From: a virus
IMG/VR virus record: IMGVR_UViG_3300030119_000989
Location: 1-54,711 of that record
Direction: 5' to 3' (one strand)
DNA: 54,711 nt
Each line of letters begins with the position of its first letter. Positions within the stretch are counted from its first letter, which is position 1. The position numbers and the translations under genes were made by a program. Shown in pieces: positions 1-54,711 of this stretch. The notes under the pieces were generated by a model. It searched no databases. It saw nothing but the letters and a program-made list of their open reading frames with translations, and was not told the origin of the DNA.

Positions 1-1182
1 TCAAGCGAATTTCAATGCCGCTTCGCGGGCACGCTGTAGCTGGCGTTCACCATAGAGTTTGGTGGTTGTTACGTCGCTATGCCCCATGATTCCGGCCGTA
101 ATTTCAATGCCGAGCATTTTCTCGTATTCGTCGTGAGCATAGTGTCTCAGTTGGTTGGGTGACCAGATATCAATCTTGGCTGATTCGCACGCTCTCCTGA
201 TGGTCTTCCTGTAGCTGGCTGTGTCGTAGAACGGTCGATACTTGTCGCCGTACCCCTTGTTTGTTCTGGGGGCTTCCTTGTCACCGCGACGCGCGGCATT
301 GCGTTGCAGCTGGGCATCTTCTGGCTTGAACAGATTTTCAACCGGCTCACGATTCATGAACGGCTTGATGATCCCCTGACACCGCGGGCCAAGGAAGATG
401 GTGCGACGGTCGCCACGGTATTTGGTCTTGAACTTGTCGGGTTCGTAAATCCAAACGTCATGGTCGGACATGTCGATATCGATCAGCCGCATGCCGCACA
501 CGTCCTGGGGGCGCATAGCGGTAAGCATTTGCAGGTCAATCATAGCGCAGACGGTGTGAGGAAGAAACTGCTTGGCCTTGTTGATTGCCAGCAATGGCGC
601 GGCCACAACCTTTTCAGACTCACGGGCCGGTGGCGTTCCCTTTTTGGGTGACCTGCCCTTCTTGATGGCCGTCACGGATTCAATTGCATAGAGCACTCGT
701 GAATCCAACAGTTCTTCGCTGACTGCCCAACGAACCATCCTTCGGATATGCTCGCACATCTTGTTGATGAGTGTTCTGGCCTTATCCTGTTTGATCATTT
801 CAACCTGGAAATCGCGTAGCTGGATTGGACCAAGACTATGCAGCGGTTCTTCACCATACAGGTTGTTGTAAAAAGTGAGTGTGTAATGAATGTTGCGAAC
901 TTCGGTCGTTTGTTTCCCGTCTTCATCCCGGTAATACCCGGCCGCGAACACCAGGTATTCACGACATAGATCATGCACGGCAAGCAATCCTGATGGATTT
1001 CGAATTACTTCACGAGCGTAGAACTCGTCGCTAAGCCACTTCGTGAAGCGTTGGTAGGCGACGTCCTTGCTTACCTTTTTCACCGGGCCGAAGCTCTTGT
1101 TTCGCACATGCTTCTCGTCGTCCCGCCACTGAGTCACCCACGATCCGTTCTTGGGCTTGGGATCCGTTGGTCTTGTTGCCAC
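1..1182 (-). CDS. int: Tyrosine recombinase (integrase 1)
   Basis: This is a 393-residue site-specific recombinase, probably the integrase of the prophage that fills most of the window. The C-terminal half has the catalytic layout: the first Arg in a TAMRPQDV segment near residue 225, a second box reading NQLRHYAH (Asn where His is usual), an MGHSD box, and the nucleophile Tyr in TKLYGE. The N-terminal part (WVTQWRDDEKH and following) resembles an arm-binding domain. The start is GTG, with GAGGTGAA just upstream. It overlaps the end of the small HTH gene by about 150 bp. The stop codon occupies the first three bases of the window, so the left attachment site is not visible. The family is secure; that it drives integration of this prophage is inferred from position. 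Confidence 0.92.
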   Translation of the reverse strand: MATRPTDPKPKNGSWVTQWRDDEKHVRNKSFGPVKKVSKDVAYQRFTKWLSDEFYAREVIRNPSGLLAVHDLCREYLVFAAGYYRDEDGKQTTEVRNIHYTLTFYNNLYGEEPLHSLGPIQLRDFQVEMIKQDKARTLINKMCEHIRRMVRWAVSEELLDSRVLYAIESVTAIKKGRSPKKGTPPARESEKVVAAPLLAINKAKQFLPHTVCAMIDLQMLTAMRPQDVCGMRLIDIDMSDHDVWIYEPDKFKTKYRGDRRTIFLGPRCQGIIKPFMNREPVENLFKPEDAQLQRNAARRGDKEAPRTNKGYGDKYRPFYDTASYRKTIRRACESAKIDIWSPNQLRHYAHDEYEKMLGIEITAGIMGHSDVTTTKLYGERQLQRAREAALKFA

Positions 1183-1351
1183 GCTTCACCTCGCATTGTG
1201 ATAGGAACTCATCAATGTGATGTTCCCCGAAAATGAATATCCCGTCACCTGGTTTAAAGTGACCGATCTTGCCTTCATAGCACCATTTTTTCAAAGTACT
1301 TTCGGCACATCCTAATTTTGTAGCAGTTTCTGCCAGATCATGCGTGATCAT
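1031..1351 (-). CDS. Small HTH protein, excisionase-like
   Basis: The first 60 residues form a MerR/HTH_17-type helix-turn-helix: MITHDLAETATKLGC followed by ESTLKKWCYEGKIGHF, ending in a HIDEFLSQ helix. This is the usual size and fold of excisionases and AlpA-like regulators. I use the internal ATG at 1351 because residues encoded upstream of it look like a shadow of RusA. The last 45 residues overlap the integrase start in another frame and are Arg/Lys/Gly-rich, so only the N-terminal domain may matter. Its place directly upstream of int fits a recombination directionality factor; that role is inferred. Confidence 0.65.
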   Translation of the reverse strand: MITHDLAETATKLGCAESTLKKWCYEGKIGHFKPGDGIFIFGEHHIDEFLSQCEVKRGNKTNGSQAQERIVGDSVAGRREACAKQELRPGEKGKQGRRLPTLHEVA

Positions 1352-1394
1352 TTTTACCGTCCTTGTCTCACGGGTGAGCAAGCTAGCCGTGTCA

Positions 1395-1832
1395 TCATCC
1401 AAATAAAACGCCTTGCGCCCCGGGCTCCACCGGGATATCAGCCGCGTCGATGCGTTCGATTTCCAGCACGACCCGCGGGTTGGCTTTGTCATACGCGAAC
1501 ACTGTTGGCTTGTGGCTGAGCACCTTCGAGTTGTCATCGAGGATCAGACCCGCATCGACCAAACCGTCATAGGCAGGCTTGAGGGCATACTCGAAGTTGC
1601 GAAAGTCACGGCGACGATTGGTGTCAAAGTAAAACGTCGCTTTGCATTCTGCGTGGTGCCAGCGGCGCATGGCGCCACCCGCTTCGAGCGTGCGAATCAT
1701 AGTCAGTTCACGATACTTTTTGGCGGCAACTGATTTGGCAATGCGGCCATGCTTCGATCCTGGAGGATTGTTCGGTTGCAGTTTGCGGTCGGGCAGCGGG
1801 ATTGTGATGGTGATGGTGATGATGCGTGTCAT
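1395..1832 (-). CDS. rusA: RusA-like Holliday junction resolvase
   Basis: A 145-residue protein matching the RusA family of phage Holliday-junction endonucleases. The diagnostic segment is RRRDFRNFEYALKPAYDGL followed by DAGLILDDNSKV, which carries the conserved Asp residues that bind magnesium. Length is close to the usual 120-140 residues. The ATG overlaps the stop of the upstream gene as ATGA, so the two are translationally coupled. In this phage it would resolve branched intermediates from the RecT/YqaJ recombination genes or from replication before packaging. Family assignment comes from the motif; the in vivo role is inferred. Confidence 0.88.
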   Translation of the reverse strand: MTRIITITITIPLPDRKLQPNNPPGSKHGRIAKSVAAKKYRELTMIRTLEAGGAMRRWHHAECKATFYFDTNRRRDFRNFEYALKPAYDGLVDAGLILDDNSKVLSHKPTVFAYDKANPRVVLEIERIDAADIPVEPGAQGVLFG

Positions 1833-2200
1833 GCAGCACCGCCTTCGATTTCACGGGCTTGCTGCCTGAGAAGCTGTTTGGAGATCGAGCATGGTTTATT
1901 TTTCATTGCCCCACGCCCCACAGCACAGGCCGTGGCGATGTCATTGTGGGCTTCGATCGCGGTTTTGACTGACTGACGATATGGGCCAATGCATCCACAT
2001 TTGCGACATGCAACTGCAAAATAGATGACATCAACATTGCTTGACGTAATTGATGGATATTCACGGACAATACATTTCCCATTGCAATCTTTTGAGTAGC
2101 ATGGAAATATTTGAGCAGGCAATAAATCATTTAATCCCTTAGGAACGGGATAATCTTTTGTTCTTGAATCATCGTATGTCTCGTCATAGTCTCTGCTCAT
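1829..2200 (-). CDS. Small zinc-ribbon protein, Lar-like
   Basis: A protein of about 123 residues with two cysteine pairs, CYSKDCNGKC near the middle and VACRKCGCIGPY after it, then an Ala-rich helix (SVKTAIEAHNDIA). The layout recalls the Lar/restriction-alleviation zinc-ribbon family common in phage early operons. The ATG at 2200 overlaps the upstream stop as TGATG; a GTG one codon earlier is possible. The N-terminus is acidic. No function can be read beyond probable zinc binding. Confidence 0.6.
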   Translation of the reverse strand: MSRDYDETYDDSRTKDYPVPKGLNDLLPAQIFPCYSKDCNGKCIVREYPSITSSNVDVIYFAVACRKCGCIGPYRQSVKTAIEAHNDIATACAVGRGAMKNKPCSISKQLLRQQAREIEGGAA

Positions 2201-2661
2201 CACGCAACTCCCATCTGTTTATGCTGCTTGCACCACCGGTGCACGTACTTGTAGTCAATTCCCTGGCACACCTTGACGACACGCTCGCAGGTTGGTTTGT
2301 CGAACATGCCGATGTGACATTTATCAGGATCAATACCGAGCCTTGCCGCAAGCCATTCGTAGGCTTCACGTCTGGCGCTGCGTACAGTGAATCCTTTGGG
2401 CACACTCGCCATTCGCTGGTTCCAGATGCGATCGAACACAGCGTGGGCGTCTTGCCGGGCCTTACGGGTTTCCGAATCAACCGGGATGCCAAGAGGTTCA
2501 CCCCATTTGTTACCACTGCCATCGCCATGAGCACCGTGGGAAGCTTTGCATTTGGGGAACCGCTTACAGCCGTAGAACGGGTCATACTTGCTGATCTTGA
2601 GCACCATGTCGCTGCCACAATCGGGGCAGGCGTTGGGGAGGATGTGACCGCGTTTCTTCAT
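2200..2661 (-). CDS. Zinc-finger protein (DUF3268-like)
   Basis: A 153-residue protein starting with a topoisomerase-type C4 zinc finger: ACPDCGSDMVL, then FYGCKRFPKCKASHG. A helical domain follows (ETRKARQDAHAVFDRIW and REAYEWLAARLGI). This matches phage proteins annotated as zinc-finger-containing DUF3268, whose function is unknown; nucleic-acid binding is likely. The ATG follows the frame of the upstream gene by ATGA overlap, and a second open frame upstream ends in TAA immediately before it (see the next gene). Confidence 0.7.
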   Translation of the reverse strand: MKKRGHILPNACPDCGSDMVLKISKYDPFYGCKRFPKCKASHGAHGDGSGNKWGEPLGIPVDSETRKARQDAHAVFDRIWNQRMASVPKGFTVRSARREAYEWLAARLGIDPDKCHIGMFDKPTCERVVKVCQGIDYKYVHRWCKQHKQMGVA

Positions 2662-3143
2662 TTACTCACTCCCAATGGAAGCAGCACGAGCAAGATCACG
2701 AATACCACTGGCAATATCGCGAGCACTTGTTGGGCCGCACGCGGCCGCCTGCTTGCATTCACTCCACCACTTAATCGCCTCAGCCAACTCACGTTCGTTG
2801 ATGTCGTGGCAGACATGAAGAACTGTTTGGGACGATGGATCGGCTCGGTGAAGCTCAACACCATCTGACCGTCTTCTATGACGGCGCCGTCGATGGGGAT
2901 GGTTTTCGTGCAGACGTGGCCATCCTGATTGATGTACTGGAACTGAAACATCAAAGGCATGGCCGGTGCAACGTCACAATCAGGTGCTGCCAGATCAAAG
3001 ATGGTGTCGGTGGTGACGGGTTCGCCAATCAATCGCACCTTGATCCCGCTGGTGCAGTACCGTGCAGCCTCAGTTGCCGTGCAAGGTCGCCAGTAGTTCG
3101 TTACGCGATCCGACCAGATGTTGAGGTATTGCCAACGGCTCAT
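2658..3143 (-). CDS. Hypothetical protein with a possible frame change
   Basis: The annotated frame gives 161 residues. Its first 105 or so look coding (MSRWQYLNIWSDR to IDGAVIEDGQMV), while the tail is Ser/Arg-rich and then hydrophobic, typical of a shadow frame. From about 2865 down to 2662 a different frame is open and looks protein-like, with segments DGVELHRADP, NERELAEAIKWW and ARDIASGIRDLARAAS, ending in TAA directly before the next ATG. That second frame has no ATG, GTG or TTG near its beginning. The gene may therefore contain a frameshift, natural or from sequencing. If the first frame is right throughout, the protein ends in a membrane anchor. Function unknown. Confidence 0.5.
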   Translation of the reverse strand: MSRWQYLNIWSDRVTNYWRPCTATEAARYCTSGIKVRLIGEPVTTDTIFDLAAPDCDVAPAMPLMFQFQYINQDGHVCTKTIPIDGAVIEDGQMVLSFTEPIHRPKQFFMSATTSTNVSWLRRLSGGVNASRRPRAAQQVLAILPVVFVILLVLLPLGVSK

Positions 3144-3757
3144 TGAACACCCCCGTTTATATTGCTTTTGAACCGGTCAAACGCTGCGTCTTGAGATAGT
3201 TTGTGGGAGTATCTATCGCACGCCTCAACCGCCTGCTCTACCGTCAACCCCATGTCCTCGACCTGCTTCAACAGGTGCAGGGCATTGGAGACTTGCTCGT
3301 CGTTGTGGTGTTGCAGGTCGCGTAGGGTCGCTTTAAGCTCAACGTCATGCGTATGGTTAATTACCATTCCTAAATCAGAGGCAAGACCTCCAACCGATAC
3401 TGACTGGCAGCCCTCTTTTTCTGCCATATTTCGGACCCATTGCTCGGATGGCTGCTGAACTGTTAAAGAATCCTTAACGGTTGAACTATCCGGTTTTTCC
3501 GGGCGGTTGAAGTTGTCAGCAGGTGGATGGCTTTTAAATTTAATAACTACAACTCGTCGTTTTGATTTTAAAAGCCGGTCGTTACTGAACGGCCTGCCTT
3601 CGATTGCCGACTCAATCGTTTCATCAAGCCAATTCAAATTTAAAGCTTCAACCCCTGGGTAGCAGCAACATCCACCAATGGCTTTGTGTACATGCTTTAG
3701 AGCGTCGATTAGCCTGTCGTTATGCTTAGTTAAATCCACAGTGGCTTTGTCATTCAT
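3140..3757 (-). CDS. Hypothetical protein with EQVxxALHLL module
   Basis: A 205-residue protein of unknown function. The N-terminal half has helices and a CCC cluster (AIGGCCCYPGVEAL). The C-terminal half carries the segment NDEQVSNALHLLKQVEDMGL followed by TVEQAVEACDRYSH. Nearly the same segment ends the 77-residue protein at 6428-6661, so the two share a duplicated module. Its stop overlaps the next ATG (ATGA). Confidence 0.6.
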   Translation of the reverse strand: MNDKATVDLTKHNDRLIDALKHVHKAIGGCCCYPGVEALNLNWLDETIESAIEGRPFSNDRLLKSKRRVVVIKFKSHPPADNFNRPEKPDSSTVKDSLTVQQPSEQWVRNMAEKEGCQSVSVGGLASDLGMVINHTHDVELKATLRDLQHHNDEQVSNALHLLKQVEDMGLTVEQAVEACDRYSHKLSQDAAFDRFKSNINGGVQ

Positions 3758-3758
3758 C

Positions 3759-4634
3759 TCATATCCCTTTCTTGTTCACGATCAAGACCTCTGGGGCCTT
3801 GCCTGGCTTGGCGCCACGTTTGTTCTGCACATGCAGGTTTTTGTTGATTGCCGCATTCAGGTGATCCCATTGCTCGGGCGGGTAAAGTTCGCTGAGACAC
3901 GGATGGGCGTAATAGCTGATCACGATTCGGGTGTGTTGGTAGGCGTTCAGCAGCTTGGCCAAACGACGATGTTCGATGCCTGAAAAGTCATGCCGGTAAC
4001 CACCGTCCGCATCGCCACCGGTTCGCGTTTCGATCAGGTAAGGCGGGTCGCAGTACACCGCCACGTCACCGCGATCGGGAATCTTGGGGATCATGTCCCA
4101 GGCCGACCAGTTGAGGATCACCACGCTGCGTAGACGATCATGCCACCATGGAATTGATTCGATTGCCGAACGAAATCGCGTCGTCGCAGAACCACCCGTC
4201 GGTGTCCATCGCATTGCCAGGCTGAATGACATGCGTTTGCTGCCCGATACACCGTTGCGACCAGCCCATGAGTGAATGAAAAAGTGATAAGCCCAATCGA
4301 GCGGATCTGGATCATCAGGACGATCCATGAGGTAATCGCGTGACTGCTCAAATAGTGCCTGTGAAAACAGCGTGCGAGTCAAACGATCGTAGAGTTCAAC
4401 CGCCTGATCGTGATCGGCCAGAACCTTGGCCATGTTGGTCAGGTCTTGGTGCAGGTCGCAGGCGGTTTCGTACTGTGCAGCAGGCTTTGCCAGCAGGACG
4501 GCCATGCTCCCGCAGAACGGCTCATAATACATCTTGTGGTCACCGAGCAGTTCGACGATGCGCGGTGCCAGGATTCGCTTGCTGCCATACCATGGACTGA
4601 TGGCTGTGATCTTGGGTTTGGTTAATGCAGTCAA
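3759..4634 (-). CDS. dam: D12-class N6-adenine DNA methyltransferase (Dam-like)
   Basis: A 291-residue methyltransferase that would transfer a methyl group from S-adenosylmethionine to adenine N6 in DNA. Motif X is SPWYGSKRILAPRIVELL (residues 13-30), motif I is YYEPFCGSMAVLL (37-48) and the catalytic motif IV is DPPY (196-199). Length is normal for the Dam/D12 family. The start is TTG overlapping the previous stop as TTGA, with AGGAG eight bases upstream. It probably protects phage DNA from host restriction; the target sequence cannot be read. A broken second D12 gene lies at 7060-7488. Confidence 0.92.
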   Translation of the reverse strand: MTALTKPKITAISPWYGSKRILAPRIVELLGDHKMYYEPFCGSMAVLLAKPAAQYETACDLHQDLTNMAKVLADHDQAVELYDRLTRTLFSQALFEQSRDYLMDRPDDPDPLDWAYHFFIHSWAGRNGVSGSKRMSFSLAMRWTPTGGSATTRFRSAIESIPWWHDRLRSVVILNWSAWDMIPKIPDRGDVAVYCDPPYLIETRTGGDADGGYRHDFSGIEHRRLAKLLNAYQHTRIVISYYAHPCLSELYPPEQWDHLNAAINKNLHVQNKRGAKPGKAPEVLIVNKKGI

Positions 4635-5314
4635 AACGGCAACTCCTCATCTTTCTGGAACCTCGAACGAATCCAACGCGCCGCGTTCCTGGGCACGTAC
4701 CGCAGCCGCACCAGGTACCAGGCCAACATCACGGCATAGAGCAGCGGCCACCTGAGATTGGCAGGACGCAAGCTGATGTTCGGGTGCCAATAGTCGTAGA
4801 CATAGCGACGGATGAACCGGAAGCGACCACCTGCAACACGACAGAGGATTGACAGCAACATGGCTGCTTGCAGCGCGGTGCGATCGTCAATATGCGGGTG
4901 TTGGATGTAGCCTTTGATGATTTCGCCCTTGTATGTCCGGGCTCCATCAGGTTCGAGTCGGCGACCGGGAATGTAGAACGTGCGATCGGCGAACTGGTAC
5001 CGTTGTAGCTTGATGTAGATGCGACGATAAACGCCGGTTCCATTGCACTTATAACATGGCTCTGGGAACGGTCGACGATTGAACTGGCCGGTACCATGAC
5101 ACGACCAGCAACTGTGATCAATCTGCTGCACGTCAAACCATGCAGCGTATGTCGTGCCGAAGCGTTGAAGGATTTCGGATTTCATGAAGTAGAACGATGA
5201 CTTCACATCGTCCGTCCAGTATCCGGCGCGGCAGTTTGCTTGCCAAAGCAGGTAAGATAGCAGGCGATGAAATCGCGGATGCTTGGCGAATTTGAACCTG
5301 AGTTGGTTGGTCAT
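4631..5314 (-). CDS. Zinc-finger protein with CxxCxGTG repeats
   Basis: A 227-residue protein. Two DnaJ-type zinc motifs lie near residues 73 and 92: CWSCHGTGQ and CYKCNGTGVY. The rest is rich in aromatic and basic residues and ends with acidic DEELPF. I start at ATG 5314, which overlaps the preceding stop (ATGA); the longer open frame upstream is a shadow of the neighbour. Probably binds nucleic acid or protein through the zinc site; otherwise unrecognised. Confidence 0.6.
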   Translation of the reverse strand: MTNQLRFKFAKHPRFHRLLSYLLWQANCRAGYWTDDVKSSFYFMKSEILQRFGTTYAAWFDVQQIDHSCWSCHGTGQFNRRPFPEPCYKCNGTGVYRRIYIKLQRYQFADRTFYIPGRRLEPDGARTYKGEIIKGYIQHPHIDDRTALQAAMLLSILCRVAGGRFRFIRRYVYDYWHPNISLRPANLRWPLLYAVMLAWYLVRLRYVPRNAARWIRSRFQKDEELPF

Positions 5315-5580
5315 AGCGTTCCGACCTCCAATCCGTCGCTGAAAAGAGATTGGGTCAGTTCTTTGCACAGCACCATTCCACTGCGTGTTGTTTCGTACTT
5401 TGCCTTGCCAAATCGAACCACGTGACCATCGTTGCGAAGATGGAATATGTACTGATAAACCTTCTGGCGTTCGATGCCTGATGTACACGACACATCCTTG
5501 ATACTGGCAGGCTCAATCACACGCAGGGCAAGCAAAGCTTTTTGTTTGGTGGATAGGTTCACGCCGTCACCGCCTCTCAT
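5311..5580 (-). CDS. Small winged-helix DNA-binding protein
   Basis: An 89-residue protein with a winged-helix pattern: STKQKALLALRVIEPASIKD, then SGIERQKVYQYIFHLRNDG as recognition helix and the wing VVRFGKAKYETT. Probably a small regulator of the early operon. ATG 5580 overlaps the PP-loop gene stop as ATGA; a GTG seven codons in (VNLST) is also possible. The first codons share a 14-bp sequence with the end of the cytosine methylase gene near 7495, a short local duplication. Confidence 0.6.
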   Translation of the reverse strand: MRGGDGVNLSTKQKALLALRVIEPASIKDVSCTSGIERQKVYQYIFHLRNDGHVVRFGKAKYETTRSGMVLCKELTQSLFSDGLEVGTL

Positions 5581-6431
5581 TCACAAAGACCATATTTAGA
5601 TTCGCAAGTCGGACGTTTTTGCAAAACATGCAGCCCCATTTGTCGGCCGCCGTTCACAGTCTTTGACCATGCAACTACGTCATCGATCCAGTTAATTGCC
5701 ATGCCGGGTACTTTGGGGGCAAAGAACGTCCGGCCAACTCGCTTTTCCCATTCACGTATCTTGTCGATCATCTCTGGCGAACGGTCAGCCCAAGCCCGAA
5801 TATCTTCTTTGCCGCTATTAATACATGGGGCGCATCCAACCCGACTAAATCCCAGCGTGTAAAGTTCGTTGATCTTTTCACCGTGAGCTTGCACGTAGTC
5901 GAAGCACATCTGTTTCGACCAGTCAGCTATTGGGTGATGCAATTCGCAATCAAAATATTTATCCCATGTCTCAAAATCTGCTGATGATCGCCTGCGGCTT
6001 TCATCGCGTCGCACGCCCACGTAGCGGATTACTTCACGGTCTGGCCACAGGCTTTCAATTACACGTTTTTGTGGGTTAATTTTTAAATGCTCTGTGCAAA
6101 ACTGAAACCTTGACGACGGGAAGAAGCCTTTGATTTTGGCCATCAGGTCGAACGACAATGGGTCGTCGGGCTGCAACCCGAGTTCTTTGATTTTGCCCTT
6201 CGCTCGTCCAGCCATGTCCGCAACGATGGGTGTGACCATCATGACCTCATGCACATTTGCTGAATACCACGCAATAAATGCTGTGGTCATTGGATGCTCG
6301 TTACCACCTGCGTCAGAGTTGATCAAAACAACCTGATCAGCCGGGATTCGATTTAACACCCATCTTGCGCAGGCTTGGCTGTCAATGCCGCCTGAGAACC
6401 CCACTATATGTAGCGCTTTGTGTTCACTCAT
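5577..6431 (-). CDS. PP-loop / PAPS-reductase-family protein
   Basis: A 284-residue member of the adenine-nucleotide alpha-hydrolase (PP-loop) superfamily, close to phage proteins called phosphoadenosine phosphosulfate reductases. The PP-loop is SGGIDS (residues 13-18) after a beta strand. Two cysteine sites follow, FCTEHLKINP and CAPCINSGKEDI, the second resembling the C-terminal Cys region of this family. A VGVRRDESRRR segment matches the substrate Arg region. In phages these enzymes are suspected to act in nucleic-acid modification rather than sulfate assimilation. The surrounding methylase and ASCH genes agree with that, but the substrate is unknown. Confidence 0.8.
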   Translation of the reverse strand: MSEHKALHIVGFSGGIDSQACARWVLNRIPADQVVLINSDAGGNEHPMTTAFIAWYSANVHEVMMVTPIVADMAGRAKGKIKELGLQPDDPLSFDLMAKIKGFFPSSRFQFCTEHLKINPQKRVIESLWPDREVIRYVGVRRDESRRRSSADFETWDKYFDCELHHPIADWSKQMCFDYVQAHGEKINELYTLGFSRVGCAPCINSGKEDIRAWADRSPEMIDKIREWEKRVGRTFFAPKVPGMAINWIDDVVAWSKTVNGGRQMGLHVLQKRPTCESKYGLCE

Positions 6432-6661
6432 CCCTCACCCCCTGCCTGCTCAACCGTCAGTCCTGCGTCCTCGACTTTCGCCAACAGGTGCATGGCCTTG
6501 CTGACCTGCTCGTCGTTGGGGTGGAGGAGGTCGTATTTTTCAATCATGTCTTTTGTACTCCTTGTATACGGATCATCTGGATTCGTGTCACATACAAAAA
6601 ACCAAAGTCGATCTCTCATCTTTTTTGCCAGCTTCGCCAGCGTGTCGGGTTGGTCAGTCAT
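6428..6661 (-). CDS. Small protein with EQVxxAMHLL module
   Basis: A 77-residue protein of unknown function. The first half is basic and aromatic (KKMRDRLWFFVCD); the second half is the module NDEQVSKAMHLLAKVEDAGL, shared almost residue for residue with the 205-residue protein at 3140-3757. Overlaps both neighbours by ATGA. Confidence 0.55.
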   Translation of the reverse strand: MTDQPDTLAKLAKKMRDRLWFFVCDTNPDDPYTRSTKDMIEKYDLLHPNDEQVSKAMHLLAKVEDAGLTVEQAGGEG

Positions 6662-6924
6662 TGGTCGTCCTCCGTTGTTCGTATGTACCGGCCAAGTTCA
6701 GCGACTTGGCTGGCGGTTAGTTTTTCGCCTTTGGTAGACAGTTCAACTGCCTTCCTTCCCACCTCCGCCTCCCTCGCCAGTTTGTTGTGGGCGGCGAGGG
6801 ATGGGGCCTGATAAACGCACTTGCGAACACCATCTTTCGTGATGACGCCATGCCAAACTGTTCCTGTAGGCTTATGTACATTTAAATCACCCCCACAAAA
6901 CGGGCATCTCGCAATATCAGTCAT
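6658..6924 (-). CDS. Small zinc-ribbon protein, Lar-like
   Basis: An 88-residue protein starting MTDIARCPFCGGDL, the typical opening of phage Lar-like zinc ribbons. A helical C-terminus reads LTASQVAELGRYIRTTE. Only one Cys pair plus a later single Cys is visible, so the zinc site may be incomplete. The ATG overlaps the previous stop by eight bases. Confidence 0.55.
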   Translation of the reverse strand: MTDIARCPFCGGDLNVHKPTGTVWHGVITKDGVRKCVYQAPSLAAHNKLAREAEVGRKAVELSTKGEKLTASQVAELGRYIRTTEDDQ

Positions 6925-7051
6925 GGCCGGACTCGCTTTCGATCTTGTCGCACATCTTCATGATGTGGCTGGCGAATTCACGCGCCTGTTTGGGTGTAAC
7001 TTTGAACGTGTAAGCTTGCAGGGAATCGAACGATATTCCATCATCCCTCAC
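6917..7051 (-). CDS. Very small hypothetical protein
   Basis: The coding-like part is about 44 residues (DGISFDSLQAYTFKVTPKQA, then REFASHIMKMCDKIES), starting at GTG 7051. The frame is open up to 7204, which would give 95 residues, but the extra part runs through the methylase/J-domain scar and probably reflects a methylase remnant. Start choice is uncertain and no function is recognised. Confidence 0.4.
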   Translation of the reverse strand: MRDDGISFDSLQAYTFKVTPKQAREFASHIMKMCDKIESESGHD

Positions 7052-7140
7052 CCCCAAAGTGCTTCTCGATGAGCTGTTTGGCCAATTGAAGCTTTTTAAA
7101 CAGTTCGTCGCTTCCACCAGTGTCTGGATGGCATGGACGC
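7041..7140 (-). pseudogene. J-domain protein remnant (C-terminal part)
   Basis: In a frame with no start codon, this stretch encodes CHPDTGGSDELFKKLQLAKQ followed by LIEKHFGGEG and TGA. HPD followed by TGG, with this helix pattern, is the hallmark of small DnaJ-type J-domains; the first helices are missing. It overlaps the end of the methylase remnant in another frame, which suggests a deletion joined the two. Probably not translated as a functional protein. Confidence 0.5.
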
Positions 7141-7488
7141 CGGGGCCATAGCTGGAGTTGCCAAGGTTGGTGATCGGCTTGCGATGTGACTCTGCATCAA
7201 CCACCGATGCCGGGCATGCAAATCCGCTTCGCTCACCGGCCAGTCGGCATGTTTAGCAACCTCAGCAGGATCATGCTGCACCGCCCGCCAGAAGTTGGCG
7301 ATAAAATGACTCGCATCGTTGACCGTCTCGACCTTGCCCGTGTGATCCGCAGGCCGACGCAACAGCACGGCCACCGAGCCGGCAAACGGCTCGATGAAGT
7401 TGGAGACATCGCCCAGACGTGACCAAACCAGGTCAGCCACCTTGGACTTGCCGCCGAACCATGGGAATGGGGCTTTAAGAACACTCAT
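7096..7488 (-). pseudogene. Truncated D12-class adenine methyltransferase
   Basis: The first 100 codons are a clear D12 methylase N-terminus: KAPFPWFGGKSKVADLVW and NFIEPFAGSVAVLLRRP. After HARHRWLM the frame turns into a Ser/Pro-rich tail and stops at 7096, with no DPPY motif. A neighbouring frame (about 7100-7200) encodes HRKPITNLGNSSYGPGVHAI, resembling the segment that sits further along in such enzymes. The gene therefore appears to have lost its centre and end by deletion and frameshift. ATG 7488 still overlaps the cytosine methylase stop. Confidence 0.65.
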
Positions 7489-9317
7489 ACCGTCACCGCC
7501 TCTCTGCGGGTGCTGTTACGCTTGGCAGGCTTTGGCCAGTACGGTATGACATTGGCACGGATAATAGCCTGCATTGGCGGTGGGCTGACACTGTTACCGA
7601 TCAGCCGAACCTGTACCCGTTTGCTAAGCTTCTTTCCGTTGGCACCCTCATCGATCACATAGTCATCGCGGAAGCCTTGAGCACGCGCCAGTTCACGGGG
7701 CGTGAGCATTCGCATCATGATGTCCACGATGGCGTAGGTTTCACCGTCGATGGCTAGTGTCACCAAGCCAAAACGCTCGTGTGTCGGGATAGTGTGCAAT
7801 GGCTCACTGCAAGATTGACCATGCACATCACATCCGTAGTATTTAGCCATGAAGGCTGTGACCAACGCCTTGTTGTGATAACCGCTTGTGATGGTTGATA
7901 ACGGATCGGTCACCGACTCGTGACGGTTTTCGCCTTGTCCGACGCGAACGATGTGAGCTGCCCCCACGCTATGATGATCCCATGACGTGATCGTACCAAG
8001 GGGCTTTTCAACAGTCTGCCCTACCACACCGGTGTAATGCTTGTTCAAGAACGCAGCGACCAGAGCATGTTTGCCACCACCACTGACAATGGTGCCCAAG
8101 GGTTTGTCGAGTCCAGGCACGCGGGGAGATTGGCCGGCACGTTCACCGTAGCCGATCTGAACCAGTGTGGGCGACACCAGTGCGTGACGCCCTCCCTTGG
8201 GAGATGCCGTGACGGTCGATAGCGGCTCATTGACGCTACGAGTTTGAGCATGGTCTGATCCATAGTTGGCGATAGACACGATGAACGGTCGAGTCGCATT
8301 GATTACATGCCGATACATCCCGGCTGCAATGCGTTTTAAGGTGTTGTCCGCAAGCGGTCGACGTGGACAAGGTCGCTTGTGATGCTTAGCCCATGCCTTA
8401 GCCTCTGCTGGAGTAGCAAAGATGCTGCACATCGGTTCGGACCAAACGATGATGTCGGCTGCGGTGCGGTAGGGTTTTAATTGTGGTTTCTTCTGATGGC
8501 AATTAACCGTTCGTTTCTGATGTACTTGTCCACATCGTCCGCCCATTGAGCAAGATGATGATGTCCCATTCTGGTCAATTCTGATTTGATCACTGCCATC
8601 TTGCACTGGGCAGCTGTTCCCGGATCTTCTTGTTCGATTCTTTTGACAGCCTGCTCGCTCGTTTCTGTGCGTGTTTCCATATGTAGCCTCCGGCCAAATA
8701 ATTGGTTTGCCATCGCAACGCGCGATGAGGAATAGTCTGTTACGTGTGGTGGGTGCGCCGTAGTCGCAAGCCTTGAGGCATCGCCATTCGACCGCATAGC
8801 CCATATAACGCAGCAGATCGACAAAAATCTGGAAGCATGATCCGTCACGCAGCGGCATGCCTTGTTCATCCAGTTCACTCCACTGCTCGAACTCCGGCAC
8901 GTTTTCCAGCGTGATAATCTTCGGCTTGACCGCAAAGGACCAGCGAATCACCACCCATGCTAAGCTGCGACGCTTGACGGATCGGTTGGGCTTACCGCCC
9001 TTTGCCCGACTGAAATCAGTACAGTCTGGAGAGGCGTGCAAAAACGCGACCGGCTTACCCTCGGTAACCTCACATGGATCCACATCAAACACATCGGACT
9101 GTATGTGATCTGTCATCGGATGATTTCGCATGTGGCAGGAAATCGCGTCCGGATCGTGGTTGATGGCGATGTCGACGTGCCGATTGATACCAACTTCAGC
9201 AAACGCCTGCTCAATGCCGATCGACGCACCACCGCCGCCCGCAAACAGGTCGACGATCAAGCCATCCATGGTGGTGTCGTACAGGCCGGGGGTTTTCACG
9301 CGTGGAGGAACTGCCAT
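7485..9317 (-). CDS. dcm: C5-cytosine DNA methyltransferase (Dcm-like)
   Basis: About 610 residues; would methylate cytosine at C5 in phage DNA. Using the upstream ATG at 9323 for numbering: motif I VDLFAGGGGAS (24-33), motif IV SPDCTDFS with the catalytic Cys at 101, ENV (140-142), TRNRLFLIA (193-201), and near the end ELARAQGF and RLIGNSVSPPPMQ. Between them lie repeated target-recognition blocks of the PLSTVTASPKGGRHALV kind. Residues 217-281 interrupt the usual passage from WPEATYG to LKPYRTAADII and look non-native; they coincide with a separate small gene in another frame (8477-8680). The start is 9317 by TAATG overlap, or 9323. Confidence 0.9.
   Translation of the reverse strand: MAVPPRVKTPGLYDTTMDGLIVDLFAGGGGASIGIEQAFAEVGINRHVDIAINHDPDAISCHMRNHPMTDHIQSDVFDVDPCEVTEGKPVAFLHASPDCTDFSRAKGGKPNRSVKRRSLAWVVIRWSFAVKPKIITLENVPEFEQWSELDEQGMPLRDGSCFQIFVDLLRYMGYAVEWRCLKACDYGAPTTRNRLFLIARCDGKPIIWPEATYGNTHRNERAGCQKNRTRRSGNSCPVQDGSDQIRIDQNGTSSSCSMGGRCGQVHQKRTVNCHQKKPQLKPYRTAADIIVWSEPMCSIFATPAEAKAWAKHHKRPCPRRPLADNTLKRIAAGMYRHVINATRPFIVSIANYGSDHAQTRSVNEPLSTVTASPKGGRHALVSPTLVQIGYGERAGQSPRVPGLDKPLGTIVSGGGKHALVAAFLNKHYTGVVGQTVEKPLGTITSWDHHSVGAAHIVRVGQGENRHESVTDPLSTITSGYHNKALVTAFMAKYYGCDVHGQSCSEPLHTIPTHERFGLVTLAIDGETYAIVDIMMRMLTPRELARAQGFRDDYVIDEGANGKKLSKRVQVRLIGNSVSPPPMQAIIRANVIPYWPKPAKRNSTRREAVTV
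8477..8680 (-). CDS. Small gene nested within the cytosine methylase
   Basis: A 67-residue open frame inside the methylase gene, on the same strand in a different frame. It starts at an ATG preceded by GGAGG with a seven-base gap, a near-ideal ribosome-binding site formed by the methylase codons for WPEATYG. The product is helical and charged: ETSEQAVKRIEQEDPGTAAQ, then KSELTRMGHHHLAQWADDVD and KYIRNERLIAIRR. It looks more protein-like than the methylase frame over the same bases. No family recognised. Its extent matches the segment that seems to have been inserted into the methylase. Confidence 0.6.
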   Translation of the reverse strand: METRTETSEQAVKRIEQEDPGTAAQCKMAVIKSELTRMGHHHLAQWADDVDKYIRNERLIAIRRNHN

Positions 9318-9631
9318 TAGCATGAGACACCATCCTTGCTAGCCATACGCGCTTTTGCCTCAGCCACCAATCGCTTACGCCATCCGGTCGAGATATCCAC
9401 GGCCTCACGGTCGGTCAGTTCCTTGGCACCGGCTTGTACCGCCAATGCTCGTTTACTGGCCGTCAGGTCATAATGCGGGGAAGTACGTAGCTTCTGTGCC
9501 CAGGATCGCTTTAGCCCGATGGATTGGGCGAACCGATGCAGTTCGTCAAGATCACAGTCAGGTGATATCAGCAGGTGGCAAGACTTTCCGTATCGCCACC
9601 CCCAATCGCGGAGTTTGTCGACACCGATCAT
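9317..9631 (-). CDS. DUF4031 family protein
   Basis: A 104-residue protein. The pattern CHLLISPDCDLDELHRFAQS, then HYDLTASKRALAVQAGAKEL and LTDREAV, matches the phage family DUF4031, whose members are about 80-100 residues with a conserved HYD and K-R-A core. Function is unknown. ATG overlaps the ASCH gene stop (ATGA), and its own stop overlaps the methylase start. Confidence 0.75.
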   Translation of the reverse strand: MIGVDKLRDWGWRYGKSCHLLISPDCDLDELHRFAQSIGLKRSWAQKLRTSPHYDLTASKRALAVQAGAKELTDREAVDISTGWRKRLVAEAKARMASKDGVSC

Positions 9632-10092
9632 TGAGTACCCCCATCAAACAAAGGAGCAGGTTTCTTGACGAGTTCTTTGGGGGGAATGGCATCACGGCGC
9701 TTGAAGAATCCAAGCCTGCCACCACAAGGGTCGAATAGTAGAATCTGAGGGTCGCGCAGGACAAAGCCGAAATCGCCCATGAACCACTTCGACTCGGATT
9801 GATTTACGCAGTCCACAATCTCAACGCTTCCGACGATGCCGCCTCGTTCAATTTCTTTTAATGCGGGTACGGCAATTCCACGTCCGCGATATTTTTCGTC
9901 AACGGCAATGTTGGCGTAATCGACTGCATCCCAATATTCAGCCCGAGTGCATCCTTTGGACGCATGTATCAGGATGCGCCCGCGAACATTCGTTGGCCAA
10001 GATCGATTTTCGATATCCTTGCCGACATTGAGTATCAACCACGCCCAAGGCTGGCGAATAGACAGGCAGAGCATGTCTTGATAGTCGATCAT
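9628..10092 (-). CDS. ASCH-domain protein
   Basis: About 154 residues. The opening CLSIRQPWAWLILN, then DIENRSWPTNVRGRILIHAS, is the signature of phage ASCH-domain proteins (a PUA-like beta barrel thought to bind RNA or modified nucleosides). I start at ATG 10092, which overlaps the upstream stop as ATGA; the longer open frame only adds shadow residues. ASCH proteins next to methylases are frequent in phages; the actual ligand is unknown. Confidence 0.82.
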   Translation of the reverse strand: MIDYQDMLCLSIRQPWAWLILNVGKDIENRSWPTNVRGRILIHASKGCTRAEYWDAVDYANIAVDEKYRGRGIAVPALKEIERGGIVGSVEIVDCVNQSESKWFMGDFGFVLRDPQILLFDPCGGRLGFFKRRDAIPPKELVKKPAPLFDGGTQ

Positions 10093-11159
10093 GCTGCACC
10101 TCGAATCTTCGGCATCTGCCGAACACGAAGGTCTTCCGGCCACTGATTGAATGGAATTTTTCGACCGTTGTGGATCAACTGTTTGACGAACACAGGCACG
10201 TTGTGATCTTGGCAGAACTCGATGATCTCACGAACCCACTCGATATCACATGACCGGGCGCCATGCCCAGACTCTGCACCAACGATCACCCAGGAAACAC
10301 CAAGGCCACCCCACATTACGGTAGTCATTCCATCTGGATTATCTGATGCACAGTCTGCACAAAATTCCTCAGTGCCACCTTGGCCGTTGTCACACTTCAA
10401 TGGCGTGTACGCCGGCCCGCACCACTCGCAATACGGCGAGTCTTCGGCCATCTCGATTTGACCAAGCAACGGCTCAATCGAAAGAAATGTTGTCCAACCC
10501 ACAGTGGTGAGTTTGTCAATGAACGGATGACGCTGATCGTAGGTGGATTGATTTTCAGTGCTGGTGCCGAGCCAGACATTCGCAAGCGGCAACTTCCAAG
10601 CCATGAATTCATGACGACCGCCGGTGACGGATTGACCAGACAACTCATGAACGCGATCCCATTGCTTGCCAAGAAAGCCTTGTTCACCTTCATCAAGCCA
10701 GTCCTGTACCTGCTGGTAAATCCGATGCCCCATATCACCCATGGTCATGACCTCGAACATCCGCATGGTGCGTTTGGTCAGAATCTGCATGGTGTGTTGA
10801 GGACATATAGCACAGACGGCCAGAACATTGATGATGTAATCTAGTGGAACACCTTCATGGAATAGATCACTCATTGAATTGACGAAGATCATCCGCGGCT
10901 TGACCCATCGCAGTGGATCGCCGAGGGATTCGTGTACGCATCGAACGATACCATTCCACTGAGGCAACGGCGTGCCCATAGCGTCATGCTTGACCACATT
11001 CAGATAGTTGGCTTTGCGACCTTTGCCGCCATCCTTGATGGCCATTGCAGCCAAGCGTCGTGCCATGACTTCGGCGTAGCAGTTTCTGCACCCTTCACTG
11101 ACCCTGGTGCAGCCGATGACGGGATTCCAAGTTTTCTCTGTCCATTCGATATTGCTCAT
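10089..11159 (-). CDS. Phage Gp37/Gp68 family protein (DUF5131)
   Basis: A 356-residue protein. The start is diagnostic: IEWTEKTWNPVIGCTRVSEG, then CRNCYAE, which gives a CxxxxxxCxxC cluster reminiscent of radical-SAM-like folds. Later segments also match the family: NSMSDLFHEGVPL, ILTKRTMRM, NVWLGTSTENQ and FLSIEPLLG. A second zinc-type Cys set (CEWCGP and CADCAS) sits near residues 245-275. Family members occur in phages and in association with three-Cys-motif partner proteins; the biochemical activity is not established. Starts the modification-type cluster after a short gap. Confidence 0.85.
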   Translation of the reverse strand: MSNIEWTEKTWNPVIGCTRVSEGCRNCYAEVMARRLAAMAIKDGGKGRKANYLNVVKHDAMGTPLPQWNGIVRCVHESLGDPLRWVKPRMIFVNSMSDLFHEGVPLDYIINVLAVCAICPQHTMQILTKRTMRMFEVMTMGDMGHRIYQQVQDWLDEGEQGFLGKQWDRVHELSGQSVTGGRHEFMAWKLPLANVWLGTSTENQSTYDQRHPFIDKLTTVGWTTFLSIEPLLGQIEMAEDSPYCEWCGPAYTPLKCDNGQGGTEEFCADCASDNPDGMTTVMWGGLGVSWVIVGAESGHGARSCDIEWVREIIEFCQDHNVPVFVKQLIHNGRKIPFNQWPEDLRVRQMPKIRGAA

Positions 11160-11180
11160 CCCTGTTATCCTTTCTAAAAT

Positions 11181-11555
11181 TCATCCCACGTACCGCCAGC
11201 ACTTGATCGGATTCCCATGCGACCCGGGCGTCTTGCTTTTCACGTATTGATCTGTCCATTCCCATTCATCCGTGCGGAATACCTGGCCAAGGAAATTCCG
11301 ACTCAAACGCTTCGGCCCGGGGACGTTGGGAATCGCTTCGAAAATCGCTCGTGCATCGTCGGCAGTGACATACGCGTCGTGACCAACTTCATCAAAGCGA
11401 TGTTTCCAGACGATCCTCAGACCCGCCCGGATCATGTCAAGGTATTCACCGCGGGAATACTCGAAGCCATCGAGCACTTGCTGTGCCTTTTCAACTTCGC
11501 TTGGTTCACGTTCGCGCGGTTTAGGTTCGACTGGTATGTCCCAAAGCGTTTGCAT
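11181..11555 (-). CDS. Hypothetical phage protein
   Basis: About 124 residues, function not recognised. It has a charged N-terminal helix (REREPSEVEKAQQVLDG), a central segment DAYVTADDARAIFEAIP and a C-terminal RNFLGQVF with a KSKTPGSHGNPIKCWRYVG ending, a pattern I associate with conserved phage early proteins. ATG 11555 is chosen because AGGA sits at a good distance; TTG 11561 is also in frame. Confidence 0.6.
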   Translation of the reverse strand: MQTLWDIPVEPKPREREPSEVEKAQQVLDGFEYSRGEYLDMIRAGLRIVWKHRFDEVGHDAYVTADDARAIFEAIPNVPGPKRLSRNFLGQVFRTDEWEWTDQYVKSKTPGSHGNPIKCWRYVG

Positions 11556-11607
11556 GTTCAAAATCCTGTGTAATCAACCCATGCCCGTCAGCAATTCGCA
11601 ATCTGTC

Positions 11608-12231
11608 TCATGCGACAAGTTCAAACTGATTGCGGAAAAAGTCCCGCAGAACATGCCCCAACCATGGCTTTGGTGAGTCCACGCGATCAGCTTCCAACTG
11701 CTCAAGATTCTGGACGCGTTGGCGATATGCTTGCTCTGCCTGGGGTGACCAGCTGCTGTAAGGTGCGTTGGCATCAATGCACTTCTGCCATTTCCAATAG
11801 GCTGAAATGGTTGACCGGCTGATTGTTCCATAGACCTTGACCGACATCTGCCAGTCATGGAGCAGCAGACACACACGCATGTCACGTTCGGTCATCTGCT
11901 CGATCTCATCACGCAGATCAGGTATCGCCTCAGCGAATCGATCGATGTGGAATTGCTCCCATGACTTGTGCTTTGTGGAAACGCCGGTCTGCTTTTCGTT
12001 GGCACGTTCTTCACGCAGACGCTTGTGCAGCAACGCAGGTTCGGGGAACTTGGTGGACGTGTCCTTGAGGCCACGCAACGCCCTGATCGCCTGGTTGACT
12101 GTGTATGCGCCCCAGACACGTTTCCAGGACATCCATTGCTCGTTGGTCATCTTCTGAGCAATGCCATCCCACAGGTCAGTGAACACCGCGATCACTTCTT
12201 TATGTTCGACGTCTGTCATTCGCCTGGTCAT
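11608..12231 (-). CDS. Putative replication partner protein
   Basis: About 207 residues downstream of, and overlapping, the replication-initiator-like gene. It is helical and rich in Trp and charged residues (KMTNEQWMSWKRVWGAYTVN, SWEQFHIDRFAEAIPDLRDE). In this position phages usually encode a helicase loader or the second half of a replication pair, but no Walker motif is visible, so that role is only a guess from synteny. Several Met codons compete for the start (12219, 12231, 12240); 12231 has AAGGA at a suitable distance. Confidence 0.5.
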   Translation of the reverse strand: MTRRMTDVEHKEVIAVFTDLWDGIAQKMTNEQWMSWKRVWGAYTVNQAIRALRGLKDTSTKFPEPALLHKRLREERANEKQTGVSTKHKSWEQFHIDRFAEAIPDLRDEIEQMTERDMRVCLLLHDWQMSVKVYGTISRSTISAYWKWQKCIDANAPYSSWSPQAEQAYRQRVQNLEQLEADRVDSPKPWLGHVLRDFFRNQFELVA

Positions 12232-13048
12232 CACTGTCATCCTTCGCGTTAAGAGCCCTTTGAATGATTGCATCCCGATCGACGCTGGATTTGCTTGCTG
12301 GTGGTGATGGACCACTGCTCGTTTCGCCAGGTATCGTTCCCTCGCGTCTGCTGTTGTCGATCACCGCTGCCAAATATCTGGGCCAATGCTTCACGTTGTC
12401 ATTGATGGTTCCAATGGCGCCGATGAGAACATGGTCGGTCGGAACTGGTTCGCCGTCTTTCATCAACGGCGATTCTTTGACCTGGTTGAACAGTCTGTTG
12501 AGCTTGTCCAGTTCCGATGCCGAGAGCGGATACACCAATCTCTGTTCAATCGCTTTGACAACGTTGACCCAGGGATCGGTTGTTTTTTTCCTGTTGGCAT
12601 CACCACCAGAATCAGGTGGTTGCGGATCTGGTTTTTGAACTGGCACAGAAGTTGGTGTGTTTGTGGGCTTGGGATTGGTGTGTCTCAACTTGGGGTTTCC
12701 ACCACCAGTTTTCCCGGCCTTGGCACACTTGTTAGCCTTGGCAGCTTCCTTGACCATGAGCTTTGAGTACAGAATGCCGTCTTCCGTTACAGAAACAACG
12801 CCGGTGTCTTTAAGTTCCGTTAGATGGCGGGAAAGCTCATCGGATGAACAGCCAGTCATGCGAGCGATCTGTTCATGCGAAGGAGCTTTGCCACCAACTA
12901 AGAGATACCCGCAGCGGTCGCTTTTGTGCATCAGAGAGAGCATGTCTGCCCAAATGCCACGAGATCCAGGAGAGCAGGCTCTGAGTTCTTCATCAGAGAG
13001 CCATTTATCAGCCCACCATTTAAACCACGGTTTCTTTGCCACAGTCAA
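12200..13048 (-). CDS. Replication initiator-like winged-helix protein
   Basis: A 282-residue protein. The N-terminal 100 residues (KPWFKWWADKWLSDEELRAC, GIWADMLSLMHKSD, PSHEQIARMTGCSSDEL) form the winged-helix layout of phage replisome-organiser and YdaU/DUF1376-type proteins. A Pro/Thr-rich linker follows, then a C-terminal helical domain, consistent with origin binding at one end and a partner contact at the other. The start is TTG 13048 or GTG 13042, just after the stop of the acidic protein. Assignment is by pattern and position. Confidence 0.65.
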   Translation of the reverse strand: MTVAKKPWFKWWADKWLSDEELRACSPGSRGIWADMLSLMHKSDRCGYLLVGGKAPSHEQIARMTGCSSDELSRHLTELKDTGVVSVTEDGILYSKLMVKEAAKANKCAKAGKTGGGNPKLRHTNPKPTNTPTSVPVQKPDPQPPDSGGDANRKKTTDPWVNVVKAIEQRLVYPLSASELDKLNRLFNQVKESPLMKDGEPVPTDHVLIGAIGTINDNVKHWPRYLAAVIDNSRREGTIPGETSSGPSPPASKSSVDRDAIIQRALNAKDDSDDQANDRRRT

Positions 13049-14005
13049 TCAGTCCTGTTCGTCTTCGTCCATTTCGTCGGATTCATCATCCGCGTCATCG
13101 TCGAGGTTCTCGGTGTCATCGATCTCGTCTTCAACGTTGTCGGCATCGTCCTGATCGACCATGTCTTCATCAGCTTCGGGTGATTCGTCGTCATCATCGT
13201 CTTCAACACCGACCAGGCTCAGTACAACATCACCCGATTCAGGTTGATCCGAATCATCAGACTCAGAATCATCCGTTTCAGTGGTTTGCTCATCGTCAGG
13301 TTGCTTGGTGGAAACGGGGTGACTGGCAAAGTAGTCAGCACAGGCATCAGAGATCAGTTCAGCCTTCTCAGGGCCAATACCTTTAATGTCGGTGAGTTGC
13401 TTGCCAGCCGAGGTGTAATCACTGATCTTGCCGAGCGTGTCGAGTTCGGCGTCAACCAGCTTGTCAGCCAGCTTGTCAGCCAACGCCCCGGTGATGCCAA
13501 GATCATCAAGTGATGCTTCACGCCATTTGTCATCCGTATCAGGCGTGGGAGTGGCGGTGTCAGAGTTCTGCTCAAAGACATCACCGTCATCTGGTTGATT
13601 GAACAAAGGCAATGACGTGTCCTTCATGGCCATTTCGTGTAACTGCTCTTGGGCTGCTTCGTAGGATTTTTTAAAATCAGCGGTTTCAAGCTTGGATGAT
13701 TCCCATGCACTTTTGCGCCGGGAAACAATCTCGGCCTGTTTCTGCAGGTCTTTGCGATAGTGACGTAGATCTTCGAGCAAGCGATGTTCTTTCTCAGCTG
13801 CGATCTGATCGGGTGTGCGATCATCGACTGGCTCATTGGATTTCTGTTCATCAGTAGATTCTTCTGATGACTCATCCGCTGTGACATCATCCTCGCCGGT
13901 GGTTTGAACTTTGCTATCTCCTTCGACCTGTTCGTCCAACAGTGGTGTTTCATCTGTGGTTTCTGGGGTGGCAGTTCCGGGTTCGGTAACGGTGCTTTGG
14001 ATCAT
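13049..14005 (-). CDS. Very acidic protein with a helix-hairpin-helix motif
   Basis: A 318-residue protein dominated by Asp, Glu, Ser and Thr at both ends, including long acidic runs at the C-terminus. In the middle lies a coiled segment (KEHRLLEDLRHYRKDLQKQA) and a helix-hairpin-helix motif, TDIKGIGPEKAELISDACAD, near residue 210. HhH motifs bind DNA backbone, so the protein may attach to DNA while the acidic tails mimic DNA or contact basic proteins. Good ribosome site (AAGGAGG) before ATG. Function not known. Confidence 0.65.
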   Translation of the reverse strand: MIQSTVTEPGTATPETTDETPLLDEQVEGDSKVQTTGEDDVTADESSEESTDEQKSNEPVDDRTPDQIAAEKEHRLLEDLRHYRKDLQKQAEIVSRRKSAWESSKLETADFKKSYEAAQEQLHEMAMKDTSLPLFNQPDDGDVFEQNSDTATPTPDTDDKWREASLDDLGITGALADKLADKLVDAELDTLGKISDYTSAGKQLTDIKGIGPEKAELISDACADYFASHPVSTKQPDDEQTTETDDSESDDSDQPESGDVVLSLVGVEDDDDDESPEADEDMVDQDDADNVEDEIDDTENLDDDADDESDEMDEDEQD

Positions 14006-14208
14006 CGGATCCTCCTTGTGTCAGCGCGTACCAACATTGGCACGCATGGGTGGTAGTTGAAGGTTTGGTTTTCAAGGCTTTAAAGCCCCGTTCAGGTCAC
14101 GAACCCGAAAACACTCTGCGGACGTGAACGCGTCATGCTCACAAGTGCGGGGCGAAGACCTGCCGCCACTGACCGCCAGCAGCGTTAGTGCAGGTTGGGT
14201 ATTTACGG
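14006..14208. other. Gene-free gap with a palindrome
   Basis: About 200 bases between recT and the acidic-protein gene hold no convincing gene. A perfect 12-bp palindrome, GGCTTTAAAGCC, lies at 14076-14087. Nothing else is recognisable; it could include an internal promoter or part of a replication origin, but there is no direct sign. Confidence 0.4.
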
Positions 14209-15183
14209 TTAAATCTTGTCTTCCTGAATCAGGCTGTACATTGCAGCAAGCTGATCATTGTTGAGCTTGCCAAGATCACCTATGTTAAATTCCTGCTTGG
14301 CGGCATCGATCAAACGGCGTTCGGCCTGAGTTTGATTACAACCCAAAGCACCAGACGCGTAGTCAATAAGCTCATCAACCACAGAGAGGCCAGTGTCGCC
14401 GGTTTCAGTGTCAACCTGAACACCATCCGGAACTGGATTAGGCTCTGTGGTTTTGGCAGATTCGTTGATGATCGATTTGCTTCCGGTCAGCTTGCTGGTA
14501 AGGGCTTTGGCGCCGGATTGCTTGGTGGTGGACGGAATGTATCGCGTATCACCATAGGTGTCTTCAAGCTCGTCATCAGTGTGCATGCCCATCAACACTT
14601 CCGGGCAGTATGTTCTGGCAAGCCAAGCAGCAGATCGATACTTGAACATTTGCTCGGGCATGGTTTTCCACTTGGAGCCGGGTTTTTTGTCCCAACCCTC
14701 TTTGATAACCACGTCCCATGTGACGGTGGTTTCACAGCGTTCGCCACTTTTATGCACCGCGTAGGCGGTACAAGAGACGGGGTTGCCACTGTTATCACGA
14801 TCGACTTGGAATTGGATTGGGCCACGGAACGGACCACGCTGGTTAACCAGTGCAATGGCCATCTTGGCTTCAAGGCCGGGCTTTCCGCTGACGACATACA
14901 TGCTCTGCATCAGCATGAACACATTGACACGCATGCGGTAAGCAAGCTCGTAGGCGATCATGCAGTTGGCCAGATTGCCTGCAAACTGCTTGGGAACCAC
15001 ATCAGAGTTGGCATAGACCTTGCAGACACGCTGCATGTGCTCGAACACGCGCGGGTCCATCATCAGAGAAGCATCGCTGTGAACGACTGACAGTTGATTG
15101 TCGGTTTCCATATGCAGGCTTGGGAGGCTGGATTGCTCCTCATTAGCCTGCATGTCTGTTTGTGGTGCGGTTGCAGTGGTCAT
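14209..15183 (-). CDS. recT: RecT single-strand annealing protein
   Basis: A 324-residue recombinase of the RecT/Redbeta type that would anneal complementary single strands. Family-typical segments include QSMYVVSGKPGLEAKMAIAL, GPFRGPIQFQ, the Trp-rich TWDVVIKEGWD and FKYRSAAWLARTYCPEVLMG. N- and C-terminal extensions are polar and probably flexible. The ATG overlaps the exonuclease gene stop (ATGA), giving the usual exonuclease-annealase pair. Confidence 0.9.
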   Translation of the reverse strand: MTTATAPQTDMQANEEQSSLPSLHMETDNQLSVVHSDASLMMDPRVFEHMQRVCKVYANSDVVPKQFAGNLANCMIAYELAYRMRVNVFMLMQSMYVVSGKPGLEAKMAIALVNQRGPFRGPIQFQVDRDNSGNPVSCTAYAVHKSGERCETTVTWDVVIKEGWDKKPGSKWKTMPEQMFKYRSAAWLARTYCPEVLMGMHTDDELEDTYGDTRYIPSTTKQSGAKALTSKLTGSKSIINESAKTTEPNPVPDGVQVDTETGDTGLSVVDELIDYASGALGCNQTQAERRLIDAAKQEFNIGDLGKLNNDQLAAMYSLIQEDKI

Positions 15184-16190
15184 TTACCACGTCCTTTCTT
15201 AGGAGTTTTGAGTCGGAGTACACGGTGTTGGTTTGGCGAAGCGTATTTTTCATACACCCCGTCTGCTTTCATTTGATTGCGGTCAATACTTGGGGCGCCA
15301 TTCTGCATGAAGTGGGTCAGCGACATGCCGCCAGGCAGATCGGCACCTTCGGCGTCACCGAGTGCTGCAAGTACCTTGGCCTGCTCAGCCTTCTCAAGCT
15401 TCTCAGCATCAAGTCGGGTTTGACGTGCATCCTGCCATCGCAAGATCATGTCCACGTCATCGATCTGCACGACCTTGTTGGGCACCTTGCGGAACCGCTT
15501 GACGATGTCCAACTGTGGCTCGCACGGATCGCCTTCGAGATTGATGCCGTGCACGCTGACCAAGCGATCGGCCCAGTCTTCGCGGGGGTCGCGCTGCGGC
15601 GTCACGTAGCGTTCCATGAAGTCTGTGGAAACGTCGCGGATTTTCTTGATCAGTGCATCAACAGGTGTGATCTGGAATTCCACGAAACCGCGTGAGCCAA
15701 GCAATGCGACCAGGTGACACACTTCAGCACCGGTGCAAAGAAGTTGCGTTTGGCATTGAATAATGTAACCGTCAGGAACTTCATCCGAACCAGCCTCACC
15801 CCAGTTGCCATGGATCGGGCCTTCGATACCGCTAGTCTTTGCTTCGACAGGACGACCATTGGCTTTGACCTGGCCATCGAGTGTTGATGCGATTGGAGCA
15901 CCTTGCTTGTCCCAGACGACGACGCTGCGGGTTTCCTTGCCATTCTCGTCGATGGTCCTGACAAGCTCGCCGTATTGTTCTTCGGCATAGTCCAGCACCA
16001 CCGGTTCCAGGCGATTGCCTGCACTGATCGCCGCACTGGTTCGCTTCTCAGGCTCAAGCATGTCACACTTCTCAAGCCATGTGGTGTAGGCATTGCGGTT
16101 GCGAAACGTCGGCATGCCGAGGATAGTTGCGACGTCGGATGCACCGACACGGTGATGACGTTGTTCGATTTCAGTTGCGCTGAGTACCAT
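15180..16190 (-). CDS. YqaJ-type (lambda-Exo-like) exonuclease
   Basis: A 336-residue nuclease of the YqaJ viral recombinase family. The start RHHRVGASDVATILGMPTFR, then the nuclease core with GNRLEPVVLDYAEEQYGELV, PIASTLDGQV and PVEAKTSG, gives the PD-(D/E)xK residues (Asp in TLDG, Glu-Lys in EAK), followed by YIIQCQTQLLCTG. It would resect DNA ends to feed RecT. Length and order with recT are typical. Confidence 0.9.
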   Translation of the reverse strand: MVLSATEIEQRHHRVGASDVATILGMPTFRNRNAYTTWLEKCDMLEPEKRTSAAISAGNRLEPVVLDYAEEQYGELVRTIDENGKETRSVVVWDKQGAPIASTLDGQVKANGRPVEAKTSGIEGPIHGNWGEAGSDEVPDGYIIQCQTQLLCTGAEVCHLVALLGSRGFVEFQITPVDALIKKIRDVSTDFMERYVTPQRDPREDWADRLVSVHGINLEGDPCEPQLDIVKRFRKVPNKVVQIDDVDMILRWQDARQTRLDAEKLEKAEQAKVLAALGDAEGADLPGGMSLTHFMQNGAPSIDRNQMKADGVYEKYASPNQHRVLRLKTPKKGRGK

Positions 16191-16192
16191 TG

Positions 16193-16369
16193 TTATCCCA
16201 TCCTGTCTTCTTCGATTTTGTAAATGCGTTCAGCCTGCTTTGGCGTGAACGTGTGAATGTCCTTGTCAATCAGATTGGAGATAAACTCGATCTCCCAATC
16301 CGTCAGGTCTATGCCGCATGCGTCGATTTCACGCACAAGCGTGTAGAGTTGGGCGTGGTCAATGTGCAT
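16193..16369 (-). CDS. Small hypothetical protein
   Basis: A 58-residue protein starting at ATG 16369, overlapping the ATPase stop by 11 bases. Segments REIDACGIDLTDWEIEFISN and IHTFTPKQAERIYKIEED are typical of small phage proteins that accompany recombination genes; no function recognised. Confidence 0.55.
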   Translation of the reverse strand: MHIDHAQLYTLVREIDACGIDLTDWEIEFISNLIDKDIHTFTPKQAERIYKIEEDRMG

Positions 16370-17843
16370 TGCTGTGAATTCCTTCGAACTGCTCGGCCCT
16401 GAGTTCACCGTCAGTCGCTTCGGCTGTCAGCACCACAATCTTGTGGTGACGTGCAAGGTCGGCGACATGGGCGCGGTTATGCGGATCCAAGCCTTCCCAG
16501 AAGTTCTGCGGTAGGATCAAAATGCCGTGTTCGCCAACAATGGGTGCAGCAACATCAAATGCTTTGGTCCAACGCTCGCCCTCGGAGAGGTCGCCAAACA
16601 GTGTTTCGCCCCGTGCGTGATGATTGGTGCAAAGGCGACCATCTCTGACGAAAAGCTGATCGTTTTCAATCGCATTGCTCAGAACGTTGTCGATAAGTTT
16701 GGCAGAGTCGCGGAGACGTGATGCGGTGACGGCTGCTTTATTGGCCTGATCGCGTGCATCCTTGGCTTCACGAAGTTTTGCCATTGCATTGCGGATGAGA
16801 GCGCCCTGTTCAAGAGCGTTGCTCGCATCGTCCATGGCCTGTTGTGCGGCTTCAAGTTCATCAGGTGACGGAGCTTTGGTTGCAGTGCCTTCGAGAACCG
16901 CTTCATACATGGCGACTGCTTCGGTGTATTCCTCGGCGGCACGAAGTGATGATCGTGCCGACTGGAGTTTCAGGTCAATACGTTCCTGTGCGGATTTGGC
17001 TTCCGCCAACTGTCTTTCAAGATTGTTGACCGTTGCAGTTGCAGACGCGAGATTGTTTTCAGACGACTTAACATCTGCGATCGCCTGATCAACTGTTGGA
17101 CCTGTGTAATTCGCTTTGACCTGGTCCAACTTTTCACGTGCTTCAGCCAGTTGATTAGCTGATCGCTCGGAGGCTTCTTGGCGTTCTTGCAGCACTCGCA
17201 GGTTGCCGGACGCGATAGTGGAAGCGTTGCGGAGTTTCTGTTCATCACACTCGCCTGACATGTCCACACCGCTGGCTGCTTCCTCGTGGGCTTTGGCTTG
17301 GCCTTCACGGAGATTCGCTTCATCCTCTTTACCACGTGCCGCCTGTTCCAAATCCCGCTTTGCTTTGGACGCCACATCGAGCATGTCTTTGCCTGCCCAT
17401 GTAGCGGCAGAAACATAGTCGGCCATCTCGTTGCCGATCACATCAGCAAACGCCTTGGCAGTGGGTTCCACGCCAGTGATGCTGATCAAAGCCTTGATGC
17501 GTTGACGATCCGCAGCCACGGGGTCTTTGAGCGGAGGCTTAACCAGGTCGGCGATGTTGAGTTTGCCTTCAATGCTGGACACTTCAACCTCACCGGCGCG
17601 TGTGGTTTTTGCCCCCACATGGATCATCGCACCGAATCCATTGACTCGACCAGCAGATGGTGCGTCGTCACGTGTGCTGAGCTTGCCGTTGCCAGACACA
17701 AGTGCCTGTGCCGAGCTAAGTGCGGTGGACTTGCCAAGACCATTACGTCCCCGCAGGACGACGACGCCGCCATCTGGTGGGCATTTGATGTCTAATTGTT
17801 CAATTGGCCCGATGTTTTCAATATTTACGTTTTGCTGAATCAT
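16359..17843 (-). CDS. Rad50/SbcC/SMC-like ATPase
   Basis: A 494-residue protein with an ABC-type head and coiled coil. Walker A is RGRNGLGKST (about residues 32-41) after the N-terminal strand VNIENIGPIEQLDI. The middle (about 150-400) is Ala/Glu/Lys-rich coiled coil. An ABC-signature-like LSEGERWTKAFDVAAPI and a hydrophobic strand GILILPQNF near residue 455 follow. It lacks a clear zinc hook (Cys-x-x-Cys). Next to YqaJ and RecT, it probably assists processing of DNA ends. Confidence 0.8.
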   Translation of the reverse strand: MIQQNVNIENIGPIEQLDIKCPPDGGVVVLRGRNGLGKSTALSSAQALVSGNGKLSTRDDAPSAGRVNGFGAMIHVGAKTTRAGEVEVSSIEGKLNIADLVKPPLKDPVAADRQRIKALISITGVEPTAKAFADVIGNEMADYVSAATWAGKDMLDVASKAKRDLEQAARGKEDEANLREGQAKAHEEAASGVDMSGECDEQKLRNASTIASGNLRVLQERQEASERSANQLAEAREKLDQVKANYTGPTVDQAIADVKSSENNLASATATVNNLERQLAEAKSAQERIDLKLQSARSSLRAAEEYTEAVAMYEAVLEGTATKAPSPDELEAAQQAMDDASNALEQGALIRNAMAKLREAKDARDQANKAAVTASRLRDSAKLIDNVLSNAIENDQLFVRDGRLCTNHHARGETLFGDLSEGERWTKAFDVAAPIVGEHGILILPQNFWEGLDPHNRAHVADLARHHKIVVLTAEATDGELRAEQFEGIHSNAH

Positions 17844-18061
17844 GATTTGCTCCCGTGTGTTTTAAGTAGGTCGTATTCCCGTTGTGCGGTTTCAAGGCTT
17901 GCTTCGAGTTGGTTGATCTTTTCGCGGAGTCGCATTTCCTCGCCGTAGTTTTCATCAAGGATGTTGGCGATGGTTTCAATTAGCACATCCGGCCTACATC
18001 GTGCCGACTTGACCTTGATGGCCACCTGTACAGCCTTGGGCATCTTTGCAGTCTGAATCAC
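17840..18061 (-). CDS. Small coiled-coil protein
   Basis: A 73-residue protein with a C-terminal coiled coil (GEEMRLREKINQLEASLETA). Overlaps the ATPase start by ATGA, so it may be its partner. No family recognised. Confidence 0.55.
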   Translation of the reverse strand: MIQTAKMPKAVQVAIKVKSARCRPDVLIETIANILDENYGEEMRLREKINQLEASLETAQREYDLLKTHGSKS

Positions 18062-18372
18062 AACTTCACCTCCCCGTTGTTCGGACTGTCATTCCAGGCA
18101 TAGATCAGCGTGCCAATGATCAGTAGCAGTGATGTCACGAAGACGGCCCCGCGAATACTGCCGGTGATCCAGCAGAGAAATCCAAACACCGCGATAGCCA
18201 TAGCCATGACGCCAAGGGTGATGGAGATCAGCGATCCAGTCACACAATCATTCCCCTCGTACCCTTTGACGAGCGGACACCCCTGCTCATCAGTCTCAGA
18301 CATCATGGCTGCAAACCGTGCGTCGTCGCTGATGTAGACGGTGTCTTTGTTGCTCGACACTGTGCGTTTCAT
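18058..18372 (-). CDS. Small membrane protein
   Basis: A 104-residue protein with two predicted transmembrane helices (SLISITLGVMAMAIAVFGFL and AVFVTSLLLIIGTLIYA) after a 45-residue polar N-terminus. Overlaps both neighbours by ATGA. It could be an exclusion or holin-like protein, but its early-operon position argues against lysis. Unknown. Confidence 0.6.
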   Translation of the reverse strand: MKRTVSSNKDTVYISDDARFAAMMSETDEQGCPLVKGYEGNDCVTGSLISITLGVMAMAIAVFGFLCWITGSIRGAVFVTSLLLIIGTLIYAWNDSPNNGEVKL

Positions 18373-18557
18373 GCTGTACCACCTTCCAGCTTGGGACTCA
18401 CCAACCTTGCGTCTCTGATCTCCGAGCGATCAACTCGAATGTTTTCAGGTGCCTGCACACCAACAAGTGCTTTACCGTCTTTGATTGCGGTGATCCGCAC
18501 GATGATGTCGTCGCCAATGATGATGTCCTGTCCGACTTTTCTGGCTAATACAAGCAT
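18369..18557 (-). CDS. csrA: CsrA/RsmA-family RNA-binding regulator
   Basis: A 62-residue protein, full length for CsrA, which binds GGA motifs in mRNA leaders and blocks or alters translation. The family pattern is complete: MLVLARKVGQDIIIGDDIIV, RITAIKDGKALVGVQAPENI, then the RNA-contact Arg/Glu region VDRSEI. The ATG at 18557 has AAAGGA upstream; the longer open frame is only read-through of the adjacent RNA. The 3' end of the tmRNA-like RNA lies 21 bases before this ATG, so both probably share one transcript. A phage copy could redirect host carbon storage or motility control. Confidence 0.9.
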   Translation of the reverse strand: MLVLARKVGQDIIIGDDIIVRITAIKDGKALVGVQAPENIRVDRSEIRDARLVSPKLEGGTA

Positions 18558-18578
18558 GGTTTGATTCCTTTCAGTTAA

Positions 18579-18664
18579 TGGAGCCGGTGGGAATCGAACC
18601 CACGTTTCCAACCAGCTACCGCATGCGGTCTTTGCTGGCGGTCGAAACCAACACGTTCGGCCCC
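18579..18664 (-). ncRNA. Minimal tmRNA-like RNA (tRNA-like domain only)
   Basis: An 86-nt sequence folds like the tRNA-like domain of tmRNA. The acceptor stem GGGGCCG/CGGCUCC has 7 bp, with the G-U wobble at the third pair that AlaRS recognises, and discriminator A. The T-arm is GUGGG, UUCGAUU, CCCAC. The 5' part continues GGUUUCGAC, the tmRNA D-region signature. In place of an anticodon arm or a messenger segment there is only a closed helix (CCGCCAGC with GCUGGUUGG, one bulge, capped by ACCGC/GCGGU). No tag reading frame and no anticodon are present, and CCA is not encoded. It lies eight bases after one gene and 21 before csrA. A tmRNA relic is an alternative. Confidence 0.6.
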
Positions 18665-18672
18665 GCGTTCAA

Positions 18673-19272
18673 TCAAATAGCGTTGGCCATCCGTGGCCCT
18701 TGAAGCGTCAATGCCTTACGCCGTTGTGTTTTGTTATGTGCGATTTCTGTGGCAATCTGTACAACCTGGTCAACAGCACCGTTGATCTCGGTTCGCAGTC
18801 GCATGGCTATCGCTTGCTCGCTCGAACTGATTTCACCATCTTCGACCGCATCAACGATGTGACGCACAGTGCGGTTGACTGCATCAAGTAATCGCATGGC
18901 CGCTTCACGCTCGTCTTTGGCGTCAACAATGCCGTTGCCATCCAGATCGGTTTCAATTTTTCGCTTAGGCAATACAGTGACAGCCCAACCATTGAGGAGC
19001 GTCTGAATCACCGGTAACTGCAAATCAGATGGCAGGCGGTCAATGATGTACCAGAGTGTGCTGAACATCTGATCCTCTGGCGTTGGCGTTTCGTCACTGA
19101 GCATCCTGGCCACGGTTGAACGGCTTACGCCCGGCTCGGTGTAAAGCTGCTTTGCAGGCAGGTTGCCAGACTCAACGGCGTCACGGACCTGGGCGTGGAT
19201 CGCTGCCAGAATCCGACTGGCTTTGTCACCGGCGTGATGGTTTGTGTGTCGTGTGTCATTCATGGTCATCAT
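18673..19272 (-). CDS. HTH regulator with an EF-hand/dockerin-like loop
   Basis: A 199-residue protein. Residues 17-60 contain a helix-turn-helix (GNLPAKQLYTEPGVSRSTVA) like phage CII/CP76 regulators. Residues 109-120 read DLDGNGIVDAKD, an exact dockerin/EF-hand calcium-loop pattern, followed by a helix. The C-terminal half is helical (LLDAVNRTVRHIVDAVEDGE). By position it could be a CII-like activator or lysogeny regulator. Several Met codons compete for the start between 19263 and 19272. Calcium binding is suggested by the motif only. Confidence 0.65.
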   Translation of the reverse strand: MMTMNDTRHTNHHAGDKASRILAAIHAQVRDAVESGNLPAKQLYTEPGVSRSTVARMLSDETPTPEDQMFSTLWYIIDRLPSDLQLPVIQTLLNGWAVTVLPKRKIETDLDGNGIVDAKDEREAAMRLLDAVNRTVRHIVDAVEDGEISSSEQAIAMRLRTEINGAVDQVVQIATEIAHNKTQRRKALTLQGPRMANAI

Positions 19273-19305
19273 CCGTGGGTTAGAGTGTTTGGTATGAAAA
19301 ATGGA

Positions 19306-19605
19306 TTACATCGAAATAGCGTTGTGCCGGAGCATCCAGCGAACCTTTTTGTGATTGGTGCAGATTTGCAGGTGTTTAGGCTTGCCGTTGTTGCTGGATC
19401 GCAAGTCAGCCACTGCCTTATCAACCTGCCTGCGAATCTGGCGAGTCACTTTGCGTGGCTTTGGATTGGATTCAAAAGACCGGCTGTCGGAGAACCAGAC
19501 CTTAGGATGCTTGCGAATGGATAAGCGAAATCGCCGTCCTTGATTCGCCATCTCGGCAAACATCTGAAAGAACTGCAATGATTTTTTCTGTTTTTCCATG
19601 TTCAT
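19306..19605 (-). CDS. Small basic protein
   Basis: A 99-residue, very basic protein (RRFRLSIRKHPKVWF, KPRKVTRQIRRQVDKAVADL). Likely nucleic-acid binding, perhaps an antiterminator, since it is the first gene after two terminator hairpins; that idea comes from position only. No family recognised. Confidence 0.5.
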   Translation of the reverse strand: MNMEKQKKSLQFFQMFAEMANQGRRFRLSIRKHPKVWFSDSRSFESNPKPRKVTRQIRRQVDKAVADLRSSNNGKPKHLQICTNHKKVRWMLRHNAISM

Positions 19606-19625
19606 GCTCGCTACGGTTTGAAGTT

Positions 19626-19672
19626 AAAAAATTCAGGTCGGACGCAGTAGGTTTAGGGGTTCGCCCGACCTG
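19626..19672 (-). terminator. Rho-independent terminator (second of two)
   Basis: On the minus strand, CAGGTCGG (19672-19665) pairs with CCGACCTG (19641-19634) and is followed by AATTTTTTAAC. This is a standard hairpin plus T-run. Confidence 0.75.
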
Positions 19673-19685
19673 CGGAGGGGGTTTG

Positions 19686-19729
19686 GAAAACACCGGCACG
19701 GCTCGTTAGAACACGCACAGCCGTACCGG
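19686..19729 (-). terminator. Hairpin terminator/attenuator (first of two)
   Basis: An 11-bp stem with one mismatch, CCGGTACGGCT (19729-19719) with AGCCGTGCCGG (19703-19693), then TGTTTT on the minus strand. Lies directly after the Cro-position gene, before a second terminator. Confidence 0.6.
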
Positions 19730-19739
19730 CGAAGGTAAT

Positions 19740-19970
19740 TCATGTTGGTTGGGTAGCGGAAGGCATGGGGGCGGCAGTGACGCCAACCCCCTGCCCTTCC
19801 GGGGCCTGTGTAGCGACGGGGCCGAGTTGGCCACCCATCGCGTGGAATGTCTGAATGATGCGGACAAGAGTTCGTCCGGCCTGCTTGTCATCGACTTGGC
19901 GTTGATAATGCTCAACGATCGCAATCGCGGGCTTGTCAGTCAGTCGAATGGCGTCAAGATTGTTCGTCAT
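19740..19970 (-). CDS. Small protein in the Cro position
   Basis: A 76-residue protein, the first gene of the leftward early operon, divergent from the repressor. It has a good AGGAG site. Sequence MTNNLDAIRLTDKPAIAIVE, then a helix QVDDKQAGRTLVRIIQTFHA and a Pro/Ala-rich tail. There is no clear helix-turn-helix, so it is Cro-like by location only. Confidence 0.55.
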   Translation of the reverse strand: MTNNLDAIRLTDKPAIAIVEHYQRQVDDKQAGRTLVRIIQTFHAMGGQLGPVATQAPEGQGVGVTAAPMPSATQPT

Positions 19971-19995
19971 TGGATTGGCTCCTGTGTTGATGTAA

Positions 19996-20024
19996 AGTTT
20001 ATGTCAAGTTTCTTGCTATTTCAA
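19996..20024 (-). promoter_or_regulatory. Predicted leftward early promoter
   Basis: On the minus strand TTGAAA (20024-20019), a 17-bp spacer and TAAACT (20001-19996) form a sigma-70-type promoter reading toward the Cro-position gene. A TTGACA also occurs in the spacer. Confidence 0.45.
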
Positions 20025-20025
20025 T

Positions 20026-20057
20026 ACATTTTGACAGAAAATGTGAAATTTTAATAC
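20026..20057 (+). promoter_or_regulatory. Repressor promoter with overlapping operator
   Basis: A perfect 7-bp inverted repeat, ACATTTT-GACAG-AAAATGT (20026-20044), contains TTGACA (20031-20036) in its centre; TAATAC lies 15 bp on. This fits a repressor promoter whose -35 box is covered by an operator. Binding by the repressor is inferred. Confidence 0.45.
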
Positions 20058-20102
20058 CTATTCTTTGCTTACAAATGCATAAAACTTGTCTAAAATCATA
20101 CA

Positions 20103-20753
20103 ATGCATGAACTTGGTGAAATAATTAAAAAGGCTCGCACGAACCTTGGAATGAGCCAAGAAAAGCTTGCAAGTGAAGCCAGCGTTTCTCGTGTCAGTAT
20201 TCAGAGCATTGAAACTGGCAAGACTGGAACGCCTCATGCAGCAACACTGATCGCCATCGCCCGTGCTCTAGGCTTCAACACATGGGGTGAGGTCATTGCG
20301 TCAGTCACGCAACCACCCGCCCCCAACGGTCATCACGGGCAAATTCCAATCCTGTCTCAAATTCCGGCAAGCTGGGGGAGCGATTTTGAAGTGAACGGTG
20401 CGTACAACTATGAAGAAGCTTTAAGCTATCTGCCAATGCTTCCAGGCGTTGAAGATATTCGTGCATTTGGACTGGTTGTAACGGGCGATTCGATGATGCC
20501 GCGTTACCAGGAAGGTGAAGTGGTTGTCTGCTCCCCTTCTGAATGGCACAACCAAGGATTCGAAGATGGCCGACGTTACGCAATTCGTTTTACAGAAGAT
20601 TCAGGTGGTGGCACTACCATCAAGCGCGTGCACCGCGTGGATGATGATCACATCGACCTGATTCCCGAGAATGACCGTCACCCCACCAGGCGAGTTAAAG
20701 ACGCTGATGTTGTCTTGGCCGCTGTTGTTGTGGGTCGGTATGTGAAGGAATGA
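20103..20753 (+). CDS. CI-like repressor, XRE HTH plus S24 peptidase
   Basis: A 216-residue lysogeny repressor. Residues 5-60 form an XRE helix-turn-helix (GMSQEKLASEASVSRVSIQS). The C-terminal half is a LexA/S24 domain with catalytic Ser130 in TGDSMMPRYQEGEVVV and Lys174 in TTIKRVHR. This family cleaves itself when RecA is activated, so induction by DNA damage is likely, although no classical Ala-Gly site is obvious in the linker near residues 72-85. Divergent from the leftward early operon and next to an ImmA-like peptidase. Confidence 0.9.
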   Translation: MHELGEIIKKARTNLGMSQEKLASEASVSRVSIQSIETGKTGTPHAATLIAIARALGFNTWGEVIASVTQPPAPNGHHGQIPILSQIPASWGSDFEVNGAYNYEEALSYLPMLPGVEDIRAFGLVVTGDSMMPRYQEGEVVVCSPSEWHNQGFEDGRRYAIRFTEDSGGGTTIKRVHRVDDDHIDLIPENDRHPTRRVKDADVVLAAVVVGRYVKE

Positions 20754-20777
20754 TTTAACTGCTTTAAAGGGGGGAAA

Positions 20778-21575
20778 ATGCCCGCACCTAAAAAGATTTC
20801 AGAAACCATCCTATCTGCCATGAAGCAGATGCAGCCTGTCATTGAGCAACAAAAGACAAGGGACATATCCGAAGCTGACACTGTCACATTGATCAAAGAT
20901 GTGATGTCTGAGGCATTGGGATACGACAAGTATCTTGACCTGACGGGTGAGTATGCCATTCGAGGCACATATTGTGACCTTGCCGTTAAATTCGACGATA
21001 AAAGCAAAATCTCAATCATCATCGAAGTTAAAGCAATCGGTATAACGCTTGATGACAAACACATTAAACAAGCTGTTGATTACGCTGCCAACGAGGGAGT
21101 TGAATGGGTCATTCTGACCAATGCTGTTGAATGGCGCTTGTATCGTGTCGTGTTTGCCAAGCCGATTGATCACAACATTGTTCACAGATTCGATACGCTC
21201 GAACTGGACTTCAAGAAATCCGATTCTGCTGAGGCTTTGTACCCAATCTGCAAACATGCCTTCCAAAAAGGTGTTCCCGAGAAGATGCTTGACCTGCAAA
21301 AAGCAACCAGTAGATTCATGATCGCTGCACTGCTACTCAACAGCGATAACGTTCTGACTGCGATAAGAAGGGATCTCAAACGCGTTGTTGAGGTCAATGT
21401 CGACGAAGACACACTGGCTGACATCCTCAAAAATGAAGTCATTAAACGCGATGCCCTTGAAGGGAAAGATGCAACTGACGCTGCAAAATTGGTTGACAAA
21501 CGCAGTGGACGCAAACTCAGAAAGGTTGAATCCAAGCCAGCCCCAGAATCTACCCCACCCACCTCTCAACCTTAA
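20778..21575 (+). CDS. HSDR_N-type nuclease-domain protein
   Basis: A 265-residue protein resembling the N-terminal nuclease domain of type I restriction R subunits, found alone in predicted type IV restriction enzymes. The PD-(D/E)xK-like core is GYDKYLDLTGEYAIRGTYCD, then SIIIEVKAIG (Asp then Glu-x-Lys); later YAANEGVEWVILTNAVEWRL is family-typical. There is no helicase part. Transcribed with the repressor (25-base gap), hence probably expressed in the lysogen, where it could exclude other phages. Its last 26 bases overlap the convergent peptidase gene. Confidence 0.75.
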   Translation: MPAPKKISETILSAMKQMQPVIEQQKTRDISEADTVTLIKDVMSEALGYDKYLDLTGEYAIRGTYCDLAVKFDDKSKISIIIEVKAIGITLDDKHIKQAVDYAANEGVEWVILTNAVEWRLYRVVFAKPIDHNIVHRFDTLELDFKKSDSAEALYPICKHAFQKGVPEKMLDLQKATSRFMIAALLLNSDNVLTAIRRDLKRVVEVNVDEDTLADILKNEVIKRDALEGKDATDAAKLVDKRSGRKLRKVESKPAPESTPPTSQP

Positions 21576-21924
21576 TCACCGGGATAGGCGGCAGTTTCGG
21601 CCCCATCTCTTTGACCTCCAACAACTCAATCGCACTCTCACCCCCCTTGCGAACCCATGTGCTCATGAACTGTAAACACACAGCAGCAAACCTGTCACAC
21701 TGCTGTTCCTCGTCCGATTCAAGCTTGCCGAAGTGATGACACCAGGCGTGCCAATACTCGTGAAGCACAATCTCAAGCCATCGCCTACGGCTGGCCTGAT
21801 CACTGATGTAAATCTCCCGATCGTCGAAGTTGATTAGGCCATCCACTGATTGGCCCGTCTCAGGATGTTTCAGATTTTTTACAACCAATACACGATACGA
21901 AAATGGACCGGCAAATAATTCCAC
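21550..21924 (-). CDS. ImmA/IrrE-like zinc peptidase
   Basis: About 124 residues. The active site is IVLHEYWHAWCHHF (HExxH) followed by an acidic helix, SDEEQQCDRFAAVCLQF, that could give the third ligand. Such small HExxH proteins beside phage repressors (ImmA type) cut the repressor to trigger induction. I start at GTG 21924, behind AGGAG and GGGA runs; the frame is open to 21975. The function is by analogy and position. Confidence 0.65.
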   Translation of the reverse strand: MELFAGPFSYRVLVVKNLKHPETGQSVDGLINFDDREIYISDQASRRRWLEIVLHEYWHAWCHHFGKLESDEEQQCDRFAAVCLQFMSTWVRKGGESAIELLEVKEMGPKLPPIPVIKVERWVG

Positions 21925-22476
21925 GTCCCCGAACTCCCTTCTCCTGGGCCCCCATTGCCACATCAACACGGGCACTAAAATTACCCTAACAACAGTTTCA
22001 TGATTTGAGACGGCTTGTCAAGATTTTTTGATCGCAGTTATGAAATATGACACGACCGGGACAGGCTTATCAATCTGCATGACGCGCAAATTTGAACAAA
22101 TTCAGATTTCGGAGCCCAATTTCGTCGCATCACACCTCAGTCCAACCGAATCGTGACGCAGCAAGGCCATGATATTGACCTGGTCGGATGGCTTTTTCCC
22201 ATTCTATATAGATGCACTGCTGAATCCCGAAAATCGCCCCTGGTTCGACTGTGCGGCGTTCCAGCAAAATGCGACTAACGTCCCGTCCTGTAAACCCGGC
22301 TCAAACAGGCGGCAAATGGGCTGGCAAAGCGGGCAAGTCGAGCGTGCCGGCAGATTGTCACCGCAAATCTCAGAATTCGGTCGTCGAAAATCGAGCCTGA
22401 TTTTCCCCCTCTCCCTGCACCCTCTCCCCCCGAAAGATGAGAGAAGAAAGAGAGAAAGATAGAAGACGTCATAGGG

Positions 22477-22536
22477 ACCTTTAAACCCACCTTTGGAACG
22501 ACCTTTGAGAGCACCTTTGGGAACACCTTTAAACGT
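22477..22536 (+). repeat. Five tandem 12-bp repeats (ACCTTT iterons)
   Basis: ACCTTT occurs at 22477, 22489, 22501, 22513 and 22525, exactly 12 bp apart; the other six bases of each unit vary (purine-rich). The array ends nine bases before a -35-like box. Such arrays bind multimeric activators, replication initiators or packaging proteins. On the minus strand the unit could encode a K-G repeat, but no start is suited. Confidence 0.75.
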
Positions 22537-22544
22537 GGGACATA

Positions 22545-22573
22545 TTGACGCACCTACATATAGCGCAAATATT
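22545..22573 (+). promoter_or_regulatory. Predicted late-arm promoter
   Basis: TTGACG, 17 bp, AATATT, directly downstream of the 12-bp repeats and 120 bases before the first late-arm gene. Confidence 0.4.
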
Positions 22574-22692
22574 GTCCAAGTCAGATGACGGATGATGATG
22601 ATTTTTGTTCTTGATTTTGCTGTTGATCATCTGTGGAAAAATTGGCTTTTATGTCTCGCGCGTGAGCCACATAAGGTGCATACAATCATGGG

Positions 22693-23223
22693 ATGCCAAA
22701 GACCACACGCAAACCGGGACCAGTCACTGTCAACGCTGACCGTTGGGGCATCGGAGAAGATGGCGAACCGTCGATCCGGCTGATCCCGCGCTCGGGGTCT
22801 GATCCTGACCGACGCGATGAGATCAACCAGGACTTGTCGGATCGGATCAATGAGGCGTCTGCCCAGTTGCTGCTGTGGGAGCGTCAGTTGATGCGGCTGC
22901 GTGGATCCACGTCATACGCCGATCAAATGTTGGCCATGTCGCTGACGGTGCAGCACGCCGATTTGATCGGCAAGGTGTATCAGATGGAGGAAGACCTGTT
23001 CACCGGCTTGATCGCAGCACTGCAGGAAGCCAGTGCCAATGCACCTGAGTACCCTGGGCTCTATGATGACACACCGGAGCAGAAAGACATGTTGTACGGT
23101 GAGCGGTCGAAGCTGACTTATGAACCACCAAAACAGCCGGATCTTTATCAGGATGTCCACCACCCCAAGCACATCGAATGGTTGGATCAGATAGATGATA
23201 TTGAGTATGGCGACGAATATTGA
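22693..23223 (+). CDS. Hypothetical protein, first gene of the late arm
   Basis: A 176-residue protein, function not recognised. It has a long central helix (INEASAQLLLWERQLMRLRG) and an acidic C-terminus ending DDIEYGDEY. There is no strong ribosome site. It lies behind the repeat array and just before the sigma-like factor, so a regulatory or packaging-accessory role is possible but unproven. Confidence 0.55.
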   Translation: MPKTTRKPGPVTVNADRWGIGEDGEPSIRLIPRSGSDPDRRDEINQDLSDRINEASAQLLLWERQLMRLRGSTSYADQMLAMSLTVQHADLIGKVYQMEEDLFTGLIAALQEASANAPEYPGLYDDTPEQKDMLYGERSKLTYEPPKQPDLYQDVHHPKHIEWLDQIDDIEYGDEY

Positions 23224-23335
23224 TCCCTACACCCAACATCCTGTAGACACGATGACGCATCTGCCGATATAGTGTGCATATCGATACCGACGCTGGTTAT
23301 GGGTAGGCCATCGTCCAAAGAAGCACGCCAAAATC

Positions 23336-23911
23336 ATGCCATCGTCACCACGCAGCCAAGCCAAAGGCTGTGAATCCACCCATTTCAGCCCCGACGACGA
23401 AGCACGCATCTGCGACGAAAATCTCGCATGGGCCGAAAATCTGCTGCGCAAGCATTATGGCAAGCGTGCGGTCGAATGGGCGGGTGAGGGACTTCTAGCT
23501 GCATGCAGAGCCTACGATCCTGACCGCGGAGATTCGTTCCGGGGATTTGCTGCAACCGTGACCCTGCGCACGGCCGCACATGGTCTTCGGCAGATGTACG
23601 GAGCACCTGATACAGCCAAAAACCAGGCGCTCAGCCAATCTGTCACGTATCAAGAATTCGACCAACCGGCCCAGCGGACCGAATTGGCCGCCCCGGATAT
23701 CTCCCCCACCGAATTTGATCCTGACCAGGCCGACGAATTTATTGCTGTCCTTGAGTTCATTGACTGCCAGCCGGCCAGGAACCGCCTGATCGGTCTTGGC
23801 GCCATCCTGACCGGTCTGACACCCACTCAACTATCTGAGGTCATCCATATTGACAAACGAGAGGTTAAATCCAAACTCGATCGTCTTCGGCGACTTGTAT
23901 CAGCTGCTTGA
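23336..23911 (+). CDS. Sigma-70-family-like factor
   Basis: A 191-residue protein with region-2-like sequence (AWAENLLRKHYGKRAVEWAG, then LLAACRAYDPDRGDSFRGFA), which would bind core RNA polymerase and the -10 box. The C-terminal part (LIGLGAILTGLTPTQLSEVI, then IDKREVKSKLDRLRRL) has the helix-turn-helix layout of region 4. The size fits short sigma factors. At the head of the structural genes it is the natural candidate to switch on late transcription, perhaps at the nine bipartite motifs reported here. Confidence 0.7.
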   Translation: MPSSPRSQAKGCESTHFSPDDEARICDENLAWAENLLRKHYGKRAVEWAGEGLLAACRAYDPDRGDSFRGFAATVTLRTAAHGLRQMYGAPDTAKNQALSQSVTYQEFDQPAQRTELAAPDISPTEFDPDQADEFIAVLEFIDCQPARNRLIGLGAILTGLTPTQLSEVIHIDKREVKSKLDRLRRLVSAA

Positions 23912-23918
23912 TGCGGTG

Positions 23919-24446
23919 ATGTTGACTGGCGCCGAAATGTCCATGGGCAAAGGCAACTCCAGACTCGCGCGCATCAGCATCACACGCCGGCACGATCACT
24001 GGCGACTGCTGTATTGGTACATGGTCATCCTTCAGCAGCATGGTATTGAGATGCGCATTCGTGGCTATCGCTCGGCAGTGCGCACGGGTTCCATCACGTT
24101 CTCGAGCCTCCATCAACCGCTCATGGTCCGGGCCTATCGGCGCTGGTACAGATCAGTGGGCAAGCAGCTACCGTTGGATCTGCTGATCAACAAGCCCACC
24201 TTGTGCATCCTGCTTGCAGGTGCCTTGAGGCGATGGTCCAGGGGAAGCCAGAAGTCCAATCAAATCATCATCCCAACACCGCCCTGCCACCTGATGAGTC
24301 TGGGCAGCTTAACCAGCCAGGTGCGGGAGCACGTTCCCGTCGTGTCCTCGTGCATGCTCAGTCGCAGCGGGAGGATCCGCGTGCCAGCAGATGCGGCAAT
24401 GGCGTTTGTAGACGGCGCGGTGCCGCAGAGTATTTGGAGATATTGA
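23919..24446 (+). CDS. Degenerate LAGLIDADG endonuclease-like protein
   Basis: About 175 residues. GNSRLARISITRRHDHWRLL, then VILQQHGIEMRIRGYRS, then VRAYRRWYRSVGKQLPLDLL and LAGALRRW, follow the order of LAGLIDADG homing endonucleases. The acidic catalytic residues normally found in the two LAGLIDADG motifs are absent (TGAEMS and AGALRR here). It may be a decayed homing enzyme or a co-opted DNA-binding protein. Upstream codons overlap the sigma gene and look like shadow, so I start at ATG 23919. Confidence 0.4.
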   Translation: MLTGAEMSMGKGNSRLARISITRRHDHWRLLYWYMVILQQHGIEMRIRGYRSAVRTGSITFSSLHQPLMVRAYRRWYRSVGKQLPLDLLINKPTLCILLAGALRRWSRGSQKSNQIIIPTPPCHLMSLGSLTSQVREHVPVVSSCMLSRSGRIRVPADAAMAFVDGAVPQSIWRY

Positions 24447-24495
24447 TGGCATATTTAGTAGCCAATCAAAGTACTTGCCTGACAGGGGGTGGTGC

Positions 24496-25257
24496 ATGAC
24501 ATTTTCCGCAGATTTAGGTATTCAGGCGGGGGTCATGTACGCAGCAGGCTCCGGTCCGGTCACGCCTCCGTTTACCTGGCTTTGTTGGGTAGAGAGAGTT
24601 GATGGTTATGAATCTAACACGTTGGTGGCACACGATGCCACCGCTGGCAACGTCATATCTCTGTACATTTACAGCGATGGCAAGTTTGCCCCATCAATTG
24701 CATCATCTGGAGGCGCGCTGGAACTGACAGATCCAGCGGCGTACATTGGTACTGGTTGGCAGCAGATTGCATTTACATGGGCTGCAAACGGTGACGTAGC
24801 ATCGTATGTTGGAGCCACACAAGTTGCGACAGCCAACACATCGCTTGAGCCCGTGGTCAATAACGAATTGATCATCGGCGGTTTTAACTTTGGCGGCGGC
24901 TTTTTTTTCCCAAGCGCAACTTGCAAGGTGTCGCTGCCCGCGCAATGGACACGTGTCCTCACCCCCGCCGAAATCGCCACCCTTGCAGCAGGTGGACCAC
25001 CTGACACCATCTCAACCGGCTTGGCCAGGTACTGGGAAAATCTGACAGGTGCCGGACCGCATGCTCCCAGAGTTGGTTCAGGCAATCTGGTCGAATATGG
25101 CACTGTGACCGACGCCGCGTCCGACCCGCCGGTAACCTTAGGTGGCGGCCCGACTGAACCATCATCCCCAATCCTTTGTCCTTTCAATTCGCGCATCATC
25201 GACGCGGGGCATCATGGGCGGTCAAGGATTATTTCAAGATCGAGGTTAATCGCATGA
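24496..25257 (+). CDS. LamG/concanavalin-like virion protein
   Basis: About 253 residues. The pattern FTWLCWVERVDGYESNTLVA, then GTGWQQIAFTWAANGDVASY, then SLPAQWTRVLTPAEIATLAA, is the laminin-G/concanavalin-like lectin fold often used by phage appendage proteins to bind glycans. There is a Gly/Phe-rich loop (GGFNFGGGFFF). Start at ATG 24496, after GGGGGTGG. Confidence 0.65.
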   Translation: MTFSADLGIQAGVMYAAGSGPVTPPFTWLCWVERVDGYESNTLVAHDATAGNVISLYIYSDGKFAPSIASSGGALELTDPAAYIGTGWQQIAFTWAANGDVASYVGATQVATANTSLEPVVNNELIIGGFNFGGGFFFPSATCKVSLPAQWTRVLTPAEIATLAAGGPPDTISTGLARYWENLTGAGPHAPRVGSGNLVEYGTVTDAASDPPVTLGGGPTEPSSPILCPFNSRIIDAGHHGRSRIISRSRLIA

Positions 25258-25796
25258 GCTACCAACCTGGCGACATGGTGACCGGCAGATTCTTTGCACG
25301 CCACACGGACACTGGCGCATTGACCGATGCGGATAGCCTGCCCACCGCAGCGATCTATCTCAACGGCACGGTCGCTGGTTCTGTCACAGTGACCATCACC
25401 AATATCACAACCGGCATCTACACCTATTCATTCACCTTACCCGCTGATTGGTCTCGCGGAGACCACATTCAATGCGAGGTATCAGCCACCGTGGACAGCA
25501 CAAGTGATATCGGCACGGTCATCGAATTCACACTCGAATCCGCGCTGGGCCTGGAGTTCACCGTTGACGATACATCGATCACGCCCACCACCACGTACTG
25601 CGCATTGAATGACGGGCCTGCTGGTGATGATGTTTTAAACGGTCGATTCCTGGTCTTTAGCAGTGGTGCAAACAAGGGGCTTGCACTACCAATCTCTGAC
25701 TACAACGGCACCACGAAACAAGTCAACTTTGCAACCGCATGGCCCACCGCACCGGTCGATGGTGATCAGTGTGAGGTCATTGGTCTGACCGTCTGA
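25254..25796 (+). CDS. Putative appendage or baseplate protein
   Basis: About 180 residues starting at an ATG overlapping the upstream stop (ATGA). Beta-rich, with DADSLPTAAIYLNGTVAGSV and TGIYTYSFTLPADWSRGDHI, like the Ig-like N-terminal domains of phage tail-associated proteins. A second domain follows (TYCALNDGPAGDDVLNGRFL). Role inferred from location and fold. Confidence 0.55.
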   Translation: MSYQPGDMVTGRFFARHTDTGALTDADSLPTAAIYLNGTVAGSVTVTITNITTGIYTYSFTLPADWSRGDHIQCEVSATVDSTSDIGTVIEFTLESALGLEFTVDDTSITPTTTYCALNDGPAGDDVLNGRFLVFSSGANKGLALPISDYNGTTKQVNFATAWPTAPVDGDQCEVIGLTV

Positions 25797-25828
25797 TCAT
25801 CGAACTACAACCTCAAGGAAACACTGAT

Positions 25829-26236
25829 ATGACACTTTCGAACTATGCTGAAGACGCAATCCTCAACGCCCTATTTGGCAAAACCAGTGATTTTGGTGCA
25901 TTGGGTTCTGCTCCAAGCATGTACGTCGGACTTTCAACGGCTGATCCTGGCGAAGACGGATCGAGCGATGCGCCTCCATCTGGTGACGGCTATGCCCGTG
26001 TGAGCACCGCGGCCAGCGATTGGAACGCAGCATCTTCTGGCAGCCTTGACAACGCCAACATTATTCAATTCCCAGAAGCAACTGGATCATGGGGGACTAT
26101 CACGCACTTCACGATCTATGACGCTCCAACTGGTGGGAACTTGATATTTTCAGGCGCTCTTGACACGCCTAAAGCATTCATTTCTGGCGACACGCCTTTA
26201 TTCGCCGCGGGTGACCTGAGTTTCACTGCAAATTAA
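25829..26236 (+). CDS. Phage fibre/decoration-type protein
   Basis: A 135-residue protein matching a widespread phage family. It starts with SNYAEDAILNALFG, then PSMYVGLSTADPGEDGS, then IQFPEATGSWGTITHFTIYD and GGNLIFSGALDTPKAFISGD. Members are usually annotated as tail or head fibre proteins. CTCAAGGAA provides the ribosome site. Confidence 0.65.
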   Translation: MTLSNYAEDAILNALFGKTSDFGALGSAPSMYVGLSTADPGEDGSSDAPPSGDGYARVSTAASDWNAASSGSLDNANIIQFPEATGSWGTITHFTIYDAPTGGNLIFSGALDTPKAFISGDTPLFAAGDLSFTAN

Positions 26237-26249
26237 TCTAATGTGACAT

Positions 26250-27302
26250 ATGATCGACAGACGCAAACTATTGTTTTTCCTTACTGGCAATGCCAATCAA
26301 ATGATTGGACAATCAAGCCTGTCTGTCACTATGTCATCATCTTTATTGTCAGCCCACAAACTTCAAGGGAATTGCACGCTGGAAGTTGCTGGGAGTGCGG
26401 AACTATCAAGGGACCGGAATCATATTCGAGGGACATCAGGACTCACGGTATCTGTGCTGTCATGTGCCGTATCCCGAAAACCAACGCTAATCAGCAATGC
26501 TTTACCAACAGTATCTGCCAATGGCAACCTGTCCAGTGTAAAAAAAGTATCTGGATCATCAGGATTTGCAGTTGATACTGCAGCAGAACTCAACAGCCAG
26601 AAACTCATCGGCAGCGCTGCGATGAGCGATTACACGGCATCTGGACATCTGTCTTCCGTTCGCAAAATCACAGGCAATACCACCGCCACCATTGAAACGA
26701 CAGCACATGTGTCCAGCAGCAAACGGCTTATCGCCAGTGAAAGCTTTGCCATCAACGCGGCCATGGCCATCATCTATTACCATCAGTTTTTGCTGCATGA
26801 AGGCGATGTTGTCATTGACCAAACCAGCGGCAGTGTTCGCCAACTCGACCTTAACCACCTGCTCCCCCAGGGCCTCTGGACGCTCGGCCTGTCCTACGTG
26901 GACCAGTACGGCAGTGAATCCCCCCAGGCTATGATCGAAGTGGAATTTGACGCTGATGGTCATGTGGTCAGTCAACTACGTGAGATTGACACGATCGAAG
27001 CGGCAGCACTGGCAGGTGGCTACATCGCTCTGATCATCACACTGGAAGACAAGCAAGCCTGGCACCGCAATCCGATGGGCTTTGAAGTGTTCGATACATC
27101 TTCGCAGATGGTCATCGGCACGATCGCGGCATCTGGCAACGGCGCGTACATCACCGAAGCGACAGCCGGACCATTTACACACGGACTGACCAAGCGACTG
27201 AAGGTGCGGCCGTATGATGCTACAGGCTATGGGGTGTGGTCGAATGTGCCGTCGGTAGTGGTGGATTCTGAAGGGCCAGTGGCGCCGGTGGTGGTGGGGT
27301 AA
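26250..27302 (+). CDS. Repeat-containing fibre-like protein
   Basis: A 350-residue protein. Residues 25-170 consist of imperfect repeats of roughly 22 residues around an SSxKxIxG core (LSSVKKVSGSSGFAVDTAAE, LSSVRKITGNTTATIETTAH, VSSSKRLIASESFAI). The C-terminal 150 residues are beta-rich, fibronectin-III-like. Probably a structural or adhesion protein; no enzyme motif. The motif copy at 27301 begins within its stop codon. Confidence 0.5.
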   Translation: MIDRRKLLFFLTGNANQMIGQSSLSVTMSSSLLSAHKLQGNCTLEVAGSAELSRDRNHIRGTSGLTVSVLSCAVSRKPTLISNALPTVSANGNLSSVKKVSGSSGFAVDTAAELNSQKLIGSAAMSDYTASGHLSSVRKITGNTTATIETTAHVSSSKRLIASESFAINAAMAIIYYHQFLLHEGDVVIDQTSGSVRQLDLNHLLPQGLWTLGLSYVDQYGSESPQAMIEVEFDADGHVVSQLREIDTIEAAALAGGYIALIITLEDKQAWHRNPMGFEVFDTSSQMVIGTIAASGNGAYITEATAGPFTHGLTKRLKVRPYDATGYGVWSNVPSVVVDSEGPVAPVVVG

Positions 27303-27346
27303 AACCGCCATGCCCCATTTTCTGTCACAACTCGACAAGTACCTGT
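27301..27346 (+). repeat. Bipartite late motif, copy 1
   Basis: AAAACCGCC, then CAAGTACCTGT beginning 35 nt after the first base. Its right box sits in an inverted repeat, CTCGACA...TGTCGAG, directly before the terS ATG, which has no Shine-Dalgarno sequence. Confidence 0.5.
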
Positions 27347-27350
27347 CGAG

Positions 27351-27842
27351 ATGGCCAACAAACCGACACAAAAAGAGAAAGAGCACCGCATCGCCAAGGT
27401 TTTGAAGATGCTCGTCGACGGCTATACCAAGGGAGAAATCAAGCGCGAATGCCGTGAGCGGTTCGATGCATCAGCACGGACTGTCGAGCGTTACCTGCAA
27501 CAAGCCCGCAATCTACTGATCGAGGAGTTGGAAGAGCCAATTGAAGCCATCAAGGCCCGCAGCCTCACGCTATACCGCTCAATCATTAATGATCGTAAAG
27601 CCACACTGCTCGACAAGGTCCGCGCTCAGAAGCGCATCGACAAGATCATGGGCCTTGAGGCGCCGCTCAAGCACGAGGTTTCCGGCCGTGATGGTCGCCC
27701 CATTCAAACGCAGATGATCGATCCGGCCAAGGCTACGAAGATTGCTGGTGATCCGGCTATGGCTGCACATGCTGAAGCACTTGGCCTGACACTTGGTTTG
27801 CCCACGGGCGAAATCACAGATGACGAGGGTGACAGTGAATGA
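27351..27842 (+). CDS. terS: Terminase small subunit
   Basis: A 163-residue protein directly upstream of the large terminase. The N-terminal helix-turn-helix (IAKVLKMLVDGYTKGEIKRE, then SARTVERYLQQARNLLIEEL) would bind the packaging site, and the helical middle would make the oligomer. TerS sequences diverge strongly, so assignment rests on the HTH, size and synteny. Confidence 0.7.
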   Translation: MANKPTQKEKEHRIAKVLKMLVDGYTKGEIKRECRERFDASARTVERYLQQARNLLIEELEEPIEAIKARSLTLYRSIINDRKATLLDKVRAQKRIDKIMGLEAPLKHEVSGRDGRPIQTQMIDPAKATKIAGDPAMAAHAEALGLTLGLPTGEITDDEGDSE

Positions 27843-29319
27843 ACCTGCCATCCAAGAAATCGACTGGCATAAAGTGCCGCGTGAAGTTGCCTGCTCACGC
27901 CCGGACTGGTTTGCGGCCTGGGTCACGCGGGACGATCCACCTGCTTTGCAGTACCAGGTGTTTGAGCACATCGCCTATATCGCCAACATCGTGACACGTG
28001 CCATCCGCAAGGGTAAGGGTCGTTTGATCATCAACCTGCCACCGCAGCATGGCAAAAGCCTGTTCCTATGTCGCTGGCTGGTTGTCTGGATCCTCGAACA
28101 CTGGCCTGATCTACGGATCGTCTCCGCTTCGTACTCTAAGGATCTGATTTACGGGCACTCCAGCTTTGCACGAGATCAATTCGACCAGCGTCAGGAACTC
28201 AACACCAGTTTGAAGCATGACAACAAAGCTGTTGGCCGATGGAACACACACACCGGACTGGGTGGGCTCTATAGCACTACCATTGGCGGTGCAATCTCCG
28301 GATTCTCGATGGATGTGGGTTTGGTAGATGACCCGTACAAAGACTGGGCAGACGCATGGTCCCCTGCCACCCGTCGCAAGGTCAAACAATGGTTCGACTC
28401 TGCGTTCTACACACGAAAGCAGGAGAACACCACCATGATCATCCTGCATACCAGGTGGCACCCAGATGATCTCTCCGGCTACCTGCTCAAAGATCACCCT
28501 GACGATTGGCAACTTATTCGATTGCCAGCCATTGCCGAACAAGGCGATCCCATGCGTCGTTATATCGGTTCACCGCTCTGCCCGCAGCTGCACACACTCG
28601 AATCACTCATGGGCAACAAGCAATCGCAAGGCATCTGGGACGCGGTCTATCAACAGGATCCCAAAGGCTTGGGTGATGACGCTCTTTACAAGCATTTCAG
28701 CGAGACTCGAAACGTCAGCGATACTGTTTTACTCAATTATGACCTGCCGCTACACATCTCAATCGACTTCAACAAACGCCCAGGTAGCCACATGCTCATT
28801 GGCCAATACGACAAAGACGCGGACATGATTACCACCGTCGATGAGATTTACGGCGACCGGTGGGACACGATCCAGATCATGCGGGACTTCACAGATCGCT
28901 GGTGGCCACAGAACTGCAAGCACAAATCGTTTTCAGAAATCAACGTGTTTGGAGACAGTGCGGGACGCTCCGAATCCATTTACACCAGTGATAGCGGCTA
29001 CAGGATCATGCAACGTGTATTGCAACCGCTGGGCGTACCGGTCTACAAACGAGTACCCAAGAAAGCCCCGGATATCATCGACAGCGTGTTGGCCACCAAT
29101 GACGCTCTGTCAGACATCAACGGGCAGGTGCATTGGCTCATTCATCCACGATGCAAGAAGCTGATCCGCGACCTGCGGGAAGTGATGCCTGATGAGTATG
29201 GCAAGCCGGACAAGGATGCTGATTTTACACTGACCCACGCCTCAGACGCGGAACGCTACAGGGTACATCGAATCAGGCCGTTGAGGATAAATGAGCCAAG
29301 CGGTCGTGTGAATGTGTGA
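27835..29319 (+). CDS. terL: Terminase large subunit
   Basis: About 494 residues, the ATPase-nuclease that packages DNA into the prohead. Walker A is NLPPQHGKSLF, Walker B VGLVDDPYKDW, and the motor-coupling region is TRWHPDDLSGYLL. The C-terminal nuclease has acidic residues in HISIDFN and INVFGDSAGR. I prefer GTG 27835 (GAGG six bases before), overlapping the terS stop by eight bases; ATG 27820 is possible. Confidence 0.93.
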   Translation: MNEPAIQEIDWHKVPREVACSRPDWFAAWVTRDDPPALQYQVFEHIAYIANIVTRAIRKGKGRLIINLPPQHGKSLFLCRWLVVWILEHWPDLRIVSASYSKDLIYGHSSFARDQFDQRQELNTSLKHDNKAVGRWNTHTGLGGLYSTTIGGAISGFSMDVGLVDDPYKDWADAWSPATRRKVKQWFDSAFYTRKQENTTMIILHTRWHPDDLSGYLLKDHPDDWQLIRLPAIAEQGDPMRRYIGSPLCPQLHTLESLMGNKQSQGIWDAVYQQDPKGLGDDALYKHFSETRNVSDTVLLNYDLPLHISIDFNKRPGSHMLIGQYDKDADMITTVDEIYGDRWDTIQIMRDFTDRWWPQNCKHKSFSEINVFGDSAGRSESIYTSDSGYRIMQRVLQPLGVPVYKRVPKKAPDIIDSVLATNDALSDINGQVHWLIHPRCKKLIRDLREVMPDEYGKPDKDADFTLTHASDAERYRVHRIRPLRINEPSGRVNV

Positions 29320-29363
29320 CACCGCCCCTACACATTTGAAACTTTTTTTCTCCAACCACATGG
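29318..29363 (+). repeat. Bipartite late motif, copy 2
   Basis: GACACCGCC (starting in the terL stop codon), then CAACCACATGG 35 nt on. It has a T7 run between the boxes, and the next start codon is 78 nt from the first base. Confidence 0.6.
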
Positions 29364-29395
29364 CATAACCCTGATACCCCGGACGGAGAACGCCC

Positions 29396-29596
29396 GTGTT
29401 TGAATTAATCGCCATGCGGTCTGCATCAGCAGCACTGGCCACAATCACTTTTGCCACCGCCACGGTCGTAAGCGAAAGCTCGTTGATTCCCTTGGGGTTA
29501 GTCATCATCGCATGCGGCATTACTTGGAAAGCCGCTAGCAAACTCACCGATCTTGAAGCCCGCGTGAAAGCCTTGGAGAACAAGTCCAATGGCTGA
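29396..29596 (+). CDS. Small membrane protein before the portal
   Basis: A 66-residue protein starting at GTG behind CGGAGA. Two hydrophobic stretches (ASAALATITFATATVV and SLIPLGLVIIACGITW) are followed by a short coiled coil, TDLEARVKALENKSNG. The size and topology resemble small holins or membrane accessories, but the place between terminase and portal makes the role unclear. Overlaps the portal start by eight bases. Confidence 0.55.
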   Translation: MFELIAMRSASAALATITFATATVVSESSLIPLGLVIIACGITWKAASKLTDLEARVKALENKSNG

Positions 29597-30899
29597 AAAG
29601 CCCAACGATCTTAAAAACAAGCCTGTAATCGGCGAGCAAACCGGATCACAGGGAACTTCTGCCGGTATCTCGACGTTCATGCAGATCCCCGGCTTGGATG
29701 CAACACCTGCAGGTACATATCAGACTTATCGCTCCATGCTCATGGACCCCACCATTGCACTGGCTCGTGCCGTGGTCATGTCCCCTCTCGTCTGCAACAC
29801 ATGGTCGGTTAAATCCACGGATGGCACGCCGGAAGATCGCGTGTCATTCATTGAAGACATGATTGATCCAATGACGCGGCACTTCGTCCGCGCCATGCTC
29901 CGCAGTCTTGACTACGGATGGGCAGGATTTGAAAAGGTTTTCGAGGTTTCAAACGGGCGATGGACGCTTAAGCGACTCAAGCCGCTGCTCCACGACATCA
30001 CACAGATCAATATTGACAGCAACGGCAAGTTCCAGGGATTCAAACAATCATCAACCGATCTCCCACGTGAAAAGGCATTGCTCTTTACCTATGACCGCGA
30101 AGGCGACAACCATTATGGCCGTCCGCGATTGGAAAACATCCGCGAAACATGGTCATGGTGGAAACAGGCCAATGAAGGTGCTGCACGGTACGACCGCAAA
30201 ATTGCAGGCGTCATGCCTGTGATTCATTATCCGCCCGGTAAATCCATAGACAAAAGCGGCATTGAACGCGACAACTACGAGATCGCCAAAGGTGTTTTAG
30301 ACAGCATTGCTGCAGGTCATGGTATCGCAGTACCCAACCGTAAAGCCATGGAAGATGATAGCGATGGCAAGGAATGGTCCATCGAGTTGATGGAAGATAA
30401 AGGTGGTCGCCAGCCCAGCTTTATCGAACGGCTGCGGTATCTGGATTCGCTCAAATTCCGTGGCTATCTTCGTCCCGAACGTTCTGCCCTTGAAGGTCAA
30501 TTCGGCACCAAGGCTGAGGCTCAAACTCACGGTGACCTTGGCCTACTCGATGGCGAGCAATTGCAGTCCGACCTTGCCGAAACGATTAATTGGCATGTGG
30601 TTGACCAACTTCTGGTTCTTAATTTCGGCGAGGATGCACGTGGGTCTGTCTACTTTGAACCCAATCCAATCCAAGACGAGTCTCGAACATTGGCACGCGA
30701 GGTCATCAAGGGCATGACCGCAACGCCTGACGGCCGCGAGTTCTTGCGAGTCTATCTGGATTTTGAACAAATCTCCGAAATGACCACGCTCCCCACGCTG
30801 CCTGACGCACCTGACCAGAGCGACAACAAATTGGTCGATGCCGACAATCCTGCCAAATCCATTATGGACGAGCTTGAGAGCACAGTCACAAAGGGGTGA
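29589..30899 (+). CDS. Portal protein (DUF935, Mu gp29-like)
   Basis: A 436-residue portal, the dodecameric ring at the head vertex. Family-typical segments are MLRSLDYGWAGFEKVFEV, LLFTYDREGDNHYGRPRLEN and GQFGTKAEAQTHGDLGLLDG. Its acidic tail resembles others in the DUF935 family. The order terL, portal, MuF protein, protease/scaffold, capsid follows the Mu-like head module. Confidence 0.85.
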   Translation: MAEKPNDLKNKPVIGEQTGSQGTSAGISTFMQIPGLDATPAGTYQTYRSMLMDPTIALARAVVMSPLVCNTWSVKSTDGTPEDRVSFIEDMIDPMTRHFVRAMLRSLDYGWAGFEKVFEVSNGRWTLKRLKPLLHDITQINIDSNGKFQGFKQSSTDLPREKALLFTYDREGDNHYGRPRLENIRETWSWWKQANEGAARYDRKIAGVMPVIHYPPGKSIDKSGIERDNYEIAKGVLDSIAAGHGIAVPNRKAMEDDSDGKEWSIELMEDKGGRQPSFIERLRYLDSLKFRGYLRPERSALEGQFGTKAEAQTHGDLGLLDGEQLQSDLAETINWHVVDQLLVLNFGEDARGSVYFEPNPIQDESRTLAREVIKGMTATPDGREFLRVYLDFEQISEMTTLPTLPDAPDQSDNKLVDADNPAKSIMDELESTVTKG

Positions 30900-30902
30900 T
30901 CC

Positions 30903-32657
30903 ATGACCGTCTCCCCTGAACGCCGCAAATATGCAGCAAAACTCGACGCCGACTGCGCCCGTCTGGAAAAGATCGGCATCACTGCATCACAGAAGATCGG
31001 TCGCAAGGTTCGTATGGCCGCACTAAAGGCGTATCGTGCTGGCAACGATCCTGCGGCTGCGATCAACGATCCACTTGGCGACCTGTCACCTTTATTGGTT
31101 GATGCAATGGTAGCTGCGTATCTGACTGGTCGCTGGCGTGTGCTCAAGACAGTTGAAGCACATCAAGCCAAGACGCTCAAACTATCCACTGCCTATGACA
31201 ATGCAATTCAGGCACTTAAAGCCCAAATGCACGTTGGCGGCCTGTCCATTGATCAACTGCGAAATGCGTTTGTGCCTGATGCGTTGGTCAAGCTGCAAGA
31301 TATCAATCGAGTGGTCGGCGGAAAGATAACCACCAAGATGCTGGAACTCACCCAGCGTCAGGCACATGTCGGCACGGGAATCCGTGAATTACAGCAGGTG
31401 TTTAAAGCCGCCGGCATCACTCCCGAAAACAGCTACACGCTCGAAAACATCTTTCGCACTCAAACACAACTGGCCTATAGTGCCGGTCGATGGGCAGCAT
31501 TGCATGAGCCGGAGATTGATGAGATTTTATGGGGGTTTGAGTATTCAACCGTCGGTGACGACAGGGTCCGTTCAAGCCATAATGCAATGGACGGAACGCG
31601 ACTTCCCAAAGATCATTCATTCTGGCAAACCAACTGGCCACCCAATGGATGGTCATGTCGATGCCAGGCGTTGGAGATTTTTGAAGGTGATGATCTGGCC
31701 AAGGCAAGCAAGATCATCCTGCCAAGCCCCAAGACGGTTGATGGCGTGGCTTTTCAGCCCCAAGCGGATCGTGGTTTTGAGTTTAATCCGGGACAGGCGT
31801 ATAGCGTTCCGAATATTGACCCGTTACCAGTTGTGAAACCCAAGCCGGAAGACAAACCAGTTCCGGTTGATCCCACCCTGGTCGTGCAGGACGTGCCTGC
31901 TCGTGTCACGCCGGTTAAACCAGCATCAAAACCCAAGAAAACACCCAAACAAAATGCGAAAAAACCATCCACTACGCCAAAGTCGAACAAGAAGCCAACG
32001 GTTAAGCCCGTCCCCCCAATACCAACCGTCAAAACTCAGCACGCCAAAAACTTGGTTAATTACAATGTACGCAGCAAAAACGCCAAGCACATTGCAAATG
32101 CCATGGAGTCGATCAATAGCGTGCACGGCGTTCCCAAGGGCATGCGGATTCTTGATGTGCGTGATAACAACAGTTCAACTTATGGCGAGTATGTCTTCGG
32201 GGAGCGTACTGGTTCGCCTTTCTACTTCAAGTTGACAACAAAAGGCAATCGTCAAGGATTCGCCATGCTGCATGAGATGGGGCATTATCTCGACCACCAC
32301 GGAATCGGTACGCCCGGCAAGTTTGATTCTAAAACAGGTGGTCAATCAAGTGTTGTCCTTGAGCAAATCAAAAAGTCTAAGGCTTACACAAAGCTGAAAA
32401 CAAAGCGGGATGAATATGCAGCAGCCAAAAACAAATCTATGGTCAAGCATCTTGATTATCTACTAAATGATGACGAGCTTTTTGCCCGCGGATACTCTCA
32501 ACATATTGCAATTAAATCGAAAAATGCGAAAATACTAGAAGAGTTAAACGAATGGCGTAAAAACAAAGAGATTTCCTATCAATGGGACGATGACGATTTC
32601 AAGGAAATATCCAGCGCTTTTGACCAAATGTTCAGTAATCTTGGATGGGCCAAGTGA
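30903..32657 (+). CDS. MuF head protein fused to an HExxH metallopeptidase
   Basis: A 584-residue two-part protein. Residues 1-280 are the MuF/SPP1-gp7 head-morphogenesis domain (IFRTQTQLAYSAGRWAALHE, then STVGDDRVRSSHNAMDGTRL and the WSCRCQALEIF end). A Pro/Lys/Thr-rich linker (about 310-375) follows. The C-terminal domain carries GFAMLHEMGHYLDHHG (zinc ligands His457 and His461, catalytic Glu458). MuF proteins with C-terminal toxin or enzyme domains are a known class thought to be carried in the virion. Target and activity here are unknown. The downstream 77-residue acidic gene overlaps it by TGATG. Confidence 0.8.
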   Translation: MTVSPERRKYAAKLDADCARLEKIGITASQKIGRKVRMAALKAYRAGNDPAAAINDPLGDLSPLLVDAMVAAYLTGRWRVLKTVEAHQAKTLKLSTAYDNAIQALKAQMHVGGLSIDQLRNAFVPDALVKLQDINRVVGGKITTKMLELTQRQAHVGTGIRELQQVFKAAGITPENSYTLENIFRTQTQLAYSAGRWAALHEPEIDEILWGFEYSTVGDDRVRSSHNAMDGTRLPKDHSFWQTNWPPNGWSCRCQALEIFEGDDLAKASKIILPSPKTVDGVAFQPQADRGFEFNPGQAYSVPNIDPLPVVKPKPEDKPVPVDPTLVVQDVPARVTPVKPASKPKKTPKQNAKKPSTTPKSNKKPTVKPVPPIPTVKTQHAKNLVNYNVRSKNAKHIANAMESINSVHGVPKGMRILDVRDNNSSTYGEYVFGERTGSPFYFKLTTKGNRQGFAMLHEMGHYLDHHGIGTPGKFDSKTGGQSSVVLEQIKKSKAYTKLKTKRDEYAAAKNKSMVKHLDYLLNDDELFARGYSQHIAIKSKNAKILEELNEWRKNKEISYQWDDDDFKEISSAFDQMFSNLGWAK

Positions 32658-32890
32658 TGCATACACCACTTCAACTACTCAGCATGGATTTCGACGACGC
32701 AGTCGATGCAGTCATGCAGGATACGCCAGGTATTGAACGCAATGTGGCTGAGCAGGTTGTCAATACTGTATTCACCGGTGGTGATGTTGTTGCGATTGAT
32801 GAGAGCGATATTCCTGCATACGAGTCCGACCCTGATAGCTTCCTTAAGGCTCGGCAGCGTCAAAAATACCTTTCTGAGCAACCGTCATAA
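32657..32890 (+). CDS. Small acidic protein, possible partner of the MuF enzyme
   Basis: A 77-residue acidic protein starting in the TGATG overlap with the MuF fusion, so tightly coupled to it. Segments SMDFDDAVDAVMQDTPGIER and AIDESDIPAYESDPDSFLKA; no family recognised. Coupling, size and charge fit an immunity or inhibitor protein for the metallopeptidase, but a virion role is equally possible. Confidence 0.5.
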   Translation: MHTPLQLLSMDFDDAVDAVMQDTPGIERNVAEQVVNTVFTGGDVVAIDESDIPAYESDPDSFLKARQRQKYLSEQPS

Positions 32891-32934
32891 CACCGCCCTT
32901 CTCTCCTTCTGACGCCCGGCAGGTAACCACCTGT
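32889..32934 (+). repeat. Bipartite late motif, copy 3
   Basis: AACACCGCC, then TAACCACCTGT 35 nt on, the latter within CAGGT-AACC-ACCTG. It lies directly before ATG 32937. Confidence 0.6.
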
Positions 32935-32936
32935 CG

Positions 32937-33155
32937 ATGCCCACCGACACTATCATCATTGAGATCACGCCATCCGAGGATGGGTTCCGCGCCCAGTCTT
33001 TCGGTCAGGAGCCGCGCGTTGTCGGTACGGGTGAATCTGCCCTCGCTGCACTTGATGACCTGGTAAACGACTGGCACCGCGCCCGCACAATCAATCCTGA
33101 TTTTAATCCCGGACCGTCTGCCTCAATTCCGAAAGCGACGGTGGCACGTGGATAA
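32937..33155 (+). CDS. Small hypothetical protein
   Basis: A 72-residue protein: a beta-rich start (TDTIIIEITPSEDGFRAQSF) then helix STGESALAALDDLVNDWHRA type. It resembles HicB-like or antitoxin-fold small proteins by pattern only. No ribosome site other than the bipartite motif. Overlaps the protease start. Confidence 0.45.
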   Translation: MPTDTIIIEITPSEDGFRAQSFGQEPRVVGTGESALAALDDLVNDWHRARTINPDFNPGPSASIPKATVARG

Positions 33156-34281
33156 CATTCTCGTCCCATACGCACTGGCATCACTTGGTTCAGAGCCAAT
33201 CGCCCTATCCAGCAAAAGTGGCTACCGCTTTCGCAAAGATGCGGCCAAAGTCGGCAATTGGATCGCCCGCAATCCCATTGATGGGTCTGACCTCAAACTG
33301 GAAATCACCCGTGAACGTATCGCTGAGTGGGTCGCAAAAAACAAGTTGATGCGAAACAACGGCGTGAGTGTGGACCTCACCAAAGACCACAAACGTGGTG
33401 CCGACTCCAAGATCGGCAAGGTTGACACCCTCGACATGGATGGCGATCTGCTGATGTTTGAGTCCACCGCTGCTGATGACGATGCTGCAAAGCTTTGCCA
33501 GCGTTGCAACGAGGTGAGTATTGAGATTCACCCAGACTACAAAGACTCCAAAGGTAACAGCTACGGCGAGGCGATCACTGCGATCACCGTGTGTCGCAAT
33601 CCTGTCATCACAGGCCAGCAACCGTTTGTCCCAATCGCTGCTTCACGCGACACCGCCTCTCCACACCTAATCATTTTTTCTCTCAACCAACCTGACGTAA
33701 CCAAAACACCTTCACAGGAGAGTGACATGCTCACCAAGGAACAGATCGCCGAAGCCAAAAAGAAACTCGGCCTTGCCGACGATACTGCTGACGCCAAGGT
33801 CGCTGAGACGATTATGCTCAGCCTGGACGCCCCTGCCAAAATCAGCACATTGCAATCCGACTTGGACAAGTCCAAGCAGACTGTTGCCGACTTGCAGACC
33901 AAGCTCGCTGCCGCTCCTGCCGCTCCTGTGCAGTTGTCCCGCGAAGTGCTGGCGCTGTCCAAGGACGCACTGAACACCAAACTCGGTTCGCTGGTCGACA
34001 AGTGCTGCATCACACCGGCTGTCAAGGATAAGCTCGAAGCCGAATTGTCCACGCCGATCATGCTCAGCATTGGCGACGGCCAAGACCGTCCGTCCTACGC
34101 CAAGATCGTCGACATCCTCGCCGAAAACAAGGCTGGCGAACTGGCCAAGCTACTCGGCGAAAAAACCGGTGTGCAGACTACCAACCTGTCCCGCGACATC
34201 CCTGATGGTGACGCTGAGCAGGAAGAAAAAGAACTCAAAGAACTTGCCGAACGCACCCGCAAAGCTGCTGGCGGCAAATGA
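33148..34281 (+). CDS. Capsid maturation protease with scaffold (Mu gpI-like)
   Basis: A 377-residue protein. The N-terminal 180 residues resemble the Mu I-type protease (KLMRNNGVSVDLTKDHKRGA, IGKVDTLDMDGDLLMFES, EVSIEIHPDYKDSKGN, AITAITVCRNPVITGQQPF), with His and Ser candidates in DHKRG and EVSIE. The C-terminal half is helical and charged like a scaffold. A strong internal start at 33727 would give the scaffold alone. It starts at GTG, overlapping the previous gene by eight bases. Confidence 0.8.
   Translation: MDNILVPYALASLGSEPIALSSKSGYRFRKDAAKVGNWIARNPIDGSDLKLEITRERIAEWVAKNKLMRNNGVSVDLTKDHKRGADSKIGKVDTLDMDGDLLMFESTAADDDAAKLCQRCNEVSIEIHPDYKDSKGNSYGEAITAITVCRNPVITGQQPFVPIAASRDTASPHLIIFSLNQPDVTKTPSQESDMLTKEQIAEAKKKLGLADDTADAKVAETIMLSLDAPAKISTLQSDLDKSKQTVADLQTKLAAAPAAPVQLSREVLALSKDALNTKLGSLVDKCCITPAVKDKLEAELSTPIMLSIGDGQDRPSYAKIVDILAENKAGELAKLLGEKTGVQTTNLSRDIPDGDAEQEEKELKELAERTRKAAGGK
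33649..33694 (+). repeat. Bipartite late motif, copy 4 (inside the protease gene)
   Basis: GACACCGCC, then CAACCAACCTG 35 nt on, with a T6 run between. It lies within coding sequence, exactly 78 nt before the internal scaffold ATG, the same distance as copy 2 to its gene. Confidence 0.6.
33727..34281 (+). CDS. Nested scaffold protein (internal in-frame start)
   Basis: ATG 33727 lies behind AGGAGAG with an ideal gap, in frame with the protease gene. It would yield a 184-residue scaffold (LTKEQIAEAKKKLGLADDTA, coiled coil SDLDKSKQTVADLQTKLAAA) ending in basic KAAGGK, which is typical for capsid contact. Mu makes its scaffold (gpZ) from gpI in this way. Confidence 0.7.
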   Translation: MLTKEQIAEAKKKLGLADDTADAKVAETIMLSLDAPAKISTLQSDLDKSKQTVADLQTKLAAAPAAPVQLSREVLALSKDALNTKLGSLVDKCCITPAVKDKLEAELSTPIMLSIGDGQDRPSYAKIVDILAENKAGELAKLLGEKTGVQTTNLSRDIPDGDAEQEEKELKELAERTRKAAGGK

Positions 34282-34336
34282 ACTGACCAATCCATGCGGT
34301 AGTGACCGCTGAACCATCCAATTTGGAGAACCCATC

Positions 34337-35113
34337 ATGGGAAGCTTTGGACGAGAAATCAAAGATACAACTGGTCGCCCTATCCAAGTGAGTGCAGACG
34401 GTCGGCCTGAATGGAAGGTCGGCGGCATCACCGTTGACTGGTCTACCGTTGACTCCCTGACCGCTGAAGAAACGCTGACAGATGGCACTGTCGTCAAAAT
34501 CGGCGACAAGGTGCTGCCATACGGCACTGTCTTGGCTCACATCACCCTTGGTGAAGTGCAGACCATTGACCTGTCTGGCGATGCTGACCCCAACGGTGGC
34601 ACATTCACCATCTCATACGATGGCCAGACCACTGACACTATTGCATACAACGCGAGTGCGCAGGTCGTGCAGGACGCATTGTACGCCCTCTCGAACATCG
34701 ATCCCGGCGACGTGGTAGTGAGTAAATCAAGCTTTGTCTACACGCTGACATGGCGTAAAGCCCTCGGTAATGTCGCCGAAGTCACCGTGGATGAATCCTC
34801 GCTTGAATCCGGTGGCAGCATCACTGTGACCATCGCAACTTCGACCGGCGGCACTGACTCTGGCAAGTATGGTCCAGCTGACACCACCGCTTCTGACGGT
34901 CGCCAATCCCTTGAGCGTGGCAATGTGTACATCCTCGACGAAACCGTTGTGTACAGCGAGCCAGGCTCAGACCACCCGGCAGTGTTCGAAGGCGGTCGTA
35001 TCTGGGAGCAACGTCTGCAGGTCGGTGTGACCCGCGATGGCTACACCCAGCCCGCTTTGTCTACCGTGCTGACTGCGATGCCCCGGCTGCAACTGGTCCG
35101 CGAATCCAACTGA
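34337..35113 (+). CDS. Head decoration protein
   Basis: A 258-residue protein just before the major capsid protein. Its C-terminal part (LERGNVYILDETVVYSEPGS, then AVFEGGRIWEQRLQV) matches lambda-D-like head decoration proteins of Mu-like modules. The middle (VQTIDLSGDADPNGGTFTIS to TVTIATSTG) is a beta-rich insertion. GGAGAA precedes the ATG. Confidence 0.7.
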   Translation: MGSFGREIKDTTGRPIQVSADGRPEWKVGGITVDWSTVDSLTAEETLTDGTVVKIGDKVLPYGTVLAHITLGEVQTIDLSGDADPNGGTFTISYDGQTTDTIAYNASAQVVQDALYALSNIDPGDVVVSKSSFVYTLTWRKALGNVAEVTVDESSLESGGSITVTIATSTGGTDSGKYGPADTTASDGRQSLERGNVYILDETVVYSEPGSDHPAVFEGGRIWEQRLQVGVTRDGYTQPALSTVLTAMPRLQLVRESN

Positions 35114-35173
35114 TTTTCTGAACTGTGAATTAACCATCGGCCACGAATGGCCAAGAATAACGGAGATATTGAC

Positions 35174-36286
35174 ATGCCTGCAGGCTACAACCCCTTGGCA
35201 ACCAACCGAATCAAAGCGATGTGGAACGCCCTTATGGACGTTCGGCAGATCCCTGACAATCTCCGTTACCTTAAGCGGACACCGATTGTCTTTGCTGAAG
35301 ATGATGAAATCATGGCACGACTGACCGAACGTTCCATCATTGCCGATGTGGTTGCCGATGATCAACCCGCCGCTGTGCGTAACGATCACCAGATCACGCT
35401 GGAAGCGACCAAGATTCCCAACATCAAGTCCGGCACCAACATCAAGCAAAGCATGCTCAATCTGGTGCAGCGCATCAAAGCCGAACAAGCCATGGCCGGT
35501 GACGCGAACATCTTTGAAAACTACTTGACTGGCCGCATGGACAAGCTGATGATCAATGTTCGCATGCAGATGAATCTGATGTGTGCAGGCATGATGCTCG
35601 ACAGTTATTCATGGTCTGGCCTCGGTATCAAGTCCGGCACCGTGACGTTTGGTACACCAAGCGACTTGAAGGTCACGCCTAGCGTTGGCTGGGCTACATC
35701 AGCAACCGCAACCCCAGTCGCCGACATCATGGGTGTTAAAACCACAGCACAAAACAAATACGGTGTGGAATACAACCGCATCACCATGTCCAACGCTGAT
35801 TTTCTGCTGATGATCAATACCACTGAGTTCCGCAACGCGGCCAGTGCAATGAAGCTTTTCAACTTCTCGGCAGATCAATTCAGCACCGCCATTGCCAACA
35901 ACAACGCAATCAAGATGGTTGCTGAGTCTGTCCTGGGCATGACCATCGAAATCGACGACACGCAGTATGGACGTGAAGCCAGCGACAGCTCACACAGCTA
36001 CAGCCGCTACCTGCCTACCGGCAAGGTATTGCTGTCCAATACCAGCGACGATGGTAACTCCAGTTCGTTCGACTTCGCCAATGGCATCGTCACTGAAACC
36101 GTGGTCGGTTCCATGAGCATCAATGGTGCACCTGCCATCTTTGGCGGTCCTCAGACTGGCCCGGTCGCATTTGCCACGTTGCCGAACCCTGACCTCAACC
36201 CGCCCAACGCCAATCTGTGGAGTGTTGCTCGCGGCTTCCCCCGCAAGCACAACCAGGCGGCTACCGCCATCCTGACCGTCGGCTAA
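35174..36286 (+). CDS. Major capsid protein
   Basis: About 370 residues, lambda-gpE/Mu-type major capsid (family E). It has TERSIIADVVADDQPAAVRN, KAEQAMAGDANIFENYLTGR with LMINVRMQMNLMCAGMM, and the C-terminal VTETVVGSMSINGAPAIFGG with SVARGFPRKHNQAATAILTV. I start at ATG 35174 behind CGGAGA rather than the upstream ATG at 35147. Confidence 0.88.
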   Translation: MPAGYNPLATNRIKAMWNALMDVRQIPDNLRYLKRTPIVFAEDDEIMARLTERSIIADVVADDQPAAVRNDHQITLEATKIPNIKSGTNIKQSMLNLVQRIKAEQAMAGDANIFENYLTGRMDKLMINVRMQMNLMCAGMMLDSYSWSGLGIKSGTVTFGTPSDLKVTPSVGWATSATATPVADIMGVKTTAQNKYGVEYNRITMSNADFLLMINTTEFRNAASAMKLFNFSADQFSTAIANNNAIKMVAESVLGMTIEIDDTQYGREASDSSHSYSRYLPTGKVLLSNTSDDGNSSSFDFANGIVTETVVGSMSINGAPAIFGGPQTGPVAFATLPNPDLNPPNANLWSVARGFPRKHNQAATAILTVG

Positions 36287-36328
36287 ACCGCCATCCTGAT
36301 CCTGTAACAAATCCGCAAGGAGTCAATC

Positions 36329-36583
36329 GTGAGCAATTACGACAGTAACGGAAACCTGAAACGCTCGGCCATGGAACAGATCATCAAGTCCGGTGGTTCG
36401 GTCATGGTCAATGGCCAGACCATCACCAAGGTCGAAGACCTGCCCAAGCAAGCAGTGAAGGAATCCGGCTCAACCGCCCCATCCGACACTGCTGACGCCA
36501 AGGCCAAGGCAGAATCTGACGCAAAGGCTAAGGCCGACGCCAAAGCTAAAGCAGAGACTGCAAAAGCTAAGGCCACAAAGTAA
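36329..36583 (+). CDS. Small Ala/Lys-rich protein
   Basis: An 84-residue protein starting at GTG behind AAGGAG. The C-terminal 35 residues are AKAKAE-type repeats (SDAKAKADAKAKAETAKAKA), an extended charged helix. Follows the capsid gene in the position of a small head-tail joining protein; function not known. Confidence 0.6.
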   Translation: MSNYDSNGNLKRSAMEQIIKSGGSVMVNGQTITKVEDLPKQAVKESGSTAPSDTADAKAKAESDAKAKADAKAKAETAKAKATK

Positions 36584-36622
36584 GTCATTCTGATACCTCA
36601 CGTGTGAGAGGTCGTCATCCTG

Positions 36623-36657
36623 CTGCCCGGCCTGTTCATCCCAGGTCGGGCAGTTTT
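36623..36657 (+). terminator. Terminator after the capsid genes
   Basis: CTGCCCGGCCTG pairs with CAGGTCGGGCAG around a six-base loop, followed by TTTTATT. This is a strong Rho-independent terminator. Confidence 0.85.
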
Positions 36658-36673
36658 ATTAAGAGAGCATCAC

Positions 36674-37108
36674 ATGCCCTATTCAACACGCACAGACATC
36701 GAGGACATCTTTGGCCCCATCAACGTGCAGACGTGGGGCAACCTGGATGCTGGCGACATCGAGGACGAAGATGTACTCGCCGACATCGCCGCACGCATCA
36801 CACGTGCAATCTCTCACGCAGACGATCATATTAATGCCATCCTTAGCGGGTCGGACTATACCATTCCCCTCTCTGCACAACCGGGCAAGTCCATCGGCCT
36901 GATCACAACCATCTCAGCGACATTAGCAGGCTGCTGGCTCTACGAAGCTCGCGGTCTGGATGATGCAGATGATGAGGGGCGACCGTACAACCGCTACTCG
37001 TCGAAGAAAAAATCCGTCGAGACCATGCTCGCTAACATCGCTGATGGCAGTCTCAAGATTGATGCAGTCCAAGCAACGGCGGGCGTCAACATCCCGTTCG
37101 TCGTGTGA
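36674..37108 (+). CDS. Head-tail connector (DUF1320, Mu gp36-like)
   Basis: A 144-residue protein. PYSTRTDIEDIFGPINVQTW, then ITRAISHADDHINAILSGSD and LITTISATLAGCWLYEARGL, match the DUF1320 family of Mu-like head-completion proteins. It sits right after the capsid terminator, so it is transcribed from a separate start or by read-through. Confidence 0.8.
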   Translation: MPYSTRTDIEDIFGPINVQTWGNLDAGDIEDEDVLADIAARITRAISHADDHINAILSGSDYTIPLSAQPGKSIGLITTISATLAGCWLYEARGLDDADDEGRPYNRYSSKKKSVETMLANIADGSLKIDAVQATAGVNIPFVV

Positions 37109-37125
37109 TCCCGAAAGGCTCCCCG

Positions 37126-37632
37126 ATGTTCCGCATTCACAACACCATCACACTCGACCTGTCACGGCTTGAAGCGTACAAGCGTCGGTTCCGCAATCCG
37201 AAGACGCCCGAGATGCGACCGGTGATGAATCAATGGCGTGCCAGGTATCTGGGCTTTGTTCGCAGGCGATATGTCGAGCAATCCAAAGGTGGCGGCAATT
37301 GGCCAAGTCTGAGCCCCGCAACAATCCGCAGTCGTCGAAAAGGCAAGGGTAAAGGGTCGCCGGCGATCATGCGAAACACCGGCACATTGCTGGCCGTGCT
37401 TGATACTCAGCGGACAGACAACTGGAAATTCATCAACAACGGCCTGCGAGTCGGGTTTCTCAAATCAAAAACGTCAAGACACCCCGGCGGCAAACGCTCA
37501 CTGAGTGTCGCAGACATCGCTGGCATTCACCAGTTTGGCAAAGGCCGCAACCCCAAGCGAGAAATCATCGTTGATCCCGACAAACAAACCACCGATGGCA
37601 TGATCCGCGATCTGATGCGGGCCACCAAATAG
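37126..37632 (+). CDS. Virion morphogenesis/tail completion protein
   Basis: About 168 residues, Mu gpG or HK97 gp10-like. It has MRPVMNQWRARYLGFVRRRY, NWPSLSPATIRSRRKGKGKG, AIMRNTGTLLAVLDTQ and the end IAGIHQFGKGRNPKREI. ATG 37126 is preferred; GTG 37105 overlaps the upstream stop. Confidence 0.75.
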   Translation: MFRIHNTITLDLSRLEAYKRRFRNPKTPEMRPVMNQWRARYLGFVRRRYVEQSKGGGNWPSLSPATIRSRRKGKGKGSPAIMRNTGTLLAVLDTQRTDNWKFINNGLRVGFLKSKTSRHPGGKRSLSVADIAGIHQFGKGRNPKREIIVDPDKQTTDGMIRDLMRATK

Positions 37633-37643
37633 GAAACGCACAC

Positions 37644-38120
37644 ATGACTGTACCTGCTGAACCATGGGGACAAGTCCTCACTGCATTATGGAACGTTCTC
37701 GAATCCAGAAGCGGATTTACCAGTCTGGTCAAACCCGGCAACCGTATCCGATTCGATAATCGCATTCGCAAGTCCACCCTGCAGGCCGCTGACGTGCCAT
37801 TGGTCGCTGTGGTCGCTGATGCCGTGGATCCGCACATGTTTCGCACCAGCAACGGAAGCTCGTTCAAACGCCAGTTCCGCTTTGAGATTTACACCGGCGA
37901 GGTGGACATCACCGCTCAAGCTTTTCCTGTGGAGTGGCAAATCATGCTGGCGGTTGCATCGATTGGCAACAGGCTGGACGGATTGGATTTCGTCCGCTCA
38001 GTCAGACCCGTACAAGGCCAAGCCCCCGGCGCCGATCCCGAAGGCAAATCCAACGGCTGGTATACCGTCATTGGCGTCGAAGTTGAAGTCTGGTTTGACA
38101 CCGCCTCTCTCCAATCTTGA
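37644..38120 (+). CDS. Tail terminator-like protein
   Basis: A 158-residue protein in the tail-completion slot. WGQVLTALWNVLESRSGFTS, then KRQFRFEIYTGEVDITAQAF and WYTVIGVEVEVWFDTASLQS, follow the pattern of minor tail or tail terminator proteins of the DUF3168 kind. Assignment depends mainly on order. Confidence 0.6.
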   Translation: MTVPAEPWGQVLTALWNVLESRSGFTSLVKPGNRIRFDNRIRKSTLQAADVPLVAVVADAVDPHMFRTSNGSSFKRQFRFEIYTGEVDITAQAFPVEWQIMLAVASIGNRLDGLDFVRSVRPVQGQAPGADPEGKSNGWYTVIGVEVEVWFDTASLQS

Positions 38121-38142
38121 ATTTTTTTCTTCAACCACATGG
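38097..38142 (+). repeat. Bipartite late motif, copy 5
   Basis: GACACCGCC (in the last codons of the tail-terminator gene), then CAACCACATGG 35 nt on, with a T7 run between. The tail tube ATG is 69 nt from the first base. Confidence 0.6.
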
Positions 38143-38165
38143 TGACTCATTAACAGGAGATCATC

Positions 38166-38972
38166 ATGGGTAACACATACACGGGCATGGGTGGGACAGT
38201 CGACGGCGCCAACACAGTGCGCACTTGGTCCACCTCTGAGACCGAAGAAAACAAGCCGTACAATGCATCCAATACCCTTGGCGGTACTGGCCAGCTTGGT
38301 GGCATCAAGGATTGGAGCGGTTCGTACACTCAATATGGTCACACCCCAACACACTTCCCCGGCGACACCATCACGTTCGTCGGGTTCGACGGTGCCAACA
38401 AGACCACCGGATCCGCGATCATCTCGCAGGTGGAAATTACCGCCAATCAAGAGTCTGGCGACATCGAAAGTATTACCGTGACGCTGGCGGGCAATGGCGC
38501 CCTGACGCACACAACCGGGACGATTACCGACTCCACACTTCCCAACCCGCCAAGTTCTCTGTCGCTCAAAGTTGAGTTGGCTGAAACCGACACGTTTACC
38601 GAGCTTGATGATGTGCGGTCGTGGACGCTCACTATCGCTTGCGATCTCAAAGAGTATGCATCGTCCAGCACCAGCGGCTGGAAGAAACGCAAGGCTGGCA
38701 ACATCACAGCGAGTGGTTCAATCTCGTTCTACAACCAGGACGTGCGTACCGCCCCTGATATTGGCGATGTTCGCAAGCTGCGTCTCTACGTCACATCGAC
38801 GCTGTTCTACCTCATTCATTGGGCACGATTCGGCGAAGGTGCTTACGAGACATCCATCGAAGGTGCTGAACTCGCCAGCGGCACCGCGAACTGGAACTGG
38901 TCCGGCTTTAACGCTGGCGTTGCAGGCACGATCACCAAACCCGACACCACGGAATGGTGGCCAGCAGCGTAA
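38166..38972 (+). CDS. Major tail tube protein
   Basis: A 268-residue protein. Beta-rich with GNTYTGMGGTVDGANTVRTW, SGSYTQYGHTPTHFPGDTIT, ISQVEITANQESGDIESITV and GWKKRKAGNITASGSISFYN, typical of phage tail tube subunits. AACAGGAGA precedes the ATG. The position between tail terminator and tail chaperone supports this. Confidence 0.75.
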   Translation: MGNTYTGMGGTVDGANTVRTWSTSETEENKPYNASNTLGGTGQLGGIKDWSGSYTQYGHTPTHFPGDTITFVGFDGANKTTGSAIISQVEITANQESGDIESITVTLAGNGALTHTTGTITDSTLPNPPSSLSLKVELAETDTFTELDDVRSWTLTIACDLKEYASSSTSGWKKRKAGNITASGSISFYNQDVRTAPDIGDVRKLRLYVTSTLFYLIHWARFGEGAYETSIEGAELASGTANWNWSGFNAGVAGTITKPDTTEWWPAA

Positions 38973-39016
38973 GCGACTGAATCAATCAAACAAACCTCCT
39001 GACAAGGATCAATCCC

Positions 39017-39403
39017 ATGCCCACTCATTCACTCACTCGCGGCTGGCAGCGTAACAGCGATGTCGAAACCAAACGCCAGGACATCACCGCCGATGGTGAA
39101 ATCACAGCCGAAATCGCAGTCCCGGATAGCTCGACCGATCTGCAAGCCACTGTTGGCATCGATGTGTCGGAAATCAAATCGCTCTACCTGCTCTCCACGC
39201 AGGATGTGACCATCGAAACCAACGATGGCAGCTCAGCAGACGACACAATTGCTCTCAAGGCTGGCATTCCGCTCATCTGGGAAAACGTGTCTGGCTATTA
39301 CGACAACCCCCTGAGCACTGATGTTACCGACCTGTACATCACCAACGCATCCGGCAGTGATGCTACTGTGACACTGCGTGTGTTGCAGGATGTGACGCCA
39401 TAA
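39017..39403 (+). CDS. Small tail-associated protein
   Basis: A 128-residue beta-rich protein (DITADGEITAEIAVPDSSTD, SLYLLSTQDVTIETNDGSSA, DLYITNASGSDATVTLRVLQ). It lies between tail tube and tail chaperone, so probably a virion protein. No enzyme motif. Confidence 0.55.
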   Translation: MPTHSLTRGWQRNSDVETKRQDITADGEITAEIAVPDSSTDLQATVGIDVSEIKSLYLLSTQDVTIETNDGSSADDTIALKAGIPLIWENVSGYYDNPLSTDVTDLYITNASGSDATVTLRVLQDVTP

Positions 39404-39440
39404 CAACTGATTAACAACCACTCACACGCAAGGAGAAGCT

Positions 39441-39914
39441 ATGAGTGATCTATCTACCGTGACCGCCGCGCCGATTGAAATCGAGCTTGGCAGCAAGACC
39501 TACAAGATGCGTCCACTGACGATTGCCGACTTAGGCGATTTTGAGAACTGGGTTCGTCAAAAGATTATCGCTAACAGCATGCACGCAGCGCGTGATCTGC
39601 CTGCCCGAGACCGCCGTGATTTGACCAGTGAAGCCATCAACGCTGCTTCACGCGTAACCTATGACTCGCGCGAAGCCCAAGGCATGATGCAGTCCATTGA
39701 GGGGGCAGGCCAACTCATTTACCTGTCACTACGCCACGAGCACCCCGACATCACACGTGAGCAAGTTGTGAGCAAGCTTGCCAATGTGCAGCAATTCTCC
39801 AATCTGGCTGATTCCCTAATGAAAATCTCAGCCCCTAATCTCAATGGAGGCGAATCCCCAAAAGCGGAGCCGGTAAAACCGGCCATCACACAGACATCGC
39901 CAAGCTCTTTGTGA
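39441..39914 (+). CDS. Tail assembly chaperone, short form (gpG-like)
   Basis: A 157-residue protein before the tape measure gene. IEIELGSKTYKMRPLTIADL, then QSIEGAGQLIYLSLRHEHPD, resemble short tail-assembly chaperones. GAGAAG precedes the ATG. A -1 frameshift site near its end yields a longer form. Confidence 0.75.
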   Translation: MSDLSTVTAAPIEIELGSKTYKMRPLTIADLGDFENWVRQKIIANSMHAARDLPARDRRDLTSEAINAASRVTYDSREAQGMMQSIEGAGQLIYLSLRHEHPDITREQVVSKLANVQQFSNLADSLMKISAPNLNGGESPKAEPVKPAITQTSPSSL

Positions 39915-40069
39915 TTTTGAGCCAAGAATATGGATGGACGCCTAGACAGATCGGCGACCTCACTCTAGCCCAGGCGGTGGTTTATGCGTCAAGCGGCGAA
40001 CGGCAAGTTGGTGGGAGGCAGAAATTTAAGAGCTTGGCTGCTGCTATTGCAGCTACTAAAGGATCGTGA
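39441..40069 (+). CDS. Tail assembly chaperone, frameshifted long form (gpGT-like)
   Basis: At 39857-39863 the heptamer CCCAAAA lies in the correct X-XXY-YYZ phase of the short frame (codons TCC CCA AAA). After a -1 slip the frame continues through SGAGKTGHHTDIAKLFVILS and QEYGWTPRQIGDLTLAQAVV to TGA at 40067-40069, three bases before the tape measure ATG. The product would have about 209 residues. This copies the lambda G/GT arrangement; the extension has no start codon of its own nearby. Confidence 0.75.
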
Positions 40070-40072
40070 CCT

Positions 40073-42508
40073 ATGCCAATTATCGGTGAAGCTGCAATCA
40101 ATCTCGTGGCCAACACTCGCCCTTTGCAAAGCTCGCTGGGAAAAGTGGGCGGCATACTTCGCAATAACCTTGCACCTATTGCGAAGATCGGCGGGCTTAT
40201 CGGCGCGGCAATCTCTGGCGCAACTGTAGCAGCAGGCGTTTTTGGAACAAAGATGGCCGCTGACATGGAACAGACTGAGATTGCTTTTGAATCCATGCTT
40301 AAATCCGCAGACAAAGCCAAGCAAGTTATTGGCGATCTGAAAAGATTCAGCGATGTTACCCCATTCGAGCCGGATGAAGTGATTTCTGCGGGACGTGCAC
40401 TGATTGCGTTTAATGAGCCAGCCCACCAGTTAACGCAAACCCTGACCCGGATCGGCGACATCTCTGCTGGGTTGCGAATCCCCCTTGGCGAACTAACTGA
40501 AATCTACGGGAAAGCGCGTGTCAATGGGCGGTTGATGATGGAGGATATCAACCAGCTTACCGGTCGCGGCATCCCAATCATCGGCGAGTTGGCCAAGCAG
40601 TTTGGCGTCACAGAAGGCGAGGTGCGTAACCTGGTCAGCACCGGCAAGGTTGGGTTTAAGAATCTTGAGCAGGCGTTTACGGACATGACCAGCAATGGCG
40701 GCATGTTCTTCGATTTGATGGCCAAGCAGTCCAAGTCTGCAATTGGATTGTGGAGTACATTTCAAGGCGCGATCAAGGATGTTTTTCGTGACTTCGGAAA
40801 GATTCTTCTTGAGGAGCTAAACCTAAAGCAAGTCCTGTCTGCTGCGATTGACCAGCTAAAAGGCTTCAGAGAGACATTCATCCCAACAATTCGATCTGCA
40901 ATCCAGATTACACGTGAGTTTGCCACGGTTGTCGCTGGTGCCACAAAATGGATATACAACTTCATGTTTGGCGGCGAAGGGCTGCGCGGTGTAATCGGAA
41001 AGGTCAAGCTGGCTGTGGCTGGATTGGCTATTGGGTTTACCGGACTGTCTGCTGCCATTGTTGGCACTCAAGCCGCCTTACTGGTGTTTACTAGGACATC
41101 GCTACCCGAACTGATCGCTTTGATCAAGGTTATCATTAAGTCGCTAAAGGCGTTTACAGCTTCTCTCTGGACGTTAAATACTGCCGTTATTGCGGTCAAG
41201 GTTGCGATTGGTGGTGCCCTTATCACGGTCTTGTTGGCACTTGGTGCAGCATTTCTCAAAGCCAAGGCTGAAGGGATTGGGCTTGATGAGGTATTAATGA
41301 ATTTAGCAGACGACGCGGGCATCATCTACAACAAAACACGCCATCTGCAAAATGCCCAGGATAACCTTGCTCAATCCAGCAAACGACTTGCAACAGCAAT
41401 GAAAGCTGTTGATGCTGCGGATAGCACAGAAAAGCAATTGACCGCGAGTGTTGATCTCGTCAAGGCGCTTGAAGATCGCATTGCTGCAATCAAGCGGTAC
41501 AGCATTATTGCACGCGACCAGGCTGGCGAGATGAGCATGTCTCAATGGCGTGTTGATGTGCGAAATATCAAACTGCTTAGTGAGCAGTTAAACAAGGCCA
41601 AGCAAGCTGTCAAAGATCTGCAAGATCAAATAGCAAACGGATCGTCGGACCAGCACGTCGAGGACATCAAGCGGATTGAAAAGGCGTTAAAAGACCTCAA
41701 CACTGAGGTGCAACACTTTGGCATGTCCCAGGAAGATATCCTGCTGGTTGATTTTCTGGCTATGAAGAAGCTGGGCGTTGCGACTGATGAACAAGTCCAA
41801 AAACTCACAGCATTGCAGAATGATCTAAAACGACTCAAAGGTGAATCATTTCTTGATGACCTCCAACGAGAACTCGACACGATGGGTATGGACAGTATTG
41901 AGTTAAAGATTTTTGACCTGCAAAACATGAAGCTTGGCGCCGATCAACTCAAACAGGCACAAGAGATTTTGCAGCAGATGCGAAGCCAAAGTGTTGAGAA
42001 CTTGATCGGCGACCGTCAGCAAAAGGTTTCATTCTTTGGCGCTCCTGATGAGATGGAATTGGCAAACCTCAAGGGAGCAACTGAAGATCAAAAAGACCGC
42101 CTACGTGAGTTGAACGGCGAGCTTAAGCGCCTTTCCATCGGTGAACACATTGCCAAACTCCGCATTGATGTTGAAGAAAGTGGTCTTGGCGATATTGAGA
42201 GAAGGCTAAACGAATTGAGGCGTGAAGGTGCTGATGCATCACAAATCGCCGAGGCACGTGCTCTACTTGAGCAACAGCAGGAAAACCAAGATCGCCCTAA
42301 TCGCATCCAAACCGTCGGACTCACCGACATGTTCAACCGCATTCAAACCGCGATCAGCCCCAAGGACGATCCACAGAAAAACACCGAGAAGAACACCAAG
42401 TCGCTGGTGGATTTGGCTCAAAAGACCAACAAGCTGCTGGATACGGTGGCTCAAAATACCAAGACGAGCACCACGGCCAGCACGGTTGCCCTTGGGTTTG
42501 GTGCTTGA
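40073..42508 (+). CDS. Tail tape measure protein
   Basis: An 811-residue protein. The N-terminal domain is the tape-measure domain (AFESMLKSADKAKQVIGDLK, then SDVTPFEPDEVISAGRALIA and EDINQLTGRGIPIIGELAKQ). Hydrophobic segments lie around residues 305-400, then coiled coil to the end. As a ruler it would predict a tail of roughly 120 nm. Followed by late motif copy 6 and a terminator. Confidence 0.88.
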   Translation: MPIIGEAAINLVANTRPLQSSLGKVGGILRNNLAPIAKIGGLIGAAISGATVAAGVFGTKMAADMEQTEIAFESMLKSADKAKQVIGDLKRFSDVTPFEPDEVISAGRALIAFNEPAHQLTQTLTRIGDISAGLRIPLGELTEIYGKARVNGRLMMEDINQLTGRGIPIIGELAKQFGVTEGEVRNLVSTGKVGFKNLEQAFTDMTSNGGMFFDLMAKQSKSAIGLWSTFQGAIKDVFRDFGKILLEELNLKQVLSAAIDQLKGFRETFIPTIRSAIQITREFATVVAGATKWIYNFMFGGEGLRGVIGKVKLAVAGLAIGFTGLSAAIVGTQAALLVFTRTSLPELIALIKVIIKSLKAFTASLWTLNTAVIAVKVAIGGALITVLLALGAAFLKAKAEGIGLDEVLMNLADDAGIIYNKTRHLQNAQDNLAQSSKRLATAMKAVDAADSTEKQLTASVDLVKALEDRIAAIKRYSIIARDQAGEMSMSQWRVDVRNIKLLSEQLNKAKQAVKDLQDQIANGSSDQHVEDIKRIEKALKDLNTEVQHFGMSQEDILLVDFLAMKKLGVATDEQVQKLTALQNDLKRLKGESFLDDLQRELDTMGMDSIELKIFDLQNMKLGADQLKQAQEILQQMRSQSVENLIGDRQQKVSFFGAPDEMELANLKGATEDQKDRLRELNGELKRLSIGEHIAKLRIDVEESGLGDIERRLNELRREGADASQIAEARALLEQQQENQDRPNRIQTVGLTDMFNRIQTAISPKDDPQKNTEKNTKSLVDLAQKTNKLLDTVAQNTKTSTTASTVALGFGA

Positions 42509-42512
42509 TCGT

Positions 42513-42558
42513 GACACCGCCGTTCTCCACCTGACTTGCCTAATGGGTAACCACCATG
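42513..42558 (+). repeat. Bipartite late motif, copy 6
   Basis: GACACCGCC, then TAACCACCATG 35 nt on. An ATG at its right box opens a five-codon frame ending in TAG. The motif lies upstream of a terminator, with the next gene 177 nt away. Confidence 0.55.
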
Positions 42559-42628
42559 CGAAGGCAAAAGTAGTAACCCACAAACAAACTTCCAGCGCCC
42601 CCGCTACCACAATCTGCTTTTCCTTCAC

Positions 42629-42663
42629 GGGCATGGCCCTGCCGTAGGGCCTGCCCATTTTTC
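42629..42663 (+). terminator. Terminator after the tape measure gene
   Basis: GGGC and GGCCCT pair with AGGGCC and GCCC (two-base bulge on one side, one on the other) around GCCGT, followed by ATTTTTC. Confidence 0.75.
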
Positions 42664-42689
42664 AATCTCCATGTGAAGGAAATCACATC

Positions 42690-43529
42690 ATGGCCCTCAC
42701 TGTCGAATTCGAAGAACTCCCCGGATCACCCAAAGAACAATACACCGCCACCGGGTTCCAGGTTACCCGTCGCTTCAAATGCCCGTGGTCGCGGCGTCAC
42801 AAGTTGGCCCGACAGTTCAAGGCCAAGCAGGGTATCGCCTACAAGTACAACGTGGCCGCACGTGTGACAGATGTGGCCATCGATCCGTTCTTCGACAATG
42901 AAGGCAAGGTCGATGAAAACCCCAATCCCCGCGAGATCACGTACTCCGACGCCTTGCTCACGGTGACATACCGCACGCCGGACGGCTACACCGTGATTGA
43001 TTCGGATGATCCTGAAACGCTCATCACCGAGAATGTTGATGATTGGACGGAGTTTTTGACAATATCAGGGCGTCGGCTGTGGTGGGGATCCGAGGGAAGC
43101 GATACTGTCGTCGGCCCATTTCAACCAAGGCCGCTTGGCGATGAAGCATCGCCCGGTATGCTGATCACTGGCATGACGTGGAAGATCACACGATATGAAG
43201 TGCTTTCGGTACCTCAAGTATGGCGAGACCTCAACGGTTACGTCAATTCGGACGAACTGTATTCGCGGACACTCGGCATGACCTTCGCACCGGAAACGCT
43301 GCTTTACATGCCGATGACCATGCAAAGAACAATCACCAGTGATGGCTTAAAGGCATGGACAGTCACGCAAACCATGTCGCATCGCTTGACCGGATGGAAT
43401 AGCTTCTATGATCCCAAACGGGCAGGCTGGTTTCCAGTGTACACGCCACCAGTCGGTGAAAATAAGGAACAAGATCAAAACCGAATTTACACCCCAACCA
43501 CATTCAAAGACAAGCTAAACTGGAAATAA
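42690..43529 (+). CDS. Distal tail-type hypothetical protein
   Basis: A 279-residue protein following the tape measure gene, where distal tail or baseplate proteins are found. Segments YTATGFQVTRRFKCPWSRRH, VTYRTPDGYTVIDSDDPETL, MLITGMTWKITRYEVLSVPQ and TVTQTMSHRLTGWNSFYDPK. No definite family recognised. GAAGGAA precedes the ATG. Confidence 0.55.
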   Translation: MALTVEFEELPGSPKEQYTATGFQVTRRFKCPWSRRHKLARQFKAKQGIAYKYNVAARVTDVAIDPFFDNEGKVDENPNPREITYSDALLTVTYRTPDGYTVIDSDDPETLITENVDDWTEFLTISGRRLWWGSEGSDTVVGPFQPRPLGDEASPGMLITGMTWKITRYEVLSVPQVWRDLNGYVNSDELYSRTLGMTFAPETLLYMPMTMQRTITSDGLKAWTVTQTMSHRLTGWNSFYDPKRAGWFPVYTPPVGENKEQDQNRIYTPTTFKDKLNWK

Positions 43530-44231
43530 TCAGTTCGGAATCTGAAACTTTCGTGGATAATTGGTCCATTCAAAACCATCACGTTCCCTGTTTGGCTTGG
43601 CACGCCAGACAGGGAATTCTTTTATTTGATGCGTGTGCAAATAATCAAATAGTTGCTGTGGGACAATTGCTAATTCAAATTCTCGATATTGGTTATAAGC
43701 GTCATAGCTCTTTGCTCCAGACGTGTACTTTCCTGTCTGTTTCTTTCCTAATGTCACAACTTTTGAATTCAATTTTGGTTTATCGAGACTATAGACAAAT
43801 GGATTGTTTCGTACTTTGGGCTGGTAAATAAAGAATCCATCATCGGTAAGATAATTTACTGTTCCCTCCAACACCTCATATCCCTCCGGCGCGTCCAGCT
43901 TCATGTGTTTGTACACCTCACCGATCCACCGACACCGCACATCCCCAATCGGCTCGTAAAACCACGGTGCTGAAGCGTCGTGATACGCATCGCCTTTGCC
44001 TCGCTTTGCTCGCTTCTGAGCCTCCTTCATCACCTCAACACACCACAGCTTGTCGCCAATCTTCACCCAGTTGGGTGCCTGCTGCTCAAACAGCCGCTTG
44101 ACGCCCGTGGGTTGATCTTCCCACTTCGGTCCCGCCTGTTTGTCTGCAATCTTGTTCGTGCCATCCTCAGCCGTTGCAACCATGCTCAAACTCAGGATCA
44201 TCATTCCAATCATCAATGTGCGACGTTCCAT
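43530..44231 (-). CDS. Secreted protein on the opposite strand (moron-like)
   Basis: A 233-residue protein with a clear signal peptide (RTLMIGMMILSLSMVATAED, cleavage after ATA). The mature part is soluble, Trp/Tyr-rich (APWFYEPIGDVRCRWIGEVY, YLTDDGFFIYQPKVRNN, GFEWTNYPRKFQIPN), with two cysteines. It is the only minus-strand gene in the tail region and its A/T-richer end differs from its neighbours. These features fit a lysogenic-conversion cargo gene expressed from the prophage. No family recognised. Confidence 0.65.
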   Translation of the reverse strand: MERRTLMIGMMILSLSMVATAEDGTNKIADKQAGPKWEDQPTGVKRLFEQQAPNWVKIGDKLWCVEVMKEAQKRAKRGKGDAYHDASAPWFYEPIGDVRCRWIGEVYKHMKLDAPEGYEVLEGTVNYLTDDGFFIYQPKVRNNPFVYSLDKPKLNSKVVTLGKKQTGKYTSGAKSYDAYNQYREFELAIVPQQLFDYLHTHQIKEFPVWRAKPNRERDGFEWTNYPRKFQIPN

Positions 44232-44267
44232 GTCGCCCCCTTTCGTGTGTGAACTCTACGCCTACAT

Positions 44268-44313
44268 GATACCGCCTCACGCCATCCCGTAAATGGGAAA
44301 GGCAATCACATAA
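44268..44313 (+). repeat. Bipartite late motif, copy 7
   Basis: GATACCGCC, then CAATCACATAA 35 nt on. It restarts the late strand after the opposite-strand gene; the next ATG is 76 nt from the first base. Confidence 0.55.
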
Positions 44314-44343
44314 TGACCGTCAGTGGCAAAATGAGGATTCCAG

Positions 44344-45000
44344 ATGCCAGGCACAGACCAACTTCGATATGTCAAAGCAGGCGACCGCCCTAGCGCGAGC
44401 CAGCACAACATCATTGTCGATGCAGTCAAGGAAAAACAATCAGGCGCCAATGCTTTCTCTGGGCAAGGGTATACCCAGCGACCAGACGCCAGCAAGTTTT
44501 CCCGCGTGGCCAGATTCCGGGTGGACGAAGAGATTCCAGACCCAATCGAAGCACGTGACTATCTCAAGTGTGTTGAGTTGGACGGCAGTGACGTGGTTTC
44601 AGATCAGATTGTTGTCGCCTTATCTGAACACACCAAACCACTCAGCGTACTCTACGCCAAAGATTTGATCCTTTTCGCTGCTGAGGTGATCGACGATTTT
44701 GGTGAGACTGATGATGATGACAATCCAATCATGTGGTTGGAAGTGGTGCCGCCGGTGCTAGTGGGCGATCCAGTGGATTTGACATACACAGGCGGCAGCA
44801 CAACCGCAGTCACCGGCACGTGGGACAGGGACAATCAAACCGGCAACGGCATGACCAAGCGGTACCAGCGGATTGAGTGGGATGACGAAAACAAAAAGCT
44901 CGTCGCATTCGAGTGGACGGAAACAGTTGATGCATTTGGCCGCAAGGTAGGCAGCACGCTGGAAGTGGCGAGAGATATTGTTCAGTTCGAGGCTTGCTAA
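44344..45000 (+). CDS. Hypothetical virion-region protein
   Basis: A 218-residue protein, function not recognised. It begins GTDQLRYVKAGDRPSASQHN, has acidic DDFGETDDDDNPIMWLEVVP, and ends in a beta-rich ERIEWDDENKKLVAFEWTET-like stretch. AATGAGGA precedes the ATG. Its stop overlaps the next start (TAATG). The late position suggests a tail or appendage protein. Confidence 0.5.
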   Translation: MPGTDQLRYVKAGDRPSASQHNIIVDAVKEKQSGANAFSGQGYTQRPDASKFSRVARFRVDEEIPDPIEARDYLKCVELDGSDVVSDQIVVALSEHTKPLSVLYAKDLILFAAEVIDDFGETDDDDNPIMWLEVVPPVLVGDPVDLTYTGGSTTAVTGTWDRDNQTGNGMTKRYQRIEWDDENKKLVAFEWTETVDAFGRKVGSTLEVARDIVQFEAC

Positions 45001-45542
45001 TGGCGTTACCACTTAATGCAAATGGGAATCCAGTGCTGGGACCGGGTGGGAAGCCTGCGTTGGATTGCGGGTGTTGTGAGTTACCAATGAAACTGACACT
45101 CACCTTGCAAAATATGGTCACACACGAGGGCTACTGCGAGACCAGTGAAAACACTGGATACTCCGCCACTTGGGGCGGAAGCTTGAATGGTGTGTATGAA
45201 ATCACTAAGGGTGAAACACAGCCAGTCGAAGGATCGACGTATTATTCCACCCAAATCAACACAGTTTCATTGTTTTTCGAGCTTTTTGCGGGTGGTGTTC
45301 GAACGTATGCCGCGACGGTAAGTTATTTCAACGTCGAAATTTTAATAGAAAATGACACAAGAAACATAACGTTTATATTGGTTCAAGCCAGCCCTAACGC
45401 TGGTAATCAATTTGCGTGGGAAAGCAGTGAAGTGCTAAAAAGCCTTGGCGACACTATCGACAACCCCGCTACATCATGTTCAACCGGTAGTACATACACA
45501 CCGACGTATAACGGCGAGGCGATTGTGGATTACACATCATGA
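45000..45542 (+). CDS. Hypothetical virion-region protein with Cys cluster
   Basis: About 180 residues starting in the TAATG overlap. The opening LNANGNPVLGPGGKPALDCG, then CCELPMK, places three Cys together. The rest is beta-rich (LTLTLQNMVTHEGYCETSEN, NTVSLFFELFAGGVRTYAAT). Overlaps the next gene by ATGA. Function unknown. Confidence 0.5.
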   Translation: MALPLNANGNPVLGPGGKPALDCGCCELPMKLTLTLQNMVTHEGYCETSENTGYSATWGGSLNGVYEITKGETQPVEGSTYYSTQINTVSLFFELFAGGVRTYAATVSYFNVEILIENDTRNITFILVQASPNAGNQFAWESSEVLKSLGDTIDNPATSCSTGSTYTPTYNGEAIVDYTS

Positions 45543-45931
45543 TGCAATACCAACCAACTGATGACGGAGGCAGGATCGCGCAAGCAGATACCAAATTCGG
45601 ACGATACCGGATCATATGGGATGCCGAAAACAACATTACCGAAATGATGCACGAGCCACGACACCCGCAACAATCATCAGGGATGTCACATATCATTCAC
45701 GGCGCCGCAGGACTGGCAAAGGCCAAGCTCGGTATCGATCGGGCGTCGGATGGCGTGATTGAACATCGAACACAAATCTGCAAAACCTGCCCCAAATCCA
45801 TTTTTAAGGATGCGCAACTCAGAAAATGCAGTGCATGTGGCTGCGGCTTGATCGACAAAAAGCTGGTCGTCGCCAGTGAAAAATGCCCTCTCGGCAAGTG
45901 GGATGCTGTCACTGACAAACCGTCCGCTTGA
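45539..45931 (+). CDS. Zinc-ribbon protein
   Basis: A 130-residue protein. The C-terminal half has paired cysteines QICKTCPKSIF, LRKCSACGCGLIDKK and ASEKCPLGKW, a zinc-ribbon type seen in phage late regions. The N-terminal part includes IHGAAGLAKAKLGIDRASDG. Probably a structural or assembly factor. Overlaps the upstream gene by ATGA. Confidence 0.65.
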   Translation: MMQYQPTDDGGRIAQADTKFGRYRIIWDAENNITEMMHEPRHPQQSSGMSHIIHGAAGLAKAKLGIDRASDGVIEHRTQICKTCPKSIFKDAQLRKCSACGCGLIDKKLVVASEKCPLGKWDAVTDKPSA

Positions 45932-45975
45932 CACCGCCCGACATCCCCTTGCCGCCATCATCACCAATCCCATGG
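45930..45975 (+). repeat. Bipartite late motif, copy 8
   Basis: GACACCGCC (starting in the stop codon), then CAATCCCATGG 35 nt on, two bases before ATG 45977, which has no Shine-Dalgarno site. Confidence 0.5.
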
Positions 45976-45976
45976 C

Positions 45977-46219
45977 ATGAGCCTGTCGCGCCCTGAACTC
46001 CACGAACTGAGCCCCAGCGAATTGCTGCATGTGCATCATGGTTGCATGGTGGCAATCCAAACCAGCCTTGCGGTTGGCGATGATGGCATCGATGAGTTTC
46101 TGGTACGTGCCAAAGCGGTCGCTGCTGAACTCCATAACCGCATCAGTCCCCACAACCCCATTGAAGTCCCAGATCATCGCCGCAAACTCAAGTCCGGCCG
46201 CACAAGGGCGCGGCGATGA
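45977..46219 (+). CDS. Small hypothetical protein
   Basis: An 80-residue protein: a helical core (RPELHELSPSELLHVHHGCM, VRAKAVAAELHNRISPHNP) and a basic tail (HRRKLKSGRTRARR). No family recognised. Its stop overlaps the next tiny gene (ATGA). Confidence 0.45.
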   Translation: MSLSRPELHELSPSELLHVHHGCMVAIQTSLAVGDDGIDEFLVRAKAVAAELHNRISPHNPIEVPDHRRKLKSGRTRARR

Positions 46220-46305
46220 AAACCCGCTGGATCAACTGGTGGCATGTCATCGAGATGTTGGCATGGATTGCCTTTTATCTACTCGCTTTTTCTGCTGGCA
46301 CCTGA
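46216..46305 (+). CDS. 29-residue single-pass membrane peptide
   Basis: ATG at 46216 overlaps the upstream stop as ATGA. The peptide has a basic, Trp-rich start (KTRWINWWHVIE) and one hydrophobic helix (MLAWIAFYLLAFSAG). Translational coupling and composition support a real gene; it could be a lysis accessory or tail chaperone peptide, but nothing fixes the role. Confidence 0.45.
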   Translation: MKTRWINWWHVIEMLAWIAFYLLAFSAGT

Positions 46306-46349
46306 CACCGCACTGCCCCATCAGTTGTCGAACTGCGTCAACTGCACAG
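46304..46349 (+). repeat. Bipartite late motif, copy 9
   Basis: GACACCGCA, then CAACTGCACAG 35 nt on, one base before ATG 46351. It is the most divergent copy. Confidence 0.4.
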
Positions 46350-46350
46350 C

Positions 46351-46800
46351 ATGGCCGAAGCGATGTCCATCACGATCACCTTGCCGCCCTCTCTGCTCCC
46401 CACAGATCAGGTGTACATCATTGTGGATGGCGAGACGGACACGATCACCGAGAACCTACTGGGGATTGAACGCGCGAGTCAAGGGTTTGGCCATGGTCTA
46501 TTTGGTGCCACCGCGTTTGGCTCATCTGTGCAGGGTCCCGGATTCGGCAACGGTCCCTTTGGGCTTGGACCTGTAGGACATGGCATTGACACGGTGACGC
46601 TCAGCACTGTCACAGAGTATGTGGCTGGCGACTACCAGGTGAAAACACAATCGATCGATGATCTAGGCAATACTGGAACTGCGTCTGCTGAAGCGACAAT
46701 CCAACACCGCCCCACACCACCCCCACCATACAGCTTGGCAATCACCACGGGGACGGACCTGCTGACATGGAGTTGGCAAGACCCCGCCCCAATCGCGTGA
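46351..46800 (+). CDS. Hypothetical virion-region protein with Gly-rich stretch
   Basis: A 149-residue protein. It has ITITLPPSLLPTDQVYIIVD, a Gly/Phe-rich segment (SQGFGHGLFGATAFGSSVQG, then GFGNGPFGLGPVGHG) and a Pro-rich end. Probably an appendage protein by composition and place. The ATG at 46363 is an alternative start. Confidence 0.5.
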   Translation: MAEAMSITITLPPSLLPTDQVYIIVDGETDTITENLLGIERASQGFGHGLFGATAFGSSVQGPGFGNGPFGLGPVGHGIDTVTLSTVTEYVAGDYQVKTQSIDDLGNTGTASAEATIQHRPTPPPPYSLAITTGTDLLTWSWQDPAPIA

Positions 46801-46817
46801 GCAAGTGAGTGATACCC

Positions 46818-47411
46818 ATGGCCGAAAAAGCATTGACAAACACACAGGCCAACGCACTGGCCGCCACAACCAATGCCACGACCGGCATGACCTATCCAAC
46901 TGCAAATGAAGACCCTTGGATGGCTGCGTACAACCGTCAGTTGGATCAGGTCAACGCCGTCGCGGTGCGCGGTAATGACCTTCGTGTGTATGAGGTCGAC
47001 GGCAACGCGGACGCCATCGGTGTTCGCCCGGGGCGAAAAGCCTTTGCCAACACCGTGCTGATCTATGCAGGTGCTGATCCTGCTGTGGACTCCCTGACCG
47101 ACAACGACACCACATACATTTGGCTCTACAACGCGTCAGGCGCCGCGACCATCGGATCAGCCATTGATGCCACCGGATGGCCTGCTGTTCCTCACGTAAA
47201 GCTGGCCGAGGTCACGATGGCCGACGGTGTGATCACCAGCATCCTCGATCGCCGCGGAGAAGGTCTGTCGGACATCCTCTTGCCCGTCTACGACGACGCT
47301 GGCCGCCCTGCTGCTGGCTATGCCGGTCGCATGATCTTCAACAGCGATGACGGTCATCTCAACATTGATGACGGAACCAACTGGACGCTGCCCGATGGCA
47401 CGACCACTTAA
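46818..47411 (+). CDS. Tail-fibre-type protein
   Basis: About 197 residues. It has DPWMAAYNRQLDQVNAVAVR, then AGADPAVDSLTDNDTTYIWL, PHVKLAEVTMADGVITSILD and the end MIFNSDDGHLNIDDGTNWTL, which resembles the shaft and tip segments of phage fibre proteins. Start at ATG 46818. Role inferred. Confidence 0.55.
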   Translation: MAEKALTNTQANALAATTNATTGMTYPTANEDPWMAAYNRQLDQVNAVAVRGNDLRVYEVDGNADAIGVRPGRKAFANTVLIYAGADPAVDSLTDNDTTYIWLYNASGAATIGSAIDATGWPAVPHVKLAEVTMADGVITSILDRRGEGLSDILLPVYDDAGRPAAGYAGRMIFNSDDGHLNIDDGTNWTLPDGTTT

Positions 47412-47440
47412 TCACATTTTTCAACTGCAAGGAGAGCCCC

Positions 47441-48037
47441 ATGAAATCCTGTATGTCCCTTCTCATCCTTTTGGTGATCGGCCTGTTTGTGACCGGCTGC
47501 TCCACCGTCAACCAAGTCAGCCTGGACAAAGACACCATCAAGGCCAATGCGACCACGGCGTCCGTCATTCGCAACCAGGACGGCTCCGGCGTCTCCCAGG
47601 CAAGCCAAGCTGCTTCCCAATTGAAAGACGATGACATCCTGCTGACCACGGCCGGCACCGGAAGCATGCTGAGTATCAAGAAAGGCGATGTACTGGTTCG
47701 CGCATGGCTGCCCAAGGATGCCAAAATCAAAAACCTGAAATTCCTTAAGGGCGCAGACGGATCACCTGAACTGAATATCGAAGAACTCGTGGTCACCGGT
47801 AGCACTGTCATTGACGCTGCTGACGACCAGGTTGATAAGGCACTCGATACCCAGGGCAGCATGACGGATGTCGAAGCTGAGGCCCGTAAGGATGTTGCCG
47901 GAAAGGCCGTCGAAGCCGCCAAGGACATCGTCAAATCCGTTGGTGATGCGGTCGATACCGACGTCTCCATTGGCACCGGCGACAGTGAACCCGCTCCCGA
48001 ATCAAGCACCGCAACCAAGCCCGAATCAACCGAATGA
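47441..48037 (+). CDS. Lipoprotein
   Basis: A 198-residue protein with a lipoprotein signal: hydrophobic SLLILLVIGLFVTGCSTVN, cleavage before Cys20. The mature part is charged (VEAEARKDVAGKAVEAAKDI) and ends in a Pro/Ser/Thr tail. AAGGAGAG precedes the ATG. It overlaps the hydrolase gene by ATGA, so the two probably work together, for example in lysis (an outer-membrane-side spanin-like part) or superinfection exclusion. Confidence 0.75.
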   Translation: MKSCMSLLILLVIGLFVTGCSTVNQVSLDKDTIKANATTASVIRNQDGSGVSQASQAASQLKDDDILLTTAGTGSMLSIKKGDVLVRAWLPKDAKIKNLKFLKGADGSPELNIEELVVTGSTVIDAADDQVDKALDTQGSMTDVEAEARKDVAGKAVEAAKDIVKSVGDAVDTDVSIGTGDSEPAPESSTATKPESTE

Positions 48038-48660
48038 GTACCAACCGCATCTATCTCGTCCACGGTTTCAACGTCAGTGATGGCGGTGCCGGATCAATCG
48101 GCCGTCTCGCTGAACCGTTGCAAGAAGCCGGTCTAAAGACCCATCCACTTCGGTATGGATGGTGGGGCCTGCTCATGTCCCGCTTCGGCAACATGGGTCT
48201 GTCCCAAGCGATCGGCGACATGATGGACGAGGGTGATGCGTTCGTGGCTCACTCCAACGGTTGCGACCTGGTGCGACGATTGTCATGGATGGATGTGCCG
48301 CCATTCTCCGCGGTCTTGATCAATCCCGCCCTGGACCGTGACACCGACTTCGGGCCGCGTCTCAACCAAGCCCTGGTCATGTACAACCGATGTGACTGGG
48401 CTGTGTGGCTAGCTCGCTGGCTGATCATGCATCCCTGGGGCGCCATGGGACGCAAAGGCTACAAGGGCAATGACCCGCGAATCGACAATCTGGACTGCTG
48501 GCCGATGGCCAAAGGACATAGCGGCGTGTTCCGACGTCCGGAGTACTGGTCAAAGATCATCGTAGGTTATCTGCATCCTCAGGCAAGTGGCAAAAACTCA
48601 CCCATGCCACAGAGAACGAACCAGAATCCCATCTGCAGGCCTGTGCAGGATTCATCCTGA
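48034..48660 (+). CDS. Alpha/beta hydrolase
   Basis: A 208-residue hydrolase of the lipase/esterase fold. The oxyanion segment is IYLVHGFNVSDGG (6-18), the nucleophile is Ser74 in VAHSNGCDLV, and the probable acid and base are Asp121 (YNRCDWAVW) and His162 (KGHSGVFRR). There is no signal peptide. As the last late gene, coupled to a lipoprotein, it is the best candidate for a lytic enzyme (an esterase acting on envelope lipid, as LysB does in mycobacteriophages), but that is inference. Confidence 0.7.
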   Translation: MSTNRIYLVHGFNVSDGGAGSIGRLAEPLQEAGLKTHPLRYGWWGLLMSRFGNMGLSQAIGDMMDEGDAFVAHSNGCDLVRRLSWMDVPPFSAVLINPALDRDTDFGPRLNQALVMYNRCDWAVWLARWLIMHPWGAMGRKGYKGNDPRIDNLDCWPMAKGHSGVFRRPEYWSKIIVGYLHPQASGKNSPMPQRTNQNPICRPVQDSS

Positions 48661-48711
48661 ACGATTGCGACATTCCTACCCGGCATGGACTTGCTCGTTC
48701 TCTTTGCCACG

Positions 48712-48752
48712 CACCCCGTCGATCTTGGGCCTTTGGTCGGCGGGGTGTTTTT
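48712..48752 (+). terminator. Terminator at the end of the late arm
   Basis: CACCCCG pairs with CGGGGTG (48741-48747), followed by a T5 run. It closes the late operon. Confidence 0.8.
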
Positions 48753-48792
48753 GTGTTTACCGGGAATGGATACAAAATCAGAAAATGGACTT

Positions 48793-48812
48793 ACTGCATT
48801 TCACTGCATTTC
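48793..48812 (+). repeat. Tandem decamer, possible integrase arm sites
   Basis: ACTGCATTTC occurs twice back to back, about 95 bases left of the tRNA-derived core. Arm-type integrase sites are often short direct repeats at this distance. Confidence 0.4.
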
Positions 48813-48907
48813 GGTGTCTGCCAGGTGTTTCTTGGTTGTGATGGGTAGCGATGATCCGCATTATTGAGCCAGAAACGCTGATTCTGAACTGCTGAGTGGG
48901 GTCAAAA

Positions 48908-48954
48908 CACGCTTCACACGCGTGAGGTCACAGGTTCGAGCCCTGTATCGCCCA
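48908..48954 (+). other. Attachment core: 3' half of tRNA-Val(CAC)
   Basis: The sequence gives an anticodon arm CACGC-TTCACAC-GCGTG (anticodon CAC), variable loop AGGTC, T-arm ACAGG-TTCGAGC-CCTGT, acceptor strand ATCGCCC and discriminator A. No 5' half (GGGCGAT and D-arm) precedes it, so this is not a whole tRNA but an att site. A terminator hairpin follows at 49003. Integrase 2 ends within it. Confidence 0.85.
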
Positions 48955-50220
48955 TTCCCCGGTAAAGTCTGTATTTGACAGAACTTGCCGACCATGGACA
49001 AACCCCTTGTTTTCAGGGGTTTTTTCATGCGCACCCTTTTTACATGTCATGCCCTGACCATGTCCGTCGGACGGTGACTGCTGCGCTTTTTGCTGCGCCT
49101 GTCCCCTGCCGATTGCTTTTCTAAAATCAGCATCCCTGTCAATGCTCATGGCATAGTGTTTGGCAGCAACGGCAGGTGAATTACCAATCCACTTACAGAC
49201 AGTCGATAAGTCATACTCCCGCATCAATTCAGATTCCCGGCTTGCACGAAGATTTTGCCATAATCGCGGCCAGGGTTCAAAGCCGGCAGATCGGATAATC
49301 CGTATGAATTGGGTTCTGAGATTTTGTGTTGCATCCCGGTAACGTGTAATGACATGGACGGCACCTGGTTCAGCAGCTTCAAAAGCGTCCATCAACAGTG
49401 TCCGTAATTCAGGAAACATCGGGACGGTTCTGACAGCATGACCGTCATGGTGTTCAGTTTTGATCGACCGGACCCGCAATGCCCCAGCCTCCCAATCGAC
49501 ATCAGCCCAAGTCAGTGCCAAATGCTCAGACGGGCAACGCAAGCCACCCCATCGACTCAGGCCAATAAGCAAACGCCATTGCACATCGGAGCAAGCATCA
49601 ATAATCGTTTGGATCGTGTCAGCAGGTACAAAAAACTTTCGGCTTTCGTTTTGCTGTGTGCCAGATCGGATTCCTTCAAATGGGTTGGAACTCGTCAGCT
49701 TCCATCGAATAGCTTTACGCCAAAACGTTCGAGCAGCCACGACACGCCGCGCCACGGTTGGGATAGCTAATCCCTGATTCTCCACCAGCCATGACCGCCA
49801 GGCATCAGCATCCGCCTCTGTGATATCAGCAAGCAAGCGACTTGCATTGAAAAAGTCCAACAGGTTTCTTTTGGTATGCCCGTAGGATTTAAACGTTGCC
49901 GGCTTGCCGTTGATCGTCTTCATATATCGGCCCAGGAAGTCGCCCAGCGTCGTTTGTGTCACGCCTACCCCATCAGCCAGCCCAACGGCTCGAAGCTTTG
50001 AGAGCAACGTTTCATCCAGCGATGCAAGCCACTGTGAGACTTCCGCATCGTGTGGCCGACTTTGCAGCTTGTCAGCAATGATCGTTTCAACCTTCGCCAT
50101 GATGGACCGCGCTGCCTTGGCGTTTGTCCTGCCAAGTCGCACAGATCGCCGTTTACCGTTTGGCGTTAGTGTGAAGTCAATGCGTCGTAGTCCATCGTTA
50201 TAAGTTACAAGTGATGCCAT
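48928..50220 (-). CDS. int: Tyrosine recombinase (integrase 2), planctomycete-type
   Basis: A 430-residue integrase unlike integrase 1. The N-terminal arm-binding part reads SLVTYNDGLRRIDFTLTPNG and RLGRTNAKAARSIMAKVETI. Catalytic residues: Arg in RWGGLRCPSEHLALTWADVD, a second box WQNLRASRESELM, and the Tyr in AVAAKHYAMS. The last 50 residues are low-complexity and end AIQGSNL by reading into the tRNA fragment, a common feature of tRNA-targeting integrases. ATG 50220. It should act on the adjacent core. Confidence 0.92.
   Translation of the reverse strand: MASLVTYNDGLRRIDFTLTPNGKRRSVRLGRTNAKAARSIMAKVETIIADKLQSRPHDAEVSQWLASLDETLLSKLRAVGLADGVGVTQTTLGDFLGRYMKTINGKPATFKSYGHTKRNLLDFFNASRLLADITEADADAWRSWLVENQGLAIPTVARRVVAARTFWRKAIRWKLTSSNPFEGIRSGTQQNESRKFFVPADTIQTIIDACSDVQWRLLIGLSRWGGLRCPSEHLALTWADVDWEAGALRVRSIKTEHHDGHAVRTVPMFPELRTLLMDAFEAAEPGAVHVITRYRDATQNLRTQFIRIIRSAGFEPWPRLWQNLRASRESELMREYDLSTVCKWIGNSPAVAAKHYAMSIDRDADFRKAIGRGQAQQKAQQSPSDGHGQGMTCKKGAHEKTPENKGFVHGRQVLSNTDFTGEWAIQGSNL
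49003..49025 (+). terminator. Terminator behind the tRNA fragment
   Basis: CCCCT-TGTTTTC-AGGGG followed by TTTTTT, plus strand, inside the 3' end of integrase 2. It would end transcripts of a tRNA-Val restored by integration. Confidence 0.65.
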
Positions 50221-50225
50221 TTTGT

Positions 50226-50441
50226 TTATCCCCTCCGCCGGCGATTGATTCGTCGGCTTTCAATTCCAAAGTATTCAGCTAGTCGGTCAGCCAGATCAAG
50301 GCGCAGCGACGTCTCATTGTGCATGAACCGCAGCAGTGAAGAATGTCGAAGTCCTGTCGCCTTGGCCACAGCCCGTACTGATTCAACCTCGCGCAGTGCT
50401 TCACGAAGCAAAGCGGTCAAGTTTTTTTCCTTTGTTGACAT
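50226..50441 (-). CDS. Small XRE-type HTH protein
   Basis: About 71 residues: TALLREALREVESVRAVAKA, then TGLRHSSLLRFMHNETSLRL, a helix-turn-helix, with a basic tail (ESRRINRRRRG). I start at ATG 50441. It lies directly upstream of integrase 2 in the same direction and could control it or the nearby palindromes. Confidence 0.7.
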   Translation of the reverse strand: MSTKEKNLTALLREALREVESVRAVAKATGLRHSSLLRFMHNETSLRLDLADRLAEYFGIESRRINRRRRG

Positions 50442-50565
50442 GGTGTTTATTTTGACCAATCGCCGTATTCAGGTCAATAGTAATTGCGGGTTTATCTGCT
50501 TTACTTTGTATTCACGTGCGAAGCCTTGAGCGCATGCACGTGCTTATGGTTCTTTATGGAATAGG

Positions 50566-50626
50566 TGACGTATACGTCATCAGTAATTGCACGGAAATGT
50601 CACCAGTGCTAGTGACGTACACGTCA
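50566..50626. promoter_or_regulatory. Two operator-like palindromes
   Basis: TGACGTATACGTCA (50566-50579, perfect) and TGACGTACACGTCA (50613-50626, two central mismatches), both followed by TCAGT, 47 bp apart. They lie between the winged-helix gene and the small HTH gene, suiting an operator for integrase or HTH expression. Confidence 0.6.
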
Positions 50627-50630
50627 TCAG

Positions 50631-51026
50631 TCACTTGTCTGTTACACTCGCCAATGGGAATATGCGATATGTAGACGCCCCACGGTTCAGACCGCCACGA
50701 TAAATGCGTTTTACCAAGCCACGCTTACAGAGCTTTCCGATGGCGTCCAGTGTGCGTCGTGGACTTGTGCCGGCTCGCTTTGCAATATAGGCGGCACTTG
50801 TACATGCGGTTCCCTTACGTTCATCCCGGTAGAGTACCAGCCAAACAGCGAGTTCGGACCGTGTCAGGTTGGCCATGCTGCAATCGACAAACGAATTGAG
50901 TACCACAAAGCGGTCACGTGTTCGCCGCTTGTCTCCTTTGCCGTGCTTAGGCTTTGCGGTTCGCGGTTCGTCATCCATCGGTGGCAGGACATCACCAGCA
51001 GGGATAATGCGGCTCTCACTCATCAT
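50631..51026 (-). CDS. Winged-helix replication-type protein
   Basis: About 131 residues. After a polar N-terminus, NLTRSELAVWLVLYRDERKG, then SAAYIAKRAGTSPRRTLDAI and KLCKRGLVKRIYRGG, form a winged helix like those of plasmid and phage replication or regulatory proteins. ATG 51026 or 51023 overlaps the ATPase stop. Confidence 0.6.
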   Translation of the reverse strand: MMSESRIIPAGDVLPPMDDEPRTAKPKHGKGDKRRTRDRFVVLNSFVDCSMANLTRSELAVWLVLYRDERKGTACTSAAYIAKRAGTSPRRTLDAIGKLCKRGLVKRIYRGGLNRGASTYRIFPLASVTDK

Positions 51027-51963
51027 CGCACCCCGCTTCATCAGCAGCGGCAGGGGTACGTTTCCAAAGTTCGGCCACAGCGTTTGAAAGTTTCCGGATT
51101 GGAATTGCCGGCGTACCCGTTTCGCTTGCTGCTGGCTCAAAGTGTTGCCGTTTGCGGTCGAATGTTAGCGACAAGTCGCGGCACTCACCATGTCTTGATT
51201 TAAGATGTTTTAACGTCATCAGGTCGCCGGTCGAGTCGTCAGAATCCGGATACAGAATAAAGGCGTCATCGGCCCCAAATTCCAGTTCCGAGCTTTCGCG
51301 GAAGCTGGCAAGATTCAACCCCTCACCGGCATAACTTGAACGCCCCTTACTGTCTTTGGAGCGTCCTACAGCGCTTACCACAATGACAGCCACACCAGCA
51401 TCGGCGAATTGCCGTAAGCAATCCATCGTCCGATTGACGCGGCCCCGGTCAGGCTCATGGTCCCCCGGTAATGCAATGCGTTGAATGTAATCCAGAACCA
51501 GCAGATCAGCACCAAATTCATCGGCAGTAGCGGCCACGTTGCCCAAGTCAAACGGCGGTCGGACAAAACACAGTCGGTCGGCTACACTCTCAAGCGTTGT
51601 CATGCCTTGGTCGATGCGGTCGCCGTGTTGAGATTCCAGCCGGCGGTAGCGAATCGTCGTCAGGTCCACGCCCGACAATCTGGAAAGCTGGCGATCCATC
51701 AGCACCGTTGGCGGCATTTCGATATTGCATACCAATACCCGCAAGGCCGGTGTGAATCGCAGAGCATCGAGAACGCCTTGCATGGCAAAGGCGGTATTGC
51801 CGGCTCCTGGTGCGCCACCGATCAATGTTACCAGCCCCGGCCCGACTTCCAGCCGGCTCAATGCCCCAGCCCCCATGGGATAGAACGTCGGTTGTCTGCT
51901 GGTCATCAAGTCATCGCGCCACGATCCCAGTACATTTTCAGCGGTGGTGTAATTGCTTGTCAT
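51016..51963 (-). CDS. DnaB/RecA-fold ATPase with altered Walker A
   Basis: A 315-residue protein with a RecA-type core, like AAA_25/DnaB-like helicases and RepA-type proteins. The P-loop reads GGAPGAGNTAF (residues 49-59) with Asn56 where the catalytic Lys is expected. Walker B is DLLVLDYIQRIALPG, and VAVIVVSAVGRSKDSKGRSS matches the sensor region. Codon AAT differs from a Lys codon by one base. Next to a primase it would be the replicative motor of the second element, unless the change has made it inactive. Confidence 0.7.
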   Translation of the reverse strand: MTSNYTTAENVLGSWRDDLMTSRQPTFYPMGAGALSRLEVGPGLVTLIGGAPGAGNTAFAMQGVLDALRFTPALRVLVCNIEMPPTVLMDRQLSRLSGVDLTTIRYRRLESQHGDRIDQGMTTLESVADRLCFVRPPFDLGNVAATADEFGADLLVLDYIQRIALPGDHEPDRGRVNRTMDCLRQFADAGVAVIVVSAVGRSKDSKGRSSYAGEGLNLASFRESSELEFGADDAFILYPDSDDSTGDLMTLKHLKSRHGECRDLSLTFDRKRQHFEPAASETGTPAIPIRKLSNAVAELWKRTPAAADEAGCDDE

Positions 51964-52952
51964 GCTATACCCCCTTTAATGCCGTGTTCATATCCGCACC
52001 GAATCTGCCGTTCGACTTCCGATGGCGGCAAACCCGAATCACGCGCCGGCTCACTAAGCAGTCCGTGGCATAGGTGTAGTGGTGCACCACATTCAGCTAG
52101 ATTCGCCGATGCGCTGAATAACAACCGGTGGCGGTCACCAGTCGTCGCACCTTCGCGGAGAAAATGCAGCGTTAGTGAGTTGAGCTTTGCCGATACGTCA
52201 CCTTTGACCACGGCATCACGGCGTTTGAGCATCGCTTTACTTTCATTCTGCACTTGCTCAGTAGCGGCATTCCATGCGGCAGGCAATTCAAAGCCACATT
52301 TCCCGTCGCCAAGTTCTGCCAATTCGAACGGCTCAGGCTCGCAGGCAAGTTCAACGATGCGATCAACACCCGTGTAGAGCAGTTCATCCACTGTCAAACG
52401 GCGTTTGTGTAATCCCGTTTTGGGGTGACGTGAGTTTGGGGCGCGGAAAGCCCGGACACAATCATAAACCCCCGTATCAATTACGATACCAGCTTGCTCA
52501 GCAACTTGCTCAGCAAACCGTCGGGCAATCCGGTGAAACATCGGCCCCGGTTTGGGACCGAAGCCCCACAGCGGCAGGCCCACGTGAAAGCCCTTGGAGC
52601 CAGAGAAGAATACCAGCAGTGAATCATCACTTACAGTGAAGCGTTCACCCAATTGCACGCAAAGCGTTCTAGCGTCATTTAGGGCGAGCACAAGATCATC
52701 GGCCCGGTCAATGTCCCACCAGCACCACAAGGCACCACACGACCCCTTATAGGCACGTGTGGAGCCAGTGCGTTGCAGGTGATCGCGAAAGTCGCACCCA
52801 AACGTGAAAGCCGATAGATAGCCCTCGTTACTCACCCCAGCCTTGGCATTTGCCGAGCAGTACGCAGCAAATGCTTTCGGCCAATCAATCAGCTTTCGGT
52901 CGCCGGTACATGCTCCGACAATCCGAAAACCGAAAGGGGTTGCATTACTCAT
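51960..52952 (-). CDS. Archaeo-eukaryotic primase-like protein
   Basis: A 330-residue primase of the PriS/AEP type. The catalytic DxD is in LWCWWDIDRADDLVLALNDA, motif II is VFFSGSKGFHVGLPLWG, and motif III lies around YDCVRAFRAPNSRHPKTGLH. The C-terminal part (LREGATTGDRHRLLFSASAN) is helical, as in mobile-element primases. It would start DNA synthesis for the second element. Overlaps both neighbours by a few bases. Confidence 0.8.
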   Translation of the reverse strand: MSNATPFGFRIVGACTGDRKLIDWPKAFAAYCSANAKAGVSNEGYLSAFTFGCDFRDHLQRTGSTRAYKGSCGALWCWWDIDRADDLVLALNDARTLCVQLGERFTVSDDSLLVFFSGSKGFHVGLPLWGFGPKPGPMFHRIARRFAEQVAEQAGIVIDTGVYDCVRAFRAPNSRHPKTGLHKRRLTVDELLYTGVDRIVELACEPEPFELAELGDGKCGFELPAAWNAATEQVQNESKAMLKRRDAVVKGDVSAKLNSLTLHFLREGATTGDRHRLLFSASANLAECGAPLHLCHGLLSEPARDSGLPPSEVERQIRCGYEHGIKGGIA

Positions 52953-53439
52953 GGCTTACCCCCTCAGCTTGTCCCGGTTCGTCCGGTGCAAAGTCATTGT
53001 CAGCGGTCGGGTCAGCGTCGATTCCGACTACCACAAACGATTGAACACGGTTGTACTCCGCGCCGTCATCTTCGCGTCGTAACGTCACCTTGACAGTGCA
53101 ACGGATGCCCAGCGGTAGAGGCATTTCCAATTGTTCCAAGCTAGTGACGCCAAGTTTGCCCAGGTCCCTCTTGGCCATAGGCAATGCGGTAGCGGTCAGC
53201 CACACGTCATGCCAAAGTTGACGCCCGGTGTGTTCGCCTTCCAATATTCGGAAAGTCAGCTTGTATCCTGGAGTCCCACTTCGTGCTGTGAACAGTTCCC
53301 CGGCGGTCACATGGGTGGTATACGTTCCAGCTGGCAGGGGTGAAAAATCTCCGGCGGCTTGGGTCGATTGCCATTGCTGGTGTAGTGAGTCGGTTCCGCC
53401 GTTGAGAATGTCCGACAGTTTGGGGCGATTGTTCAACAT
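52945..53439 (-). CDS. DUF669-like single-strand-binding type protein
   Basis: A 164-residue protein. FSPLPAGTYTTHVTAGELFT, then GYKLTFRILEGEHTGRQLWH and MAKRDLGKLGVTSLEQLEMP, follow the DUF669 pattern of phage proteins with an OB-like fold, usually near replication genes and probably binding single-stranded DNA. The acidic C-terminus (DADPTADNDFAPDEPG) resembles SSB tails. Confidence 0.65.
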   Translation of the reverse strand: MLNNRPKLSDILNGGTDSLHQQWQSTQAAGDFSPLPAGTYTTHVTAGELFTARSGTPGYKLTFRILEGEHTGRQLWHDVWLTATALPMAKRDLGKLGVTSLEQLEMPLPLGIRCTVKVTLRREDDGAEYNRVQSFVVVGIDADPTADNDFAPDEPGQAEGVSHE

Positions 53440-53684
53440 TTCGCACCCCCTTTACGGCAAGTCGGACAGCCGGCGTCAATCCAATCACGCAGTTCAACAG
53501 CACGCCAGCGAACTAGCGCCCCCAGTTTGACTGGTTGCGGCATCCGGCCCATGTCAGAAAGCCGGTAAACGGTGCGCGACGATGCGTTGAGCATTTTGGC
53601 GACTTGGCGAACGTCAAGCAATACGGGTCGGCTCATTTCGACCCCGGCGTCAGCCCCGCCGGTGGGTTTAGAAGTGAAAGCCAT
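53433..53684 (-). CDS. AlpA-like HTH regulator
   Basis: An 83-residue protein with the AlpA/HTH_17 pattern LLDVRQVAKMLNASSRTVYR, then MGRMPQPVKLGALVRWRAVE and LRDWIDAGCP. Such proteins control excision and early expression in satellites and integrative elements. It is followed by a CxxC and a basic end. First gene of the replication operon. Confidence 0.8.
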   Translation of the reverse strand: MAFTSKPTGGADAGVEMSRPVLLDVRQVAKMLNASSRTVYRLSDMGRMPQPVKLGALVRWRAVELRDWIDAGCPTCRKGGAKC

Positions 53685-53781
53685 TGGGCTATCTCCGTAA
53701 CAGGTCGGGCCAGCATCCTTACCGGTGTGTCGCCTGTTATGGAAAGTTTATTGGCAGTTCCAGACAGAATACCCATTTACG

Positions 53782-53888
53782 GTTTTCTGGAATCATAATT
53801 GCCAGCACACGCCAAGCAAGTTCTTTTTTATTAAGAAGTTGCCACACCTACGTTTTTTCTTTCCAGAAAACCTATTGCTCCAGAAAAC
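53782..53888. repeat. Repeated TTCCAGAAAAC boxes upstream of the alpA-like gene
   Basis: GTTTTCTGGAA (53782-53792) and its exact inverse TTCCAGAAAAC (53861-53871), plus CTCCAGAAAAC (53878-53888). They lie in the 200-bp gene-free gap upstream of the alpA-like gene, so they are likely regulator sites. Confidence 0.5.
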
Positions 53889-53892
53889 TTAA

Positions 53893-54711
53893 TTACAAGT
53901 TTGTACGCCCCCATTCTCTCATCCGTTTGCCTTCATTTAATTCGACGTCATTGTGAAGACAGTATTGTTCAAATGTAAGTCGATCCTCTTTCGGAGCCTC
54001 TTTGGCATCTTGCCAGCCACGATAAAAGTTCGTGTACTTATTGAGTTTTACGGGATTGTCCTTGATTGGTGTTCTGCCGCCTTTTCTCTTGGATTTACCT
54101 TTTCGTTGTTTTGATTCTGTTGAATTTTCAGGTGGATCATGCAGAGTTGAAGTGATGGGCAACTCGACGCTTCGATTCTTTTCACCATTTAGAGACTTAC
54201 CACCAGTATTGAAATCTAGTTTCTCTTTCGGCCCAAGAAGCTCAGGTAGCCGATATTCCACGGAATCAAGATGCGCAAGCAGTTCATCACGACTGACAAC
54301 AGACAGAATTGAAGACTTGCTTGGCCCAAGGCATAAATCGATCCGCAATCGGTTAATATCGCCACATAGCGCGATGGTGGTATTACGAACGTTCAGCCAT
54401 CGTTGTTGCTCAACATTCATACCGTCAATCGTGCCAAGATTCATGCTTGCGAGCATTTTGTCGGCCAAGCTGTTGATTCCCGAGTCGGCCCAATCCCCGC
54501 CGCGCTGCCGCTCCACCCGTTCCAGCGGGGAGTATTCGTCGCTGATCTTGATGGAGAACGTGAAGGCGTCCGGCTCGGACTTATCGAAGCGGCGTTTCAT
54601 CGCTTCCAGCAGGACTTTGATTTCATCGTCAGCTAAGCCTTCCAGTACATAACACAACTTGGGTCTGTCATCCCGATACGTGAAGTACAAGTCAACAATG
54701 GGAAAGAGCAT
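53893..54711 (-). CDS. Hypothetical protein reaching the window edge
   Basis: A 272-residue frame whose ATG is the last codon of the window, so the true start may lie beyond it. It is charged and helical: VLEGLADDEIKVLLEAMKRR, then FTFSIKISDEYSPLERVERQ, a Lys/Ser-rich middle (SKQRKGKSKRKGGRTP) and the end RLTFEQYCLHNDVELNEGKR. No family recognised; it may belong to the cargo of the second element. Confidence 0.5.
   Translation of the reverse strand: MLFPIVDLYFTYRDDRPKLCYVLEGLADDEIKVLLEAMKRRFDKSEPDAFTFSIKISDEYSPLERVERQRGGDWADSGINSLADKMLASMNLGTIDGMNVEQQRWLNVRNTTIALCGDINRLRIDLCLGPSKSSILSVVSRDELLAHLDSVEYRLPELLGPKEKLDFNTGGKSLNGEKNRSVELPITSTLHDPPENSTESKQRKGKSKRKGGRTPIKDNPVKLNKYTNFYRGWQDAKEAPKEDRLTFEQYCLHNDVELNEGKRMREWGRTNL

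What the first reader, a model, noticed from the sequence alone, without database searches (positions are those of the whole stretch)
18579..18664. A minimal tmRNA-like RNA without messenger part, encoded just before csrA in a phage early operon
Seen: a 7-bp acceptor stem with G-U at the third pair, discriminator A, a canonical T-arm and a tmRNA-type GGUUUCGAC segment, but only a closed helix where tmRNA has its P2 helix plus pseudoknots and tag frame. Known: AlaRS charges tmRNA through that G-U pair, and tmRNA acts in ribosome rescue with SmpB. Inference: an 86-nt alanine-accepting RNA without tag or anticodon could act as a decoy for SmpB/AlaRS/EF-Tu, block trans-translation during infection, or serve as a processed leader that controls csrA. 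I know of no described phage RNA of this form.
Basis: partly seen in the sequence, partly recalled or inferred. Interest (0 to 1): 0.82.

Follow-up and report, generated by a model that had tools for sequence, protein, structure and literature searches.

The report
Phage tagless mini-tmRNA, widespread family
This prophage carries an 86-base RNA that is the tRNA-like half of tmRNA (the RNA that rescues stuck ribosomes) with its message removed; more than 100 phage sequences carry the same kind of RNA, probably to jam or bypass the host's ribosome-rescue system.

Summary
Minus strand 18664-18579 encodes a complete tmRNA tRNA-like domain (TLD): 7-bp acceptor with G3·U70, discriminator A, GGUUUCGAC D-loop, T-arm, and a P2 helix closed by a small hairpin. 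There is no tag frame and there are no pseudoknots. Rfam's tmRNA model accepts it (51.1 bits) with 296 positions deleted. It is not a decayed host gene: the host has its own full ssrA and smpB. Covariation is overwhelming, and G3·U70 is kept in 115 of 116, so alanine charging is under selection. A syntenic prophage keeps the RNA in place with compensated helices but no csrA, which rules out a csrA leader as the general role. Best explanation: a charged SmpB/EF-Tu-binding antagonist of host trans-translation. The kind is known; its breadth appears unrecognised. No function was tested here.

The parts
18579..18664 (-). mini-tmRNA (tmRNA tRNA-like domain without message part), 86 nt, CCA not encoded
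   Evidence: Rfam RF00023 51.1 bits; R1 model 59.7 bits; fold
18658..18664 (-). acceptor stem 5' strand GGGGCCG
   Evidence: pairs 7/7 with 18580-18586, third pair G-U; identical to the host ssrA acceptor
18641..18657 (-). D-loop region AACGTGTT-GGTTTCGAC
   Evidence: sequence; tmRNA-type motif aligned by Rfam
18611..18639 (-). P2-like helix GCCAGC/GCTGGT closed by hairpin ACCG-CATG-CGGT (window 18618-18629)
   Evidence: fold; helices 2 and 3 covary in the family
18587..18603 (-). T-arm GTGGG-TTCGATT-CCCAC
18579..18586 (-). acceptor stem 3' strand CGGCTCC and discriminator A
18673..19272 (-). 199-aa ORF immediately upstream in the same operon, no Pfam or PHROGs match
   Evidence: 64% identical homolog directly upstream of the mini-tmRNA in the syntenic prophage L141
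18369..18557 (-). csrA, 22 nt downstream; an extra gene relative to the syntenic prophage
   Evidence: Pfam CsrA 2.9e-15; no hit in L141

Best explanation
It is a phage-encoded tRNA-like-domain-only tmRNA. Shown: sequence, fold, family-wide covariation, near-invariant G3-U70, phage location, no tag frame. Inferred: it is cut from the operon transcript by RNase P and 3' nucleases, given CCA by the host, charged by host AlaRS, bound by host SmpB and EF-Tu, and delivered to stalled ribosomes or holds SmpB away from host tmRNA. Because it has no resume codon it cannot tag, so it works as a dominant-negative antagonist of host trans-translation during infection, sparing phage proteins and mRNAs from tagging and decay or blocking a tmRNA-dependent host response. 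I put about 0.97 on the identity and about 0.6 on antagonism as the main role.
For: Rfam end-to-end match. In 85 copies aligned by the model (84 distinct), 521 double-change cells vs 179 in shuffles, score 0.621 vs 0.137, and partners slid by 1-3 columns fall to about 0.1. G3-U70 in 115 of 116 intact copies while pairs 4-6 vary freely, though the search pattern did not touch the acceptor; repeated in two further scans. Syntenic prophage L141 keeps it with different but paired P2 and T-stems. Host has full ssrA and smpB. Twenty of 20 carrier records pass Rfam tmRNA with the mini only, and 0 of 20 encode SmpB, so they would have to use host SmpB. A TLD-only molecule strongly inhibited tmRNA, perhaps by titrating SmpB (Mao 2009 as cited in PMC4131195; PMC11915505). 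[quoted passage not shown]
Against: No transcript, charging, SmpB binding or phenotype was measured. The published inhibitor worked whether or not it could be charged (PMC4131195), so the strict G3-U70 here suggests something beyond simple SmpB titration. Some copies sit among ordinary tRNAs, which could point to a translation-supporting role. Some host-family copies diverge in the D-loop (L142 lacks GGUUUCGAC).
Confidence: 0.6

Rival explanations
1. Tagless ribosome rescue: charged mini-tmRNA with host SmpB accepts the stalled peptide and the complex is recycled without a degradation tag, so the phage keeps rescue but loses tagging. Mitochondrial CDS-less tmRNAs are thought to do something similar.
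For: G3-U70 is nearly invariant, so charging, needed for peptide transfer, is selected. PMC11915505 suggests that CDS-less mitochondrial tmRNA still helps with incomplete mRNAs.
Against: No stop codon is available for release after peptide transfer. The tested TLD-only molecule inhibited the host system.
Confidence: 0.22
2. An alanine-acceptor with a role outside trans-translation, such as a sink for AlaRS or EF-Tu, an Ala donor, or a tRNA lookalike without anticodon that resists anticodon nucleases.
For: Found in tRNA arrays of large phages; 23 of 115 viral loci have tRNAs within 1.5 kb (two of the 23 are ARAGORN tmRNA calls).
Against: The tmRNA-specific D-loop and P2, which tRNAs lack, are kept; most carriers have no nearby tRNA genes.
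Confidence: 0.1
3. A leader or processing element that controls csrA.
For: csrA begins 22 nt downstream in the window.
Against: csrA is absent from syntenic L141 while the RNA stays, and no CsrA was recognised beside any other family copy by a motif search.
Confidence: 0.03
4. A decayed or integration-site fragment of host ssrA.
For: The acceptor stem is identical to host ssrA, and phages often integrate at ssrA.
Against: Both halves are present and fold; helices are compensated across relatives; host ssrA is intact on another contig; the RNA lies about 30 kb from one integrase gene and 17 kb from the other.
Confidence: 0.02

Closest known systems
TLD-only tmRNA of mycobacteriophage DS6A (Mao et al. 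2009, as cited in PMC4131195 and PMC11915505)
   Same: Phage-encoded, little more than the tmRNA tRNA-like domain, no tag reading frame.
   Different: DS6A is one mycobacteriophage; here the same kind is found in many unrelated phages. The DS6A record was not in the collections, so sequences could not be compared.
CDS-less mitochondrial tmRNA (Rfam RF02544; jakobids) and ~65-bp Mallomonadaceae plastid tmRNAs
   Same: tRNA-like domain kept, message part lost.
   Different: Organellar cellular genes, the mitochondrial ones mostly of permuted form; the phage RNA is one piece and coexists with a full host tmRNA.
Standard bacterial tmRNA (Rfam RF00023)
   Same: Acceptor with G3-U70, T-arm, D-loop, start of P2; passes the family's gathering score.
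   Different: No pseudoknots, resume codon, tag or stop; 86 nt, against 230-400 nt.
Full phage tmRNAs (Bxz1-like mycobacteriophages, Melnitz)
   Same: tmRNA gene carried by a phage.
   Different: Those encode a message part; none of 20 carrier records searched has a full tmRNA besides the mini.

Membership tests
tmRNA (RF00023) | Reaches the curated covariance-model threshold | tested here: met
   51.1 vs 47 bits; 20 of 20 carrier records too
tmRNA (RF00023) | Alanine identity: G3-U70 acceptor, discriminator A | tested here: met
tmRNA (RF00023) | tmRNA-type D-loop and T-arm | tested here: met
tmRNA (RF00023) | Tag reading frame with resume and stop codon | tested here: not met
   The insert is a short hairpin; GCN-to-stop frames are no commoner than in shuffles (18 vs 15.8 of 78)
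tmRNA (RF00023) | Pseudoknots and long P2 | tested here: not met
   296 model positions deleted
tRNA-like-domain-only (CDS-less) phage tmRNA, DS6A kind | TLD only, standard order, phage-encoded | tested here: met
tRNA-like-domain-only (CDS-less) phage tmRNA, DS6A kind | Sequence or structure match to DS6A itself | not testable with these tools
   DS6A record not held under the accessions tried
tRNA-like-domain-only (CDS-less) phage tmRNA, DS6A kind | Inhibits endogenous tmRNA | not testable with these tools
   needs an expression experiment
tRNA-Ala | Cloverleaf with anticodon arm and D-stem | tested here: not met
   ARAGORN finds none; no D-stem or anticodon in the fold
csrA leader/regulatory element | Linked to csrA in relatives | tested here: not met

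The most novel reading that the evidence does not exclude
A large, largely unannotated class of phage RNAs that enter stalled ribosomes in charged form and convert the host's rescue pathway from 'rescue and tag' to 'rescue without tag', or block it, making trans-translation a common target of phage takeover.
Probability: 0.3. Interest if true: 0.85.

Novelty: new member of a known kind. Interest (0 to 1): 0.64.

Why it matters
Only one phage RNA of this kind (DS6A) is named in the literature I could read, and the 2025 tmRNA database lists just nine standard-order CDS-less tmRNAs of any origin (PMC11915505). Finding well over 100 in viral contigs, including phages of laboratory-handled Streptomyces hosts, makes it directly testable whether phages commonly attack or bypass ribosome rescue, and gives natural 62-92 nt RNAs that mirror the TLD fragments used in tmRNA-SmpB structures.

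Tried and rejected
The first fold was on the wrong strand and was repeated. The csrA leader was rejected by synteny and by absence elsewhere. Host ssrA decay and an attachment-site remnant were rejected. A hidden tag frame was tested: the window insert can be read GCC..TAG, but such frames are no commoner than in shuffles and the syntenic copy has none. ARAGORN 'tmRNA' calls next to L057 and L108 were looked at and not pursued. DS6A could not be fetched, and Mao 2009 itself is not held, so it is known here only through citing papers. Low-scoring R1 hits in relatives (about 25-39 bits) were not counted; those inspected look like the 3' end of host tmRNA and the rest are probably tRNAs. Promoter/terminator scans were at chance level. 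One phylum hit (G661, L235) does not look like a mini-tmRNA and was dropped.

Full report
What is there. The 86 bases 18664-18579 on the minus strand fold as a tmRNA tRNA-like domain: acceptor GGGGCCG/CGGCUCC with G-U at pair 3, A discriminator, D-loop ending GGUUUCGAC, a 6-bp P2-like helix capped by ACCG-CAUG-CGGU, and a canonical T-arm. Rfam tmRNA matches from model position 1 to 374 with the middle 296 positions missing, above the curated threshold, and it is the only Rfam family in the window. ARAGORN does not see it. CCA is not encoded; the DNA continues TTAACTGAAAGGA, the last part being a likely csrA ribosome site.

Surroundings. The window holds a prophage: divergent S24/HTH repressor, terminase, portal, capsid E, tape measure, two tyrosine integrase genes. 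The RNA lies in a leftward operon: 199-aa ORF, mini-tmRNA, csrA, small genes of unknown function, ATPase-like gene, YqaJ exonuclease, RecT. The host genome has its own complete ssrA on another contig (165 bits) and an intact smpB.

It is not an isolated oddity. All but a handful have a 7-bp acceptor at the right place; G3-U70 holds in 115 of 116 intact copies (window included), while pairs 4-6 take many pair types. The same pattern in 257 billion bases of bacterial and archaeal genomes gave 41 stretches, of which by my inspection only 7 have this acceptor, two of them beside phage terminase or head-protease genes. Two variant patterns gave 38 more viral stretches, 32 passing the strict acceptor test. 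So it is mainly a phage gene.

Covariation. On 61 dereplicated copies the named structure has 349 double-change cells against 126 in shuffles, score 0.572 against 0.138. On the model-aligned set of 84 distinct copies it is 521 against 179, 0.621 against 0.137, and sliding partners by 1-3 columns drops it to about 0.1. That second alignment was fitted to the structure and leans towards it; the first (MAFFT) alignment was not. Both controls have the limits stated by the tool, but all four helices show double changes.

Synteny test. The same-genus genome G003 has a prophage (L141) with homologs of the 199-aa ORF (64%), ATPase (63%), YqaJ (70%), RecT and several later genes. Between the 199-aa ORF and the next gene lies a mini-tmRNA whose P2 and T-stems differ from the window's yet still pair; csrA is missing. 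Selection therefore acts on the RNA, not on its link to csrA. Other host-family copies lie in recombination regions of different types (ERF in L140; Sak4, exonuclease VIII and helicase in L142). All five host-family copies share the acceptor of host ssrA exactly, which fits a need to suit host AlaRS, EF-Tu or SmpB, or an origin from host ssrA. Searches of 298 class and 392 phylum genomes found only 3 strong hits each, one of the phylum hits not a mini-tmRNA on inspection.

Isolated phages. Streptomyces phages LuckySocke, BRock, Shaeky, pSt2308 and Riptide, and Stenotrophomonas virus Jojan60, carry it without RNA annotation (model scores 63-86 bits), beside or inside tRNA arrays; GiJojo and Alone3 match by BLAST. 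Microbacterium phages Armstrong, Franklin22 and Quenya have a weaker, longer-hairpin candidate next to tRNAs. In metagenomic phages it lies near head, replication or HNH genes as well, so location is not fixed. In 20 carrier records no SmpB and no second, full tmRNA was found; several records are fragments.

Mechanism. Charging by AlaRS follows from established knowledge of G3-U70. The TLD alone with SmpB and EF-Tu enters a stalled ribosome (PMC3968760). The tag frame is absent. Published work reports strong inhibition of tmRNA by such a molecule, chargeable or not (PMC4131195; PMC11915505). The most likely role is thus antagonism of host trans-translation. The tight conservation of G3-U70 suggests that the charged form matters, as a ribosome-entering competitor or as a tagless rescuer; sequence cannot separate these two.

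Known or new. Kind known (DS6A), breadth not found in the papers searched: PMC11915505 lists 79 phage tmRNAs and nine standard-order CDS-less tmRNAs in all. Subscription papers were mostly not searchable, so an unseen report of the wider family is possible.

Noticed in passing
phage records OR725497, KX925554, MT701595, PV588686, PV654398, ON045087 (L184, L186, L185, L196, L195, L192): Unannotated mini-tmRNAs in or beside tRNA arrays of isolated phages; in Jojan60 (and by BLAST position GiJojo PP725410) the site is partly annotated as a hypothetical protein.
   Followed up: yes
L015, L058, L117, L198: A shortest class, 62-63 nt, in which P2 is a single short hairpin without the apical hairpin.
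   Followed up: partly
L191, L188, L194: Armstrongvirus/Dismasvirus Microbacterium phages have a possible longer-hairpin variant (about 90 nt, 31-36 bits) next to tRNA-Asn or tRNA-Gln.
   Followed up: partly
L139 (G002:C1:230000-249999): A mini-tmRNA in an element with a Pox_A32-like/terminase-like packaging ATPase; perhaps not an ordinary tailed phage.
   Followed up: partly
window 1-1182 and 48928-50220: Two tyrosine integrase genes, both on the minus strand, at the two ends of the prophage region.
   Followed up: no
window 18369-18557: Phage csrA that is an extra gene relative to the syntenic prophage L141.
   Followed up: partly
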